Source: a bacterium
GTDB taxonomy: Bacteria; Oederibacteriota; CAKKQC01
Assembly: GCA_919901855.1 (NCBI GenBank)
Contig: CAKKQC010000033.1
Coordinates: forward strand, 1-45,980
DNA: 45,980 bases
Direction of reading: 5' to 3'
In this document: positions 1-45,980 of the stretch, piece after piece
Layout of the letters: every line of letters begins with the position of its first letter
Position numbering within the stretch: position 1 is the first letter of the stretch
Notes under the pieces: model-generated
The model's input: only the letters and a program-made list of their open reading frames with translations
Told to the model about the DNA's origin: nothing
Database searches by the model: none
Translations under genes and position numbers: made by a program

Positions 1-3000
1 TGTCGCCCCGACGAAGCCCCGGGCTTTAGCCCGGGGAGAGGAGTCCGGTTCACTCTTGTCCCTGCAACAGATGGGTTTCTCGGGGCGTTCGCCCTAGACA
101 ATGGGGTTGGACGGTGGTGGCATGACGCGCAGGCTCCGGTTGTTACCGCGCCGACGCTGGCCACGATAGCCGGAGAACGACGGGCCTACGTGGGCGTCGC
201 CGACGGAACTGTGCACTGCGTTCGGGTGTCGGACGGGACCACGATCTGGACGGCCAGCACGGAAGCCGCGGTCTGGGCGGCGCCGACCGTGGACGAATCC
301 CGTGGCCGCGTTTACGTCGCCTCCTACGACCAGCGCCTGTACGCGCTGGATGCTTCGACAGGCAATGTCATCTGGGCGACGGACCCTCAAGTCATTCGGC
401 TGGGCCCGATGCGGGCGGCCGTGTCATTGCGCGGTACCCGGCTGTACATACCCACGCTCGAGCATGGGCTGGTCGTGGTGGATGATCCGGTAGGGGGGGC
501 CGGGCCGGCAGAGGGGTGGCGGGATGAAACCACTGGAAGGCACACAGCGTCGGCGGCCGTCGTGGACCACCCCGGCGAGCTCACCTCCATATTCGTTGGG
601 AACGACCGCGGGGAAGTGCAGAGGATTGACGATGCGATCGGTAACGGGTGGCCGTTGTGGACGCATGGTGTCAGCACCCGGGCCATCAACGCGTCGATCA
701 CATACGCGGACGGCAAGGTCATCGTCGCCACGGAAGCCGGGGCGGTCATCGCGTTGAACCCGGATTCTGGTCAGCCGATCGATTCGATGAATGCACAGGC
801 CGGCGGCGGGATCGACGCGCCTCTCGCTGTCGCCCGCGGCCACGTCTTCGTGCTGGATGCACTGGGGTATCTGTCCGTATTCGGCAACACGCTCGAGCCT
901 CCAACGGGGCTGACCGCGGTGGCGGTTGGTCCCCTACAGGTGGCGTTGGGTTGGGCGCCGGTCATCCTTCAACCCTCGAACCAGTCCGTCTCCGGATATC
1001 AGGTCTACCGTGCTCCGTCTTCGGACGCCGGGCTTGTCTCGATTGGATACGTCAACGGGCAGACGCTCAATGAGGCGAGCCAGTTGGTGGCAACATCGAA
1101 CTTCGTCGATTCATCTCTCACCGCTCCCGGCACGTATTACTACGCCGTGACCTCGATGCAGGACCTTTCTGGGACGCCGCCGGGTCTCGAAGAGAGCACC
1201 TACTCCGATGCCGCATACGCGGTCGTGGCCCTGCCCCCCGCTCCGCCGACGATCACGGGTGTAGTTGCGGAAGCCCGCGACGGACTGGTGCGGCTGAGCT
1301 GGAACGTGCAACCGGGCGAATTGCCGGTGACCTCCGTGTCGATACGGAGGGAAGGACCCGGCGTCATCGTCTCCTGGCGGACGTTGAGCGGCAGCCCGGA
1401 GTCATTCGAGGACCTTCGGGTGGAAAACGGAATCCGCTACGGATACACCTTGCAGGCGGCCGATCAGACCGGCGTGAACGGACCGCTTTCCGCCGAAGCC
1501 TCCGCGACGCCGATGACTGTGGATTGGCCCATGTTCCAGCGGGACGGGTTGCACGGGGCGTGCGATCCGGGGCTCGATCTCTCACCGCCTCTGGGGGAAC
1601 GCTGGCGGGCACCGTTGGCGTCCGCGGCCTACGGCTCGGGTGGGGGCAGTGCCGCCGTCGTGGGAGGCAGGGTCTTCATCTGCGGGATGGACGGGGACGT
1701 TCGCGCATACGACAGCCAGACGGGGGCGACGCTGTGGGTCCAAAGCGGGTACCCGTGGGTGGGCAACACCCCGGCGGTATTCGGCGGGCGGGTCTACGTG
1801 ACCCACGGACACGGGCTCACGGTATTTGATGCCGAGTCGGGAGAGGTGGAATGGACGCTGACGGGGACCGTGGCGGGGACGTGGGGGGCCAACGACGTCG
1901 GCATAGGCCAGGAATCCTCCCCGATAATCTACCGGGGGATCCTGTACGTGGGCATGATCCGGCAGAACCAGTTCCAGCTCGTCGCGGTCGACGTGGACCC
2001 CGTTTCGCCGCGGTACCGACAAGTCATCTGGTCGGTTCGGTACACCAAGTACGTGAAGACCTCGCCGGGCGCGGCGGGGGGGAAGGTGTACATGGCGTCG
2101 GGAGGCGGAACCATCCAGGCGCTCGACGCGCTGACGGGAGCCACGATTTGGACCGGGACGGTTGGATCCGTTGCCTCGACGGAGGCGATAAGCCTGTCCG
2201 TGGTCCCGCCGATGGTCTTTGTCGTGGGTGAGAACGGATATCTCTACGCCTTCGATGCGGAACTGGGGGGTACACCGTGGAGCACCAACGTGGCGGGAGC
2301 ATACAGCTCTCCGGCGGTTTCGGGAGTGACGATCTTCGTCTCCTCTTCCTTCCAGAGCGCCGTGTTCGCCCTGAATCCTGTAGCGCGTAGCATCGTGTGG
2401 GCGAAGAATTCCTTCACGATCACGGGTGCCGGGCTGACGCAGAGCGGACCGCTGGTGGCGGCGGAACGAGTGCACGTCTACTCGACGAACGGACAGGTCT
2501 TCACGCTGGACGGAAGGCTGGGGGACAAGCAGGACGTATTGACGCTTCCGGGGACTCCGCTGATCCCCGCCCATCTCGCGGGGGGCGCGGACCATCTATA
2601 TCTCGTGAGCACGGCGGGGTACCTGATCGCGGTGACCTCGGTGCCTCCCGCGCCGGAGGGTCTGTCCATCCTGTGGAACGGGAATGCTCTGACGCTTTCC
2701 TGGGTGGCACCGGTGGCGAACCGGTTCCCGGTAGCCGGTTACCGGGTGTTTCGCAGCACGGTGAGGGGAGAAAGAGGTGTCCAGATCGCGGATCTTGCGG
2801 GGGCGGCGATCACGAGCTGCTCCGACATCGCCCCGGCGTCAGGCGTCTCGTATTTCTACAGCGTCGTCGCGCTCGACAGCCGGGGCGTCATGGGCCGGGT
2901 CAGCGCGCAGGCGTGGACCGGGATATTCCCGCCTCCAATCTTCGTGGTGCAGATCACGGGGACGAATCCGAGCGCGGGCTTTTGTGCCGGCACCCCGATT

Positions 3001-5328
3001 CAGGTGATCGGCGCCGCAACTTCATCGTTCTTCAGCTATTACACGCTGGAAGTGGACCAGGGCAACGGCTACGTGCCGATGAGCGCGTCGCAGCTCGTCA
3101 ATGGCGGAACCGTACCGGTCGTGACGCCGTGGATGTTGGGCTACGTGATCATCACAAGGGTCGGATACCCGGCGAAGGTGCGCCTCACGGTGTACGACGC
3201 CTCAGGCCAGACGGCAACGAGCGAGTGGACGATCTACGTTCCGCCAGCCAACCTGGTTGCGTCGATCACGTGGCCGGTCACGGGCACGAACTTGTACGCA
3301 TTCCCCTGCGGGGTCCCGGGCAGCGTGCCCCTCTACGGCGTGGCGTCAGGGGACATGATGTCCGGCTACACGATCCAGACGCTACGTGCCTGGGATCAAG
3401 CCGTCCTCGAGACGCACTACACTCAGTCCTCGGGAACCGTGGGCTATCTGGGGACCGCGTATCTGCCGGGTTGTGACACCTACCTGATCCGGCTAAACGC
3501 TATCCATCCTTGCGGCGGTACCCGGACGTATGAAATCCGGGTTCAACGGAGCCCGTTCACGCTGGCGCTGAACCTGGTTCGCTCGTTCTCCACCCGGGGG
3601 CGGGATTCGGGAGAGCACCGGTTGCCCATGGACGTGACCGTGGACAAGGAGGGGTACGTCTGGGTCGTGGACACGCAGAACAAGAGGGTGCAGAAGTACA
3701 CGGCACTGGGCCAGCTCCTCTTCGAGATCGGGGGGCAGGCGACGGGCCGGGCATCCGGCGTGACTTTCGCGGAGCCCGTGGCGGCGGCGGTGAACCGGGC
3801 TAACGAGCTTCTCGTGCTGGACCGCCTCACGGGCGAGATCCGGCTGTTGGACGAGAATGGCGTGCCCCTCGGGGCGTTCGGCGGCCAGGGGAAGTCGGCT
3901 GGCGAGTTCCTGCATCCGGAGGGGCTTGCCGTGGACGCGGATGGCCGCATCTACGTGGCGGACACGCTGAACGACCGGGTTCAGGTTCTGTCGGCTGACG
4001 GTGCCCCGCTGTTCGCCTTTGGGGCGGCTGGAAGCGACCCCGGTCTGTTCCGCCATCCGACCGGCGTAAGCGTGGATCCCGACAATGGCCGCATCCTCGT
4101 GACGGACTCGGAGAACGACCGGGTGCAGATCTTCACTCCCGATGGGGTGTTCATCAGCGCCTTTGGGAGCGAGGGTAGCGCGCCCAACGCCTACAATCAT
4201 CCGTTCGAGGCAATCGTCGGCCACGACCGGAACCTCTTCATCACGGACGTGCAGAACAACCGGGCGTCGTGGCGGACCCTCCTGGGGGAGCAGAGCGACC
4301 TGATCACGCTGATCCCGCCGGACGACTCGGAGGGCCGGTTCTTCAAGCATCCCCACGGGCTCGCGCTCAGCCCAGCCGAATCCGAGCTCTACATCGCGGA
4401 CACGGGGAACAACCGGATCGTGTCGATCAAGATCAAGGCCGTCGCCGACACGACGCCGCCGAGGGCGGTGATCCTCTCGCCGGCATCCGGCGAGGCGGTC
4501 GGAGGCGCCATCGCGATCCGGGGCATAGCCGCCGATGCGTTCTTCGCCCGCTACGAGCTCGAGGTCGGGCCGGGATACGAGCCCGAGACGTTCCACCGGA
4601 TCGCGTTGTCGGCGACGCCGGTCTGGGACGAGGCGCTCGGAGTCTGGGAGGCGTCCGGGCTCGCGCCCGGGGTCTACACGCTACGTCTGACGGTGGCGGA
4701 CCAGGCGGGTAACACGTCGAGGGCCTCGGTGGCGGTGACGGTCGGGGGTGGGAATCCCCTCATCGTCTCTGCTGCCACGTTGCCGTCATCCTTCATGCCC
4801 GACCGGGCCGGTCCCCAGATCGCCTATCGGCTTGCGACGGCTTCCTCGGTGATCGTCATGGTCCTTCCGCCGAAGTCGAATCATCCCCTGTGGATGGCCG
4901 AGGCTCCTGCCAACGGCTTCGGAGGGATGGCCGGGGCGAACACGATGGCGTGGAACGGAAGGGACGATCGGGGTCAGCCGGTGGCTCCGGGGTCGTACGT
5001 CGTGGTGCTGGTCGCGCGCGCGGGAGATCTCGTCGAGCGCCGGACTTTACCTCTTCAGGCCGTGCTTTCGTCCGAGGCACGAGCCGCTTCACTGGCCGGT
5101 CCGGGCGGTGGGCAGGGGCCGTCGCGCCCGGCGGGGGTGGCCGCGGCCTCCGGGTCATCGGCCGCCGCTGGGGCGATCACCGGGCAGTCCGGCGCCTCCA
5201 CGGCTTCAGCCCCGCCTGACGTCACCGGTGATGCGCACGACAACGGGTGGCATAACGGCAACAATCCCAACGGGTTCACGATCGACCATCCCGACAACAG
5301 CAAGGGGCAGGGCAACAACCACCACTAG
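1..5328 (+). CDS. Giant exported multi-propeller protein (PQQ-like, FN3, NHL, FlgD-Ig), 5' partial
   Basis: The frame is open from base 1 to the TAG at 5326-5328, giving at least 1775 residues. PQQ-like repeat sequence is already present before the first possible GTG (190), so the true start lies upstream of the window. Counting from GTG 190, the order is: PQQ-like propeller blades (about 1-235), two fibronectin type III domains (about 237-440), a second PQQ-like propeller opening with WPMFQRDGLHGA (about 443-815), a third FN3 (about 817-910), two Ig-like segments, a six-blade NHL propeller (about 1131-1417), an Ig-like domain, an FlgD-type Ig domain ending in WNGRDDRGQPVAPGSY (about 1520-1625) and a low-complexity Gly/Asn/His tail. 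The role is probably a cell-surface or secreted scaffold; no catalytic motif was seen. It converges on fmt with only 12 bases between the stops and no clear terminator. Domain calls are from recognised repeat patterns; the function is unknown. Confidence 0.85.
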   Translation, partial: CRPDEAPGFSPGRGVRFTLVPATDGFLGAFALDNGVGRWWHDAQAPVVTAPTLATIAGERRAYVGVADGTVHCVRVSDGTTIWTASTEAAVWAAPTVDESRGRVYVASYDQRLYALDASTGNVIWATDPQVIRLGPMRAAVSLRGTRLYIPTLEHGLVVVDDPVGGAGPAEGWRDETTGRHTASAAVVDHPGELTSIFVGNDRGEVQRIDDAIGNGWPLWTHGVSTRAINASITYADGKVIVATEAGAVIALNPDSGQPIDSMNAQAGGGIDAPLAVARGHVFVLDALGYLSVFGNTLEPPTGLTAVAVGPLQVALGWAPVILQPSNQSVSGYQVYRAPSSDAGLVSIGYVNGQTLNEASQLVATSNFVDSSLTAPGTYYYAVTSMQDLSGTPPGLEESTYSDAAYAVVALPPAPPTITGVVAEARDGLVRLSWNVQPGELPVTSVSIRREGPGVIVSWRTLSGSPESFEDLRVENGIRYGYTLQAADQTGVNGPLSAEASATPMTVDWPMFQRDGLHGACDPGLDLSPPLGERWRAPLASAAYGSGGGSAAVVGGRVFICGMDGDVRAYDSQTGATLWVQSGYPWVGNTPAVFGGRVYVTHGHGLTVFDAESGEVEWTLTGTVAGTWGANDVGIGQESSPIIYRGILYVGMIRQNQFQLVAVDVDPVSPRYRQVIWSVRYTKYVKTSPGAAGGKVYMASGGGTIQALDALTGATIWTGTVGSVASTEAISLSVVPPMVFVVGENGYLYAFDAELGGTPWSTNVAGAYSSPAVSGVTIFVSSSFQSAVFALNPVARSIVWAKNSFTITGAGLTQSGPLVAAERVHVYSTNGQVFTLDGRLGDKQDVLTLPGTPLIPAHLAGGADHLYLVSTAGYLIAVTSVPPAPEGLSILWNGNALTLSWVAPVANRFPVAGYRVFRSTVRGERGVQIADLAGAAITSCSDIAPASGVSYFYSVVALDSRGVMGRVSAQAWTGIFPPPIFVVQITGTNPSAGFCAGTPIQVIGAATSSFFSYYTLEVDQGNGYVPMSASQLVNGGTVPVVTPWMLGYVIITRVGYPAKVRLTVYDASGQTATSEWTIYVPPANLVASITWPVTGTNLYAFPCGVPGSVPLYGVASGDMMSGYTIQTLRAWDQAVLETHYTQSSGTVGYLGTAYLPGCDTYLIRLNAIHPCGGTRTYEIRVQRSPFTLALNLVRSFSTRGRDSGEHRLPMDVTVDKEGYVWVVDTQNKRVQKYTALGQLLFEIGGQATGRASGVTFAEPVAAAVNRANELLVLDRLTGEIRLLDENGVPLGAFGGQGKSAGEFLHPEGLAVDADGRIYVADTLNDRVQVLSADGAPLFAFGAAGSDPGLFRHPTGVSVDPDNGRILVTDSENDRVQIFTPDGVFISAFGSEGSAPNAYNHPFEAIVGHDRNLFITDVQNNRASWRTLLGEQSDLITLIPPDDSEGRFFKHPHGLALSPAESELYIADTGNNRIVSIKIKAVADTTPPRAVILSPASGEAVGGAIAIRGIAADAFFARYELEVGPGYEPETFHRIALSATPVWDEALGVWEASGLAPGVYTLRLTVADQAGNTSRASVAVTVGGGNPLIVSAATLPSSFMPDRAGPQIAYRLATASSVIVMVLPPKSNHPLWMAEAPANGFGGMAGANTMAWNGRDDRGQPVAPGSYVVVLVARAGDLVERRTLPLQAVLSSEARAASLAGPGGGQGPSRPAGVAAASGSSAAAGAITGQSGASTASAPPDVTGDAHDNGWHNGNNPNGFTIDHPDNSKGQGNNHH
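17..36. repeat. Perfect 8-bp palindrome at the window edge
   Basis: CCCCGGGC (17-24), a TTTA loop and GCCCGGGG (29-36) form a perfect hairpin. It lies inside the open frame of the giant exported protein, where it reads EAPGFSPG, unlike the propeller repeats that follow. It looks like a dispersed REP-type palindrome. It could also mark the 5' boundary region of the gene, which the window does not show. Confidence 0.55.
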
Positions 5329-5340
5329 GTCGGGCGGGTC

Positions 5341-6267
5341 CTAGAGCGCGTCTCCCGGGTTCAGCCTTCGTCCCGCCACGAACGCGTCCATGGTCATCGG
5401 TCCCTTGCCTTCGGGTTGGACCCGCCGGAGCCACAACCCGCCCGGCCGGCACGCGACGAGCCACGCGCCCTGCGGGTCGCGCTCGACAAGGGTGCCGGGC
5501 GCGGCGGAGGCGAACCCGGGCAGAGCTTCGAGCACCTTGACCCGCTCATTGCGGACGGACATCCACGCTCCCGGGGCGGGGGCCAGCGCCCGAACCAGCC
5601 GGTCGAGCTCGTCGGCGGGCCGGTCCCAGCGCAGCTCGCGCTCTACGGGGGCGAACACGCCGGCGTAGGTCGCGGCCGCCTCGTCCTGTTCCATAACGGT
5701 GACGTTACCGTCGGCGACTTGTCCCAGGACGCGGACGAGCAGGGCGGCGCCGACCGCGGCCAGCCGCGCCTCGAGCTGCCCCCGCGTCTCGTGGGGTCCC
5801 ACGGGCGTCCGCTCGGAGGCCGCCACGGGCCCCGCGTCCATCTTCGCCACGAGCCGCATGATCGAGACGCCGGCCTCGGGGTCCCCGGCCCAGACGGTCC
5901 GGTGGACGGGCGCCGGGCCGCGCCAGCGGGGGAGCAGGGACGGATGTACGTTCCACGCGCCGCGGGGGGCCACGGCTACGAGGGCGTCCGGGATCAGGTG
6001 GCCGTAGGCCACGACCACGAGGGCGTCGGGGGACAGCCCCGCCAGCTCCTCGCGGAACCCGGGAGTCCGCGGGCTCTCCGGCTGGAGGACTCGGAGGCCG
6101 AGGTCACGGGCTGAGGCGGCCACGGGCGGCGGCTCGAGCCGGTCGTGGCCGCGGCCGCGCGGCCGGTCGGGAGGCGTGACGACCGCGCAGACGTCGAACC
6201 CGGCGCGGGGGAGGGCGTGCAGCGCGGGCAGGGCGAATGCGGGCGTGCCGAAAAACGCAACCCGCAT
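5341..6267 (-). CDS. fmt: Methionyl-tRNA formyltransferase
   Basis: Transfers a formyl group from 10-formyl-tetrahydrofolate to Met-tRNA(fMet) in the cytoplasm, preparing the initiator tRNA. The 308-residue length is normal for the family. Diagnostic motifs are MRVAFFGTPAFA at the N-terminus, AYGHLIP, NVHPSLLPRWRGPAP with the catalytic Asn and His, and KMDAGP with the catalytic Asp; the C-terminal OB-like domain is present. The ATG at 6267 is preferred over a TTG one codon upstream because it matches the family N-terminus and overlaps the def stop by one base (TGATG), implying translational coupling. def-fmt is a classic pair. Confidence 0.96.
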   Translation of the reverse strand: MRVAFFGTPAFALPALHALPRAGFDVCAVVTPPDRPRGRGHDRLEPPPVAASARDLGLRVLQPESPRTPGFREELAGLSPDALVVVAYGHLIPDALVAVAPRGAWNVHPSLLPRWRGPAPVHRTVWAGDPEAGVSIMRLVAKMDAGPVAASERTPVGPHETRGQLEARLAAVGAALLVRVLGQVADGNVTVMEQDEAAATYAGVFAPVERELRWDRPADELDRLVRALAPAPGAWMSVRNERVKVLEALPGFASAAPGTLVERDPQGAWLVACRPGGLWLRRVQPEGKGPMTMDAFVAGRRLNPGDAL

Positions 6268-6800
6268 CAAGTGGACGCGGGCTCCCGCTTAGCGAGCCTC
6301 CGGTACCGGGCCTTGAGCTTGGGCAGTTGGAACCACATCGCGATGCGCTTGAGGATAGGCAGCCGGTCCACGAGCAGGATGCCGTCGAGGTGGTCCAGCT
6401 CGTGCTGGAGGGCGCGGGAGAGCAGGCCGGTCGCCTCGTATGCGACCGGATTACCGCCCAAGTCCTGGCCCTCGATCCGGACCTCCATCGCGCGCGTGAT
6501 CTCGACCCGGAGGCCGGGGAACGAGAGGCACCCCTCCTCGTCGGTCCACGCACCGGAGCGGTGGGTGATGACGGGATTCACGATCGCGAAGGCGTCCACC
6601 TCGTGCTCGCCGGCGGAGGGGTCGACGGTCAGGATTCGCTCCAGGACTCCGACCTGGTTGCCCGCCAGCCCCACGCCGCGGGCGTTGCGCATCACGCCGA
6701 TCATGTCCGCGGCCAGCGTCTTCAGGTCGGCGTCGAACCGCTCCACCCGTCGCGCTTTCCGGCGCAGGGCGGGGTCCCCGTAAAGCACCAGGTTATGCAT
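6267..6800 (-). CDS. def: Peptide deformylase
   Basis: Metalloenzyme that removes the N-formyl group from nascent proteins, acting after fmt in the same cycle. All three signature motifs are visible: GVGLAGNQ (usually GxGLAAxQ), EEGCLSFPG with the metal-ligand Cys, and QHELDHLDG with two ligand His and the catalytic Glu. The protein is 177 residues from ATG 6800. The reading frame extends 26 codons further upstream, but that part covers the divergent promoter and is not conserved in the family. A TATAGT hexamer lies six bases upstream of this ATG and there is no Shine-Dalgarno, so the message is probably leaderless. Confidence 0.95.
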   Translation of the reverse strand: MHNLVLYGDPALRRKARRVERFDADLKTLAADMIGVMRNARGVGLAGNQVGVLERILTVDPSAGEHEVDAFAIVNPVITHRSGAWTDEEGCLSFPGLRVEITRAMEVRIEGQDLGGNPVAYEATGLLSRALQHELDHLDGILLVDRLPILKRIAMWFQLPKLKARYRRLAKREPAST

Positions 6801-6806
6801 GATTCC

Positions 6807-6822
6807 ACTATACCCGTATAAT
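6807..6822. promoter_or_regulatory. Compact divergent promoter for def and the MglA-like GTPase
   Basis: Only 37 bases separate the two start codons. On the minus strand TATAGT (6812-6807) lies six bases before the def ATG. On the plus strand a consensus TATAAT (6817-6822) lies 15 bases before the GTPase ATG. The two boxes face each other around a CCCG centre, so transcription from one side should interfere with the other. No convincing -35 element was seen on either side. Confidence 0.6.
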
Positions 6823-6837
6823 GAAACTCCTAATCCG

Positions 6838-7926
6838 ATGGCAATTCTCCACGAAGCCACCAAAGAGGTTATCTGCAAGGTGGTCTACCACGGCACGGGA
6901 ATGTGCGGGAAGACCACGAGCCTCATGTATCTCAACCACCACCTGCCGCCGAGCCAGCGGGGCAAGTTCATCTCGCTCGAAACGCCGACCGAGCGGACCC
7001 TGTACTTCGACTTCCTCCCGGTCATCACGGAGGCCCGCGGGTACAAATTCCGGTACCTGTGCTTCACGACGCCGGGCCAGGACTACTACGAGGCGAGCCG
7101 GAAGCTGGTGCTCAAGGGCGTCGACGGCCTCGTCTACGTCATCGACTCCCAGCGCGAGCGCATGCACGAGAACATGACCGCCCTGTCCCTGCTCGAGAAG
7201 AACCTGAACGAGATGGGCCAGCGCCCCGACCTCCTGCCCACCGTGATCCAGTACAACAAGCGGGACCTGCCCAGCGCGATCCCGCTCGACGAGGCGGAGA
7301 AGAAGTTCAACTCCAAGCACCTGCTCTCCTTCCCGGCCGTGGCCCGCACGGGCCAGGGCGTCTACGAGACCTTCCTGACGATCGCGAAGATGGCGCTCAC
7401 GAAGCTCACGAGCGCCGACGGCGAGAGCCGGATGGGGGACCTCTTCAAGACGACGGTCATCGCGCAGGAGGACGCCACCCGGTTCCGGACCCAGCTCGCG
7501 AAGCTCAACGAGGAGGGCGGGCTCACCGGCTCCATGCTCGTCGACGAGTCCAGCGGCCTGCTCTCCTCGCAAGGCGAGATCCCGGCCAAGGACTTCGAGA
7601 CCCTCGGGGCGCTGCTCGCCTGCAACTTCACGGCGGCGCAGGAGCTCGCCTACAACATGTCCGGCCAGGGGTTCACGGGCATCGTTCAGAAGTCGGCCAA
7701 GCGCACGCTCATGGCCACGCGCGTGGACAAGCGCCGGTTCCTCGTGTGCCTCCACGACGGCCGGGCCGACCCGCGCCGGCTCAAGGACGCCGTCCTCTAC
7801 GCGCGCGGCACGATCTCGGCCGCGCTCCTCCAGGTGGACCAGATGTCGCCGTCGCGGCTCGCGCGGTTCGGCGAGCTTTTCACCTCGGTTTCCCGCCTCG
7901 CCGTGGCCGGGATGGGGGCCGTCTAG
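6838..7926 (+). CDS. MglA-like small GTPase fused to a C-terminal Roadblock/LC7 domain
   Basis: MglA-type GTPases set cell polarity in Myxococcus and Thermus; MglB, a Roadblock/LC7 protein, is their GTPase-activating partner. Residues 1-190 are the GTPase: P-loop GTGMCGKT (19-26), a G3 region TTPGQ with Thr78 in place of the usual Asp (an MglA hallmark), and NKRD (140-143) for guanine specificity. Residues about 200-335 read as a Roadblock domain (LTGSMLVDESSGLLSSQG, later LACNFTAAQELA). This is therefore an in-cis fusion of switch and likely regulator, 362 residues against about 195 for stand-alone MglA. ATG 6838 is chosen because family homology begins there (MAILHEATKEVICKVVYHG); an earlier ATG at 6799 lies in the promoter. 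Its stop abuts the next start with no gap. The GTPase call is firm; the Roadblock call is good; a polarity role is inferred. Confidence 0.88.
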   Translation: MAILHEATKEVICKVVYHGTGMCGKTTSLMYLNHHLPPSQRGKFISLETPTERTLYFDFLPVITEARGYKFRYLCFTTPGQDYYEASRKLVLKGVDGLVYVIDSQRERMHENMTALSLLEKNLNEMGQRPDLLPTVIQYNKRDLPSAIPLDEAEKKFNSKHLLSFPAVARTGQGVYETFLTIAKMALTKLTSADGESRMGDLFKTTVIAQEDATRFRTQLAKLNEEGGLTGSMLVDESSGLLSSQGEIPAKDFETLGALLACNFTAAQELAYNMSGQGFTGIVQKSAKRTLMATRVDKRRFLVCLHDGRADPRRLKDAVLYARGTISAALLQVDQMSPSRLARFGELFTSVSRLAVAGMGAV

Positions 7927-9075
7927 ATGCCCCCGACGCCGGGCGGGCCGGGCACCGACACCAACGTCGCGTTCGTCCTGACGCAGACCCAGCGCATGCA
8001 GGTCGCGCGGGCGCTGGACGGGATCGTCGAGGGCCTGCCCCAGAGCTCGTCCGTCCTCATCGACCGCGCGGGGCGCATCGTCGAGATCGCGCGCAAGCCC
8101 TTCGGCGTGAACCTGCCCGCCATCTCGGCGCTCGCCGCCGGGTGTTTCGCGACCACGCACGAGCTGGCGGCCGCGATGGGGGAGGACGAGTACTCGCTGC
8201 TCTTCCAGCACGAGAACGACCAGCAGGTCTACATCTGGCCCGTAGCCAACCGCGCGCTCCTCGTCGTCCTCCTCAAGTCCGCGCAGGCGAACCTCGTGGA
8301 GTCGCTCGAGGGACGGCTCAACGGGACCGTGGGGTCGGACCTCGTCCGGGCGGTCAAGGAGGCGCAGGAGCCGCCGAAGACGGTGCCGCCGCCCAAGATC
8401 GCGCCACCCGAGATTCCGCAGGAGCTTCGGCACCGCACCCGGGCGCTGACGGCGCTCATCATGGACCTCCAGACGAAGCGGCCCGAGGAGTTCACGCGGG
8501 AGGTCAACACCGGACTGCTCCAGGCCCGCGAGGCGCTCGTCCAGGCCCTGAGCAAGCGCGACTGGCGGAAGGCGTGGGAACTATGCGAGGGCACGCGGCA
8601 ATGGCTCCTCATGCAGATGCACCTCTCGCAGGCCCAGGACGTGGGCGAGGTTCTTATCCGCGTCTACCGCGAGATCTTCGGGTACATGAACCAGACCCTG
8701 CGCGCGAGCGCGTCGCCCGACCGCCTCCGGATCATCTACCAGTCCTTCTTCCGCTTCCTGTCCCGGCAGTTTCCGCGGGTCCTGACCTCCGACCGGTTCC
8801 TGAGCCCCGACGGCGTGGACGTGCAGGGGCTTTGGGAGGGCGCGCACGCGGCCACGCACGATTCCGTCCAGCTCTCGACCGAGTTCGTGAAGGCGATGGA
8901 TGCCCTCGTGCGGGAGCTCCTGCGCGTGATCTACCTCATCAAGGGCAACGAGGGGCGCGAGGAGGCGGTCAAGCAGGCGACCGAAATCCTGAAGAAGTAC
9001 CACCTCGAGCTCCTGCCGTTCGGGCTGGACTCCGCCGTCGGGCGCGACTGGACGCTGATCCCGAGCCAGAATTGA
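7927..9075 (+). CDS. Roadblock/LC7 domain protein with unknown helical C-terminal domain
   Basis: Encoded directly after the GTPase fusion (TAG then ATG with no intervening base), so almost certainly co-translated with it. Residues about 20-130 form an MglB-type Roadblock/LC7 domain with the typical SSSVLIDRAGRIVEIARKP, LPAISALAAGCFATTHELA and YSLLFQHEND segments. A Pro/Lys linker (about 143-160) leads to a predicted all-helical region (about 165-382) that I do not recognise. The likely role is a trans-acting partner or effector for the upstream GTPase; the helical part could bind a downstream target. The protein is 382 residues, far longer than MglB (about 160). No membrane segment or signal peptide. 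Confidence 0.85.
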   Translation: MPPTPGGPGTDTNVAFVLTQTQRMQVARALDGIVEGLPQSSSVLIDRAGRIVEIARKPFGVNLPAISALAAGCFATTHELAAAMGEDEYSLLFQHENDQQVYIWPVANRALLVVLLKSAQANLVESLEGRLNGTVGSDLVRAVKEAQEPPKTVPPPKIAPPEIPQELRHRTRALTALIMDLQTKRPEEFTREVNTGLLQAREALVQALSKRDWRKAWELCEGTRQWLLMQMHLSQAQDVGEVLIRVYREIFGYMNQTLRASASPDRLRIIYQSFFRFLSRQFPRVLTSDRFLSPDGVDVQGLWEGAHAATHDSVQLSTEFVKAMDALVRELLRVIYLIKGNEGREEAVKQATEILKKYHLELLPFGLDSAVGRDWTLIPSQN

Positions 9076-9076
9076 C

Positions 9077-9121
9077 GGGGACAGTCTTTCGATTCTCCTG
9101 GAGAATCGAAAGACTGTCCCC
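9077..9121. repeat. 21-bp perfect palindrome, GGGGAC...GTCCCC family (element A)
   Basis: Bases 9077-9097 pair perfectly with 9101-9121 around a three-base loop. The element fills the gap between two convergent genes, one base after the TGA of the Roadblock gene and five bases from the stop of the phosphoesterase gene. It could terminate transcription in both directions, but there is no T-run. Its GGGGAC/GTCCCC feet and GATTCT...GGAGAATC apex recur at 22175-22232, which suggests a mobile REP-like element. Confidence 0.8.
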
Positions 9122-9126
9122 GGGAG

Positions 9127-10959
9127 TTACTTCCGGACGAACGCCCCCGACCCCGCCCAGCTCTCGGGCAGATTCCACACCGGCGTCCAGTTGAAGTACG
9201 TGCCTTCCCCCGCATCCCGGTCGAAGTCGTAGAGGTTGGCACAGACGCGCAGGGCCGTCCACGGCCTGTCCGGTCCTTCCTGGAGGGACTCCACGGGGAA
9301 CGCGATCTCGGCCGAGTAGCCGTCTCCGCTCCAGACGCACGCGGCCTGGAAACCTTTGGGCATCCATTCGGCGCCCCAGATGACCGAGTCCTTCGCCCGT
9401 TTCGCCGGGCTCAGGAAGCAGTAGGCCCACTTGGACGGCGCCGCCGGTGTCCAGTCCCGGGCGGGCCACGCCTGGATGCCGACGTTCACGCCGTCCTGGT
9501 CCCATGGATTGACCCTCGGGACCGACACCATCGAGTCGTCGGTCATGCGCACGGCGGCGTAGACGAACTTGTCGTCGTAGCGGATGGCGAACCGGAACGA
9601 GCCGTCCCGCGGCCCCTGCCAGAGACCCGCAGCCGGATGCCCGGCGGGCGCGAGGCAAGCCTGCGGCAGGTCGCCCCACTCGTCGAGCCTTCCATCGACG
9701 ACGACGGGCTGCGGGGCGCGCGCGGCGGGGGCGGGCTGCACGACCACGATGGCACCATCTCCCGAGAACGCGCGCTCCTTGCGTCCCTCCGGCGTGGCGC
9801 CGATCCGCCACCGGTACGGGATCCGGGGCAGGCCCGCCACGGCCACGGGGGCTGGCGCCTTCAGGACGGCCTCGATGAACCCGGTCGTCCCCGGCGCGAC
9901 GACCGAACGCTCCGGGGCCTTCGCGACGGCGAACGGTCCCGTCGCGCCCAGGTCCACGGTGACGACCATCGGCAGCGCGGACTCGTTCCGGGCGGACCAC
10001 TTCATCGCGATCGTGTCCAACTGGCCGGCTTCGGTGACCAGCGCCGTCTCCTGCACGGGAGGGTGCAGTTGCCGGTCCAGGTCGCGCTCCGCGGGCACGA
10101 CCACGTCCTCGTCCACGACGCCGCTCAGGAGGATATTCGCGATCCGGGGTTCCCCCGCGGGGACCGTGACCATGACGAACTGGTCGAACTCGCCGATGGA
10201 GGCGTTGTCCGGGTTGATCCCGCCGCCGGTCACGCCGAGCATGAAGTACTTCATTCCATTGCGCACGTACTTCGTGTATTGGTGGGTGTGGCCGGCGAAA
10301 ACCGTGTACTTCATCCCCGTGAGCGCGGCCTCGATCTTCCTGAAGTTCCCCTGGTCCTGGGCCACCCACATGGGCTTGTGCTGGAATATGAAGGTCCACC
10401 GGGCTTCCCGGTTCTTCGCGATCGCGTCGGCGAAATAGGCGGTCTGGGAGTCCCCGATCTGCCACTCCTTGCCGTCTTCGGTGCAGATGACGAGAAAGAG
10501 GAGATCCCGGTAGCGGAAATGGTAGTAGGTGCGTCCGAACCGCTTCTTCCACAGTTCGGCCTGGATCGCGTTCCTGATGTCGTGGTTCCCGACCGTGTAG
10601 AAGAAGGGAGCCTCGAGTTTGGCGATCTCGGCCTGGACTTCGTCCCAGTCCCGGTTCAGGAAGCTCCGGTCCTCGGAATACCCGGTGATGAAATCGCCGA
10701 TGGACATCACGAACTGGGGCTGCAGGAGGTTGATCTTGGCGATGGCGTCCGGGAATATCCCCGGCCGGTTCCCCCCGTTGCGGTCCGACAGGATAGCGAA
10801 CCGGACGGGCCCGGCGTCGTTCCGGATGTCGAGGCTCGTCCACGGGTTCGGCGGCGTCCCAGCCTCGATAACGAGCCCGCCGTCCGCGGCCGGGGCAGTT
10901 CCTGCCGCCAGCATGAGCATCCCTGCGATGTACCCGAGGATGAGTCCCTGCTTCATCAT
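9127..10959 (-). CDS. Exported calcineurin-like metallophosphoesterase with C-terminal CBM9/DOMON-like domain
   Basis: Predicted secreted or periplasmic phosphoesterase of 610 residues. A signal peptide occupies about residues 1-25 (MMKQGLILGYIAGMLMLAAG). The metal-binding motifs appear in order: SDRNGG, SIGDFITG, TVGNHD, FQHKPMW and AGHTHQY. The middle part (about 310-410) resembles an Ig-like linker. From about residue 415 (PVVVDGRLDEWGD) to the end there is a CBM9/DOMON-type beta sandwich, often a sugar- or surface-binding module. ATG 10959 is chosen because GAGGTG lies just upstream and the signal peptide starts there; an ATG at 10980 would add seven residues. It lies downstream of priA, separated by palindrome C. 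The substrate cannot be told from the sequence. Confidence 0.85.
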   Translation of the reverse strand: MMKQGLILGYIAGMLMLAAGTAPAADGGLVIEAGTPPNPWTSLDIRNDAGPVRFAILSDRNGGNRPGIFPDAIAKINLLQPQFVMSIGDFITGYSEDRSFLNRDWDEVQAEIAKLEAPFFYTVGNHDIRNAIQAELWKKRFGRTYYHFRYRDLLFLVICTEDGKEWQIGDSQTAYFADAIAKNREARWTFIFQHKPMWVAQDQGNFRKIEAALTGMKYTVFAGHTHQYTKYVRNGMKYFMLGVTGGGINPDNASIGEFDQFVMVTVPAGEPRIANILLSGVVDEDVVVPAERDLDRQLHPPVQETALVTEAGQLDTIAMKWSARNESALPMVVTVDLGATGPFAVAKAPERSVVAPGTTGFIEAVLKAPAPVAVAGLPRIPYRWRIGATPEGRKERAFSGDGAIVVVQPAPAARAPQPVVVDGRLDEWGDLPQACLAPAGHPAAGLWQGPRDGSFRFAIRYDDKFVYAAVRMTDDSMVSVPRVNPWDQDGVNVGIQAWPARDWTPAAPSKWAYCFLSPAKRAKDSVIWGAEWMPKGFQAACVWSGDGYSAEIAFPVESLQEGPDRPWTALRVCANLYDFDRDAGEGTYFNWTPVWNLPESWAGSGAFVRK

Positions 10960-11006
10960 GCCACCTCGCTCCGATGTCATTCCGCGAGGCCCATTCTACC
11001 AGCAGA

Positions 11007-11051
11007 GGGGACACGCGTTCGGTGATCCCGAGGAACCGAACGGGTGTCCCC
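11007..11051. repeat. GGGGACAC palindrome overlapping the priA stop codon (element C)
   Basis: Bases 11007-11023 pair with 11035-11051 with one mismatch, leaving an 11-base loop. The right foot GTGTCCCC runs into the priA stop codon (TAG, 11053-11051 on the minus strand). It shares the GGGGAC/GTCCCC feet with elements A and B but has a different stem sequence. It lies between priA and the phosphoesterase gene on the same strand and may attenuate transcription. Confidence 0.75.
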
Positions 11052-13051
11052 TAAGACATCACGTTAAGGGGATCGGGGTCGACGTGGAGACGGACCTTGG
11101 ACGAGACGGGCCACCGGGCGAACTCCGCGAGGGCGGCATGGGCCGCCTCCCGCAGGGCGGCCATGTTCTGTCCGCGCAGGACCAGGTGCTGGCGGTGGCG
11201 CTTGGCGACGACAGCGGGGGTGCAGGGCGCGGGGCCGAGCAGCACCGCCTTGGGCGGCAGATGCCGGCACAGGCACTCGGTCAGCCGTTTCGCGGCCTCG
11301 CCGGCCAGCGACAAGGTGCCCGCCGCGAGTCGGAACCGGATGATCCGCCCGTAGGGCGGGTAGTGAAGCGCCTTCCGTAGCGCGGACTCGGCCCCGTACA
11401 TCTCCCAGTAATCGTGATCCGCGGCGGCCCGGATCACGGGATGGTCGGGCGAGTACGTTTGGATGATGACCCGGCCCTGCACCGCCCGGCGGCCCGCGCG
11501 GCCGGCGACCTGGGTCAGGAGTTGGAACGTGCGCTCGGCGGCCCGGAAGTCCGGCATGTCGAGCGAGGCGTCGGCGAGGATGACGCCGACGAGCGTAAGA
11601 CGCGGAAAGTCGAGGCCCTTGGCGATCATCTGGGTCCCGATCAGGATGTCGCTCGACGCGAACAACTCGAGGAGCTCGCCGTGCGCCTCGCGACGCCGGG
11701 TCGTGTCCTGGTCCATGCGCACGAGCCGGGCTTCGGGGATGAGGTCGCGCACCGCCGATTCCACGCGTTCGGTGCCCAGCCCGACGGCGCGCAGGGCCCC
11801 CCCCGCGCAGGTCGGGCACTGGCGGGGCACGGCGACGGCCGTGTTGCACCAGTGGCACAGGAGTCTCCCCTCGGCCGCGTGCAGGACGAGGTTCGTCGAG
11901 CACCGGGCGCACCGCGGCACGTGGCCGCACGAGGTGCACAGCAGGACCGGGGCGAACCCGCGGCGGTTCAGGAACAGGAGGGCCTGCTCGCCCCGGGCCA
12001 CGGTCTCCTCCAGGGCCCGGGCCAGCGGCGCGCTCAGGGCCTGCGTCGACGCGACCCCCTTCATCGAGACGAGCTCGACCCGCGGGAGCGGCGTGCCGTC
12101 CACGCGCTCGGGAAGCTCGAGGAGGGTCATCCGGCCGGCCTTCGCCTGCGCCGCGACCTCGAGCGAGGGCGTGGCGGAGCCGAGGACGACCGGGCACGAC
12201 GCCAGTTTCGCGCGCTCGAGCGCGCAGTCCCGGGCGTGGTAGAGGGGCGCGGTCTCCTCCTGCTTGTATGCGGGCTCGTGCTCCTCGTCCACGACGATGA
12301 GGCCCAGCGCCGTCACGGGCGCGAAGACCGCGGACCGCGCGCCCACGACGATCCGGGGGCCGCGCCGGGCCTCGTCGAGGGCCTTGCCCCGGTCGGCGCC
12401 CGTGAGCCGGCTGTGGAGGACGACGACTTTGATGCCGAACCGGGCCCGGAACCACGCCACGATCTGGATCGCGAGCGAGATTTCGGGAACGAGCACGATC
12501 GTGCTCCGGCCCGCCTCGAGGACGAGCCCGGCCGCGCGCAGGTAGACCTCGGTCTTTCCGCTCCCCGTGATGCCGTGGAGGAGGAACGACTCGAACCGGC
12601 GGGTGGCCACGGCGGTGGCGATGGCCCGCAGGGCGGCGTCCTGGGCGGGGTTGAGCGTCCGGGGAACCTCCAGCGACCCCGGCGCGGGTTCCGGCAGGAC
12701 CGCAGGCGCCGCCCTTTCCCTCTTATAGATATGGCGCGCTGCCTCGGGCCACGCAGTCCTGAGGACGGCCCCCCGAGGGGCCAGGTAGTACTCGCCGACC
12801 CAGTGCAGGAACCGCATGGCGGCCTCGTCGTAGTAGGGGGCCTCGTCGAGCACCCGGGTCACGGGCTTGATCGACATCCCCTCCGGGGCCCGGTCGGAAA
12901 GCGCGGTGACCAGGGCGATGACCCGGGAGCCGCGGACGGGGACTTCGACCCGGACACCGGGCCGCACGGTACCGGCCAGCGCGTCCGGAATCCCGTACGT
13001 CAGCTCATGGTCGATGGCCTGCGGGAGCAGGACGGAGGCGTACCGCGGCAT
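11051..13051 (-). CDS. priA: Primosomal protein N' (PriA replication-restart helicase)
   Basis: PriA recognises stalled forks and loads the replicative helicase. Visible features: N-terminal DNA-binding part from MPRYASVLLPQAIDHELTYG; Walker A GITGSGKTEVYL (about 159-170); Walker B VDEEHEPAYK (about 251-260); paired zinc-binding motifs CTSCGHVPRCARC and CHWCNTAVAVPRQCPTC (about 367-417); and the C-terminal helicase segment IGTQMIAKGLDFPRLTLVGV with QVAGRAGR. At 666 residues it is somewhat shorter than the E. coli protein (about 730). ATG 13051 is chosen because family homology begins there, although the frame is open further upstream. It follows the TIM-barrel lipoprotein gene by 14 bases, so the two are probably in one operon. 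Confidence 0.96.
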   Translation of the reverse strand: MPRYASVLLPQAIDHELTYGIPDALAGTVRPGVRVEVPVRGSRVIALVTALSDRAPEGMSIKPVTRVLDEAPYYDEAAMRFLHWVGEYYLAPRGAVLRTAWPEAARHIYKRERAAPAVLPEPAPGSLEVPRTLNPAQDAALRAIATAVATRRFESFLLHGITGSGKTEVYLRAAGLVLEAGRSTIVLVPEISLAIQIVAWFRARFGIKVVVLHSRLTGADRGKALDEARRGPRIVVGARSAVFAPVTALGLIVVDEEHEPAYKQEETAPLYHARDCALERAKLASCPVVLGSATPSLEVAAQAKAGRMTLLELPERVDGTPLPRVELVSMKGVASTQALSAPLARALEETVARGEQALLFLNRRGFAPVLLCTSCGHVPRCARCSTNLVLHAAEGRLLCHWCNTAVAVPRQCPTCAGGALRAVGLGTERVESAVRDLIPEARLVRMDQDTTRRREAHGELLELFASSDILIGTQMIAKGLDFPRLTLVGVILADASLDMPDFRAAERTFQLLTQVAGRAGRRAVQGRVIIQTYSPDHPVIRAAADHDYWEMYGAESALRKALHYPPYGRIIRFRLAAGTLSLAGEAAKRLTECLCRHLPPKAVLLGPAPCTPAVVAKRHRQHLVLRGQNMAALREAAHAALAEFARWPVSSKVRLHVDPDPLNVMS

Positions 13052-13065
13052 GGGGGGCGGAGCCG

Positions 13066-13938
13066 TCAGGCTTTCGCGGAGAGGAGGCGGCGGAGGTTTT
13101 CGAGGTCCCGGGCGGCGCATTCGACCGGCGGCAGGCGCCACTCCTCCTGCTCGATGATCATCCACTCGGTGGCTGGATCGCCCGTCACGAGCGGGAGGAG
13201 GCGCGCCCAAGGGACGTCGCCCTCGCCGATGAACGCGTCGCCCTTCTTCGGGGACCATTCCTTGAGGTGCACGGTGACGGCGCGCCCGGGCCAGCGGGCC
13301 AGTTCCGCCACGGGATCGCCGCCGGAGGAGAGGCAGTTGGCCGTGTCGAGCTGGAGTATGACATCCGGGCTCGTGGCCGCCCCGAAGATGTCCCAGGGCA
13401 TCTCGCCGTTCAGGACCTGGAACTCGTTCGCGTGGGCGTGGAATCCGACCCGGAGCCCGTGCGGCTTCGCCTTTGCCGCCAGCTCGGTGAACACCGCCGC
13501 GGTCTTCTGCCACGCCGCCTTCGAGCCCCGGCGCTCCTCGTCGAGCCACGGCACGATCAGGTACCGGTTTCCGAGCGCGAGGTTGAACTCGACCGTGCGC
13601 GGGAACTCGTCGCCGAGGAGGGTGTCTAGCCCGGTGTGGGTGCCGCAGCACCGGAGACCAAGGTCGTCCTGGAGCGCCCTAAGCGCCTTCGCGTCCCGGC
13701 CGTGGTACCCGGCGTACTCGACGCCGTCGTACCCGGCCTTCGCGAGCCCCGCGAGCGTGCGGCCCAAGTCCCTGGCGCAGTCGTCGCGGACGGAGTAGAG
13801 CTGGATGCCGACGGGGATCCGCTGGCGTCCGGGCGCGACGGCGCGCAGGCATCCGGCCAGGGGGGCCAGCACCGCCGCGGCGACGGTGGATGCCGCGACC
13901 GCCGCAAACTCGCGCCGACCGATCCGGCGCGCGGTCAC
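13066..13938 (-). CDS. Tat-exported lipoprotein, xylose isomerase-like TIM barrel
   Basis: A 290-residue sugar-phosphate isomerase/epimerase-type TIM barrel. The N-terminus carries a twin-arginine motif (RRIGRREFAA) followed by a hydrophobic stretch and an LAGC lipobox, so it is probably folded in the cytoplasm, exported by Tat and lipid-anchored. Barrel motifs include VGIQLYSVRDD, YDGVEYAGY, FHAHANEF, LQLDTANC (metal-ligand Asp) and VTVHLKEW. The GTG start at 13938 overlaps the udg stop as GTGA, implying translational coupling. Such proteins are usually annotated as sugar isomerases, but the substrate is unknown. Its place between udg and priA has no obvious functional logic. Confidence 0.85.
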   Translation of the reverse strand: MTARRIGRREFAAVAASTVAAAVLAPLAGCLRAVAPGRQRIPVGIQLYSVRDDCARDLGRTLAGLAKAGYDGVEYAGYHGRDAKALRALQDDLGLRCCGTHTGLDTLLGDEFPRTVEFNLALGNRYLIVPWLDEERRGSKAAWQKTAAVFTELAAKAKPHGLRVGFHAHANEFQVLNGEMPWDIFGAATSPDVILQLDTANCLSSGGDPVAELARWPGRAVTVHLKEWSPKKGDAFIGEGDVPWARLLPLVTGDPATEWMIIEQEEWRLPPVECAARDLENLRRLLSAKA

Positions 13939-14840
13939 GCCGGCCCCGCCTTCTCCTTCGCGAGCCGCTTCTCGAGGAGCTGGAAATCCTCCTCGATCAC
14001 CTTCTTGAAGGAGCCCGCGCGCAGGCCGGCCGAGGGGTGATAGGTCGCGAGCAGGTCCGAATCCTTCCACCGGAGCCAGCGGCCCCGCAGGCGCCCGATC
14101 GGCTGGGCCGTCTGCAGCAGCGACTGCGCGGCGAAGGTGCCGAGCGCGACCAGGATCCGCGGGGCGATGATCCGGAGCTGCTCGTAGAGGTGGAGCTCGC
14201 AGGCCTCGATCTCGGGCAGCTCGGGTTTCCGGTTGCCGGGCGGCCGGCACTTGATCACGTTGCAGATGAAGACGTCGTCGCGGGAGACGCCGATGCCGGC
14301 GAGGAGCTCGTTCAGCAGGCGGCCGGCCGCGCCGACGAACGGGAGCCCCTGCTTGTCCTCCTGTTCGCCCGGGGCTTCCCCGACGAACACGATTCGGGCA
14401 TCCGAGTGCCCCGTGCCGAAGACGAAATGCTGGCGGCCCTTGCAGAGCCCGCATGACTCACAGCCCTTGATGCGCCCGTAGAGCTCGAGCAGGGCCTTGC
14501 CCCGGTCGGAGCCGTTCGGGTTCAGGATCCCGGACTCGTGCCGCTCGACGGCGGGGCGTCCGCCGCCCGGGCGGGCGGTCATGGGCCGGGGGAGCGGCAT
14601 CGCCGTCCGCAGGGCGGGCGCCGGGTACGCGGGACGCGGGATCGGGGCGGCGGCGCGAAGAACGCCCTGGGGTGGGGCCGGGGTCCGGAGGCCGGGGCGG
14701 GCGACCGCGGGAGGCACGACGGGCAACGGCGCCGTGGTGCGAAAGAGCACGTCGTCCCGCTCCTCCCACCGGGATCGCAGGAACCGCCGCAGGGACGCGA
14801 TGGCGTCATCGAGGTCCCGGTTCCGCGAGGGTTCGGCCAT
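13935..14840 (-). CDS. Family 4 uracil-DNA glycosylase (4Fe-4S)
   Basis: Removes uracil from DNA in base-excision repair. The catalytic domain covers about residues 115-295. CESCGLC supplies two cluster cysteines, and CRPPGNRKPELPEIEAC supplies the other two, as in the thermostable Udg4 family. GEAPGEQEDKQGLPFVGAAG is the active-site motif and TYHPSAG the distal His motif. An N-terminal extension of about 110 residues rich in Pro, Ala and Arg precedes the domain; it is probably disordered and is absent from typical Udg4 proteins of about 200 residues. Start ATG 14840; a TTGCGG-N18-TGTAAT promoter lies upstream. Confidence 0.93.
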   Translation of the reverse strand: MAEPSRNRDLDDAIASLRRFLRSRWEERDDVLFRTTAPLPVVPPAVARPGLRTPAPPQGVLRAAAPIPRPAYPAPALRTAMPLPRPMTARPGGGRPAVERHESGILNPNGSDRGKALLELYGRIKGCESCGLCKGRQHFVFGTGHSDARIVFVGEAPGEQEDKQGLPFVGAAGRLLNELLAGIGVSRDDVFICNVIKCRPPGNRKPELPEIEACELHLYEQLRIIAPRILVALGTFAAQSLLQTAQPIGRLRGRWLRWKDSDLLATYHPSAGLRAGSFKKVIEEDFQLLEKRLAKEKAGPA

Positions 14841-14851
14841 GGGTCGACCCG

Positions 14852-14881
14852 ATTACACCAGACGCGGTGTGGCCACCGCAA
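14852..14881 (-). promoter_or_regulatory. Predicted promoter of the udg-TIM-priA operon
   Basis: On the minus strand a TTGCGG -35 box (14881-14876) and a TGTAAT -10 box (14857-14852) are separated by 18 bases. The -10 box ends 11 bases before the udg ATG, leaving a leader of only a few bases. Confidence 0.5.
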
Positions 14882-14883
14882 CC

Positions 14884-14997
14884 GCGCGGCAGGAGCCGCG
14901 TTGGGCGGCAGGGCCGCCCTTGCGCGGCAGGAGCCGCGTTGGGCGGCGGGGCCGCCCTTGCGCGGCAGGAGCCGCGTTGGGCGGCGGGGCCGCCCCC
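14884..14997. repeat. Three tandem 38-bp repeats, each with two hairpins
   Basis: Units start at 14884, 14922 and 14960 and differ only at one or two bases. Each unit contains CGCGGC-AGGA-GCCGCG (in unit 1, 14885-14890 with 14895-14900) and then GGGCGGC-NGG-GCCGCCC (14903-14909 with 14913-14919), so the array can fold into six successive hairpins. It lies between the end of the PorV-like gene and the promoter of udg. No spacers are present, so it is not a CRISPR. Confidence 0.85.
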
Positions 14998-15010
14998 CCA
15001 GGGGGCGCGA

Positions 15011-16057
15011 TCAGAGATCCGGCCAGGTGAACAGCGGGACAGGGCGACGGGAGGGGCGGAGCCACCCGGGCGAATCCGGCCGCGCGACCTCCTCCTCGGT
15101 GGGGAAGAGGAGCCGGTCGCGCTTCACCCGCCAGTCGAGCCACGCCAGGGTCAGCGCGAACCGGTGCTCGAAGGCCACCCCGCCCACGGGGCTGCGGGCG
15201 AAGGCGTAGTCGAGCCGCACGCCGTACCATTTTCCAACGACCGCGCGCGCGCCGAACCCGGTGGCGAACAGGCCGTCCCGCAGTCCCGCCCGGAAGGTGA
15301 AGGCGGGGTGGATATCCCATTCCACGCCGCCCGAGACGTGCCGGGCGTCGTCCGAGGGGCTGTCCGCCTGGAGGACCACGAGGACGGGGTTGAGGTCGAC
15401 GGCGGCGCCGAGGACGAGCGACCGGTCGAGATTGTCGGATCCTCCCGCGACCGCGGAGCCGGTCGTGTGCCACCCGAAGCTCGTGCCCGGCAGGTCGCGG
15501 GCGACGAGCGCGGCGGAGACGCGCGGCCACGGGCGGTACAGCAGCCCGCCGTCCGCGCTGAACCCGCTCGCGAAGAGGTATCCGACGGATTCCTGGAGGT
15601 AGCGGAACGAGGCGCCCACGTCGAGCGCGGGGAACAGGCGGGCGCCGAGGGCGCCCGTGTAGACCTGGGCGGAGGCCTGCTCGACGCTTCCGGGGGTCAG
15701 GGTGTTGGCCTGCCGGAACTCGACCTCGCCGAGGTTGCGCGAGAAGATCGCGACGCCGACCACGAGCTCGGGGGTCACCCAGCCCGCCACCGCGGCATGG
15801 AGCTCGGATTCCCCGCCGGGCAGGAACCCGGTGTGGAACAGCCCCATCGCGGCGGGGTCCAGGGTCGCGAGCCCGGCGGGGTTGGCGACCGCCGCTGTCG
15901 CTTCGGCGTCGATGGCCGCGGTCCCGCCGCCGAGCGCGGGGGCCCGGGCGCCCAGGGGGAGTCTCGCGAAGGCGGCGGACGAGCGCGAGGGGTCTTCCGC
16001 GCGCGCTGCCGCGGCGGCCCACGCGCAGACCAGGATGGCAGCCACGGCGCGCCTCAT
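15011..16057 (-). CDS. PorV/PorQ-like outer-membrane beta-barrel protein
   Basis: A 348-residue exported protein with a signal peptide (MRRAVAAILVCAWAAAAARA) and the N-terminal signature of PorV-type barrels: LPLGARAPALGGGTAAI followed by AVANPAGLA. The rest alternates short amphipathic strands (for example YTGALGARLFPALDVGASFR), as expected for an outer-membrane barrel. In Bacteroidota, PorV is the shuttle protein that binds C-terminal signals of type IX secretion cargo. ATG 16057 overlaps the stop of the upstream TPR gene as ATGA. The operon also encodes a subtilase with an Ig-like C-terminal tail, a plausible partner. The family call is good; the cargo link is inference. Confidence 0.8.
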   Translation of the reverse strand: MRRAVAAILVCAWAAAAARAEDPSRSSAAFARLPLGARAPALGGGTAAIDAEATAAVANPAGLATLDPAAMGLFHTGFLPGGESELHAAVAGWVTPELVVGVAIFSRNLGEVEFRQANTLTPGSVEQASAQVYTGALGARLFPALDVGASFRYLQESVGYLFASGFSADGGLLYRPWPRVSAALVARDLPGTSFGWHTTGSAVAGGSDNLDRSLVLGAAVDLNPVLVVLQADSPSDDARHVSGGVEWDIHPAFTFRAGLRDGLFATGFGARAVVGKWYGVRLDYAFARSPVGGVAFEHRFALTLAWLDWRVKRDRLLFPTEEEVARPDSPGWLRPSRRPVPLFTWPDL

Positions 16058-16881
16058 CGGGGCCGGTCCCCCGGCCGGTCCGCCAGCGCGGCGGCCTCGC
16101 CGTTCCCGGGATCCCGGTCGAGCGCGCGCCGGGCGCACGCGGCGGCCCGCGCCCGCTGGCCGGCCCGGTCGAGCGCGCGCGCCGCCTTGAGCCAGCGGGG
16201 CGCCGAGCCTTCATCCAGCCCGGCCGCGATCTCGAAGGCGTTGGCGGCCATCCCGGGGCGCTTCGTGGCGGCGAAGAGGTCGCCGAGCCGGTCGTGGATC
16301 TCGGCGTTGTCCCCCGCGCACCGCATCGCCCGTCCCAGCGCGCGTTCCGCGGCGGCGGGGTCCCCGAGCCGGCGGTCCGCTTCGGCGAGGCGGGTCCACA
16401 GCCCCGCCAGCCCCGGCGCGGCGTCGAGGGCCGCCTGCCAGGCGGCCTTCGCCTCGCGCACCCGGCCGGCGGCGAGCAGGGCGTCCCCGGGCCTGGTCAG
16501 CTCGACGAGCCCGGGAGGCTCGTCCAGCCCGATGACCCGCGCGACGCCGGGCCGGCGGGAGAGCCTTACTTCCCTCGCGTCGCGGCCGGGCCGCGCGCAA
16601 CGCCGCCAGAGCTCCAGGTAGTTGTCGCTGGAAGCCGGCGTCCACGCCGGCGGGGGAAGGCACGGGGCTTCCGTCCGGATCGCGCCGATGCCGAGGGCGG
16701 CGAGCCGCTGGCGCAGTTCGACGACGTCCCGGGACCTCGAGGCGAGGTCGCGCAGGGTCGCGGCCTCGCGCGGCAGGACCAGCGCCCGGGCGGGCAGGAG
16801 GACGCGGCGGAAACTCCAGGCACCGGCGGCCGCCGCGAGGCAGAGCGCGATCAGCGCGCGACGACGATGCGCTTTACGCAC
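16054..16881 (-). CDS. TPR-repeat protein with N-terminal signal or anchor
   Basis: A 275-residue protein. A basic N-terminus (MRKAHRRRALIALCLAAAAGAW) forms a signal peptide or membrane anchor. The C-terminal half (about 140-265) holds tetratricopeptide repeats such as GRVREAKAAWQAALDAAPG and GDPAAAERALGRAM. The only reasonable start is GTG 16881, which overlaps the end of the subtilase gene by 31 bases. The middle region (about 30-130) has no recognised domain. It is sandwiched between the subtilase and the PorV-like barrel and could be an accessory factor. Confidence 0.7.
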   Translation of the reverse strand: MRKAHRRRALIALCLAAAAGAWSFRRVLLPARALVLPREAATLRDLASRSRDVVELRQRLAALGIGAIRTEAPCLPPPAWTPASSDNYLELWRRCARPGRDAREVRLSRRPGVARVIGLDEPPGLVELTRPGDALLAAGRVREAKAAWQAALDAAPGLAGLWTRLAEADRRLGDPAAAERALGRAMRCAGDNAEIHDRLGDLFAATKRPGMAANAFEIAAGLDEGSAPRWLKAARALDRAGQRARAAACARRALDRDPGNGEAAALADRPGDRPR

Positions 16882-18407
16882 GTGGTTGATCCCACCCTGA
16901 TGCGGGCGACGTAAACGCCGTTGGCGAGCTGGCGTCCCTTCGTATCGTTCCCGTCCCAGCGCAGGGGCGAGTTGTAGTAGAGGTCGAGGCCGGAGGTCTC
17001 GGCGGCCGAGAGCGCCTTCGTCCAGACCAGGGTTCCCGTGACGTCCCGGATCTCGATCGAGATCGGCTGGCCGGCGCCGGCCGGGATCACGAACGTCGTG
17101 TGCCGCTGGAGCAGGGGCGAGAACGGGTTCGGGTACACCCACGCGGGGGTCCCGGTCGCGGGCGGCGGCGCCGCCTGGCCCGTGAGCGCGCGGTACATGT
17201 TGATCCGGCCGTAGCCGTAACCCGGCGTCCAGCCCGTAACTCCGCCGGCCGGGTCGGCGGTCTGCTCGATCAGGCTCACGATCGAATCGGGCGTGCCGGC
17301 GGGATTCACGCCGAGCAGCACCGCGGCGAGCCCCGAAACCATGGGGGCCGCGAACGAGGTTCCGGCCTCGGTTCCCCACCCGGCGGGGAAGGCGAAGTTG
17401 TCGCATACTTGCGAAGTCAGGATGGCGACGGTCATGTCGTAATCGGAGTTACACGACGAGACCCCCGTCCCGCCGGGGGCGACGACGTCCATGGCGGTTC
17501 CCCGGTTCGAGTAGGCCGTGAGCTGGTCATTGCGGTCCGTCGCGCCGACACCGAGCACGTGGGGGTAGCCCGCCGGGAAGGACGTGTTGGTGGTGCCCTC
17601 GTTGCCCGTGGCGGCGACGAGGACGCAGCCGAGCGACCAGGCCTGCTGCATCGTGGCCGCACCGGAGGACGTGCCGGGGTCGCAAACAAGAGTGACGGGG
17701 TCGCAGGAGCCCAGGCTCATGTTGATCACGCGGGCCCCGTGGCGCGCGGCCCAGAGGACGCCCTTGTCGATGTCGAACTCGGTGCCTTGGCCGGTCGCGT
17801 CGAGCACTTTGACCGCCATGAGCATGGCGTCCCAGGCGACGCCCGTGATCCCGGCCTTGTTGTTCGAGGCGGCCGCGGCCACCGACGCGACGCCGGTCCC
17901 GTGTCCGTTGTCGTCCTCGGGCGCGCTGCCGGGCGAGAGGATGTTGGTCCCGGTCACGAGCTTGCCCGCGAAGTCCGGGTGGGCCGACTGGATTCCCGTG
18001 TCCACGATCGCGATCGTGATCGCGGCGGAGCCCGTGGATCCCGGGATGCTGGACCCCCAGCACTGGGACGCGCTGATCCGGTCGAGCGACCACTGGATGG
18101 GAAAGTACGTGTCGGTGGGGAAGCCCTTGGCCCGGAGCACTAGATTCGGCTCCGCGTAAAGGACGTTGGGGTTCCGCCCGAGCCGGTCGATCGCGGCCTC
18201 GACGGTCTGTCCCGGAGGGAGCTTGACCCGCCGCACCATGATTTCGGGCAGGCGGTCCGTTTCCCGCGCGCCCAATCCGTCCAGCGTCCGGCGGGCGTCG
18301 GCCTCCGCGACACCCGGAGCGAACCGCACCAGGATTTCGTCCGCCACGTGCCGCGCCCCGGCTGGGGGAGCCACGGCCAGCAGGAAGGCCAGCCCCAGAT
18401 ATGACAA
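16851..18407 (-). CDS. Secreted subtilisin-family serine protease with FlgD-type Ig C-terminal tail
   Basis: S8 peptidase of 518 residues: signal peptide, an I9-like propeptide (EILVRFAPGVAE...NVLYAEPN, about 22-92) and a catalytic domain (about 105-410) with Asp in IAIVDTGIQ, His in DDNGHGTGVAS, the oxyanion Asn in VAATGNEG and Ser in GTSFAAPM. The last 90 residues start with WVYPNPFSP and end with LRWDGNDTKGRQLANGVYVA, the pattern of FlgD-Ig or type IX-style sorting tails. The start is TTG 18407; the frame is closed further upstream by a stop inside tRNA-Thr, so no conventional start exists. The TTG lies one base after the tRNA, leaving no room for a ribosome-binding site. Confidence 0.9.
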   Translation of the reverse strand: MSYLGLAFLLAVAPPAGARHVADEILVRFAPGVAEADARRTLDGLGARETDRLPEIMVRRVKLPPGQTVEAAIDRLGRNPNVLYAEPNLVLRAKGFPTDTYFPIQWSLDRISASQCWGSSIPGSTGSAAITIAIVDTGIQSAHPDFAGKLVTGTNILSPGSAPEDDNGHGTGVASVAAAASNNKAGITGVAWDAMLMAVKVLDATGQGTEFDIDKGVLWAARHGARVINMSLGSCDPVTLVCDPGTSSGAATMQQAWSLGCVLVAATGNEGTTNTSFPAGYPHVLGVGATDRNDQLTAYSNRGTAMDVVAPGGTGVSSCNSDYDMTVAILTSQVCDNFAFPAGWGTEAGTSFAAPMVSGLAAVLLGVNPAGTPDSIVSLIEQTADPAGGVTGWTPGYGYGRINMYRALTGQAAPPPATGTPAWVYPNPFSPLLQRHTTFVIPAGAGQPISIEIRDVTGTLVWTKALSAAETSGLDLYYNSPLRWDGNDTKGRQLANGVYVARIRVGSTTCVKRIVVAR

Positions 18408-18408
18408 C

Positions 18409-18480
18409 AGCCGAGGGGGGGTCTCGAACCCCCGACCTGCGGTTTACGAAACCGCCGCTCTACCCCTGAGCTACCTCGGC
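18409..18480 (-). tRNA. tRNA-Thr (anticodon CGT)
   Basis: The minus strand folds into a full cloverleaf: acceptor GCCGAGG/CCTCGGC, D stem GCTC/GAGC, anticodon stem GCGGT/ACCGC with loop TTCGTAA, T stem GGGGG/CCCCC with TTCGAGA loop, discriminator T, no encoded CCA. The anticodon CGT reads ACG. The subtilase start codon follows after one base. Confidence 0.96.
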
Positions 18481-18492
18481 AACACTCCGATT

Positions 18493-18963
18493 CTATCTCA
18501 ATATCGTGGACGATGGCACGGCCGTCGTGGCCGACAACTCGGGCGCGGGCGGGAGGGCCGGAGTGGCCGGGGAGGGGGGAGAAAACCCCGGGGACGGGGC
18601 GGGCCTGTCCCGCTGGGCCCGCGCGTCGCGGCCCGCGATCCAGGCCGAGAAGGCGCAGGAGGCGGTGAGATCCAGGGCGAGCACGGGTGTCGTGAGCCGG
18701 AACCGCTTGCCCTGGATCGCGTAGCCCGCGGCCGTAGTGATCAGGGAGCCGTAGAGCGCCGAGAACGGCAGGGAGATGAAGAACACGGTTTCGAACCGGC
18801 GGACCCGGGATTCGTGGAACGGTTTCGCCAGCTCGGTGGCGGCGTCGTGCGTCGGTACCGCCGTGTCCGGAACCTCCGCTGGTTCGACCGCGGAGGCGGG
18901 CGGCGCGGGGAGCAGCGTCACGAGGAGCAGGGGGACGAACAGGGCGGGGGCGGGCCGGGACAT
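18493..18963 (-). CDS. Hypothetical membrane protein with signal peptide
   Basis: A 156-residue protein not recognised from any family. It has a signal peptide (MSRPAPALFVPLLLVTLLPA), two predicted membrane helices (about residues 60-83, FFISLPFSALYGSLITTAAG, and about 92-108) and a Pro/Ser-rich tail (about 117-150). Its ATG overlaps the TPR gene stop by one base (TGATG) and it ends 12 bases before tRNA-Thr, so it belongs to the same transcript. Confidence 0.7.
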   Translation of the reverse strand: MSRPAPALFVPLLLVTLLPAPPASAVEPAEVPDTAVPTHDAATELAKPFHESRVRRFETVFFISLPFSALYGSLITTAAGYAIQGKRFRLTTPVLALDLTASCAFSAWIAGRDARAQRDRPAPSPGFSPPSPATPALPPAPELSATTAVPSSTILR

Positions 18964-19454
18964 CAGTACTTCCGGATCAGGGGCTTGGCGTGCTCGTGGG
19001 CGGTGACGTCCGCCTGCACCTCGGCCCGCTTCGGGTGGTCCGCCGGCGCGGACGCGAGAAACTGTTTCCAGAACTCGAGGGCCCTCGCCTCAAGTCCGTG
19101 GTCGAGGCACAGGGTCCCCGCCAGGACGAGCGCGTTGAGCTGGGCCTTGTCCCGCTCGAAGGCCCGCACGTACTCGGTCACCGCCTCGTTCCACCGGCCC
19201 TTGGCCGCGAACGCGTTGCCGAGGTGGTAGTGGCAGGCCCCGTGGTGGGGGGCCAGCGTCACGGCCTTCTCGGCGGCGTGGATCGCGTCGTCCGGCCGGT
19301 TCCTTTTCATGTACGCGAGGCAGAGGTTGATGAAGGCGGGCGCGAAATCGGGCTTCTGGGCGACCGCGGCCTCCCAGGCTTCGATGGCTTCCGGCAGGAG
19401 CCCCGACTTGTAGAGCTCCAGCCCCTTGCGGTTCAACTCTTCCGGCGTCGGCAT
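18963..19454 (-). CDS. TPR-repeat protein
   Basis: A 163-residue cytoplasmic protein made almost entirely of tetratricopeptide repeats (LNRKGLELYKSGLLPEAIEA, then AFINLCLAYMKRNRPDDAI, then YHLGNAFAAKGRWNEAV), so a protein-binding scaffold. ATG 19454 is chosen because the repeats begin there and because TAGAAT lies eight bases upstream; the open frame continues back into the tRNA-Leu region, which is not coding. It heads the operon with the membrane protein, tRNA-Thr, subtilase and PorV-like barrel. Confidence 0.85.
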   Translation of the reverse strand: MPTPEELNRKGLELYKSGLLPEAIEAWEAAVAQKPDFAPAFINLCLAYMKRNRPDDAIHAAEKAVTLAPHHGACHYHLGNAFAAKGRWNEAVTEYVRAFERDKAQLNALVLAGTLCLDHGLEARALEFWKQFLASAPADHPKRAEVQADVTAHEHAKPLIRKY

Positions 19455-19462
19455 CGGGTTCC

Positions 19463-19492
19463 ATTCTAGAGGATAATGGTAGAATCTTTGAA
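19463..19492 (-). promoter_or_regulatory. Predicted promoter of the TPR-tRNA-Thr-subtilase-PorV operon
   Basis: On the minus strand TTCAAA (19492-19487) and TAGAAT (19468-19463) are 18 bases apart. The -10 box ends eight bases before the ATG at 19454. It overlaps the region that must also hold the tRNA-Leu promoter on the plus strand, where TAGAAT occurs at 19480-19485. Confidence 0.5.
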
Positions 19493-19494
19493 CC

Positions 19495-19576
19495 GGGCGG
19501 GTGGTGGAACTGGCAGACACGTACGTTTGAGGGGCGTATGGGGTAACCCGTGAGAGTTCGAGTCTCTCCCCGCCCA
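19495..19576 (+). tRNA. tRNA-Leu (anticodon GAG)
   Basis: Class II tRNA with acceptor GGGCGGG/CCCGCCC, anticodon stem TACGT/GCGTA with loop TTGAGGG (anticodon GAG), a long variable arm and a T arm with TTCGAGT loop; discriminator A at 19576; no encoded CCA. A TAGAAT box at 19480-19485 is placed to act as its -10 element. Confidence 0.95.
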
Positions 19577-19673
19577 GGTCTTCATGCTTGCTAGCCGGAT
19601 GAACGGAGGCTTCCCCAGATGACGGAAGGACGCGCGATGCGGTCTCTGGGTGACGGCGTGCGTGCGAGGGCAC

Positions 19674-19748
19674 GGGCGGATAGCTCAGCCCGGAGAGAGC
19701 ACCTGTTTTACAAGCAGGGGGTCACAGGTTCGAATCCTGTTCCGCCCA
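19674..19748 (+). tRNA. tRNA-Val (anticodon TAC)
   Basis: Acceptor GGGCGGA/TCCGCCC, D stem GCTC/GAGC, anticodon stem CCTGT/GCAGG with loop TTTACAA (anticodon TAC), T loop TTCGAAT; discriminator A at 19748; no encoded CCA. The discriminator base is also the first base of the ATG of the following cyclophilin gene. Confidence 0.96.
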
Positions 19749-20326
19749 TGGCCTGGCTCCTGGTCGCGGCCGCCCTGGCGGGATGCGCGGGCGGCGGGGC
19801 GAAGCCCGGCGCCTCCGGCGAGCCCGCGGTTACCGCGGCACCCGCGTTTCCCGCGCCAGCCGGCGTTCCGGTCGTGGTCGTGCGCACCGAGCGCGGGACG
19901 TTCAAGTTCGCCCTGCTCGAAAAGTACGCCCCGATTACGGTCCGGAACTTCGTGGGCCTCGCGGAGAAGGGTTTCTACACCAACCTCGCCTTTCACCGCG
20001 TGGAGCCGGGCATCCTGATCCAGGGCGGCGATCCGCAGGGCAACGGGACGGGAGGGCCGGGATACTCGATCAAGGCCGAGTTCAACGAGCACCCGCACCG
20101 CGAGGGCACCGTGGCCATGGCGCGCCGGTCCGATCCGGATTCGGCGGGGAGCCAGTGGTACGTCTGCCTGGAGGCCCTGCCCCAGCTCGACCGCCAGTAC
20201 ACGGTCTTCGGCCAGGTCTTCGAGGGCCTCGACGTCCTCCACGCGATCCAGAAGGGAGACCGGATGATCGAGGTCCGGATCGAGTACACGGACCCCGCGA
20301 AGCTCCCGGCCGACGCCCTGCGCTGA
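19748..20326 (+). CDS. Lipoprotein cyclophilin-type peptidyl-prolyl isomerase
   Basis: Cyclophilin-family prolyl isomerase of 192 residues, predicted to act in the periplasm on exported proteins. Core motifs are visible: FHRVEPGILIQGGDPQGNGT with the catalytic Arg region, GTVAMARRSDPDSAGSQW and FGQVFEGLDVLHAIQ. MAWLLVAAALAGC gives an LAGC lipobox after only 12 residues with no basic n-region, unusually short. The ATG shares its A with the tRNA-Val discriminator. An ATG at 19619 is in frame but would translate the whole tRNA, so it is not credible. A GTG in the VPVVVVRTERG segment would give a cytoplasmic form without the lipobox. The enzyme call is firm; the exact start is uncertain. Confidence 0.88.
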   Translation: MAWLLVAAALAGCAGGGAKPGASGEPAVTAAPAFPAPAGVPVVVVRTERGTFKFALLEKYAPITVRNFVGLAEKGFYTNLAFHRVEPGILIQGGDPQGNGTGGPGYSIKAEFNEHPHREGTVAMARRSDPDSAGSQWYVCLEALPQLDRQYTVFGQVFEGLDVLHAIQKGDRMIEVRIEYTDPAKLPADALR

Positions 20327-20377
20327 TCCAGCCGATGGACGCGAGGGGGGCGTTGGGTGTACGCTTGATACCCGAAC

Positions 20378-22165
20378 ATGGCTGAAGAAACCGTCGCCGC
20401 GACAATTCCGGCCGAAGAGGCCCTCGACATGATTCTCGGCGGGGCGCCCGACGAGGTCGTCGCCGCAGTCAACGAAGGTCTCACAGCCTACGCCGCGACG
20501 AGCAGGGGACCCCAGGAGGACGTGCAAAAGGCGTCGCGGCTGCGCACCGGGTACCAGGAGATGGTCGACTGGCTTCTCGCGAAGCGGGTGCCCATGCTCA
20601 ACGACGCCCAATGGCTCTTCCTCTCGACCGGCGCGATCGGGGCCAAGGCGCCCTACTCGAAGGGCGGGGAGATGTCGTCCGTCGAGCTCATGCCCGTCAA
20701 GGTCTTCGAGTACCTCGCCCAGGCGAGAATCGCGAAGAAGACGCGCCCGGGATGGGCCGCGCCCATCCTCGACGTCGAGGACCGCATCCACGCCATCGCG
20801 CGCGGCGAGCTCGTGGGCATGGACGCGGCCAGCTCCCGGCGCCGCAAGGCGGCCAAGCCGCTGGGGTCCGAAGCGCTCAAGGCGAAGGTCAAGTCGCGGC
20901 TGGACGGGCTGGTCGCGCAGGTCCGGGAGCAGATGGCGGGCGTGGACGCCCAGTTGCAGGTGTACAACCAGTTGCGCGACGAGGGCGTATACAAGAACGT
21001 CAAGCTCAACTTCGAGGCGCTCCGCAAGTTCGTCCTGATCTCGGCCCTGCCGGGTCCCAAGAACGAGCAGGCGACGCGGTTCCTGACCCAAGTCGGCGAC
21101 AAGCTGGGCTCGATCGTCTACTCGGTGTCCAGCTTGGCGACCCAGCTCGAGGCGGTCGGGAGCGAGCTGGGCGCGAAGGCCAAGGCGCTCGAGGGCAAGC
21201 TCAACGAGATGCGCGCCGCGCAGGAGGAGCTGGTCCGGCTCGAGTCGGGCCAGGACTCGCTGACGGCCGCCTTCGACGCCGAGACGATCCAGAGCATCCG
21301 CCGCGACGTCGACTGCGTGGCCGAGTTCGCGGTCAAGGCCTCCGAGAGCGCGGACAACAAGGTCGCGTTCAGCGGGAGTCGAATCCTGGTCAAGGAGCAG
21401 TGGAAGGATATGCCCGCCCAGCCCGAGGAGTGCATCCTGACGGTGCCCTCGGTCGTGGCGGCCATCGAGAAGATCGGTAAGTTCCACGTGAACGTGTTCG
21501 CCAAGGACGCGGACGGCCAGTTCGTCCTGCCCCCGATCTTCATCGAGCCGGTGCGGAACTTCATCGAGTTCTTCGACGACCGGATCTGCCTCTCGCTCGT
21601 GAGCGGCGAGATGCCGAAGAAGGGCCCCAAGGTCTCGCTCACGCCCCTCGAGGTCCACGTCATGAAGGGCTGCGGGCAGTGGCTCTGCAAGGACTCCCTC
21701 TACGACTACCGGGGCGAGATCAACGCCGGGACCTTCATGGGCGACTACTCGGGCAAGGTCGAGAAGAAGACCCAGGTCAAGTGGCAGGGCGAGGACAAGA
21801 AGATGACGCTGTCCGTGTCCGCCCAGGTCGTGGACGCCTCCAGCCGGGGCGAGGCCGTCAACGACTACGTGGACACCGTGTTCGCCTTCATCAATGGGCA
21901 GCTTCCGCCCCAGCGGATGTCCCGCCGCAAGATCGCCGTGCTCCTCCGCTACGTGATCGTGGAGTCGATCGAGCGCACGGTGGGGCTCGTCCTGCTCCAC
22001 GTCGCGCAGGCCGATCCCAACGAGGCGAAGGAGACGATCCTCAAGCACGCGAAGAACGAGACGCACGCGCGGGAGTTCGTCATCAAGGCCTTCGAGGATC
22101 CCCAGGTCGCCAAGACTTGCGGCGACCGCGACTTCTTCCTCAAGAAGCTCTTCGGCGCGCAGTAG
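20378..22165 (+). CDS. Unrecognised 595-residue cytoplasmic protein
   Basis: I do not recognise a family. The protein has no signal peptide or membrane segment. Residues about 160-300 are rich in Lys, Glu, Ala and Leu with heptad-like spacing (AKAKALEGKLNEMRAAQEEL) and probably form helices or a coiled coil. The C-terminal part is mixed alpha/beta and includes WLCKDSLYDYRGEINAGTF (about 434-452). Codon use looks like the neighbours. The ATG at 20378 has TTGATA seven bases upstream and no Shine-Dalgarno. It is a single gene between the cyclophilin and palindrome B, convergent with lnt, whose reading frame overlaps its last 217 bases. The quality of the frame makes a real gene nearly certain; the function is unknown. 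Confidence 0.85.
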   Translation: MAEETVAATIPAEEALDMILGGAPDEVVAAVNEGLTAYAATSRGPQEDVQKASRLRTGYQEMVDWLLAKRVPMLNDAQWLFLSTGAIGAKAPYSKGGEMSSVELMPVKVFEYLAQARIAKKTRPGWAAPILDVEDRIHAIARGELVGMDAASSRRRKAAKPLGSEALKAKVKSRLDGLVAQVREQMAGVDAQLQVYNQLRDEGVYKNVKLNFEALRKFVLISALPGPKNEQATRFLTQVGDKLGSIVYSVSSLATQLEAVGSELGAKAKALEGKLNEMRAAQEELVRLESGQDSLTAAFDAETIQSIRRDVDCVAEFAVKASESADNKVAFSGSRILVKEQWKDMPAQPEECILTVPSVVAAIEKIGKFHVNVFAKDADGQFVLPPIFIEPVRNFIEFFDDRICLSLVSGEMPKKGPKVSLTPLEVHVMKGCGQWLCKDSLYDYRGEINAGTFMGDYSGKVEKKTQVKWQGEDKKMTLSVSAQVVDASSRGEAVNDYVDTVFAFINGQLPPQRMSRRKIAVLLRYVIVESIERTVGLVLLHVAQADPNEAKETILKHAKNETHAREFVIKAFEDPQVAKTCGDRDFFLKKLFGAQ

Positions 22166-23649
22166 GGCGCAGTAGGGGACGTGCTTAAGATTTTAAGATT
22201 CTGGAGAATCTTAAAATCTAAAGCACGTCCCCTTAGGGCGGCGAGCGAGAGCAGGAGCGTCAGGAACAGGCACACGCGGCCCGTCCACCAGCCCCCCGCC
22301 AGGTAGGCGGTGGGGCGGCGCCCGAGGAACACCTCGCCCGCGAGCACGCCCTCCGTCCCGGGGGCCAGCGAGTCCCGGATCCGCCCCGCGGGATCGATGA
22401 TCTGGGAGGAACCCGACGACGCCGCCCGCACGAGCCAGAGTCCGGTCTCGACCGCGCGGACGGGAGCCATCGCCGAGTGCTGGAGGTGCTGCCAGCGTCC
22501 CCACTCCCAGGGGTCTAGGTTCGGGACCACGAGCAGGTTCGCGCGCCGGCCGGCCACGAGCCGGGAGCCGTTCTCGAAGTCGAGGTCGTAGCAGATCTGG
22601 ATGCCGAGCCGCCCTGCCGGCGTCGCTACGGGCCAGGGGTCGGGATTTGGCGCTAGCGCGGCCTCGACGACGGGGATGGGGTGGAACTTGTCGTACCGGC
22701 CGAGGAGCGCGCCGCCGGGGGCCAGCACCCAGGCGAAGTTCCGGAACCGCGCGGTCTGGGGGTCCTCGGACTCGATCACGACGACACCGATGACGGCGAC
22801 CGCCCGGCTGCCCCGGAGTTTCCGGGCCAGGAGCTCGAGGTGGCGCGCCTCCTGCTTCGGCGGCACGTTGATCGAGACCTCGGGCCAGACGACCAGTTGC
22901 GCGTCGCGGGCCCCGGGGCCCATCGAATACCGCGCGTGCCGGTCCAGCGAGAATGTTTCGTCCTGGACGAGCGCGACCCGAAGCATGGTTCCGGCGGTGA
23001 CGGGCAGATGGCGCACCCGGGCCGCGCCCCAGCCCGCGAGCCCGAGGATGAGCGCGAGCGCGGCCAGAGGGGCCGCGCTCCGGCCGCGCAGGGCCAGCCC
23101 GAAGGAGGCGTTGGCGAATACGAGGAGGCACGAGAGGCCGTAGACGCCGGCGACGGCGCAGGTCTGGAGGACGGCCGGGCACGGGACCTGGCTGAACCCG
23201 AGCGCGAGCCAGGCGTTGTTCAGGAACCAGACCTCGCTGCGGAAGTACTCGAACCCGGTCCAGGCGACGCCACAGGCGAGGGCCCATCCGAGCTCGCGGC
23301 CCGCGCCGCCGTTACCGACTCTACAGCGGTCCCAGAGCCAGCGGGCGAGCGCGGTGAAGAGCGCGATCCACGTGGCGAAGATGCACCAGAACGCGACCGA
23401 CACGGGCAGGTTGAAGACGTGCCGGAACCACCCGAGCGACACCGCGTAGAAGACGAGCCCGGTGAATCCGCCGAGGTTGGCTGCGTCCCTGGGGGACTCC
23501 GCTTCCCGGGCGGCCCGGAGCAGGGGGACGAGCGCGATCCAGGCCAGGGGCCAGAGGGCGAAAGGCGGAAAGGCGAGGACCAGGAGGAGGCCGGAGACCC
23601 CGGCGAGTACCCATGGGAACGACCGGCTTGGGGGCCTGGGCGCTGGCAC
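21949..23649 (-). CDS. lnt: Apolipoprotein N-acyltransferase with aberrant C-terminal extension
   Basis: Integral membrane enzyme adding the third acyl chain to lipoproteins, consistent with the lipoproteins encoded nearby. Several N-terminal membrane helices precede a nitrilase-type domain with the catalytic Glu in WPEVSINVPPK, Lys in GRYDKFHPIP and Cys in IQICYDLDFENGS. The last membrane helix (FLTLLLSLAAL) ends near residue 471, where the family normally stops. The frame then runs through palindrome B and on as antisense of the 20378 gene to a stop at 21949, adding about 95 low-quality residues. GTG 23649 is chosen because TACAAT lies six bases upstream; a TTG at 23685 coincides with the -35 box. 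Confidence 0.93.
   Translation of the reverse strand: MPAPRPPSRSFPWVLAGVSGLLLVLAFPPFALWPLAWIALVPLLRAAREAESPRDAANLGGFTGLVFYAVSLGWFRHVFNLPVSVAFWCIFATWIALFTALARWLWDRCRVGNGGAGRELGWALACGVAWTGFEYFRSEVWFLNNAWLALGFSQVPCPAVLQTCAVAGVYGLSCLLVFANASFGLALRGRSAAPLAALALILGLAGWGAARVRHLPVTAGTMLRVALVQDETFSLDRHARYSMGPGARDAQLVVWPEVSINVPPKQEARHLELLARKLRGSRAVAVIGVVVIESEDPQTARFRNFAWVLAPGGALLGRYDKFHPIPVVEAALAPNPDPWPVATPAGRLGIQICYDLDFENGSRLVAGRRANLLVVPNLDPWEWGRWQHLQHSAMAPVRAVETGLWLVRAASSGSSQIIDPAGRIRDSLAPGTEGVLAGEVFLGRRPTAYLAGGWWTGRVCLFLTLLLSLAALRGRALDFKILQNLKILSTSPTAPYCAPKSFLRKKSRSPQVLATWGSSKALMTNSRACVSFFACLRIVSFASLGSACATWSRTSPTVRSIDSTIT
22157..22176 (+). repeat. 10-bp direct repeat at the 3' end of the 20378 gene
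   Basis: GCGCAGTAGG occurs twice in tandem (22157-22166 and 22167-22176). The first copy contains the stop codon of the unrecognised gene and the second runs into palindrome B. It could be a footprint of insertion or replication slippage. Confidence 0.6.
22175..22232. repeat. Long GGGGAC...GTCCCC palindrome (element B)
   Basis: Bases 22175-22202 pair with 22205-22232 with a single A/A mismatch, a stem of about 28 positions. The feet GGGGAC/GTCCCC and the GATTCT-GGAGAATC apex match element A, while the rest of the stem is AT-rich and unlike the surrounding DNA. It lies between the convergent 20378 gene and lnt and is read through by the lnt frame. Confidence 0.85.
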
Positions 23650-23655
23650 GGCCTG

Positions 23656-23685
23656 ATTGTAGGGGCCGGCGGCCGTGCCGCTCAA
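23656..23685 (-). promoter_or_regulatory. Predicted lnt promoter
   Basis: On the minus strand TTGAGC (23685-23680), 18 bases and TACAAT (23661-23656). The -10 box ends six bases before GTG 23649, the spacing expected of a leaderless message. Confidence 0.6.
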
Positions 23686-23692
23686 CCCGCGC

Positions 23693-23698
23693 TAGAAT
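23693..23698 (+). promoter_or_regulatory. Predicted -10 box of the RDD-pseudopilin gene
   Basis: TAGAAT at 23693-23698 ends seven bases before GTG 23706. It contains the ATG at 23697 that would otherwise be taken as the start. No good -35 box was seen; it lies only eight bases from the lnt -35 box on the other strand. Confidence 0.5.
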
Positions 23699-23705
23699 GA
23701 ACACG

Positions 23706-24611
23706 GTGCCACACCGGAAGACGGACCTTGGGGCGAAAGCGCCGACTCCCGCTGGTCATGATGTGCGGTTCATCGCCCACGTCATCGACACGGCGGCCAT
23801 CGTCCTGCTCCTGCTGGCCGGGCTCGTCGTCGGGCTGTTCCTGGGGAACGTCATTGGCCGGTACTCGCAGACGCTCGGCGCCGTGGTCGTGCTCCTGCCC
23901 CCGTTCCTGATGCACCCCTGGTACTACATCTGGGCCGCCCGGAAGTCGGGGGCGACCCCGGGCAAGCGGGCCCTCGGGTTGTCCGTGGTTCGCGTGTCGG
24001 GGCGGCCCATCGGCCCCGGGACGCTGTCCCTCCGCTATGGAGGATACCTGCTGTCGGCCCTGACGCTGGGCCTCGGGCACCTGGTGGTGCTGGCGCGCCG
24101 TGACCGCCGCGCCCTGCACGATCATGTCGCGGGGACGGTCGTGATGCAGGCCAGACCGTTGTCGCGCTCCGCGCGCGCGGGGTGGGGCCTGGGAGCCGTG
24201 GTCGCGCTCGCCGCGTTCATCGCGGCGGGATTGTGGTCCAAGCAGAAGTTCGACCAGTTTGCCGGTGCGAGCAACCAGGCGGCGACCAAGGGCAATCTCA
24301 ACAGCCTCGTCTCGGCGATTTCGATCTACTACGGCGAACACGAGGGCGTCTACCCCTCGACGCTGGACACCGGCCCGTCGTCGGCGTTCTCCCGGTACCT
24401 CGACCGCATCCCGCCGGTCATGGCCACGCACGCGGGGATCGGGAAGGGGACCGACGAGAGCCCGTCGGGGACCGAGGTCTGTTACTCGACGGACGAGAAC
24501 ATTACGGCGATGGGCCGCGGCTGGCGGTACAACCCGAAGACCGGGCACATCTACGTGAACTCGGCCGCCACGGACGCCCGCGGGGTGCCCTACTCGACCT
24601 ACGGCTACTGA
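23706..24611 (+). CDS. RDD-family membrane domain fused to a type II pseudopilin-like domain
   Basis: A 301-residue fusion. Residues about 15-150 are an RDD domain (Arg/Asp-containing membrane domain) with helices at IDTAAIVLLLLAGLVVGLFL and VVVLLPPFLM and the typical KSGATPGKRALGLSVVRVSG and LHDHVAGTVV segments. After a third hydrophobic segment (about 160-178) comes a GspG-like periplasmic domain: KGNLNSLVSAISIYYGEHEG, YLDRIPP, GWRYNPKTGHIYVNSA and a final TDARGVPYSTYGY. The pseudopilin part lacks the usual N-terminal prepilin peptidase site; the RDD unit replaces it. GTG 23706 follows a TAGAAT box by seven bases; ATG 23697 lies inside that box. Confidence 0.8.
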   Translation: MPHRKTDLGAKAPTPAGHDVRFIAHVIDTAAIVLLLLAGLVVGLFLGNVIGRYSQTLGAVVVLLPPFLMHPWYYIWAARKSGATPGKRALGLSVVRVSGRPIGPGTLSLRYGGYLLSALTLGLGHLVVLARRDRRALHDHVAGTVVMQARPLSRSARAGWGLGAVVALAAFIAAGLWSKQKFDQFAGASNQAATKGNLNSLVSAISIYYGEHEGVYPSTLDTGPSSAFSRYLDRIPPVMATHAGIGKGTDESPSGTEVCYSTDENITAMGRGWRYNPKTGHIYVNSAATDARGVPYSTYGY

Positions 24612-24625
24612 GTCCGGGCAGCAGA

Positions 24626-24654
24626 ACGCCCTCCCCCGGGGCGGGAGAGGGCGT
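24626..24654. terminator. Bidirectional hairpin between convergent genes
   Basis: Bases 24626-24637 pair with 24643-24654 (12 positions, one mismatch) around a GGGGC loop, between the stop of the RDD-pseudopilin gene (24611) and the stop of prs (24674). The stem is very GC-rich but lacks a T-run. Confidence 0.55.
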
Positions 24655-24673
24655 GCGGAAGGGCCGCCTCCGC

Positions 24674-25621
24674 CTAGTGGAACAGCGCCGAGATCGAGGC
24701 CTCCTCGTGGATGCGGCGGATCGCCTCGGCGAACATGGCGGCCACCGACAGCACGCGCACCGGCGGCTCGGTCAGCTTCTTCGCCATTTCGTTCAGGGGC
24801 ACCGTGTTGGTCACCACGATCTCCTTGATACCCGAATTGCGCAGGCGCTCGGCCGCGGGGCCGGAGAAGATGGGGTGCGTGACCAGGGCGTAGATGTCGG
24901 TGGCGCCCCGCTGCTTCATGGCCTGGGCCGCCTCGGCGATCGACGAGCCCGAGGTGATGATGTCGTCGGACATGACCACGACCTTGCCCTTCACGTCGCC
25001 GATCACGTTCTGGACGGCGGTCTGGACGGGGCCGAACCGGCGCTTGTCGACGATGGCCAGCGGCGCCCCGATCTTCTCGGCGAGGTAGCGGGCGTCCTTG
25101 ACGCCCCCGAGGTCGGGGGCCGCCACGACGATGTCGCCCAGCTTCTTCTTCGTCACCCATTCCGCGAAGACGGGCATGGACATGAGGTGGTCGAGCGGGA
25201 TGTCGAAGAAGCCCTGGATCTGGTCCGCGTGCAGGTCCATGGTCAGCACCCGGTCCGTTCCGGCGGCCTCGAGGAGGTTGGCCACGAGCTTGGCCGTGAT
25301 GGGCACGCGCGGCTGGTCCTTCCGGTCCTGGCGGCCGTAGGCGTAGAAGGGGATCACGGCCGTGATGCGGCGGGCGGAGGCGCGCCGCATCGCGTCGATG
25401 ATGATCAGGAGCTCCATCCAGTTGTCGTTGACGGGCGGGCACGTGGACTGGACGATGAAGACATCGGTGCCCCGGACGTTCTCGTTGATCTTGACCCGGA
25501 TCTCGCCCTCGCTGAACTGGCCGACTTCCATGAGGCCCAGCGGGACGCCCCGCGACACCGCGATTTCCTGGGCGAGCTCGCGGTTCCCGTTGCCGGCGAA
25601 TATCTTGAGATCGTTAGGCAC
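24674..25621 (-). CDS. prs: Ribose-phosphate pyrophosphokinase
   Basis: Makes PRPP from ribose 5-phosphate and ATP for nucleotide, His and Trp synthesis. The 315-residue length is standard. Motifs: KIFAGNGNRELAQEIA at the start, GEIRVKINENVRGTDVFIVQ, FYAYGRQDRKD (ATP-binding loop), TMDLHADQIQGFFDIPLDHL and the PRPP loop VVMSDDIITSGSSI (usually DDxIDTGGT, so slightly divergent). The GTG start at 25621 overlaps the end of glmU by eight bases; the glmU-prs order is common in bacteria. Confidence 0.96.
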   Translation of the reverse strand: MPNDLKIFAGNGNRELAQEIAVSRGVPLGLMEVGQFSEGEIRVKINENVRGTDVFIVQSTCPPVNDNWMELLIIIDAMRRASARRITAVIPFYAYGRQDRKDQPRVPITAKLVANLLEAAGTDRVLTMDLHADQIQGFFDIPLDHLMSMPVFAEWVTKKKLGDIVVAAPDLGGVKDARYLAEKIGAPLAIVDKRRFGPVQTAVQNVIGDVKGKVVVMSDDIITSGSSIAEAAQAMKQRGATDIYALVTHPIFSGPAAERLRNSGIKEIVVTNTVPLNEMAKKLTEPPVRVLSVAAMFAEAIRRIHEEASISALFH

Positions 25622-26969
25622 GACGGCCTCCCTTCAGGGGTTTTGCCGGAACGCCGACTACGGTCGTTCCGGGTTTGACGGCCCGCCCGGCGGGCACGAC
25701 GGCGCCCGCGCCCACCCGGGCGCGATCACCCACGCGGGCCGGGGCGACGAGCACGCTGCCGCTGCCGATGAACGCCTGCTTGCCGATCCGGGACGGCAAC
25801 TTCCACTTTCCGTCGTAGTTGGCCGTGATCGCGCCCGCGCCGATGTTGGCGCCGGCGCCCACCACGGCGTCCCCGACGTAGCTGAAGTGGTGCATCTTGA
25901 CGCCTTCCCCGAGGTCCGCGCGCACGATCTCGGCGTGCGAGCGCACCTCCGCGCCCGCCCGCACGCGGCACCCGGGCCGGATGTGGGCGTACGGTCCGAC
26001 GTCCACGCCGTCGTCCAGCCGGCTGGCCGTGACATACGACGAGCGGACGGTGACCCGGGCCCCCAGGACGGCGTCGCGCAGCACGGCGTCCGGGCCGAGG
26101 ACGCAATCGGTCCCGACCTTCGTCGCGCCCTCGAGGCAGGTGCCGGGCCGCAGGCGGGAACCCGCGCCGACCTCGACGCCCCACTCGACCGTCACGCTCG
26201 CGGGGTCGTCCACGATCACGCCCTGCGACATGAGTTCCGCGAGCTTGCGCGCCTGGAGGATCGCCTGCGCGTACGCCGCCTGGGGAAGGGTGTTCACGCC
26301 GGCCGATGCATCGGCGGGCACGGTCACCGTGGTCACGCTCGCGCCCCGGGAGAGCGCGAGCTCGACGGCCCGGGTCAGGTACCTCTCCTTCTTCTCCCCC
26401 ACGGGCGCGATGGCTGCCAGCAGGTCGAAGATCGCGGGGGCCGCGAAGGCGTAAAGCCCGGCGTTGATCTCGCGGACCCGCTTCACGGCCGGCGAGGCCT
26501 CGGTCTCCTCCACGATGTTGGCCACCGCTCCCGCGGGATCGCGGAGGACGCGGCCCAATCCGGAGGGGTCCTCGACGGTCGCGGTGGCGAACGCGACCAG
26601 GGCGTTGCGGGACGCGCGCGCGGCGAGCAGGGCGGTGATGTGCGCGGGGTCGAAGAGCGGCGTGTCGGCCTGGATGACGACGATCACGCAGTCTCCCTTG
26701 ACCAGGCCCTTCAGCCGGCTGACGGCATCGCCCGTCCCGCGCGGCTCGGGCTGAACGACGGTCCGCACCGGCCTGCCCAGGATTCCGGCGAAGGCGGGCC
26801 GCAGGGCCGGGCTGGTGATGATGATCGGGTCCGGGATCCCGGAGGCCCGGAGGGCCTCGTACGCCCATCCGACCATCGGCCGTCCGAGCAGGGGGAGGAG
26901 CGGTTTCGGGGTCGCGATCCGCATCCGCTCGCCTTTGCCGGCGGCCAGCACCGCGCCAAGGATCTTCAT
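25614..26969 (-). CDS. glmU: Bifunctional UDP-GlcNAc pyrophosphorylase / GlcN-1-P acetyltransferase
   Basis: Makes UDP-N-acetylglucosamine for peptidoglycan and LPS. 451 residues. The N-terminal nucleotidyltransferase starts MKILGAVLAAGKGERM with PKPLLPLLG and VIQADTPLF. The C-terminal left-handed beta-helix shows VKMHHFSYVGDA, NIGAGAITANYDGKWKLPS and FIGSGSVLVAPARVGDRA, the acetyltransferase signatures. ATG 26969 is chosen by homology and because TATCCT, in the extended form TGCTATCCT, ends eight bases upstream; upstream open frame is the small membrane protein in another frame. Confidence 0.94.
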   Translation of the reverse strand: MKILGAVLAAGKGERMRIATPKPLLPLLGRPMVGWAYEALRASGIPDPIIITSPALRPAFAGILGRPVRTVVQPEPRGTGDAVSRLKGLVKGDCVIVVIQADTPLFDPAHITALLAARASRNALVAFATATVEDPSGLGRVLRDPAGAVANIVEETEASPAVKRVREINAGLYAFAAPAIFDLLAAIAPVGEKKERYLTRAVELALSRGASVTTVTVPADASAGVNTLPQAAYAQAILQARKLAELMSQGVIVDDPASVTVEWGVEVGAGSRLRPGTCLEGATKVGTDCVLGPDAVLRDAVLGARVTVRSSYVTASRLDDGVDVGPYAHIRPGCRVRAGAEVRSHAEIVRADLGEGVKMHHFSYVGDAVVGAGANIGAGAITANYDGKWKLPSRIGKQAFIGSGSVLVAPARVGDRARVGAGAVVPAGRAVKPGTTVVGVPAKPLKGGRRA

Positions 26970-26977
26970 GCCCGACA

Positions 26978-26986
26978 AGGATAGCA
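26978..26986 (-). promoter_or_regulatory. Extended -10 promoter of glmU-prs
   Basis: On the minus strand TGC followed by TATCCT (26983-26978), ending eight bases before the glmU ATG. No -35 box was evident, as is usual for extended -10 promoters. Confidence 0.5.
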
Positions 26987-27034
26987 CATCATGCGCGGGA
27001 AGGGATTCTCGAACGCCGGGCTTAGGTGGCGGCC

Positions 27035-27292
27035 TCAGGAGGCCGGAGATCCCGCCTTCTTCTCCCTGGACAGGAGCACGGTGCGGACGACCCAGAGCAC
27101 GACCGGGATCGCGTAGAGGATGACCAGGTTCAGCGCCTGGCTGCTCCACTTGAAGTCCGGCTCGGCGAGGAAGTAGAGCATGACCGTGTAGAGCACGGCC
27201 AGCGACGCGTAGATGATCGTGAGCGTCTTGAGGTGCCACCGCCAGGTGAAATCCGGCTCGGGCGCCGTTGTCGTCTGCTGGATGTCCGCCAT
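27035..27292 (-). CDS. Small two-helix membrane protein
   Basis: An 85-residue protein of unknown family. Residues about 22-42 (LKTLTIIYASLAVLYTVMLY) and about 52-71 (ALNLVILYAIPVVLWVVRTV) are membrane helices; the tail is basic. One of the few genes here with a visible Shine-Dalgarno (AAGGA four bases before ATG 27292). It starts 13 bases after the ribF stop and so probably shares its transcript. Confidence 0.75.
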   Translation of the reverse strand: MADIQQTTTAPEPDFTWRWHLKTLTIIYASLAVLYTVMLYFLAEPDFKWSSQALNLVILYAIPVVLWVVRTVLLSREKKAGSPAS

Positions 27293-27305
27293 CTCGTCCT
27301 TGAGC

Positions 27306-28256
27306 TTACCGCCCGTGCCGTCTCCCAGTCAAATACCGCCTGGCTGCCGCCGTATCCTTGCGGATTGCGGCCGCAAGCGCTTCCAGATCGGGGAACGCCT
27401 GCTCGGGCCGCAGGAAGGCCAGGAACTCCACCGAGCACCGGCGGCCGGGGGGCGCCGGGGGCGGGGTGACCAGTCCGTGGACCTCGAGGAGCGGGGATCG
27501 CGTCGGGGGTTTCACGCTCGGGCGCAGCCCGATGTTGGCGACACCCGGGATGGCGCGCCCGCGGCCGATGGACATGCGGACCGCGTACACGCCAAAGCGG
27601 GGGAGGAGTTCGTTGGCCGGCCGGACGTTGACCGTCGGGAACCCGAGCCGGCGGGCGAGCCGGCGGCCCCGGACGACGGGGCCCTCGAGCGCCAGCGGAC
27701 GGCCGAGCAGCCGCGCGGCCTCGGCCACGCGGCCGAGCGCGACGAGCTTGCGGATGCGCGTGCTCGAGACGGGCTCGCCGTGGTCGAGGACCGGCGCCAT
27801 GATCGTAGAGCGGTATCCGAGGCAGTCGCCCATCTCCGTCATGAGGGCGCCGTCGCCCGTTCCGCCCCGGCCGAAGTGGAAGTCCCAGCCGACCACGATC
27901 TCGGTGGCGTGCAGTCCTCCGGCCAGAACGCGCTGGACGAACGCGGGAGCCGTCATCGCGGCGACCAGGCGGTTGAACGGGAGCACAACGGCCGCGCCGA
28001 ACCCGAGGGCGGCGAACCGCGCGAGCCGCTGGTCGAGCGTCATGAGGCACCGCGGGGCCACGTGCGGGGCCAGCGTGGCGAGCGGGTGGCGGTCGAACGT
28101 GATGACGGCCGCCCGGCCCCCGATTGCGCGCGCCCGCCGGAGCGTTTCATTCAGGATCGCCAGGTGCCCGCGGTGGACGCCGTCGAAGACGCCGATCGCG
28201 GCGGCCCAGGGACGCTCTCCGGGCAGCCGGGGCGGGAACGAGCGTACGACAATCAT
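27306..28256 (-). CDS. ribF: Bifunctional riboflavin kinase / FAD synthetase
   Basis: Converts riboflavin to FMN and then FAD. 316 residues. The N-terminal adenylyltransferase shows AAIGVFDGVHRGHLAIL and, later, VSSTRIRKLVALG; the C-terminal kinase shows GPVVRGRRLARRLGFPTVNV (usually GFPTAN) and FGVYAVRM. ATG 28256 is preferred to ATG 28262 because TAAGAT (28271-28266) lies nine bases upstream and three bases would be too close for 28262; both give the same protein apart from two residues. It follows truB by 29 bases. Confidence 0.94.
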   Translation of the reverse strand: MIVVRSFPPRLPGERPWAAAIGVFDGVHRGHLAILNETLRRARAIGGRAAVITFDRHPLATLAPHVAPRCLMTLDQRLARFAALGFGAAVVLPFNRLVAAMTAPAFVQRVLAGGLHATEIVVGWDFHFGRGGTGDGALMTEMGDCLGYRSTIMAPVLDHGEPVSSTRIRKLVALGRVAEAARLLGRPLALEGPVVRGRRLARRLGFPTVNVRPANELLPRFGVYAVRMSIGRGRAIPGVANIGLRPSVKPPTRSPLLEVHGLVTPPPAPPGRRCSVEFLAFLRPEQAFPDLEALAAAIRKDTAAARRYLTGRRHGR

Positions 28257-28285
28257 GTTCATCTAATCTTACTCGCCCTGAAGCG

Positions 28286-29200
28286 TCATACGATCGATTC
28301 GCCGGCGGGGAGGAGGCGCAAGGGGACGAGGGCGCCGCCGTCCAGCCGGCCCAGCCCGATCATCCGCCCCGCGGGGTCGGTGAGCCGCACCGGGGCGCCC
28401 GGCTCGACGCTGAGCCCCGCGGGCGCGGGCGCGGGCTGGCCGTGGAGCAGCCTGGAGACCGAAGCGGCGTCCAGGCCGGCCTCGGGCACGTGGCCGAGCG
28501 CGCGCGCGGCGGGCAGGATCGCCTCCGCGGCGCGCCCCGCTTCTGCCAGGAACCGCAGCGACTCGAGGTCCACGGAGTCGGCGAGCGCGAAGGAGCCCGC
28601 CCGCGTGCGCACGAGCCGCTCCATGATCGCGCCGCACCCGAGGAGGCGGCCCCACTCCGCGATCACGGAGCGGACATAGACTCCGCCGGCGCACGAGAGC
28701 GTGAACCGGACCTGCGGGGGGGCCACCTCGAGCACCTCGAGGGAGAAGACCTGCATCCGGCGCACGGGGGATTCGGGGGCGGGGCGTCCGCCGGCTGCGG
28801 CTTCCCGCGCGGCGTCGTAGAGGCGGCGGCCGTCCACCTGCACGGCCGAGAAGGCGGGCACCGGAAGGTCCAGCAGGCCCACGAGGGTCTCGCCGGCGGC
28901 GCGGATCTGCGACGGGGCGGAGGTGATCTCGACGGGCGGAGTCAGGGCGCCCGTCACGTCGAGCGTGTCGCTCGTGACCCCGAGCCGCATGACCGCCTCG
29001 TATTCCTTGTCGTGCCGCAGGTACGCGAGAAAGCGCGTGGCATGGCCGAGCGCGACCGGCAGGACCCCCTCGGCGATCGGGTCCAGCGTGCCGCCGTGCC
29101 CGGCGTTGACGCCCAGGATTCCGCGCACGGACTCGATGGCATCGTGGGACGTGATCCCGCGGGGCTTGCGGAGGTTGAGGAATCCGCCGGGACCGTTCAC
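28286..29200 (-). CDS. truB: tRNA pseudouridine-55 synthase
   Basis: Forms pseudouridine 55 in the T loop of tRNAs. 304 residues with the family start GFLNLRKPRGITSHDAIESV, the catalytic GHGGTLDPIAEGVLPVALG (active Asp in LDP) and DKEYEAVMRLGVTSDTLD. The GTG start at 29200 overlaps the stop of the upstream membrane protein as GTGA, so expression is coupled to a DUF2723 gene. truB-ribF is a common order. Confidence 0.95.
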   Translation of the reverse strand: MNGPGGFLNLRKPRGITSHDAIESVRGILGVNAGHGGTLDPIAEGVLPVALGHATRFLAYLRHDKEYEAVMRLGVTSDTLDVTGALTPPVEITSAPSQIRAAGETLVGLLDLPVPAFSAVQVDGRRLYDAAREAAAGGRPAPESPVRRMQVFSLEVLEVAPPQVRFTLSCAGGVYVRSVIAEWGRLLGCGAIMERLVRTRAGSFALADSVDLESLRFLAEAGRAAEAILPAARALGHVPEAGLDAASVSRLLHGQPAPAPAGLSVEPGAPVRLTDPAGRMIGLGRLDGGALVPLRLLPAGESIV

Positions 29201-31242
29201 GGCAGGGGTATTCCGGAGGGAACGCCGCTCCGCCGCGGGGGCGGGCCCGCGAGCCGGGCGCGCAGGGCGGCGAGGTTGGCGCGGGCGGCGGCGTGCCGGG
29301 GGTTGCGCTCCAGGACCCACCCGAAGAGCCGCATGGCCTCCTCCGTGTTCCCCTGGGCGGCGCACGCGGTCGCCACATTGGTCCAGAAGTCGAGGTTGTG
29401 GGGCTCGATGCGCGTCGCCTCGCGGAAGGCGTTCTCCGCCTCGGCGTACCGGTTGAGCCGGCCGCAGGCCTGGCCGATGACGTTCAGCTCCGCGGCGCGG
29501 TTCACGCGGCCGGGAAGCCGGAGGGCCGCGCGCAGGGCGGCGAGGGACGCTTCGAGCTTGCCCGCCAGGAAGAGCGTGTGGCCGGGCATCGCGAGGAGCT
29601 GGCCGTAACCGTCGAGGACGCTCCAGGCGGCCTCGTCCCGGGGGGGGGACTCGCCGTGGAGGCCGCGGAGCCGCAGACGCGCGAAGACGCGGGCGACCGC
29701 CGGGGCGTCCGGCGGACGCCCGGTGGTGCCGGGAGGCCCGACCTCGAAGAGCAGGCTCCGGAACGCGAGCCGGCGGCGCAGGTCGCCGAACGAGCACATG
29801 GATAGATGGTAGACGGGACCCGCGGCGCGCAGCCGGTCCGCCAGCGCGACGATGCGGACGCTCGAGGCCGCGTCGGGCAGGCCGCGCAGCGGCCCCCCCG
29901 CTTCCTCAAGTCCGCGCGCCGCCGGGAGGCGCCGCGCGAGCCGGCGCCAGCCCGCGGGCCGGTCGAGGAACGGGTTCGTGATCACGAACGTGATCCCGTC
30001 CGCCGTTCCGTCGATCGCGAGCGGCCCCCAAAGGGGGAACGATTGGTAATCCGCCTCGGCGAGGAGGACGGCCGGAGTCCGCGCGCCGGAGACCAGGTTC
30101 GCGGCGTAGTCGTGGCCGAGGTAGTCCGAGGAGTGGTCCAGCGTTCCGAACCGTCCGAGACCGCCGGCGAGGGGGAGCAGGACGGCGAGCCCCCAGACGC
30201 CGGGGACCCACCGGGTTGGGGCGGCCCGGCGCAGGAGCAGGATTCCGGCCGCGGCGGCCACCGCGAGCACGCCCAGGTACGGCAGGTGGAACCGGTCCGA
30301 GAGCCAGAGGTAGAGCTGGCCCGTCGAGAGGTGGACGGGATTGGCGAGGACGGACACGGATGCGAGCGTGAGCAGGGGACCGGCGAGGAGCAGGGCGAGC
30401 GCGCGGCGCCGGTCGTGCCAGAGCGCGGCGCATCCGGCGAAGGCGAGGAAGGCGAACGCGAGTCCGCCCTCGCGGACGGGGGTCAGGAGCCCGTGGCCGG
30501 CCTGGAGCCAGGTCAGCGACGCCTTGCGCATGCCCGCCTGCGCGAGGAAGCTCCGCCGCAGGATCGTGTCCGCGAGGTCGCGCGCCGTCACGGGATCGCC
30601 CCACGCGGGCTCGCGGCCGGCGCATAGCGGGAGCTGGAGGTAGATGCCGGCGCCCAGGGCCCCGATGACCACGGCGACCGCCAAGCGGCGCCGGTCCCAG
30701 GGCCGGCCCGCAGCGGCGAGGGCGGGAAACCACCAGATCACGGTCATCCAGTGGGCCGCGGCGCCGAGGCCCAGAGCCAAGGCTGCGAGCGCCGCTCCGC
30801 GGCGCGCCCCCTTCCATATGAGAAAGGCGGCGGCGCCCGCGACGAGGAGCCAGTTCAGGAGGTAGAGGCCCCCCTTGGCCGAGAGCGCGCACTCCCACCA
30901 GATTCGCGAGACCGCCAGGCACGCGCCCGCGGCGACGGCCGCCGCGAGCCCCGCCCCGGTGGGGAAGAGGGCCGAGGCGATGCCCGCCGCGAGCACGACT
31001 CCGCCCGCGCCGAGGACCGCCGCCAGGAGGTTGACCCGGAAGTAGACGCTCCCAACGGGCAGACTGGCCGCGAGCCGGCCGAGCAGGGTCAGGACCGGGT
31101 AGCCGGGCGCGTGCTGGGTGCCCAGGTTCACGCAGGCGGCGATCGTCCACGGCGAGTCGTCGAGCTGGAAGGCCGGATGCATGCTGCGCAGGTACAGGCC
31201 GAACGACGCGAGGAAAAGCGCCGCGAGCGCCAGGCGCCTCAC
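29197..31242 (-). CDS. DUF2723-family polytopic membrane protein with C-terminal TPRs
   Basis: A 681-residue predicted GT-C-fold glycosyltransferase-like membrane protein. The N-terminus shows the DUF2723 pattern of an acidic motif after the first helix (MHPAFQLDDSPWTI) and a helix-capping NLGTQHAPGYPVLTLLGR. About ten hydrophobic segments follow up to residue about 360, then a soluble region and TPRs at about 575-665 (YAEAENAFREATRIEPHN). GTG 31242 overlaps the previous stop as GTGA. It is a diverged paralogue of the adjacent 31239-33161 gene. The substrate is unknown. Confidence 0.82.
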   Translation of the reverse strand: MRRLALAALFLASFGLYLRSMHPAFQLDDSPWTIAACVNLGTQHAPGYPVLTLLGRLAASLPVGSVYFRVNLLAAVLGAGGVVLAAGIASALFPTGAGLAAAVAAGACLAVSRIWWECALSAKGGLYLLNWLLVAGAAAFLIWKGARRGAALAALALGLGAAAHWMTVIWWFPALAAAGRPWDRRRLAVAVVIGALGAGIYLQLPLCAGREPAWGDPVTARDLADTILRRSFLAQAGMRKASLTWLQAGHGLLTPVREGGLAFAFLAFAGCAALWHDRRRALALLLAGPLLTLASVSVLANPVHLSTGQLYLWLSDRFHLPYLGVLAVAAAAGILLLRRAAPTRWVPGVWGLAVLLPLAGGLGRFGTLDHSSDYLGHDYAANLVSGARTPAVLLAEADYQSFPLWGPLAIDGTADGITFVITNPFLDRPAGWRRLARRLPAARGLEEAGGPLRGLPDAASSVRIVALADRLRAAGPVYHLSMCSFGDLRRRLAFRSLLFEVGPPGTTGRPPDAPAVARVFARLRLRGLHGESPPRDEAAWSVLDGYGQLLAMPGHTLFLAGKLEASLAALRAALRLPGRVNRAAELNVIGQACGRLNRYAEAENAFREATRIEPHNLDFWTNVATACAAQGNTEEAMRLFGWVLERNPRHAAARANLAALRARLAGPPPRRSGVPSGIPLP

Positions 31243-33161
31243 CGGCGCGGCCTCAGCACGCGGGCCAGGTCGCGCCGCTCGGGGGCGGACAGGAACTCGG
31301 GATGCCGCGCCGCGATCAGGATGAGTTCCCGGATCTCGGCGGGCTCGCGGCGAAGCACCATCAGCAGGCGCGCGAGCTCGAACGCCGCGGGCCCGAAGTC
31401 GGGCTTGAGCTTCAGGCCCTCTCGCAGGGCGGCCTCCGCGTCCCCGAACCGCCGCAGCATCGTGCAGGACATGCCCAGATGGGTGAACGCCGCGGCCCGC
31501 GTGCCAATGGGCCCGGGAACGCGGAGGGCCTCGCGCAGGAACCGGACGGCCTCCTCCGGGCGGCCCTGCTCGATCGCCTCCGCGCCGTGGTAGGCGAGGG
31601 CGGTCGAGTAGTTGCGCGCCGCGCGCACGGTCACGGCGTCGCCGTATCTCCCCGCGTCGGCGGCCCCGCGCAGCCGGAGGGCGGGAAACCGGATGCTCCT
31701 GCCGCGCGCCCTGGCCGCGGCCCCGGGGTCCACGAAGGCGGCGAAGACGGTGCCGAAGGGCACGAGGTGCTCCGCGCTCCCCTCGCCGGTGCACCCGGGG
31801 GTGTAGAAGGCCGGCCGGTCCGCGTTTGCGACCATGATGCGGGGGAGGTGTTTACCCGGATCCTCGACGAAGGGCGGCCACTTGAACCCGGTCAGGGTGC
31901 GCGGGAGGCGCCGGTACGCGGGCTCCCAGCAGGCGAAGGGCATCGGGAAGAGCGTGACGTCCGGCCGCAGCCCCATGACGCCCTGCGCGTAGAACATGGG
32001 GAATGCCTGGTCGTCGCCCTCGCAGATGAGCATCGCGCGTGCCGGGAGCGAGGCCATCTGGTTCACGGCGAAGTCCCAGGCGAGGTAGTGGCGGTCCCGC
32101 GGCGAGGTGCGGCCGTTGATGACCAGCGGCACCGCGAGGAGCAGGGAGGCCGCAATGCCGAATACAGGCGAAGCCGCGAAGACGCGGCTGGCCCCGAGTC
32201 CGATCAGGATCGCGAGCAGGGCATAGCTCAGGAGGTAGTAGCGTTCGATCTCGGGGGTGTTGTAGTAGACGCCGAAGAAGAGGTTCGTGGCGAAGACGAG
32301 ACCCGCACCGGGGAGCAGGCCCGGACCGGCGGCCCGCAGGGCCAGGAGGCCGGGGGCGGCCAGCCCGATCGCGGGGCCGAACTCGGTGAGCGGGAGGACG
32401 GTCGCGTGCCGCACGATCCGGGCGGCGATGTCGCCCGGCCCCTTGTTCGATCCCATGATGAACCGGTACTGGCGCGCGGCGAGGTAGTACGCGAGCCGTC
32501 CGGCCCGGTCGGGGAGCCCCCAGTTCATGGCGGGGTCCACGGCGGACCGGATCGGGATCGCGACCGCCTTCGCCATCAGCGGCAGGGCGGAGAGTACGAG
32601 GCACATCGCGATCCGGCGGGCGCGGGGGCCCGTCGGGATAACCCAAGCCGCCGCGACGACGACCGGCACGAGGTAGAGTCCGTGCAGGTGGTGGCTGAGC
32701 GCGAGCCCGCCGAGAAAGGCGGCGGCGAAGAGGGCACCAGGTGCGCGGTCGCGCCACGCGCGCACGAGCGCGAGCAATGTCAGGAGCATGAGCAGGATCG
32801 ACCACGTGTACTTGTCTGCTATTCCCGCCTGCCACCAGAGCGTCTTGCTCGCTGCGAGCGCGACCGCGGCGATCGGGCCCGCGCCGGGACCTGAGAGGCG
32901 CCGGCCTGCCGCGAACGCGGCCGTCACGGCCCCCGCTCCGGCCGCCGCCGACATCGCGTTGACGCGGAACGCGGGGTCGCCGAAGGGGAGGGCCATGAAT
33001 AGCCGCATGACCATCGTGAGCCACGGGTACCCCGGGGGGTGCGTGACCCCCAGGACACCCGCGGACAGGAGCAGTTCCCCCGTGTCCTCGAAGGACACGG
33101 TCGGGGAGGCGCCCGCGAGGAAGAACCCGAAGGCGGCGAGGAAGCAGACGGCAGCGGCCAT
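31239..33161 (-). CDS. DUF2723-family polytopic membrane protein with C-terminal TPRs
   Basis: A 640-residue protein with the clearest DUF2723 signature here: SPTVSFEDTGELLLSAGVLG followed by VTHPPGYPWLTMVMRLF. Ten or so membrane helices reach residue about 355; a soluble domain (about 365-530) precedes TPRs (about 535-610, EAVRFLREALRVPG, FGDAEAALREGLKLKPD). It heads an operon with its paralogue, truB, ribF and the small membrane protein. A TAGAAT box (33176-33171) ends nine bases before ATG 33161. Predicted GT-C superfamily; the acceptor is unknown. Confidence 0.84.
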   Translation of the reverse strand: MAAAVCFLAAFGFFLAGASPTVSFEDTGELLLSAGVLGVTHPPGYPWLTMVMRLFMALPFGDPAFRVNAMSAAAGAGAVTAAFAAGRRLSGPGAGPIAAVALAASKTLWWQAGIADKYTWSILLMLLTLLALVRAWRDRAPGALFAAAFLGGLALSHHLHGLYLVPVVVAAAWVIPTGPRARRIAMCLVLSALPLMAKAVAIPIRSAVDPAMNWGLPDRAGRLAYYLAARQYRFIMGSNKGPGDIAARIVRHATVLPLTEFGPAIGLAAPGLLALRAAGPGLLPGAGLVFATNLFFGVYYNTPEIERYYLLSYALLAILIGLGASRVFAASPVFGIAASLLLAVPLVINGRTSPRDRHYLAWDFAVNQMASLPARAMLICEGDDQAFPMFYAQGVMGLRPDVTLFPMPFACWEPAYRRLPRTLTGFKWPPFVEDPGKHLPRIMVANADRPAFYTPGCTGEGSAEHLVPFGTVFAAFVDPGAAARARGRSIRFPALRLRGAADAGRYGDAVTVRAARNYSTALAYHGAEAIEQGRPEEAVRFLREALRVPGPIGTRAAAFTHLGMSCTMLRRFGDAEAALREGLKLKPDFGPAAFELARLLMVLRREPAEIRELILIAARHPEFLSAPERRDLARVLRPRR

Positions 33162-33170
33162 GATGTGTCA

Positions 33171-33176
33171 ATTCTA
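33171..33176 (-). promoter_or_regulatory. Predicted -10 box for the DUF2723-truB-ribF operon
   Basis: TAGAAT on the minus strand (33176-33171), nine bases before ATG 33161. No strong -35 box was found. Confidence 0.45.
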
Positions 33177-33236
33177 CAGTCCTCCCGGACGCCGAATATG
33201 ACAGGCGGTATGTGGCGATTCCACCCCGGAAGGCCT

Positions 33237-33266
33237 TTGACAAGGGACCTCAGCCCCCGGTAATCT
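33237..33266 (+). promoter_or_regulatory. Promoter of the duplicated secreted protein / barrel cassette
   Basis: Consensus TTGACA (33237-33242), an 18-base spacer and TAATCT (33261-33266). The predicted transcription start (about 33273) is only three bases before ATG 33276, so the message is effectively leaderless. Confidence 0.65.
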
Positions 33267-33275
33267 AGCGGCCAT

Positions 33276-34877
33276 ATGAAACACTCCATGCGCTTCCTCT
33301 GCCTTCTGGCGGCCGGCTTTGTGGCTTCACCCGCTATTCCGGCATCGGTCCGGTATATTCCGGCCTGGGCGACCATGACCGCCGCCTTCGGCTCGACCGG
33401 CGGTTTCTTCGCGAAGGATCTCGTCCTCGATTCGCAGGGACAATTGATCGTCGCGGGCACGGGGTCCGGAGGAGGGTCCGGCGGCGCGGTGGTGGCGAAG
33501 CTCAGCCCCACGGACGGGAGCGTGATCTGGAAGTACACGGCCGGCCCGCTGGGATCGACGGCCAACGCCGTGGCCGTGGATGCGAGCGACAACGTCTATG
33601 TCGCCGGCACGGTGGGCGGGAGCGAGGGCTACATAGCCAAGATCAACTCGTCGGGGACTCCGCTCTGGACGTTCACGACGGGTGGAGGAATCGTCGGTCC
33701 CGCGGGGGCGGGGTTCAACGCCATCGCCGTGGATTCGACCGGCGTCGTCGCCGGCGGAGCCCACGGGGGCGCCACGCCCTGCTTCTTCGTCGTCAAGATT
33801 CCGGTCGCAGGCGCATGGTGGGATTCCTCTGACCCGATCCTGGGGATCGGGGCGGGCACTCTGGGCATCATCTGGACGCGCACGTGGAGTGGCGTGACCG
33901 CGGTGCCATTCGACACCAATCAAGTCAAGAGAATCGCCCTGGACTCGTCGTCGAACGTTTACGTGGCGTCGACGGACATCTCCGGCCCTCCCGGGTACAG
34001 CAACCGGATGAGCAAGTACTCGTCGACGAACGTGGTGGCGTGGTCGTTGACATCGTGGGGCTACAACGTCTGCGGTGGCGTCGGTGATGCCTCCATGAGC
34101 GGCGGCATGGGGCGGCTCCGCGTCGCTCCCGACGGGACGCTCTGGGGCGTGGCCATGAACAACCTGCACCAGTTCGACCCGGCCACTGGACTGGTCACGA
34201 AGAGCGGCATGTTCGTCTCCTCCGTCGCCGGATCAGGCCCGACGGGACTCGTGGATTTCGCCTGGTGGACCGGGGGGGTGGCGGTCTTCGCGAGTTCGAC
34301 CGTCGTCGCGGGGCGGACGACCTGGTCCTCGTGCGCCACGGGAGGGTACAGTTTCTCCTCGGCGGACGGATGGGAGGTGTCGGACTTCTCCAGCGTGCAG
34401 AGCTCCAACCTGAAGGCGGCCTTCGTGCCCGCCGCGGTCGCCCTCGGGGCGAACGGGGACGTCTTCGTCGCGGGCTCCTCGAACGGAGCGCCCGGCGGCC
34501 TGATCGTGGTGGCCCTGCGGGACGTGCTGGCGCAGAACCCGGTGAAGGCCGGGACGCTCGAGATCCGGAACAACATCATCAACCTCGGCGACAACCAGAC
34601 CGACGGCCAGCAGTACGCGCACACGGCCTACATCTTCGTGCGGGCGGGGACGGGCGCCACGGACAAGAACGTCAAGGTGTCCGTCTTCGGGCCGTCGGGC
34701 CGGTTCATGGGGCAACTCACGGGGATTACGATCGGGGCCGACGGCACCGGGAGCGTGGCTTTCGACGGCGTTGTCGAGGGCAAGCGGCTGTCGACGGGCA
34801 TGTACTACATCGTCGTAAGCGGCGCGGGCGTCAAGGACCGAAAACCCATCATGATCCTGGGAAAGAAGGACCTGTAA
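33276..34877 (+). CDS. Secreted beta-propeller protein with conserved C-terminal domain
   Basis: 533 residues with a signal peptide (MKHSMRFLCLLAAGFVASPA). The body (about 40-410) consists of propeller blades of the form DLVLDSQGQLIVAGTGSG and AVAVDASDNVYVAGTVGG, like SBBP or NHL-type repeats. The last 110 residues (about 422-533, EIRNNIINLGDNQ ... GKRLSTGMYYIVVSGAGV ... KDRKPIMILGKKDL) form an FlgD-like Ig domain shared with the protein encoded at 36282-37055. The stop overlaps the next ATG by one base (TAATG). Likely exported to the cell surface together with, or through, the barrel encoded next; that link is inference. Confidence 0.85.
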   Translation: MKHSMRFLCLLAAGFVASPAIPASVRYIPAWATMTAAFGSTGGFFAKDLVLDSQGQLIVAGTGSGGGSGGAVVAKLSPTDGSVIWKYTAGPLGSTANAVAVDASDNVYVAGTVGGSEGYIAKINSSGTPLWTFTTGGGIVGPAGAGFNAIAVDSTGVVAGGAHGGATPCFFVVKIPVAGAWWDSSDPILGIGAGTLGIIWTRTWSGVTAVPFDTNQVKRIALDSSSNVYVASTDISGPPGYSNRMSKYSSTNVVAWSLTSWGYNVCGGVGDASMSGGMGRLRVAPDGTLWGVAMNNLHQFDPATGLVTKSGMFVSSVAGSGPTGLVDFAWWTGGVAVFASSTVVAGRTTWSSCATGGYSFSSADGWEVSDFSSVQSSNLKAAFVPAAVALGANGDVFVAGSSNGAPGGLIVVALRDVLAQNPVKAGTLEIRNNIINLGDNQTDGQQYAHTAYIFVRAGTGATDKNVKVSVFGPSGRFMGQLTGITIGADGTGSVAFDGVVEGKRLSTGMYYIVVSGAGVKDRKPIMILGKKDL

Positions 34878-36277
34878 TGCGCGCCGTGCGCTCCCTAGTG
34901 ACGCTGTTGGCGCTGTGCCTGATCGCCACCCCGGTGCTCGCCGAAGTCGACGGGCCGACGTCCGAGTTCATCCGGGCCCCCATGAGCGTTCGCCAGCAGG
35001 GCGGCGGCGCCCTGTACGGCTCGACCGAGGTCTTCAAGATCTTCGCGAACCCGGCCCTCCTGTCGTTCCAGGAGCGGACGTGGGAGGTCGGCACGAGCGA
35101 CATGATCCTCTGGGGCGGGGCGGAGAACTACTTCTCCATCGCCGGGAGTTGGGCGGGAGCACCCGGGGACATGGGCACGTTCGGGGCCGCGGTCATGTAC
35201 CGCATGATCTCGATGGAGTCGTTCGCGGGCATGGACGTCTTCGGCAATCCGACCGGCCTCCAGGTCGAGCCCTCGGCATCGCACATCGGTGTTGCGGGAC
35301 TGTACCAGTACCAGTTCGCGAGCCTGGGCGTGGCCTTGCAGCAGGCGATGTCGACCTACGGGAATCTTCCGCAGATCAACACGAATTCCCGGACCACGGT
35401 CGACCTGGGCACGGTCATCCGGCTGGGCCGGCTCGACTTCGGGGTCTCCTACCGGATCAGCGGCGAGGCCGGGATGAGCCAGCTCGGACTGGGCGGGGCC
35501 GCGCGGTTCACCGGGTTCTTCAAGGGTTCGGTGGGCGTCGATGCGACCCTGCCGTTCGCGCCGACGGCGCAGACCGGGATCGACCAGAAGAACGTGAAGG
35601 CGTATCCGGCCGCGTTCGGGTTCGGCGCCACGTGGAACGCGCACCCGATGCTCGACGCGCGGGTGGGGACCGTGATCAACGGCTCCGACACGTCGGCCCG
35701 GGCCGGGATTTCCGCCCACTGGAAGGCCTACTCGCTCGACTACGCCATGGCCCTGCCAGTCAGCGGGCCGGGCATCGACCTCGAGATGACGCACATGATC
35801 GGGCTCGGGTGGGCGTTCGGCAAGGAACGCAAGCCCCCCGAGGCGCCCCGGTTCTTCATGAAGGCCGAGGAGCGTACGCTCGCGGTCTCGAACTTCGATC
35901 CGCAGAACGTTTCGGCGGGCGACGCGGCGGTCATCTCCGACATGCTGCGGAACCAGCTCGTCCGCGAGGGCGCCTTCAATATCGTGGAGAAGGCGAACAT
36001 GGACAAGGTCCTGGGCGAGCAGGCGTTTCAGCAGACGGGGTGCACGACGCAGGAGTGCGCGGTCAAGCTGGGCAAGATCCTGAACGTCAAGTACCTGGTC
36101 GTCGGGAGCTTCGGCAAGGCGCTGGACCAGTACGTGCTCTCGATGCGCGTGATCGACGTCGAGACCGCGAAGGCCGTCTACTCGGACGAGACCTACGGCA
36201 AGAACCTCCAGGAAATCCGGGACGGCATCACGGCGATCTCGGCCCGGCTGACCGAGGCGGTCAAGAAGGCGAGATAG
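34877..36277 (+). CDS. PorV-like outer-membrane barrel fused to a CsgG-like domain
   Basis: 466 residues. After a signal peptide (MRAVRSLVTLLALCLIATPVLA) residues about 30-315 form a PorV/UPF0164-type barrel (GGALYGSTEVFKIFANPALL near the start, then alternating strands). Residues about 332-466 form a CsgG/LpoB-like domain: [69 protein letters not shown] and [17 protein letters not shown]. CsgG forms the curli export pore in other bacteria, but the membrane-spanning hairpins of CsgG itself were not identified here. The two cysteines in CTTQEC are conserved in the paralogue and could form a disulfide. It is encoded one base-overlap after a secreted protein with a special tail. Confidence 0.82.
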   Translation: MRAVRSLVTLLALCLIATPVLAEVDGPTSEFIRAPMSVRQQGGGALYGSTEVFKIFANPALLSFQERTWEVGTSDMILWGGAENYFSIAGSWAGAPGDMGTFGAAVMYRMISMESFAGMDVFGNPTGLQVEPSASHIGVAGLYQYQFASLGVALQQAMSTYGNLPQINTNSRTTVDLGTVIRLGRLDFGVSYRISGEAGMSQLGLGGAARFTGFFKGSVGVDATLPFAPTAQTGIDQKNVKAYPAAFGFGATWNAHPMLDARVGTVINGSDTSARAGISAHWKAYSLDYAMALPVSGPGIDLEMTHMIGLGWAFGKERKPPEAPRFFMKAEERTLAVSNFDPQNVSAGDAAVISDMLRNQLVREGAFNIVEKANMDKVLGEQAFQQTGCTTQECAVKLGKILNVKYLVVGSFGKALDQYVLSMRVIDVETAKAVYSDETYGKNLQEIRDGITAISARLTEAVKKAR

Positions 36278-36281
36278 CCTG

Positions 36282-37055
36282 ATGCGCAGTTCCGCCGCGG
36301 TCCTGGTCGGCCTGGCGCTCCTGGCTCCGGCGGGCGCGATGGCCGCGATCACCGTGACGCCCGTAGTCGCGGACCCGTACGTCGCCGTCGGCATGTACTT
36401 CGCCGTCGACGTCACGCTTCGGAATACGGGCGCGGCGGCGGTCGGCATCAACCTGCCGGGTACGAACAACCTCGACCAGACGCGGATTCAGCAGTTCTCG
36501 CAGGAGAATCTGGGCGGCTCGACCGGAACCTACGAACTGGCGGCCGGGGCCGAGGTCACGGTCAGGTTCCGGTTCCTGGCCCTGCGCACGGGGCCGGCGA
36601 GCATCACCTTCATCGTGTCCCAGGCGGGCGGTGCGACCCAGCTCGGTTCCGGAGCCGTGTCGTTCACCGTCAAGGAGGCGTCCGAGGTGGTGGGGGCGAC
36701 GGCGCCCGTGAAGGGGAAGATGCAGATCCGGGGCAACATTATCCGGATGTCGAACGACGGGCGGTCGACGAACCGGCAGGCATATATCATCCTGCACGGC
36801 GAGCCCGGCGGGGGTGTCAGGTTGTGGGTGTGGGGCGCCGGCCGCACGGCTCTCGGGAAGATCTCGTTCGGAGTCACGAACAACCAAATCTCCGGCAGCA
36901 ATGGCGACGGGTTCACGCTCGATGCGAACGGCTATCTCGGCATCGGGTGGGATGGGACGGTGGGCGGCAAGCCGCTCGACTCGGGCAGCTATTGGATCGT
37001 GGCTACAGGCGCGGTCCAGGACCGCAAGCCTTTCCTTATCGTGCGCCACCAATGA
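36282..37055 (+). CDS. Small secreted protein with the same C-terminal domain
   Basis: 257 residues with a signal peptide (MRSSAAVLVGLALLAPAGAMA), an Ig-like domain (about 22-135, DPYVAVGMYFAVDVTLRNTG ... GPASITFIVSQAGG) and a C-terminal domain (about 142-257, MQIRGNIIRMSND ... GKPLDSGSYWIVATGAVQDR) matching that of the propeller protein at 33276-34877. It begins four bases after the preceding stop and its own stop overlaps the next ATG as ATGA. The gene order repeats the first half of the cassette. Confidence 0.82.
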   Translation: MRSSAAVLVGLALLAPAGAMAAITVTPVVADPYVAVGMYFAVDVTLRNTGAAAVGINLPGTNNLDQTRIQQFSQENLGGSTGTYELAAGAEVTVRFRFLALRTGPASITFIVSQAGGATQLGSGAVSFTVKEASEVVGATAPVKGKMQIRGNIIRMSNDGRSTNRQAYIILHGEPGGGVRLWVWGAGRTALGKISFGVTNNQISGSNGDGFTLDANGYLGIGWDGTVGGKPLDSGSYWIVATGAVQDRKPFLIVRHQ

Positions 37056-38506
37056 ACAGGCTCACGCTGCTGGTATCCGTGATCGCCGCCGGCCTCGCCG
37101 GCGGGGCCCGGGGGGACGGGATGGCGTACGACGAGTACACGGCGATGGGGTTGAGTGCCCAGACGGAAGGCGGAGCGTCCCTCTACGGCGGCTACGACGT
37201 CTTCCGCGCGTTCGCGAATCCGGCCCTCCTCGGCTACCAGAAGCGCACGTGGGAGCTGGGGACCGCCACCGCGCTGGTGTTCGGCGGGGACGAGACCACG
37301 GGGGCGGTCGCCGCGAGCTGGGTCGGGCCCAAGACCGACTCCGGCACCTTCGGGGGCGCGCTCCTGTTGGCCACCACGGGCATGGCGTCGTTCGCCGAAC
37401 TGGATCTCTCGGGCAACGAAACCGGGGTGACCGTGTCTCCCTCGGCCCAGCAGGGCGCCGCCGCGGTCTTCTACCAGTGGAGCTTCTTCTCGTTCGGTGC
37501 CGCCCTGCACGCGGCGCGGCGCGCATACGGCGCCCTTACTCCGGCGGCAACCGGCGACGTCAACCTCGTCGATGGCGTGTCGTTCTCCTCCTTCGATCTC
37601 GGCACGGCGGTCTCGCTCGGGAAGATGGAGCTCGGTGCGGGCTACCACTTCGGGTCCATGAGCTGGATTCGTCTCGGCGGGGCCATCCGATCCGACGGAT
37701 GGTTCAAGGGGGCGCTCGGGGGCGACGCGACGATCTCCACCGGGTTGTCGTCGGAATACAAGAACCCCGGCGCGACGCCGGCGAACGGGACGGGCACGAA
37801 CCAGACCACGACGACGCCGGAGGACTGGCCGGGCCAGTTCAACATGGGGCTGACCTGGAACGCCGCCCCGTTCCTCACGGTCCGGGCCGGCGTTCGGGCG
37901 ATCTCGAACATGGAGGGCGGGCCGGAGCCGCGCGCCGGATTCACGGTGCCGTGGGGGAGCTGGACCTTCGACTACGCGTACGCGACCGGGCTCATGATGA
38001 TGGAGGGAGCGGGGGGAGCCCATTTCGTGTCGGTGACCTGGTCGGGCGGCCGGGAGCGCGAGATGCCCGCGGGGCCGCGGTTCTTCCTCAAGGCCGAGGA
38101 GCGCACGCTCGCGGTCGCGGCGTTCGAGGCGCAGGGGGTTTCCGCCACGGATGCGGCCGTCATCTCGGACATGCTCCGGAACCGGCTCATCAAGGAAGGC
38201 TCGTTCAACATCGTCGAGAAGGCGAACATGGACAAGATCCTGACCGAGCAGGCCTTCCAGCAGACGGGGTGCACGTCGAGCGAGTGCGCGGTCAAGCTGG
38301 GCAGGATCCTCAACGTCAAGTACCTGGTCGTCGGGAGCTTCGGGAAGGCGCTGGACCGCTACGTGCTCTCGATGCGCGTGATCGACGTCGAGACGGCGAA
38401 GGCGGTCTATTCGGACGAGGCCACGGGGGCGAACCTGACCGAGATCCAGGCCGGGCTCGACCAGATCGCGGCCCGGCTGACCGAGGCGGTCAAGCGGGCC
38501 AGGTAG
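37052..38506 (+). CDS. PorV-like outer-membrane barrel fused to a CsgG-like domain (paralogue)
   Basis: 484 residues; paralogue of the 34877-36277 protein. Signal peptide ([21 protein letters not shown]), barrel (about 25-330, [21 protein letters not shown]) and a CsgG-like domain (about 349-484) with [39 protein letters not shown] and [17 protein letters not shown]. The barrels have diverged strongly, while the last 400 bases of the two genes are nearly identical, which points to strong constraint or gene conversion. Last gene of the cassette; followed by a hairpin. Confidence 0.82.
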
Positions 38507-38533
38507 CGGGGTAGTCGAGCACGCCTGGCCCTT

Positions 38534-38559
38534 CGAGTTTCGGGGGACTCCGAAACTCG
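38534..38559. terminator. Hairpin after the barrel/CsgG cassette
   Basis: CGAGTTTCGG (38534-38543) pairs with CCGAAACTCG (38550-38559) around GGGACT. It lies 28 bases after the last stop of the cassette and 33 bases before the cstA start. There is no T-run, so terminator function is a guess. Confidence 0.5.
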
Positions 38560-38578
38560 CGGCGCTTGGGTGCCGTGT

Positions 38579-38584
38579 TAGGAT
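38579..38584 (+). promoter_or_regulatory. Predicted -10 box of cstA
   Basis: TAGGAT at 38579-38584 ends seven bases before the GTG start at 38592; no Shine-Dalgarno is present. Confidence 0.45.
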
Positions 38585-38591
38585 ACGCGAC

Positions 38592-40466
38592 GTGAGCGCA
38601 CTGCCGTTTCTGATCGGGACCCTGGGCGTGATGATAATCGCGTACCGGTACTACGGCGCCTTCCTGGCGGCGCGCGTGGTCATGCTCGACGACCGCAGGG
38701 TCACGCCGGCGTACACGCTCCGGGACGGCACGAACTACCACCCGACGAACCGCTGGGTCCTCTTCGGCCACCACTTCGCCGCGATCGCGGGGGCGGGGCC
38801 GCTGATCGGTCCCGTCCTTGCGGCCCAGTTCGGATTCGCGCCGGGCTTCCTATGGATGGTGGCGGGCGCCGTGCTGGGCGGCGCGGTCCACGACTTCATG
38901 ATCCTGGTGGCGTCGATCCGGCGGAAGGGCCGGTCGCTGGCCGAGATCGCGCGCGCGGAGGTGAGCCCGCTGGCGGGGCTGTCCGCGTCGATCGCGATCC
39001 TGCTCATAATCATCATGGCGCTGGCCGGGCTCGGGCTCGCGGTCGTGAACTCGCTCCGCGAGAGTTCCTGGGGCACTTTCACGATCGCGTGCACGGTTCC
39101 CATCGCCCTGTTCGTGGGGCTCTGGATGTACCGGATCCGCCCCGGCCGCATCCTGGAAGCCAGCCTGCTGGGGGCGGTCGCCGTGTTCGCCGCCGTGTTC
39201 CTCGGCCACCTCGTCCCCGGGTCCCGGCTGGCCCCGTGGTTCACGCTATCCCACAACGGCATCATCGTCTCGATCGCCGTGTACGGGTTCATCGCGTCGG
39301 TCCTGCCGGTCTGGCTGCTCCTGTGCCCCCGGGACTACCTCTCGTCCTGGGTCAAGATCGGGGTCGTGCTGGCGCTAATCGTCGGCGTGGTCGTGGTAGC
39401 CCCGGTGCTCCATATGCCCATGGTCACCGAGTACGTGCATGGGGGCGGGCCTATCGTGCCGGGCCACGTCTTTCCCTTCGTCTTCATCACGATCGCGTGT
39501 GGCGCGATCTCGGGGTTTCACGCGCTCGTCGCTTCCGGCACCACGCCGAAGATGCTGGGCCGCGAGACGGACGCGCTGCCGATCGGGTTCGGCGCGATGC
39601 TGGTCGAGGGCGTGGTCAGCGTCGTCGCCCTGATCGCCGCGTGCTCGCTCCATCCGGCCGACTACTTCGCGATCAACGTGAGCGCGGAGAAGTTCGCCAC
39701 CCTGGGGCTGACGCCCGTGAACCTCGCGGACCTCTCGGCGCAGGTCCAGGAGCAGATCGCGGGGCGGCCCGGCGGAGCGGTCTCGCTCGCCGTCGGGTTC
39801 GCCCAGATCTTCGCCGGGCTCCCGGGGATGCGGGGGCTCATGTCGTACTGGTACCACTTCGCGATCATGTTCGAGGCGTTGTTCATCCTCACCACGATCG
39901 ACACCGGCACCCGGGTGGCGCGGTTCCTCCTCCAGGAGTTCGGCGGGAGGGTCTGGAAGCCGTTCGGGCGCACTGACTGGATGCCCGGCACGCTCCTCTC
40001 CTCCTTCCTGGTCGTGTTCGCGTGGGGGTTCTTCATCTGGACCGGCAGCATCTCGACGATCTGGCCCATGTTCGGCTGCGCGAACCAGCTCCTGGCCACG
40101 GTCGCGCTCGCCGTGGCGACCACCGCCCTCATCAACGCGGGGAAGGCCCGCTACGCCTGGGTCACGGCGGCCCCGTGCGCGTTCATGACCGTGACGACGC
40201 TGGCGGCCGGGTGGCTCAACATCACGGACAACTTCCTGCCCCTCGCTTTGAGGTCGCCCGAGAAGGCGTTCATGGCCTGGCTCAACACGGCACTGACAGT
40301 GGTGATGATGGCGTGCGCGGTCCTGATCCTGGTCGAGGCCGCGCGCCGCTGGTGGCGGGTGCTGGGCTCGGGGCGCCGGGTGCGGGAGCGGCTCTACGGC
40401 ACCGCCGGGGACGCCTCCGGCCGCCGGAACCGCGCCTCCGACGATCTGCCGGACCTCGAAGACTGA
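38592..40466 (+). CDS. cstA: CstA-family carbon starvation / pyruvate transporter
   Basis: Polytopic inner-membrane transporter of 624 residues; E. coli CstA and BtsT take up pyruvate and peptides. Family motifs: [110 protein letters not shown] and a C-terminal [16 protein letters not shown]. About 14-16 membrane helices. GTG 38592 is the only start matching the family N-terminus. A stand-alone gene between two surface-protein loci. Confidence 0.95.
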
Positions 40467-40697
40467 GGTGACGCCGGCCTGAGCCGGGCCTGACCAGGGG
40501 GGGGTAGATCCGCCCCTACTGTCGGGGGCGCCACCGCCCCAACGGCAATCGCGCAGTGCCGTTCCAGTATGGTTCCGTGGCCGGCACACTCCATGCACCA
40601 TGGATTCCGGATGCCTGTCTACGACCCATCCATGTTCCATATCCTTGACATCCAACCCCGGCTGCACGACGATATCAGCAGTTTCATGAGGAGCAGG
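40467..40697. other. Intergenic region with a weak promoter candidate
   Basis: This 231-base gap holds a short GC hairpin right after cstA (CCGGC-CTGA-GCCGG, 40474-40487). A consensus -35 box, TTGACA, lies at 40645-40650, but the matching -10 region (around 40669-40676, ACGATATC) is poor. No RNA gene or coding frame was recognised. ATG 40686 overlaps the Shine-Dalgarno of the chosen start at 40698. Confidence 0.4.
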
Positions 40698-43600
40698 ATG
40701 TGGGGAGCACTTCGGATTGCGGTGTCCGCCGCCTGGTTCGTACTTTCGTTGCCGATCCCTGCCGGAGCGGACGCCTGGGATCCCGGCGACGATGTCGGAA
40801 CCGGCGCGACGGTCCTGACGCTGACCACCACCTACCAGACCCATCCATCCCACACGCTGGGCGCGACGGATACGGAGGACTGGTACCAGTTCTCGGCTAT
40901 CGCGGGCTACACGTACACGTTCAATACCATGGGCGGTACGGGGAACAGTTACGGGGAGCTGTTCGCCAAGAATAATGGAACCCAGCTTCAGGTGTCGGAC
41001 GACGACAGCATGGGCGGCCAGCAGTTCGGGTTCGTCTATCTGGCGGCCAAGACCCAGGTGTACTACGTTCGCGTCATGACGAACCCGGCCGGCGGCGTCT
41101 GGTCGGGGGATCTGGCCTACTGGATCGCGTCGCCACTGGTCGGCGCCGCGGCGGTGACGCCATCGTCGGTGACGGAGGGCCAATGGATCACCGTCTCGTT
41201 CACGGTCACGAACACGGGGCCTTCCTCGATCACCGGAATCGTGCCCACCGTCATCCCGCTGCCGAGCACGGCCACGCTCACCCTGGAATCCGGCCCTGTG
41301 CCCCCGGGACCCGTCACGCTGGCTTCGGGCGCCGCCCAGACGTTCAATTGGACCTACAGCACGACCGGAAACACCTGGGCCCAGGTGATTGGGTTCGCCT
41401 TCGGGACCGACGCCGGCCTGGCGCAATCGGTGAACGGGATCGCGGTCGCTTCGTATACCATCACGGGGGCGGCGCGGCTCGCGAGCGCCCTGGCTGTCAC
41501 CCCCGATCCCGCGGCGGTGGGGAGCTGGATCCAGGTCGTGCTCTCGGTCACGAACACGGGAGGGAGGGCCGCGAACGGGGTGACGCCGGCGTTGCAGATC
41601 AACCAGGGAGGAGCCGCGCTGGTCCTCGAGGGCGGTCCGGTCCCCGCCGGTCCGCTGGTCCTTCCCCCGGGGGGCGCGCAGTCCTTCACGTGGACGTACA
41701 GCGTGTCGGGAGCCGGGACGATCTCGTTCACGGGAACCGCCACGGGGACCGATGCGGGGTCGGGGTTCGCCGTGTCCGCGGCATCGACGGTACAACTGAA
41801 CAGCACGCTGACCCTCGGGGAGGCCGTGGACAATACCCCGCTCGTCTGGACCACGGGCGGGTCCGCCAACTGGTTCCCCGAGACCGGTATCACGTTCTTC
41901 GGCGGCGACGCGGCCCAGAGCGGGGACATCGACGATTTCCAGAGCTGCTTCCTCCAGACGACGGTGACCGGGCCGGCCACCCTGACGTTCTATTGGCGGG
42001 TGGATTCGGAATTCAATTTCGATTACCTGACGTTCCTGATCGACGGGACGCCGCAGGCGGGGGCGATCAGCGGCAGCGTGGCGTGGACGCAGAAGACGTT
42101 TGCGATACCGGCGGGGGCGCATACGCTGCGTTGGCAGTACTCGAAGGACGGGAGCGTGACGACCGGGGCGGATGCGGGCTGGGTGGACCAGGTCGTCTAC
42201 GCGCCAATGATCCTGACGACCGCGCTCGCGGTCGCCCCCGCGTCGCCCGTCAGGGGACAGTGGGCGCAGGTGGTGCTCACGGTGACGAATGTGGGAAGCG
42301 CGAACGTGACCGGGGTGGTCCCCGCGATCCAGCTCAACGCCGGGGCGGGGCTGGTGGTCTATGAGAACGGTCCGTCGCCGGCCGGCCCGCTGACGATCGT
42401 CCCGGGGGCGTCCCAGAGCTTTACCTGGACGTACTCGGCGTCCGGAATCGGGATCGTGGACCTAACCGCCACGGGGAGCGGGACGGACGCGGGCACCGGC
42501 AGTCCGGCTTACGCGGCGGCGACCCGGACGATGACTATCGTGACCCCGGCGCAGTTGGCGGCCTCGCTGGCCGTCGCCCCGGCGGTGGTCCCGGCCGGCC
42601 AGTGGTTCACGGTGCGGCTGACCGTCACGAACACGGGCGGCGCCGGCGCCTCGGGGCTCATGCCGTTCATGAGCGTCAACAACGGGGCCGCCCTCGTCGT
42701 GGCGCAGGGGAGCGCGGTGCCACCGGGACCGCTGAGCCTCGCGGCGGGGGCGGCGCAGACCTTCGTGTGGACGTTCAGCGCGAGCGGGGCGGGCCCGGTG
42801 GCGTTCACGGCGACGGCGGTTGGTGCCGACGCGGTCCTTGGCACCCCGGTCGCGGCTGCCGCGACCGGCGGTGCCGCGCTCACTTCGCTTCTGGCGGTAT
42901 TGACGGCGAGCCCCGGGTCGGTCGTCACCGGCCAGTGGTTCCAGATCGCGCTCACGGTGACGAACGCGGGCGGCTTCAACGTGACCGGAGTCGTGCCCGC
43001 GGTGCAGATCAACGCGGGCTCGGCGCTCGTGGTTCCCGAGGGCGGGCCCGTGCCGCCGGGGCCGGTGACGCTCGTCCCGGGCGGGGCGCAGACGTTCGTG
43101 TGGACGTACAGCGCCTCGGGTGCCGGGACGATCTCGTTCACCGCGACGGCTGGGGGGACCGACGCCGGGTCGGGCACCCCGGTCGCGGCCGCCGGGACCG
43201 TCGCCGTGACGTCGACCACCGGGCCGACGGGCCTGCCGTTCGTGGACGATTTCAGCACCAACAAGGGGTGGACCTTCGGAACGGAATGGAGCCGGGGTTC
43301 GGCCACGACCTCGTCGGGCCAGTCCTCGGGGTTCCCCGATCCGGCGACGGACACTTCGCCGGGCGCGGACAACATGATCATCGGGGCCGTGATCGGCGGC
43401 AACATCACGACGGTGCTGCACGGGTACTACTACGCGACCTCGCCCGTTATCGACACGACGAGCGCGTCGAACCTCACGCTGACGTTCCAGCGGTGGCTGA
43501 ACTCGGACTACACGTCGTGGATGACGAACACCGTGGAGGTCTTCAACGGGGTCTCGTGGGTCACCGTCTGGATGTCCGGCGGCTCCCCGGCGGTCCAGGA

Positions 43601-45980
43601 TGCCGGATGGACGCGGCAGACGTACGATGTGAGCGCGTACGCGAATGCGGGCTTCCGGGTGCGGTTCGGGCACACCGTCGGCGCAGGCGGGGCGTGGGTG
43701 ACGTCGGGATGGAACGTGGACGACGTGATGGTGTATGTTCCCTCCCTGCGGGCGGCGGCGGCGGTCGCGCCGTCCCCGGCATTCGTCGGACAGTGGGTGC
43801 AGGTGGTGCTCTCGGCCACGAACACCGGCTCGGCCGCACTCAGCGGCGTAGCGCCGTCGCTCCAGGTCAACAGCGGCGCGGCGCTGGTCGCGTACCAGTC
43901 CGGTCCCGTGCCGGCGGGGCCGGTGGGTCTCGCGGTGGGCGCGAGCCAGGCCTTCACCTGGACGTACAGCGTGTCCGGGGCGGGCACGGTCAACCTGACG
44001 CTTTCCATCACCGGCTGGGATGCCGTGTTGGGCGGCACGACCTTTACCGCTTCCACGGTGGCGCTCACGACCATCCAGCCGGCCCGGCTCCGGGGGTCGC
44101 TGAGCGCGGTGCCCGCCACGGTGTCTCCGGGCCAGTGGACGCAGATCCGGCTGACCGTGACCAACACGGGCGGGGCCAGCGCGACGGGGGTCCTGCCCGC
44201 CCTCCAGGTCAACACCGGCGCGGGGTCCGTTGCCTACCAGTCCGGGCCGGTCCCGGCGGGGCCGGTTACCCTGGCCGCCGGAGCGGCGCAGACCTTCGTG
44301 TGGACGTACAGCGCGAGCGGGGTGGGGAGCGTGCTGTTTACCGGGACGGCCACCGGAGTGGATTCCGGCACGGGCGCGTTGCTGACGAGCACCCCGGTGG
44401 CCGCGGTCGGCCTCACCATCAACGCGCTGCGGGGCGTGGCTACGGTCGTCCCGTCCACCGCGCCGGTCGGGAGCTGGTTCCAGCTCGCCCTCACGGTGAC
44501 GAACGCGGGCGTCTCCAACGTGACCGGAGTCGTGCCCGCGGTGCAGATCAACGCGGGCTCGGCGCTCGTGGTTCCCGAGGGCGGGCCCGTGCCGCCGGGG
44601 CCGGTGACGCTCGTCCCGGGCGGGGCGCAGACGTTCGTGTGGACGTACAGCATGTCCGGCTTCGGCACGATCGCCTTCACGGCGACCGCCACCGGCACCG
44701 ACACGGGATCCGGGCTGGGGGTCTCGGTCTCCGCGTCGGCGACCGTTGCGGGCGCCCTGACGCTGGGGGAGGCGGTGGACAACGTCCCCCTGGTCTGGAC
44801 GACGGGGGGAAGCGCGAACTGGTTCCCCGAGACCGGTATCGCGTACTTCGGCGGCGACGCGGCGCAGAGCGGGGATATCATCGATTCCCAGAGCTGCTAT
44901 CTCCAGACGACGGTGGCGGGGCCGGGCACGCTGACGTTCTACTGGCGAGTTGACTCGGAGTCCGGGTTCGACTACCTGACGTTCCTGATCGACGGGACGC
45001 CGCAGGCGGGGGCGATCAGCGGCAGCGTGGCGTGGACGCAGAAGACGTTTGCGATACCGGCGGGGGCGCATACGCTGCGTTGGCAGTACTCGAAGGACGG
45101 GAGCGTGACGACCGGGGCGGATGCGGGCTGGGTGGACCAGGTCGTCTACGCGCCAATGATCCTGACGACCGCGCTCGCGGTCGCCCCCGCGTCGCCCGTC
45201 AGGGGACAGTGGGCGCAGGTGGTGCTCACGGTGACGAATGTGGGAAGCGCGAACGTGACCGGGGTGCTGCCGGCAATACAGGTCAACGCCGGGGCGGGGC
45301 TGGTGGTATACGAGAACGGTCCGACCCCGGCCGGCCCGCTGACGCTGGCCCCGGGGGCGTCCCAAAGCTTCACCTGGACGTACTCGGCGTCCGGGTTGGG
45401 ATCCGTGAACCTCACCGCCACCGGGAGCGGGACGGACTCGGGCAGCGGGAGCCCGGTCTTCAGCGCGGCGACCCGCGCGCTCTCGATCGTCCCGCCGGCC
45501 CAGTTGGCAGCGTCGCTGGCCGTCGCCCCGGCGGTGGTCCCGGCCGGCCAGTGGTTCACGGTGCGGCTGACGGTCACGAACACGGGCGGCGCCGGCGCCT
45601 CGGGAGTCATGCCATTCATGAACGTCGACGGCGGGGCCGCTCTCGTCGTGGCGCAGGGGGGCGCGGTGCCGCCGGGGCCGGTTGCGCTCGCGGCGGGGGC
45701 GGCGCAGACCTTCGTGTGGACGTTCAGCGCGAGCGGGACGGGCCCGGTGGCGTTCACGGCGACGGCGACGGGCACGGACGCGGTCCTTGGCACCCCGGTC
45801 GTCGCCGCCGCATCGGGCGGCGCGACGCTCACCTCGCTGCGGGCGGTGCTGACGGCGACCCCCGGGTCGGTCGTCACCGGCCAGTGGTTCCAGATCGCGC
45901 TCACGGTGACGAACGCGGGCGGCTTCAACGTGACCGGAGTCGTGCCCGCGGTGCAGATCAACGCGGGCTCGGCGCTCGTG
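40698..45980 (+). CDS. Giant repetitive exported adhesin-like protein, 3' partial
   Basis: The frame is open from ATG 40698 to the window end (1761 codons); it is missed by any caller that requires a stop codon. GAGGAG lies four bases upstream, a clear ribosome-binding site, and the N-terminus is a signal peptide (MWGALRIAVSAAWFVLSLPI). A pre-peptidase-C-like domain (about 28-135, TEDWYQFSAIAGYTYTFNT) is followed by at least 11 CARDB-like Ig modules of about 110 residues (GQWFQIALTVTNAGG, then GPVPPGPVTL, then AQTFVWTYSASG). Two copies of a module with SANWFPETGI and LTFYWRVDSE lie at 41806-42205 and 44757-45152, and one MAM-like jelly-roll lies at 43230-43735. Probably a long surface stalk. 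It has no recognised catalytic part; the C-terminus is unseen. Confidence 0.88.
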   Translation, partial: MWGALRIAVSAAWFVLSLPIPAGADAWDPGDDVGTGATVLTLTTTYQTHPSHTLGATDTEDWYQFSAIAGYTYTFNTMGGTGNSYGELFAKNNGTQLQVSDDDSMGGQQFGFVYLAAKTQVYYVRVMTNPAGGVWSGDLAYWIASPLVGAAAVTPSSVTEGQWITVSFTVTNTGPSSITGIVPTVIPLPSTATLTLESGPVPPGPVTLASGAAQTFNWTYSTTGNTWAQVIGFAFGTDAGLAQSVNGIAVASYTITGAARLASALAVTPDPAAVGSWIQVVLSVTNTGGRAANGVTPALQINQGGAALVLEGGPVPAGPLVLPPGGAQSFTWTYSVSGAGTISFTGTATGTDAGSGFAVSAASTVQLNSTLTLGEAVDNTPLVWTTGGSANWFPETGITFFGGDAAQSGDIDDFQSCFLQTTVTGPATLTFYWRVDSEFNFDYLTFLIDGTPQAGAISGSVAWTQKTFAIPAGAHTLRWQYSKDGSVTTGADAGWVDQVVYAPMILTTALAVAPASPVRGQWAQVVLTVTNVGSANVTGVVPAIQLNAGAGLVVYENGPSPAGPLTIVPGASQSFTWTYSASGIGIVDLTATGSGTDAGTGSPAYAAATRTMTIVTPAQLAASLAVAPAVVPAGQWFTVRLTVTNTGGAGASGLMPFMSVNNGAALVVAQGSAVPPGPLSLAAGAAQTFVWTFSASGAGPVAFTATAVGADAVLGTPVAAAATGGAALTSLLAVLTASPGSVVTGQWFQIALTVTNAGGFNVTGVVPAVQINAGSALVVPEGGPVPPGPVTLVPGGAQTFVWTYSASGAGTISFTATAGGTDAGSGTPVAAAGTVAVTSTTGPTGLPFVDDFSTNKGWTFGTEWSRGSATTSSGQSSGFPDPATDTSPGADNMIIGAVIGGNITTVLHGYYYATSPVIDTTSASNLTLTFQRWLNSDYTSWMTNTVEVFNGVSWVTVWMSGGSPAVQDAGWTRQTYDVSAYANAGFRVRFGHTVGAGGAWVTSGWNVDDVMVYVPSLRAAAAVAPSPAFVGQWVQVVLSATNTGSAALSGVAPSLQVNSGAALVAYQSGPVPAGPVGLAVGASQAFTWTYSVSGAGTVNLTLSITGWDAVLGGTTFTASTVALTTIQPARLRGSLSAVPATVSPGQWTQIRLTVTNTGGASATGVLPALQVNTGAGSVAYQSGPVPAGPVTLAAGAAQTFVWTYSASGVGSVLFTGTATGVDSGTGALLTSTPVAAVGLTINALRGVATVVPSTAPVGSWFQLALTVTNAGVSNVTGVVPAVQINAGSALVVPEGGPVPPGPVTLVPGGAQTFVWTYSMSGFGTIAFTATATGTDTGSGLGVSVSASATVAGALTLGEAVDNVPLVWTTGGSANWFPETGIAYFGGDAAQSGDIIDSQSCYLQTTVAGPGTLTFYWRVDSESGFDYLTFLIDGTPQAGAISGSVAWTQKTFAIPAGAHTLRWQYSKDGSVTTGADAGWVDQVVYAPMILTTALAVAPASPVRGQWAQVVLTVTNVGSANVTGVLPAIQVNAGAGLVVYENGPTPAGPLTLAPGASQSFTWTYSASGLGSVNLTATGSGTDSGSGSPVFSAATRALSIVPPAQLAASLAVAPAVVPAGQWFTVRLTVTNTGGAGASGVMPFMNVDGGAALVVAQGGAVPPGPVALAAGAAQTFVWTFSASGTGPVAFTATATGTDAVLGTPVVAAASGGATLTSLRAVLTATPGSVVTGQWFQIALTVTNAGGFNVTGVVPAVQINAGSALV
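42024..42317 (+). repeat. 294-bp perfect direct repeat, copy 1
   Basis: Identical base for base to 44973-45266, 2949 bases (983 codons) downstream, inside the repetitive surface protein. Flanking sequence of both copies is homologous but diverged. Confidence 0.9.
42978..43112 (+). repeat. 135-bp direct repeat within CARDB-like modules
   Basis: Matches 44517-44651 (offset 1539 bases, 513 codons) without visible differences, and its first 54 bases recur at 45927-45980. It encodes NVTGVVPAVQINAGSALVVP and following residues. Confidence 0.85.
44517..44651 (+). repeat. 135-bp direct repeat, second copy
   Basis: Second copy of 42978-43112, in a different module of the same protein, showing that the modules have been homogenised or recently shuffled. 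Confidence 0.85.
44973..45266 (+). repeat. 294-bp perfect direct repeat, copy 2
   Basis: Second copy of 42024-42317. The same 2949-base offset also relates 42921-43031 to the last 110 bases of the window, so the duplicated segment continues past the edge. Confidence 0.9.

Follow-up and report, generated by a model that had tools for sequence, protein, structure and literature searches.

The question raised by this locus is why a secreted protein with a characteristic C-terminal tail should be coupled, twice in succession, to the gene of a beta-barrel carrying an additional domain, and what each half of that fusion might do. The locus lies in the window, by which we mean the whole stretch of 45,980 nucleotides that was analysed. 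In an earlier note, made from the sequence alone, it was proposed that the barrel half resembles PorV, the receiver of cargo tails in type IX secretion, and the other half CsgG, the builder of the curli export pore, and that the two cassettes constitute a matched cargo and export system which blends both pathways.

Two coupled cassettes

The four genes (33276-38506) were confirmed and are coupled as that note had described them, in the order secreted protein, barrel fusion, secreted protein, barrel fusion. The stop codon of P1 and the start of B1 overlap by 1 base (TAATG), B1 and P2 are separated by 4 bases, and the stop of P2 overlaps the start of B2 by 4 bases (ATGA). As judged by eye, Sec signal peptides are found at the N-termini of all four products. 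The features are as follows.

33276-34877, plus strand: P1, 533 aa, secreted, SBBP beta-propeller passenger followed by a C-terminal tail
34545-34874, plus strand: P1 tail domain, type B, similar to the FlgD/type IX CTD family
34877-36277, plus strand: B1, 466 aa, PorV/FadL-like barrel fused to a CsgG/LpoB/TolB-N-like domain
34946-35836, plus strand: barrel part of B1, residues 24-320 approximately, with 14 long strands at 67-317
35846-36274, plus strand: LpoB/TolB-N-like domain of B1, predicted periplasmic, residues 324-466 approximately, with an invariant CxxxxC
36282-37055, plus strand: P2, 257 aa, secreted, short passenger followed by a C-terminal tail
36711-37052, plus strand: P2 tail domain, type B, predicted beta sandwich
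37052-38506, plus strand: B2, 484 aa, second barrel with an LpoB/TolB-N-like domain
38078-38503, plus strand: LpoB/TolB-N-like domain of B2, predicted periplasmic, residues 343-484 approximately, 80% identical to that of B1

The passenger of P1 is made of SBBP beta-propeller repeats (Pfam), and that of P2 matched zero Pfam families above cut-off. The two tails share 36% identity and the two barrels 39%, against 80% for the C-terminal domains. At the DNA level B1 and B2 share 81% identity over their final 468 bases, while most of the barrel part cannot be aligned, a likeness of the 3' ends that could reflect recent spread of the domain, gene conversion or strong constraint. The two cassettes probably originated by duplication of one, followed by a swap of the passenger. 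Downstream lies a gene at 38592-40466, and then an open frame of 1,804 codons (40569-45980, plus strand) which runs off the window.

The barrel is PorV-like

In profile searches the N-terminal half of B1 matched PorV_fam with an E-value of 5.6e-5, which is under the curated cut-off. A structure model of B1 built with 19 paralogues (pLDDT 83.6, pTM 0.65) consists of a helical N-terminal part, 14 long strands (residues 67-317) and a separate domain (334-465); since the number of strands is even, both ends of the barrel should be periplasmic. The best solved structural match of the model is PorV of the type IX translocon (6h3i_F; Z 30.0, rmsd 3.8, 284 residues), and PorV in the complex with bound RemA CTD also ranks high (8gl6_F; Z 29.8, rmsd 4.4, 290 residues). 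The proposed likeness of the barrel half to PorV is supported at the level of predicted structure.

FadL proteins come next after PorV, with a Z of 28.6, and a plain FadL channel was considered; the fold by itself cannot decide between values as close as 28.6 and 30.0. The barrels could accordingly be ordinary FadL-type uptake channels or porins, with the tailed surface proteins merely neighbours in the operon, a reading that also finds some encouragement in the UPF0164 matches of some barrels. We regard it as very improbable, as it leaves unexplained the near-constant neighbour with a CTD-like tail, the agreement of tail and barrel types, and the SprA-like gene, all of which are described below.

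The fused domain lacks the CsgG insertion

The C-terminal half of B1 matched CsgG (5e-11), LpoB (1e-8) and TolB_N (6e-5) in profile searches. The CsgG match covers only positions 40-97 of 210, whereas LpoB is covered nearly end to end (24-145 of 147), and Foldseek matched the domain to the LpoB structure 4q6z (E 8.6e-7), so that the domain has the C-terminal fold of LpoB. In the B1 model the domain groups with TolB-N, FlgT and LpoB and is of the soluble type. Aligned to CsgG chains, its profile breaks into two pieces that share a stretch of the profile. The reason is that approximately 25 residues of CsgG, flanked by the segments corresponding to 'VVGSFGK' and 'YVLSMRV', lack an equivalent in the fused domain; at this site the B1 model has a short turn. 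We read this as absence of the membrane hairpin of CsgG, and in both alignment and model the transmembrane hairpin insertions that build the CsgG pore were not found. CsgG was also not in the VIA-align table for the whole B1 model, which by itself excludes nothing.

One protein might in principle act both as a curli-like CsgG export pore and as a PorV-type receptor, and the Pfam CsgG match of B1 is what recommends that idea. Given the partial coverage of the profile, the missing residues, the short turn in their place and the TolB-N/FlgT/LpoB fold, we find this scarcely credible and rejected the pore reading.

The domain should be periplasmic because it comes after the last barrel strand, and it lacks a separate lipobox, whereas LpoB itself is a lipoprotein which activates PBP1b. 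Its fold is that of the superfamily which includes LpoB, the N-terminal domain of TolB, the middle domain of FlgT and CsgG; here the domain is placed on an outer-membrane barrel instead of on a lipoprotein. Mean identity among the fusions is 55% for the LpoB-like domain, 33% for the barrel and 32% for the tail, and CxxxxC is invariant in the domain. This constancy suggests a partner common to all fusions. Four type B barrels do not have the domain, and elsewhere TPR or OmpA modules are found instead, which argues that the fused domain is an accessory, most likely a swappable periplasmic tether. The cassettes are accordingly not a hybrid of type IX secretion and curli export, and that part of the earlier note was not borne out.

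The tails probably belong with FlgD and type IX CTDs

A profile was built on 46 paired tails and searched against all PDB sequences. It matched PorZ (2.8e-9, at the C-terminal end of PorZ), FlgD (2e-8) and the PorU CTD (3.7e-7). Member tails match FlgD_ig, CHU_C, Por_Secre_tail, TIGR04183 (20 of the 46 at E of 0.01 or lower) and the PorZ model (17 of 46), and to the type B CTD model of type IX secretion, TIGR04131, there were only weak sub-threshold matches, by P2 (0.0078) and by one of the 46. Taken alone, the tails of P1 and P2 fall short of type IX CTD models in profile searches; they are tied to the CTD family through paralogous tails such as that of L083, which matches FlgD_ig at 7.4e-15 and the P1 tail by BLAST at 1e-6. 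The model of the P2 tail is a beta sandwich with the PorU CTD among its top matches (Z 8.9, rmsd 2.2, 89 residues), a place that unrelated Ig domains share equally. By sequence, the tails appear to belong to the FlgD/type IX CTD family and to be closest to PorZ and PorU.

Pairing across the genome

The source genome (4.68 Mb in 91 contigs, 93% complete) contains 35 matches to B1, 71 matches to the PorV-family model NF033709, with at least 15 genes over the cut-off and B1 below it, and approximately 86 strong tails. The PorV-family barrel, which is the shuttle component of type IX secretion, is present by these matches and by the structural match of B1 to PorV. Pairing was counted for 63 PorV-family genes, on stretches around matches in this genome. 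A tail gene lies directly upstream on the same strand in 52 of the 63, so that the genome holds at least 52 pairs. Neighbouring genes overlap in 42 of the pairs, by 4 bases in 34 and by 1 base in 8. With some 86 strong tails and an estimated 4,000 genes approximately one adjacency is expected by chance, and the pairing is thus not accidental. The tails of the 52 pairs fall into types A (22), B (18, the type of P1 and P2) and C (12), and among the cargos of type B there are kelch, NHL and SBBP propellers. Fusions of a barrel to the CsgG/LpoB-like domain number 15, and all 15 are paired; modules on other barrels are OmpA, TPR or fn3. For approximately 30 tail genes an adjacent PorV-family gene was not found.

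Three further barrel genes have a tail gene nearby, and one such set is in the window, where a TPR-like frame lies between the two genes and overlaps the barrel gene by 4 bases (set at 15011-18407, minus strand).

16851-18407, minus strand: tail-bearing protein, type A tail, with S8 protease motifs recognized by eye
15011-16057, minus strand: PorV-family barrel

At two loci of the source genome, L103:5670-8045 and L092:3391-5457, the encoded protein (792 and 689 aa) joins a PorV-like barrel to an OmpA peptidoglycan-binding domain, and the second of these proteins itself also holds a FlgD_ig domain. Two other tail domains, G000:C40:188445-188711 and C40:121958-122221, sit in open frames of 10,753 and 6,372 codons, which may encode giant surface proteins; among the neighbours listed near these two tail domains none was of the PorV family.

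Tail and barrel lineages agree

Distances between tails and distances between their barrels are correlated over the 52 pairs (rho 0.51; standard deviation of the null 0.05, largest of 2000 shuffles 0.19), and among the 15 fusions the correlation is higher (rho 0.80, reached in 0 of 2000 shuffles). When shuffling was restricted to within tail types, 357 of 2000 shuffles reached the overall rho, an unremarkable number, and for this reason most of the overall correlation is agreement between types. Within types the correlation has p values of 0.0004 for type A, 0.0002 for type B and 0.066 for type C, and it is these tests that support the finer claim, for types A and B. In one fusion, C34:49378, a type C barrel with a type C tail carries the LpoB-like domain; here the domain was transferred, and the barrel kept its tail. 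The passengers of type B are also partly alike, with kelch and NHL repeats, so that co-duplication of cassettes contributes to the correlation, and correlated trees would arise from co-duplication of whole cassettes alone as well.

Relatives

Among named relatives the closest is a Candidatus Coatesbacteria MAG from the same family, and some members of the phylum coincide with genomes that were deposited under the names FCPU426 and Firestonebacteria. All four fusions elsewhere that have readable upstream sequence (one in Coatesbacteria, three in Elusimicrobia) stand directly after a tail gene, so that fusions lacking a tail-bearing neighbour, which the earlier note had named as grounds for refutation, were not seen among these four. 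Genes for the LpoB-like domain without a barrel in other genomes have no tail gene directly before them, except on a UBP2 contig (L155, 2-11297), where tailed genes alternate with LpoB-like-domain genes and a barrel was not detected by the model used. Pairing is looser in other families of the phylum, where among 40 PorV-family loci sampled a tail gene lies within 2.4 kb in 21 and is adjacent in 13. We found nothing relevant in the open-access literature on expansions of PorV, on fusions of PorV to CsgG or on type IX secretion in either Coatesbacteria or Elusimicrobia.

SprA and other type IX components

An SprA-like gene was identified in the source genome (G000:C23, approximately 68.2-74.1 kb, minus strand), scoring 204.8 bits summed over frame pieces with the SprA/Sov model TIGR04189, whose cut-off is 200. 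It is directly followed by a tail gene and then a PorV-family gene. Within the phylum, 39 of 44 genomes have partial matches to SprA, and every one of the 44 has PorV-family genes, with 7 to more than 40 matches each. The catalytic part of PorU was not found in the source genome, 93% complete, in a search run without a positive control; NF033707 matches the CTD part only, and Peptidase_C25 gave zero matches, under the same limits. GldM, of the PorL/PorM motor, was found in 0 of the 44 genomes, again without a positive control. Since a motor and a sortase are not demonstrated, we do not file the cassettes as a type IX system.

Comparison with known systems

Type IX secretion has been called confined to Bacteroidota (PMC12618676), and was also considered possible in other FCB phyla (PMC11285876). 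PorV is the shuttle for type A CTDs (PMC12618676). In Flavobacterium johnsoniae the gene of a type B substrate is commonly followed by that of its own PorP/SprF-like shuttle, and for the type B substrates tested the cognate shuttle was required for secretion itself (PMC12618676). It was further reported that a type B protein is linked to PorE by PorP (PMC9143113), that PorE binds peptidoglycan (PMC12618676), and that the CTD of PorZ stays on PorQ (PMC10202324).

Like the PorP/SprF pairs of F. johnsoniae and P. gingivalis (PMC12618676, PMC9143113), the cassettes have a cargo gene followed by its own PorV-like barrel gene, with many pairs per genome, one SprA and, as proposed, recognition through a C-terminal domain. 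They differ in that the barrels are of the PorV/PorQ family and the tails FlgD/type-A-like, in number (52 pairs against 12 type B substrates), in the periplasmic domains fused to barrels, and in a host outside Bacteroidota. With PorV they share the barrel fold and probably the tail family; PorV of Bacteroidota serves all type A CTDs, whereas here the lineage of each tail agrees with that of its own barrel. The likeness to PorZ and PorQ of the attachment complex lies in propeller proteins whose C-terminal domain may stay on a PorV/PorQ-family barrel; of all solved structures, PorZ is the one that the tail profile matches best. PorZ and PorQ are a single pair in P. gingivalis, engaged in LPS attachment with PorU, while here there are dozens of pairs and the catalytic part of PorU was not found. 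By analogy, the cassettes appear to repeat the cognate-shuttle logic of type IX secretion at a larger scale; the barrels used are of the PorV/PorQ family and have a periplasmic module fused to them, and the tails are type-A-like.

This likeness to PorZ and PorQ also suggests that the barrel could be mainly a static PorQ-like anchor, with one general shuttle exporting the cargo and the paired barrel dispensable for transport. The matches of member tails to the PorZ model, the retention of the PorZ CTD on PorQ (PMC10202324) and the OmpA, TPR and LpoB-like modules on barrels all fit anchoring, and the PorV-family gene beside SprA could be the general shuttle. That gene is, however, itself paired with a tail gene and is not obviously general, and the need of F. 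johnsoniae type B substrates for their cognate shuttle (PMC12618676) argues against a dispensable barrel; we consider the static anchor unlikely.

A proposed route

Gene coupling, the PorV-like predicted fold, the kinship of the tails to type IX CTDs, the SprA-like gene, the correlated phylogenies and the pairing elsewhere are what the analysis shows, and make it likely that each cassette consists of a cargo gene and its dedicated outer-membrane receptor, on an SprA-centred route that works like type IX secretion. The proposal of a matched cargo and export system is supported for its receptor half by this evidence, and not for its CsgG half. In the mechanism that we infer, P1 and P2 would be exported to the periplasm by Sec and carried across the outer membrane by SprA, where the partner barrel would capture the tail, as do PorV, PorQ or SprF. 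Because the PorU sortase was not found, the tail probably remains uncut and bound to the barrel, which would then also be a surface anchor, as PorQ is for PorZ. Most likely the barrels would be dedicated shuttles as well as surface anchors for the partner tail, acting with SprA. The LpoB/TolB-N-like domain may tie the barrel, from its last strand, to the periplasmic partner common to all fusions, perhaps the cell wall or its synthases; this is the weakest step of the proposal.

More tentatively, the cassettes might represent a distinct SprA-based type of secretion outside Bacteroidota, in which private tails are addressed to private PorV/PorQ-like receptors. Each genome would hold dozens of such pairs, PorU would not cleave the tails, the known motor might be missing, and the receptors would have diversified through exchangeable periplasmic modules (LpoB-like, OmpA, TPR). 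Should the pairs function as suggested here, a single genome would provide approximately 50 natural combinations of address and receptor, making the code of barrel-tail recognition directly testable, and would show a route from a general shuttle to a set of dedicated shuttles. SprA-type secretion would then reach lineages that were deposited under the names Coatesbacteria, Firestonebacteria, FCPU426 and Elusimicrobia. What is seen here is probably type IX secretion in a version with many receptors, in a bacterium that is not of the group in which that pathway was studied.
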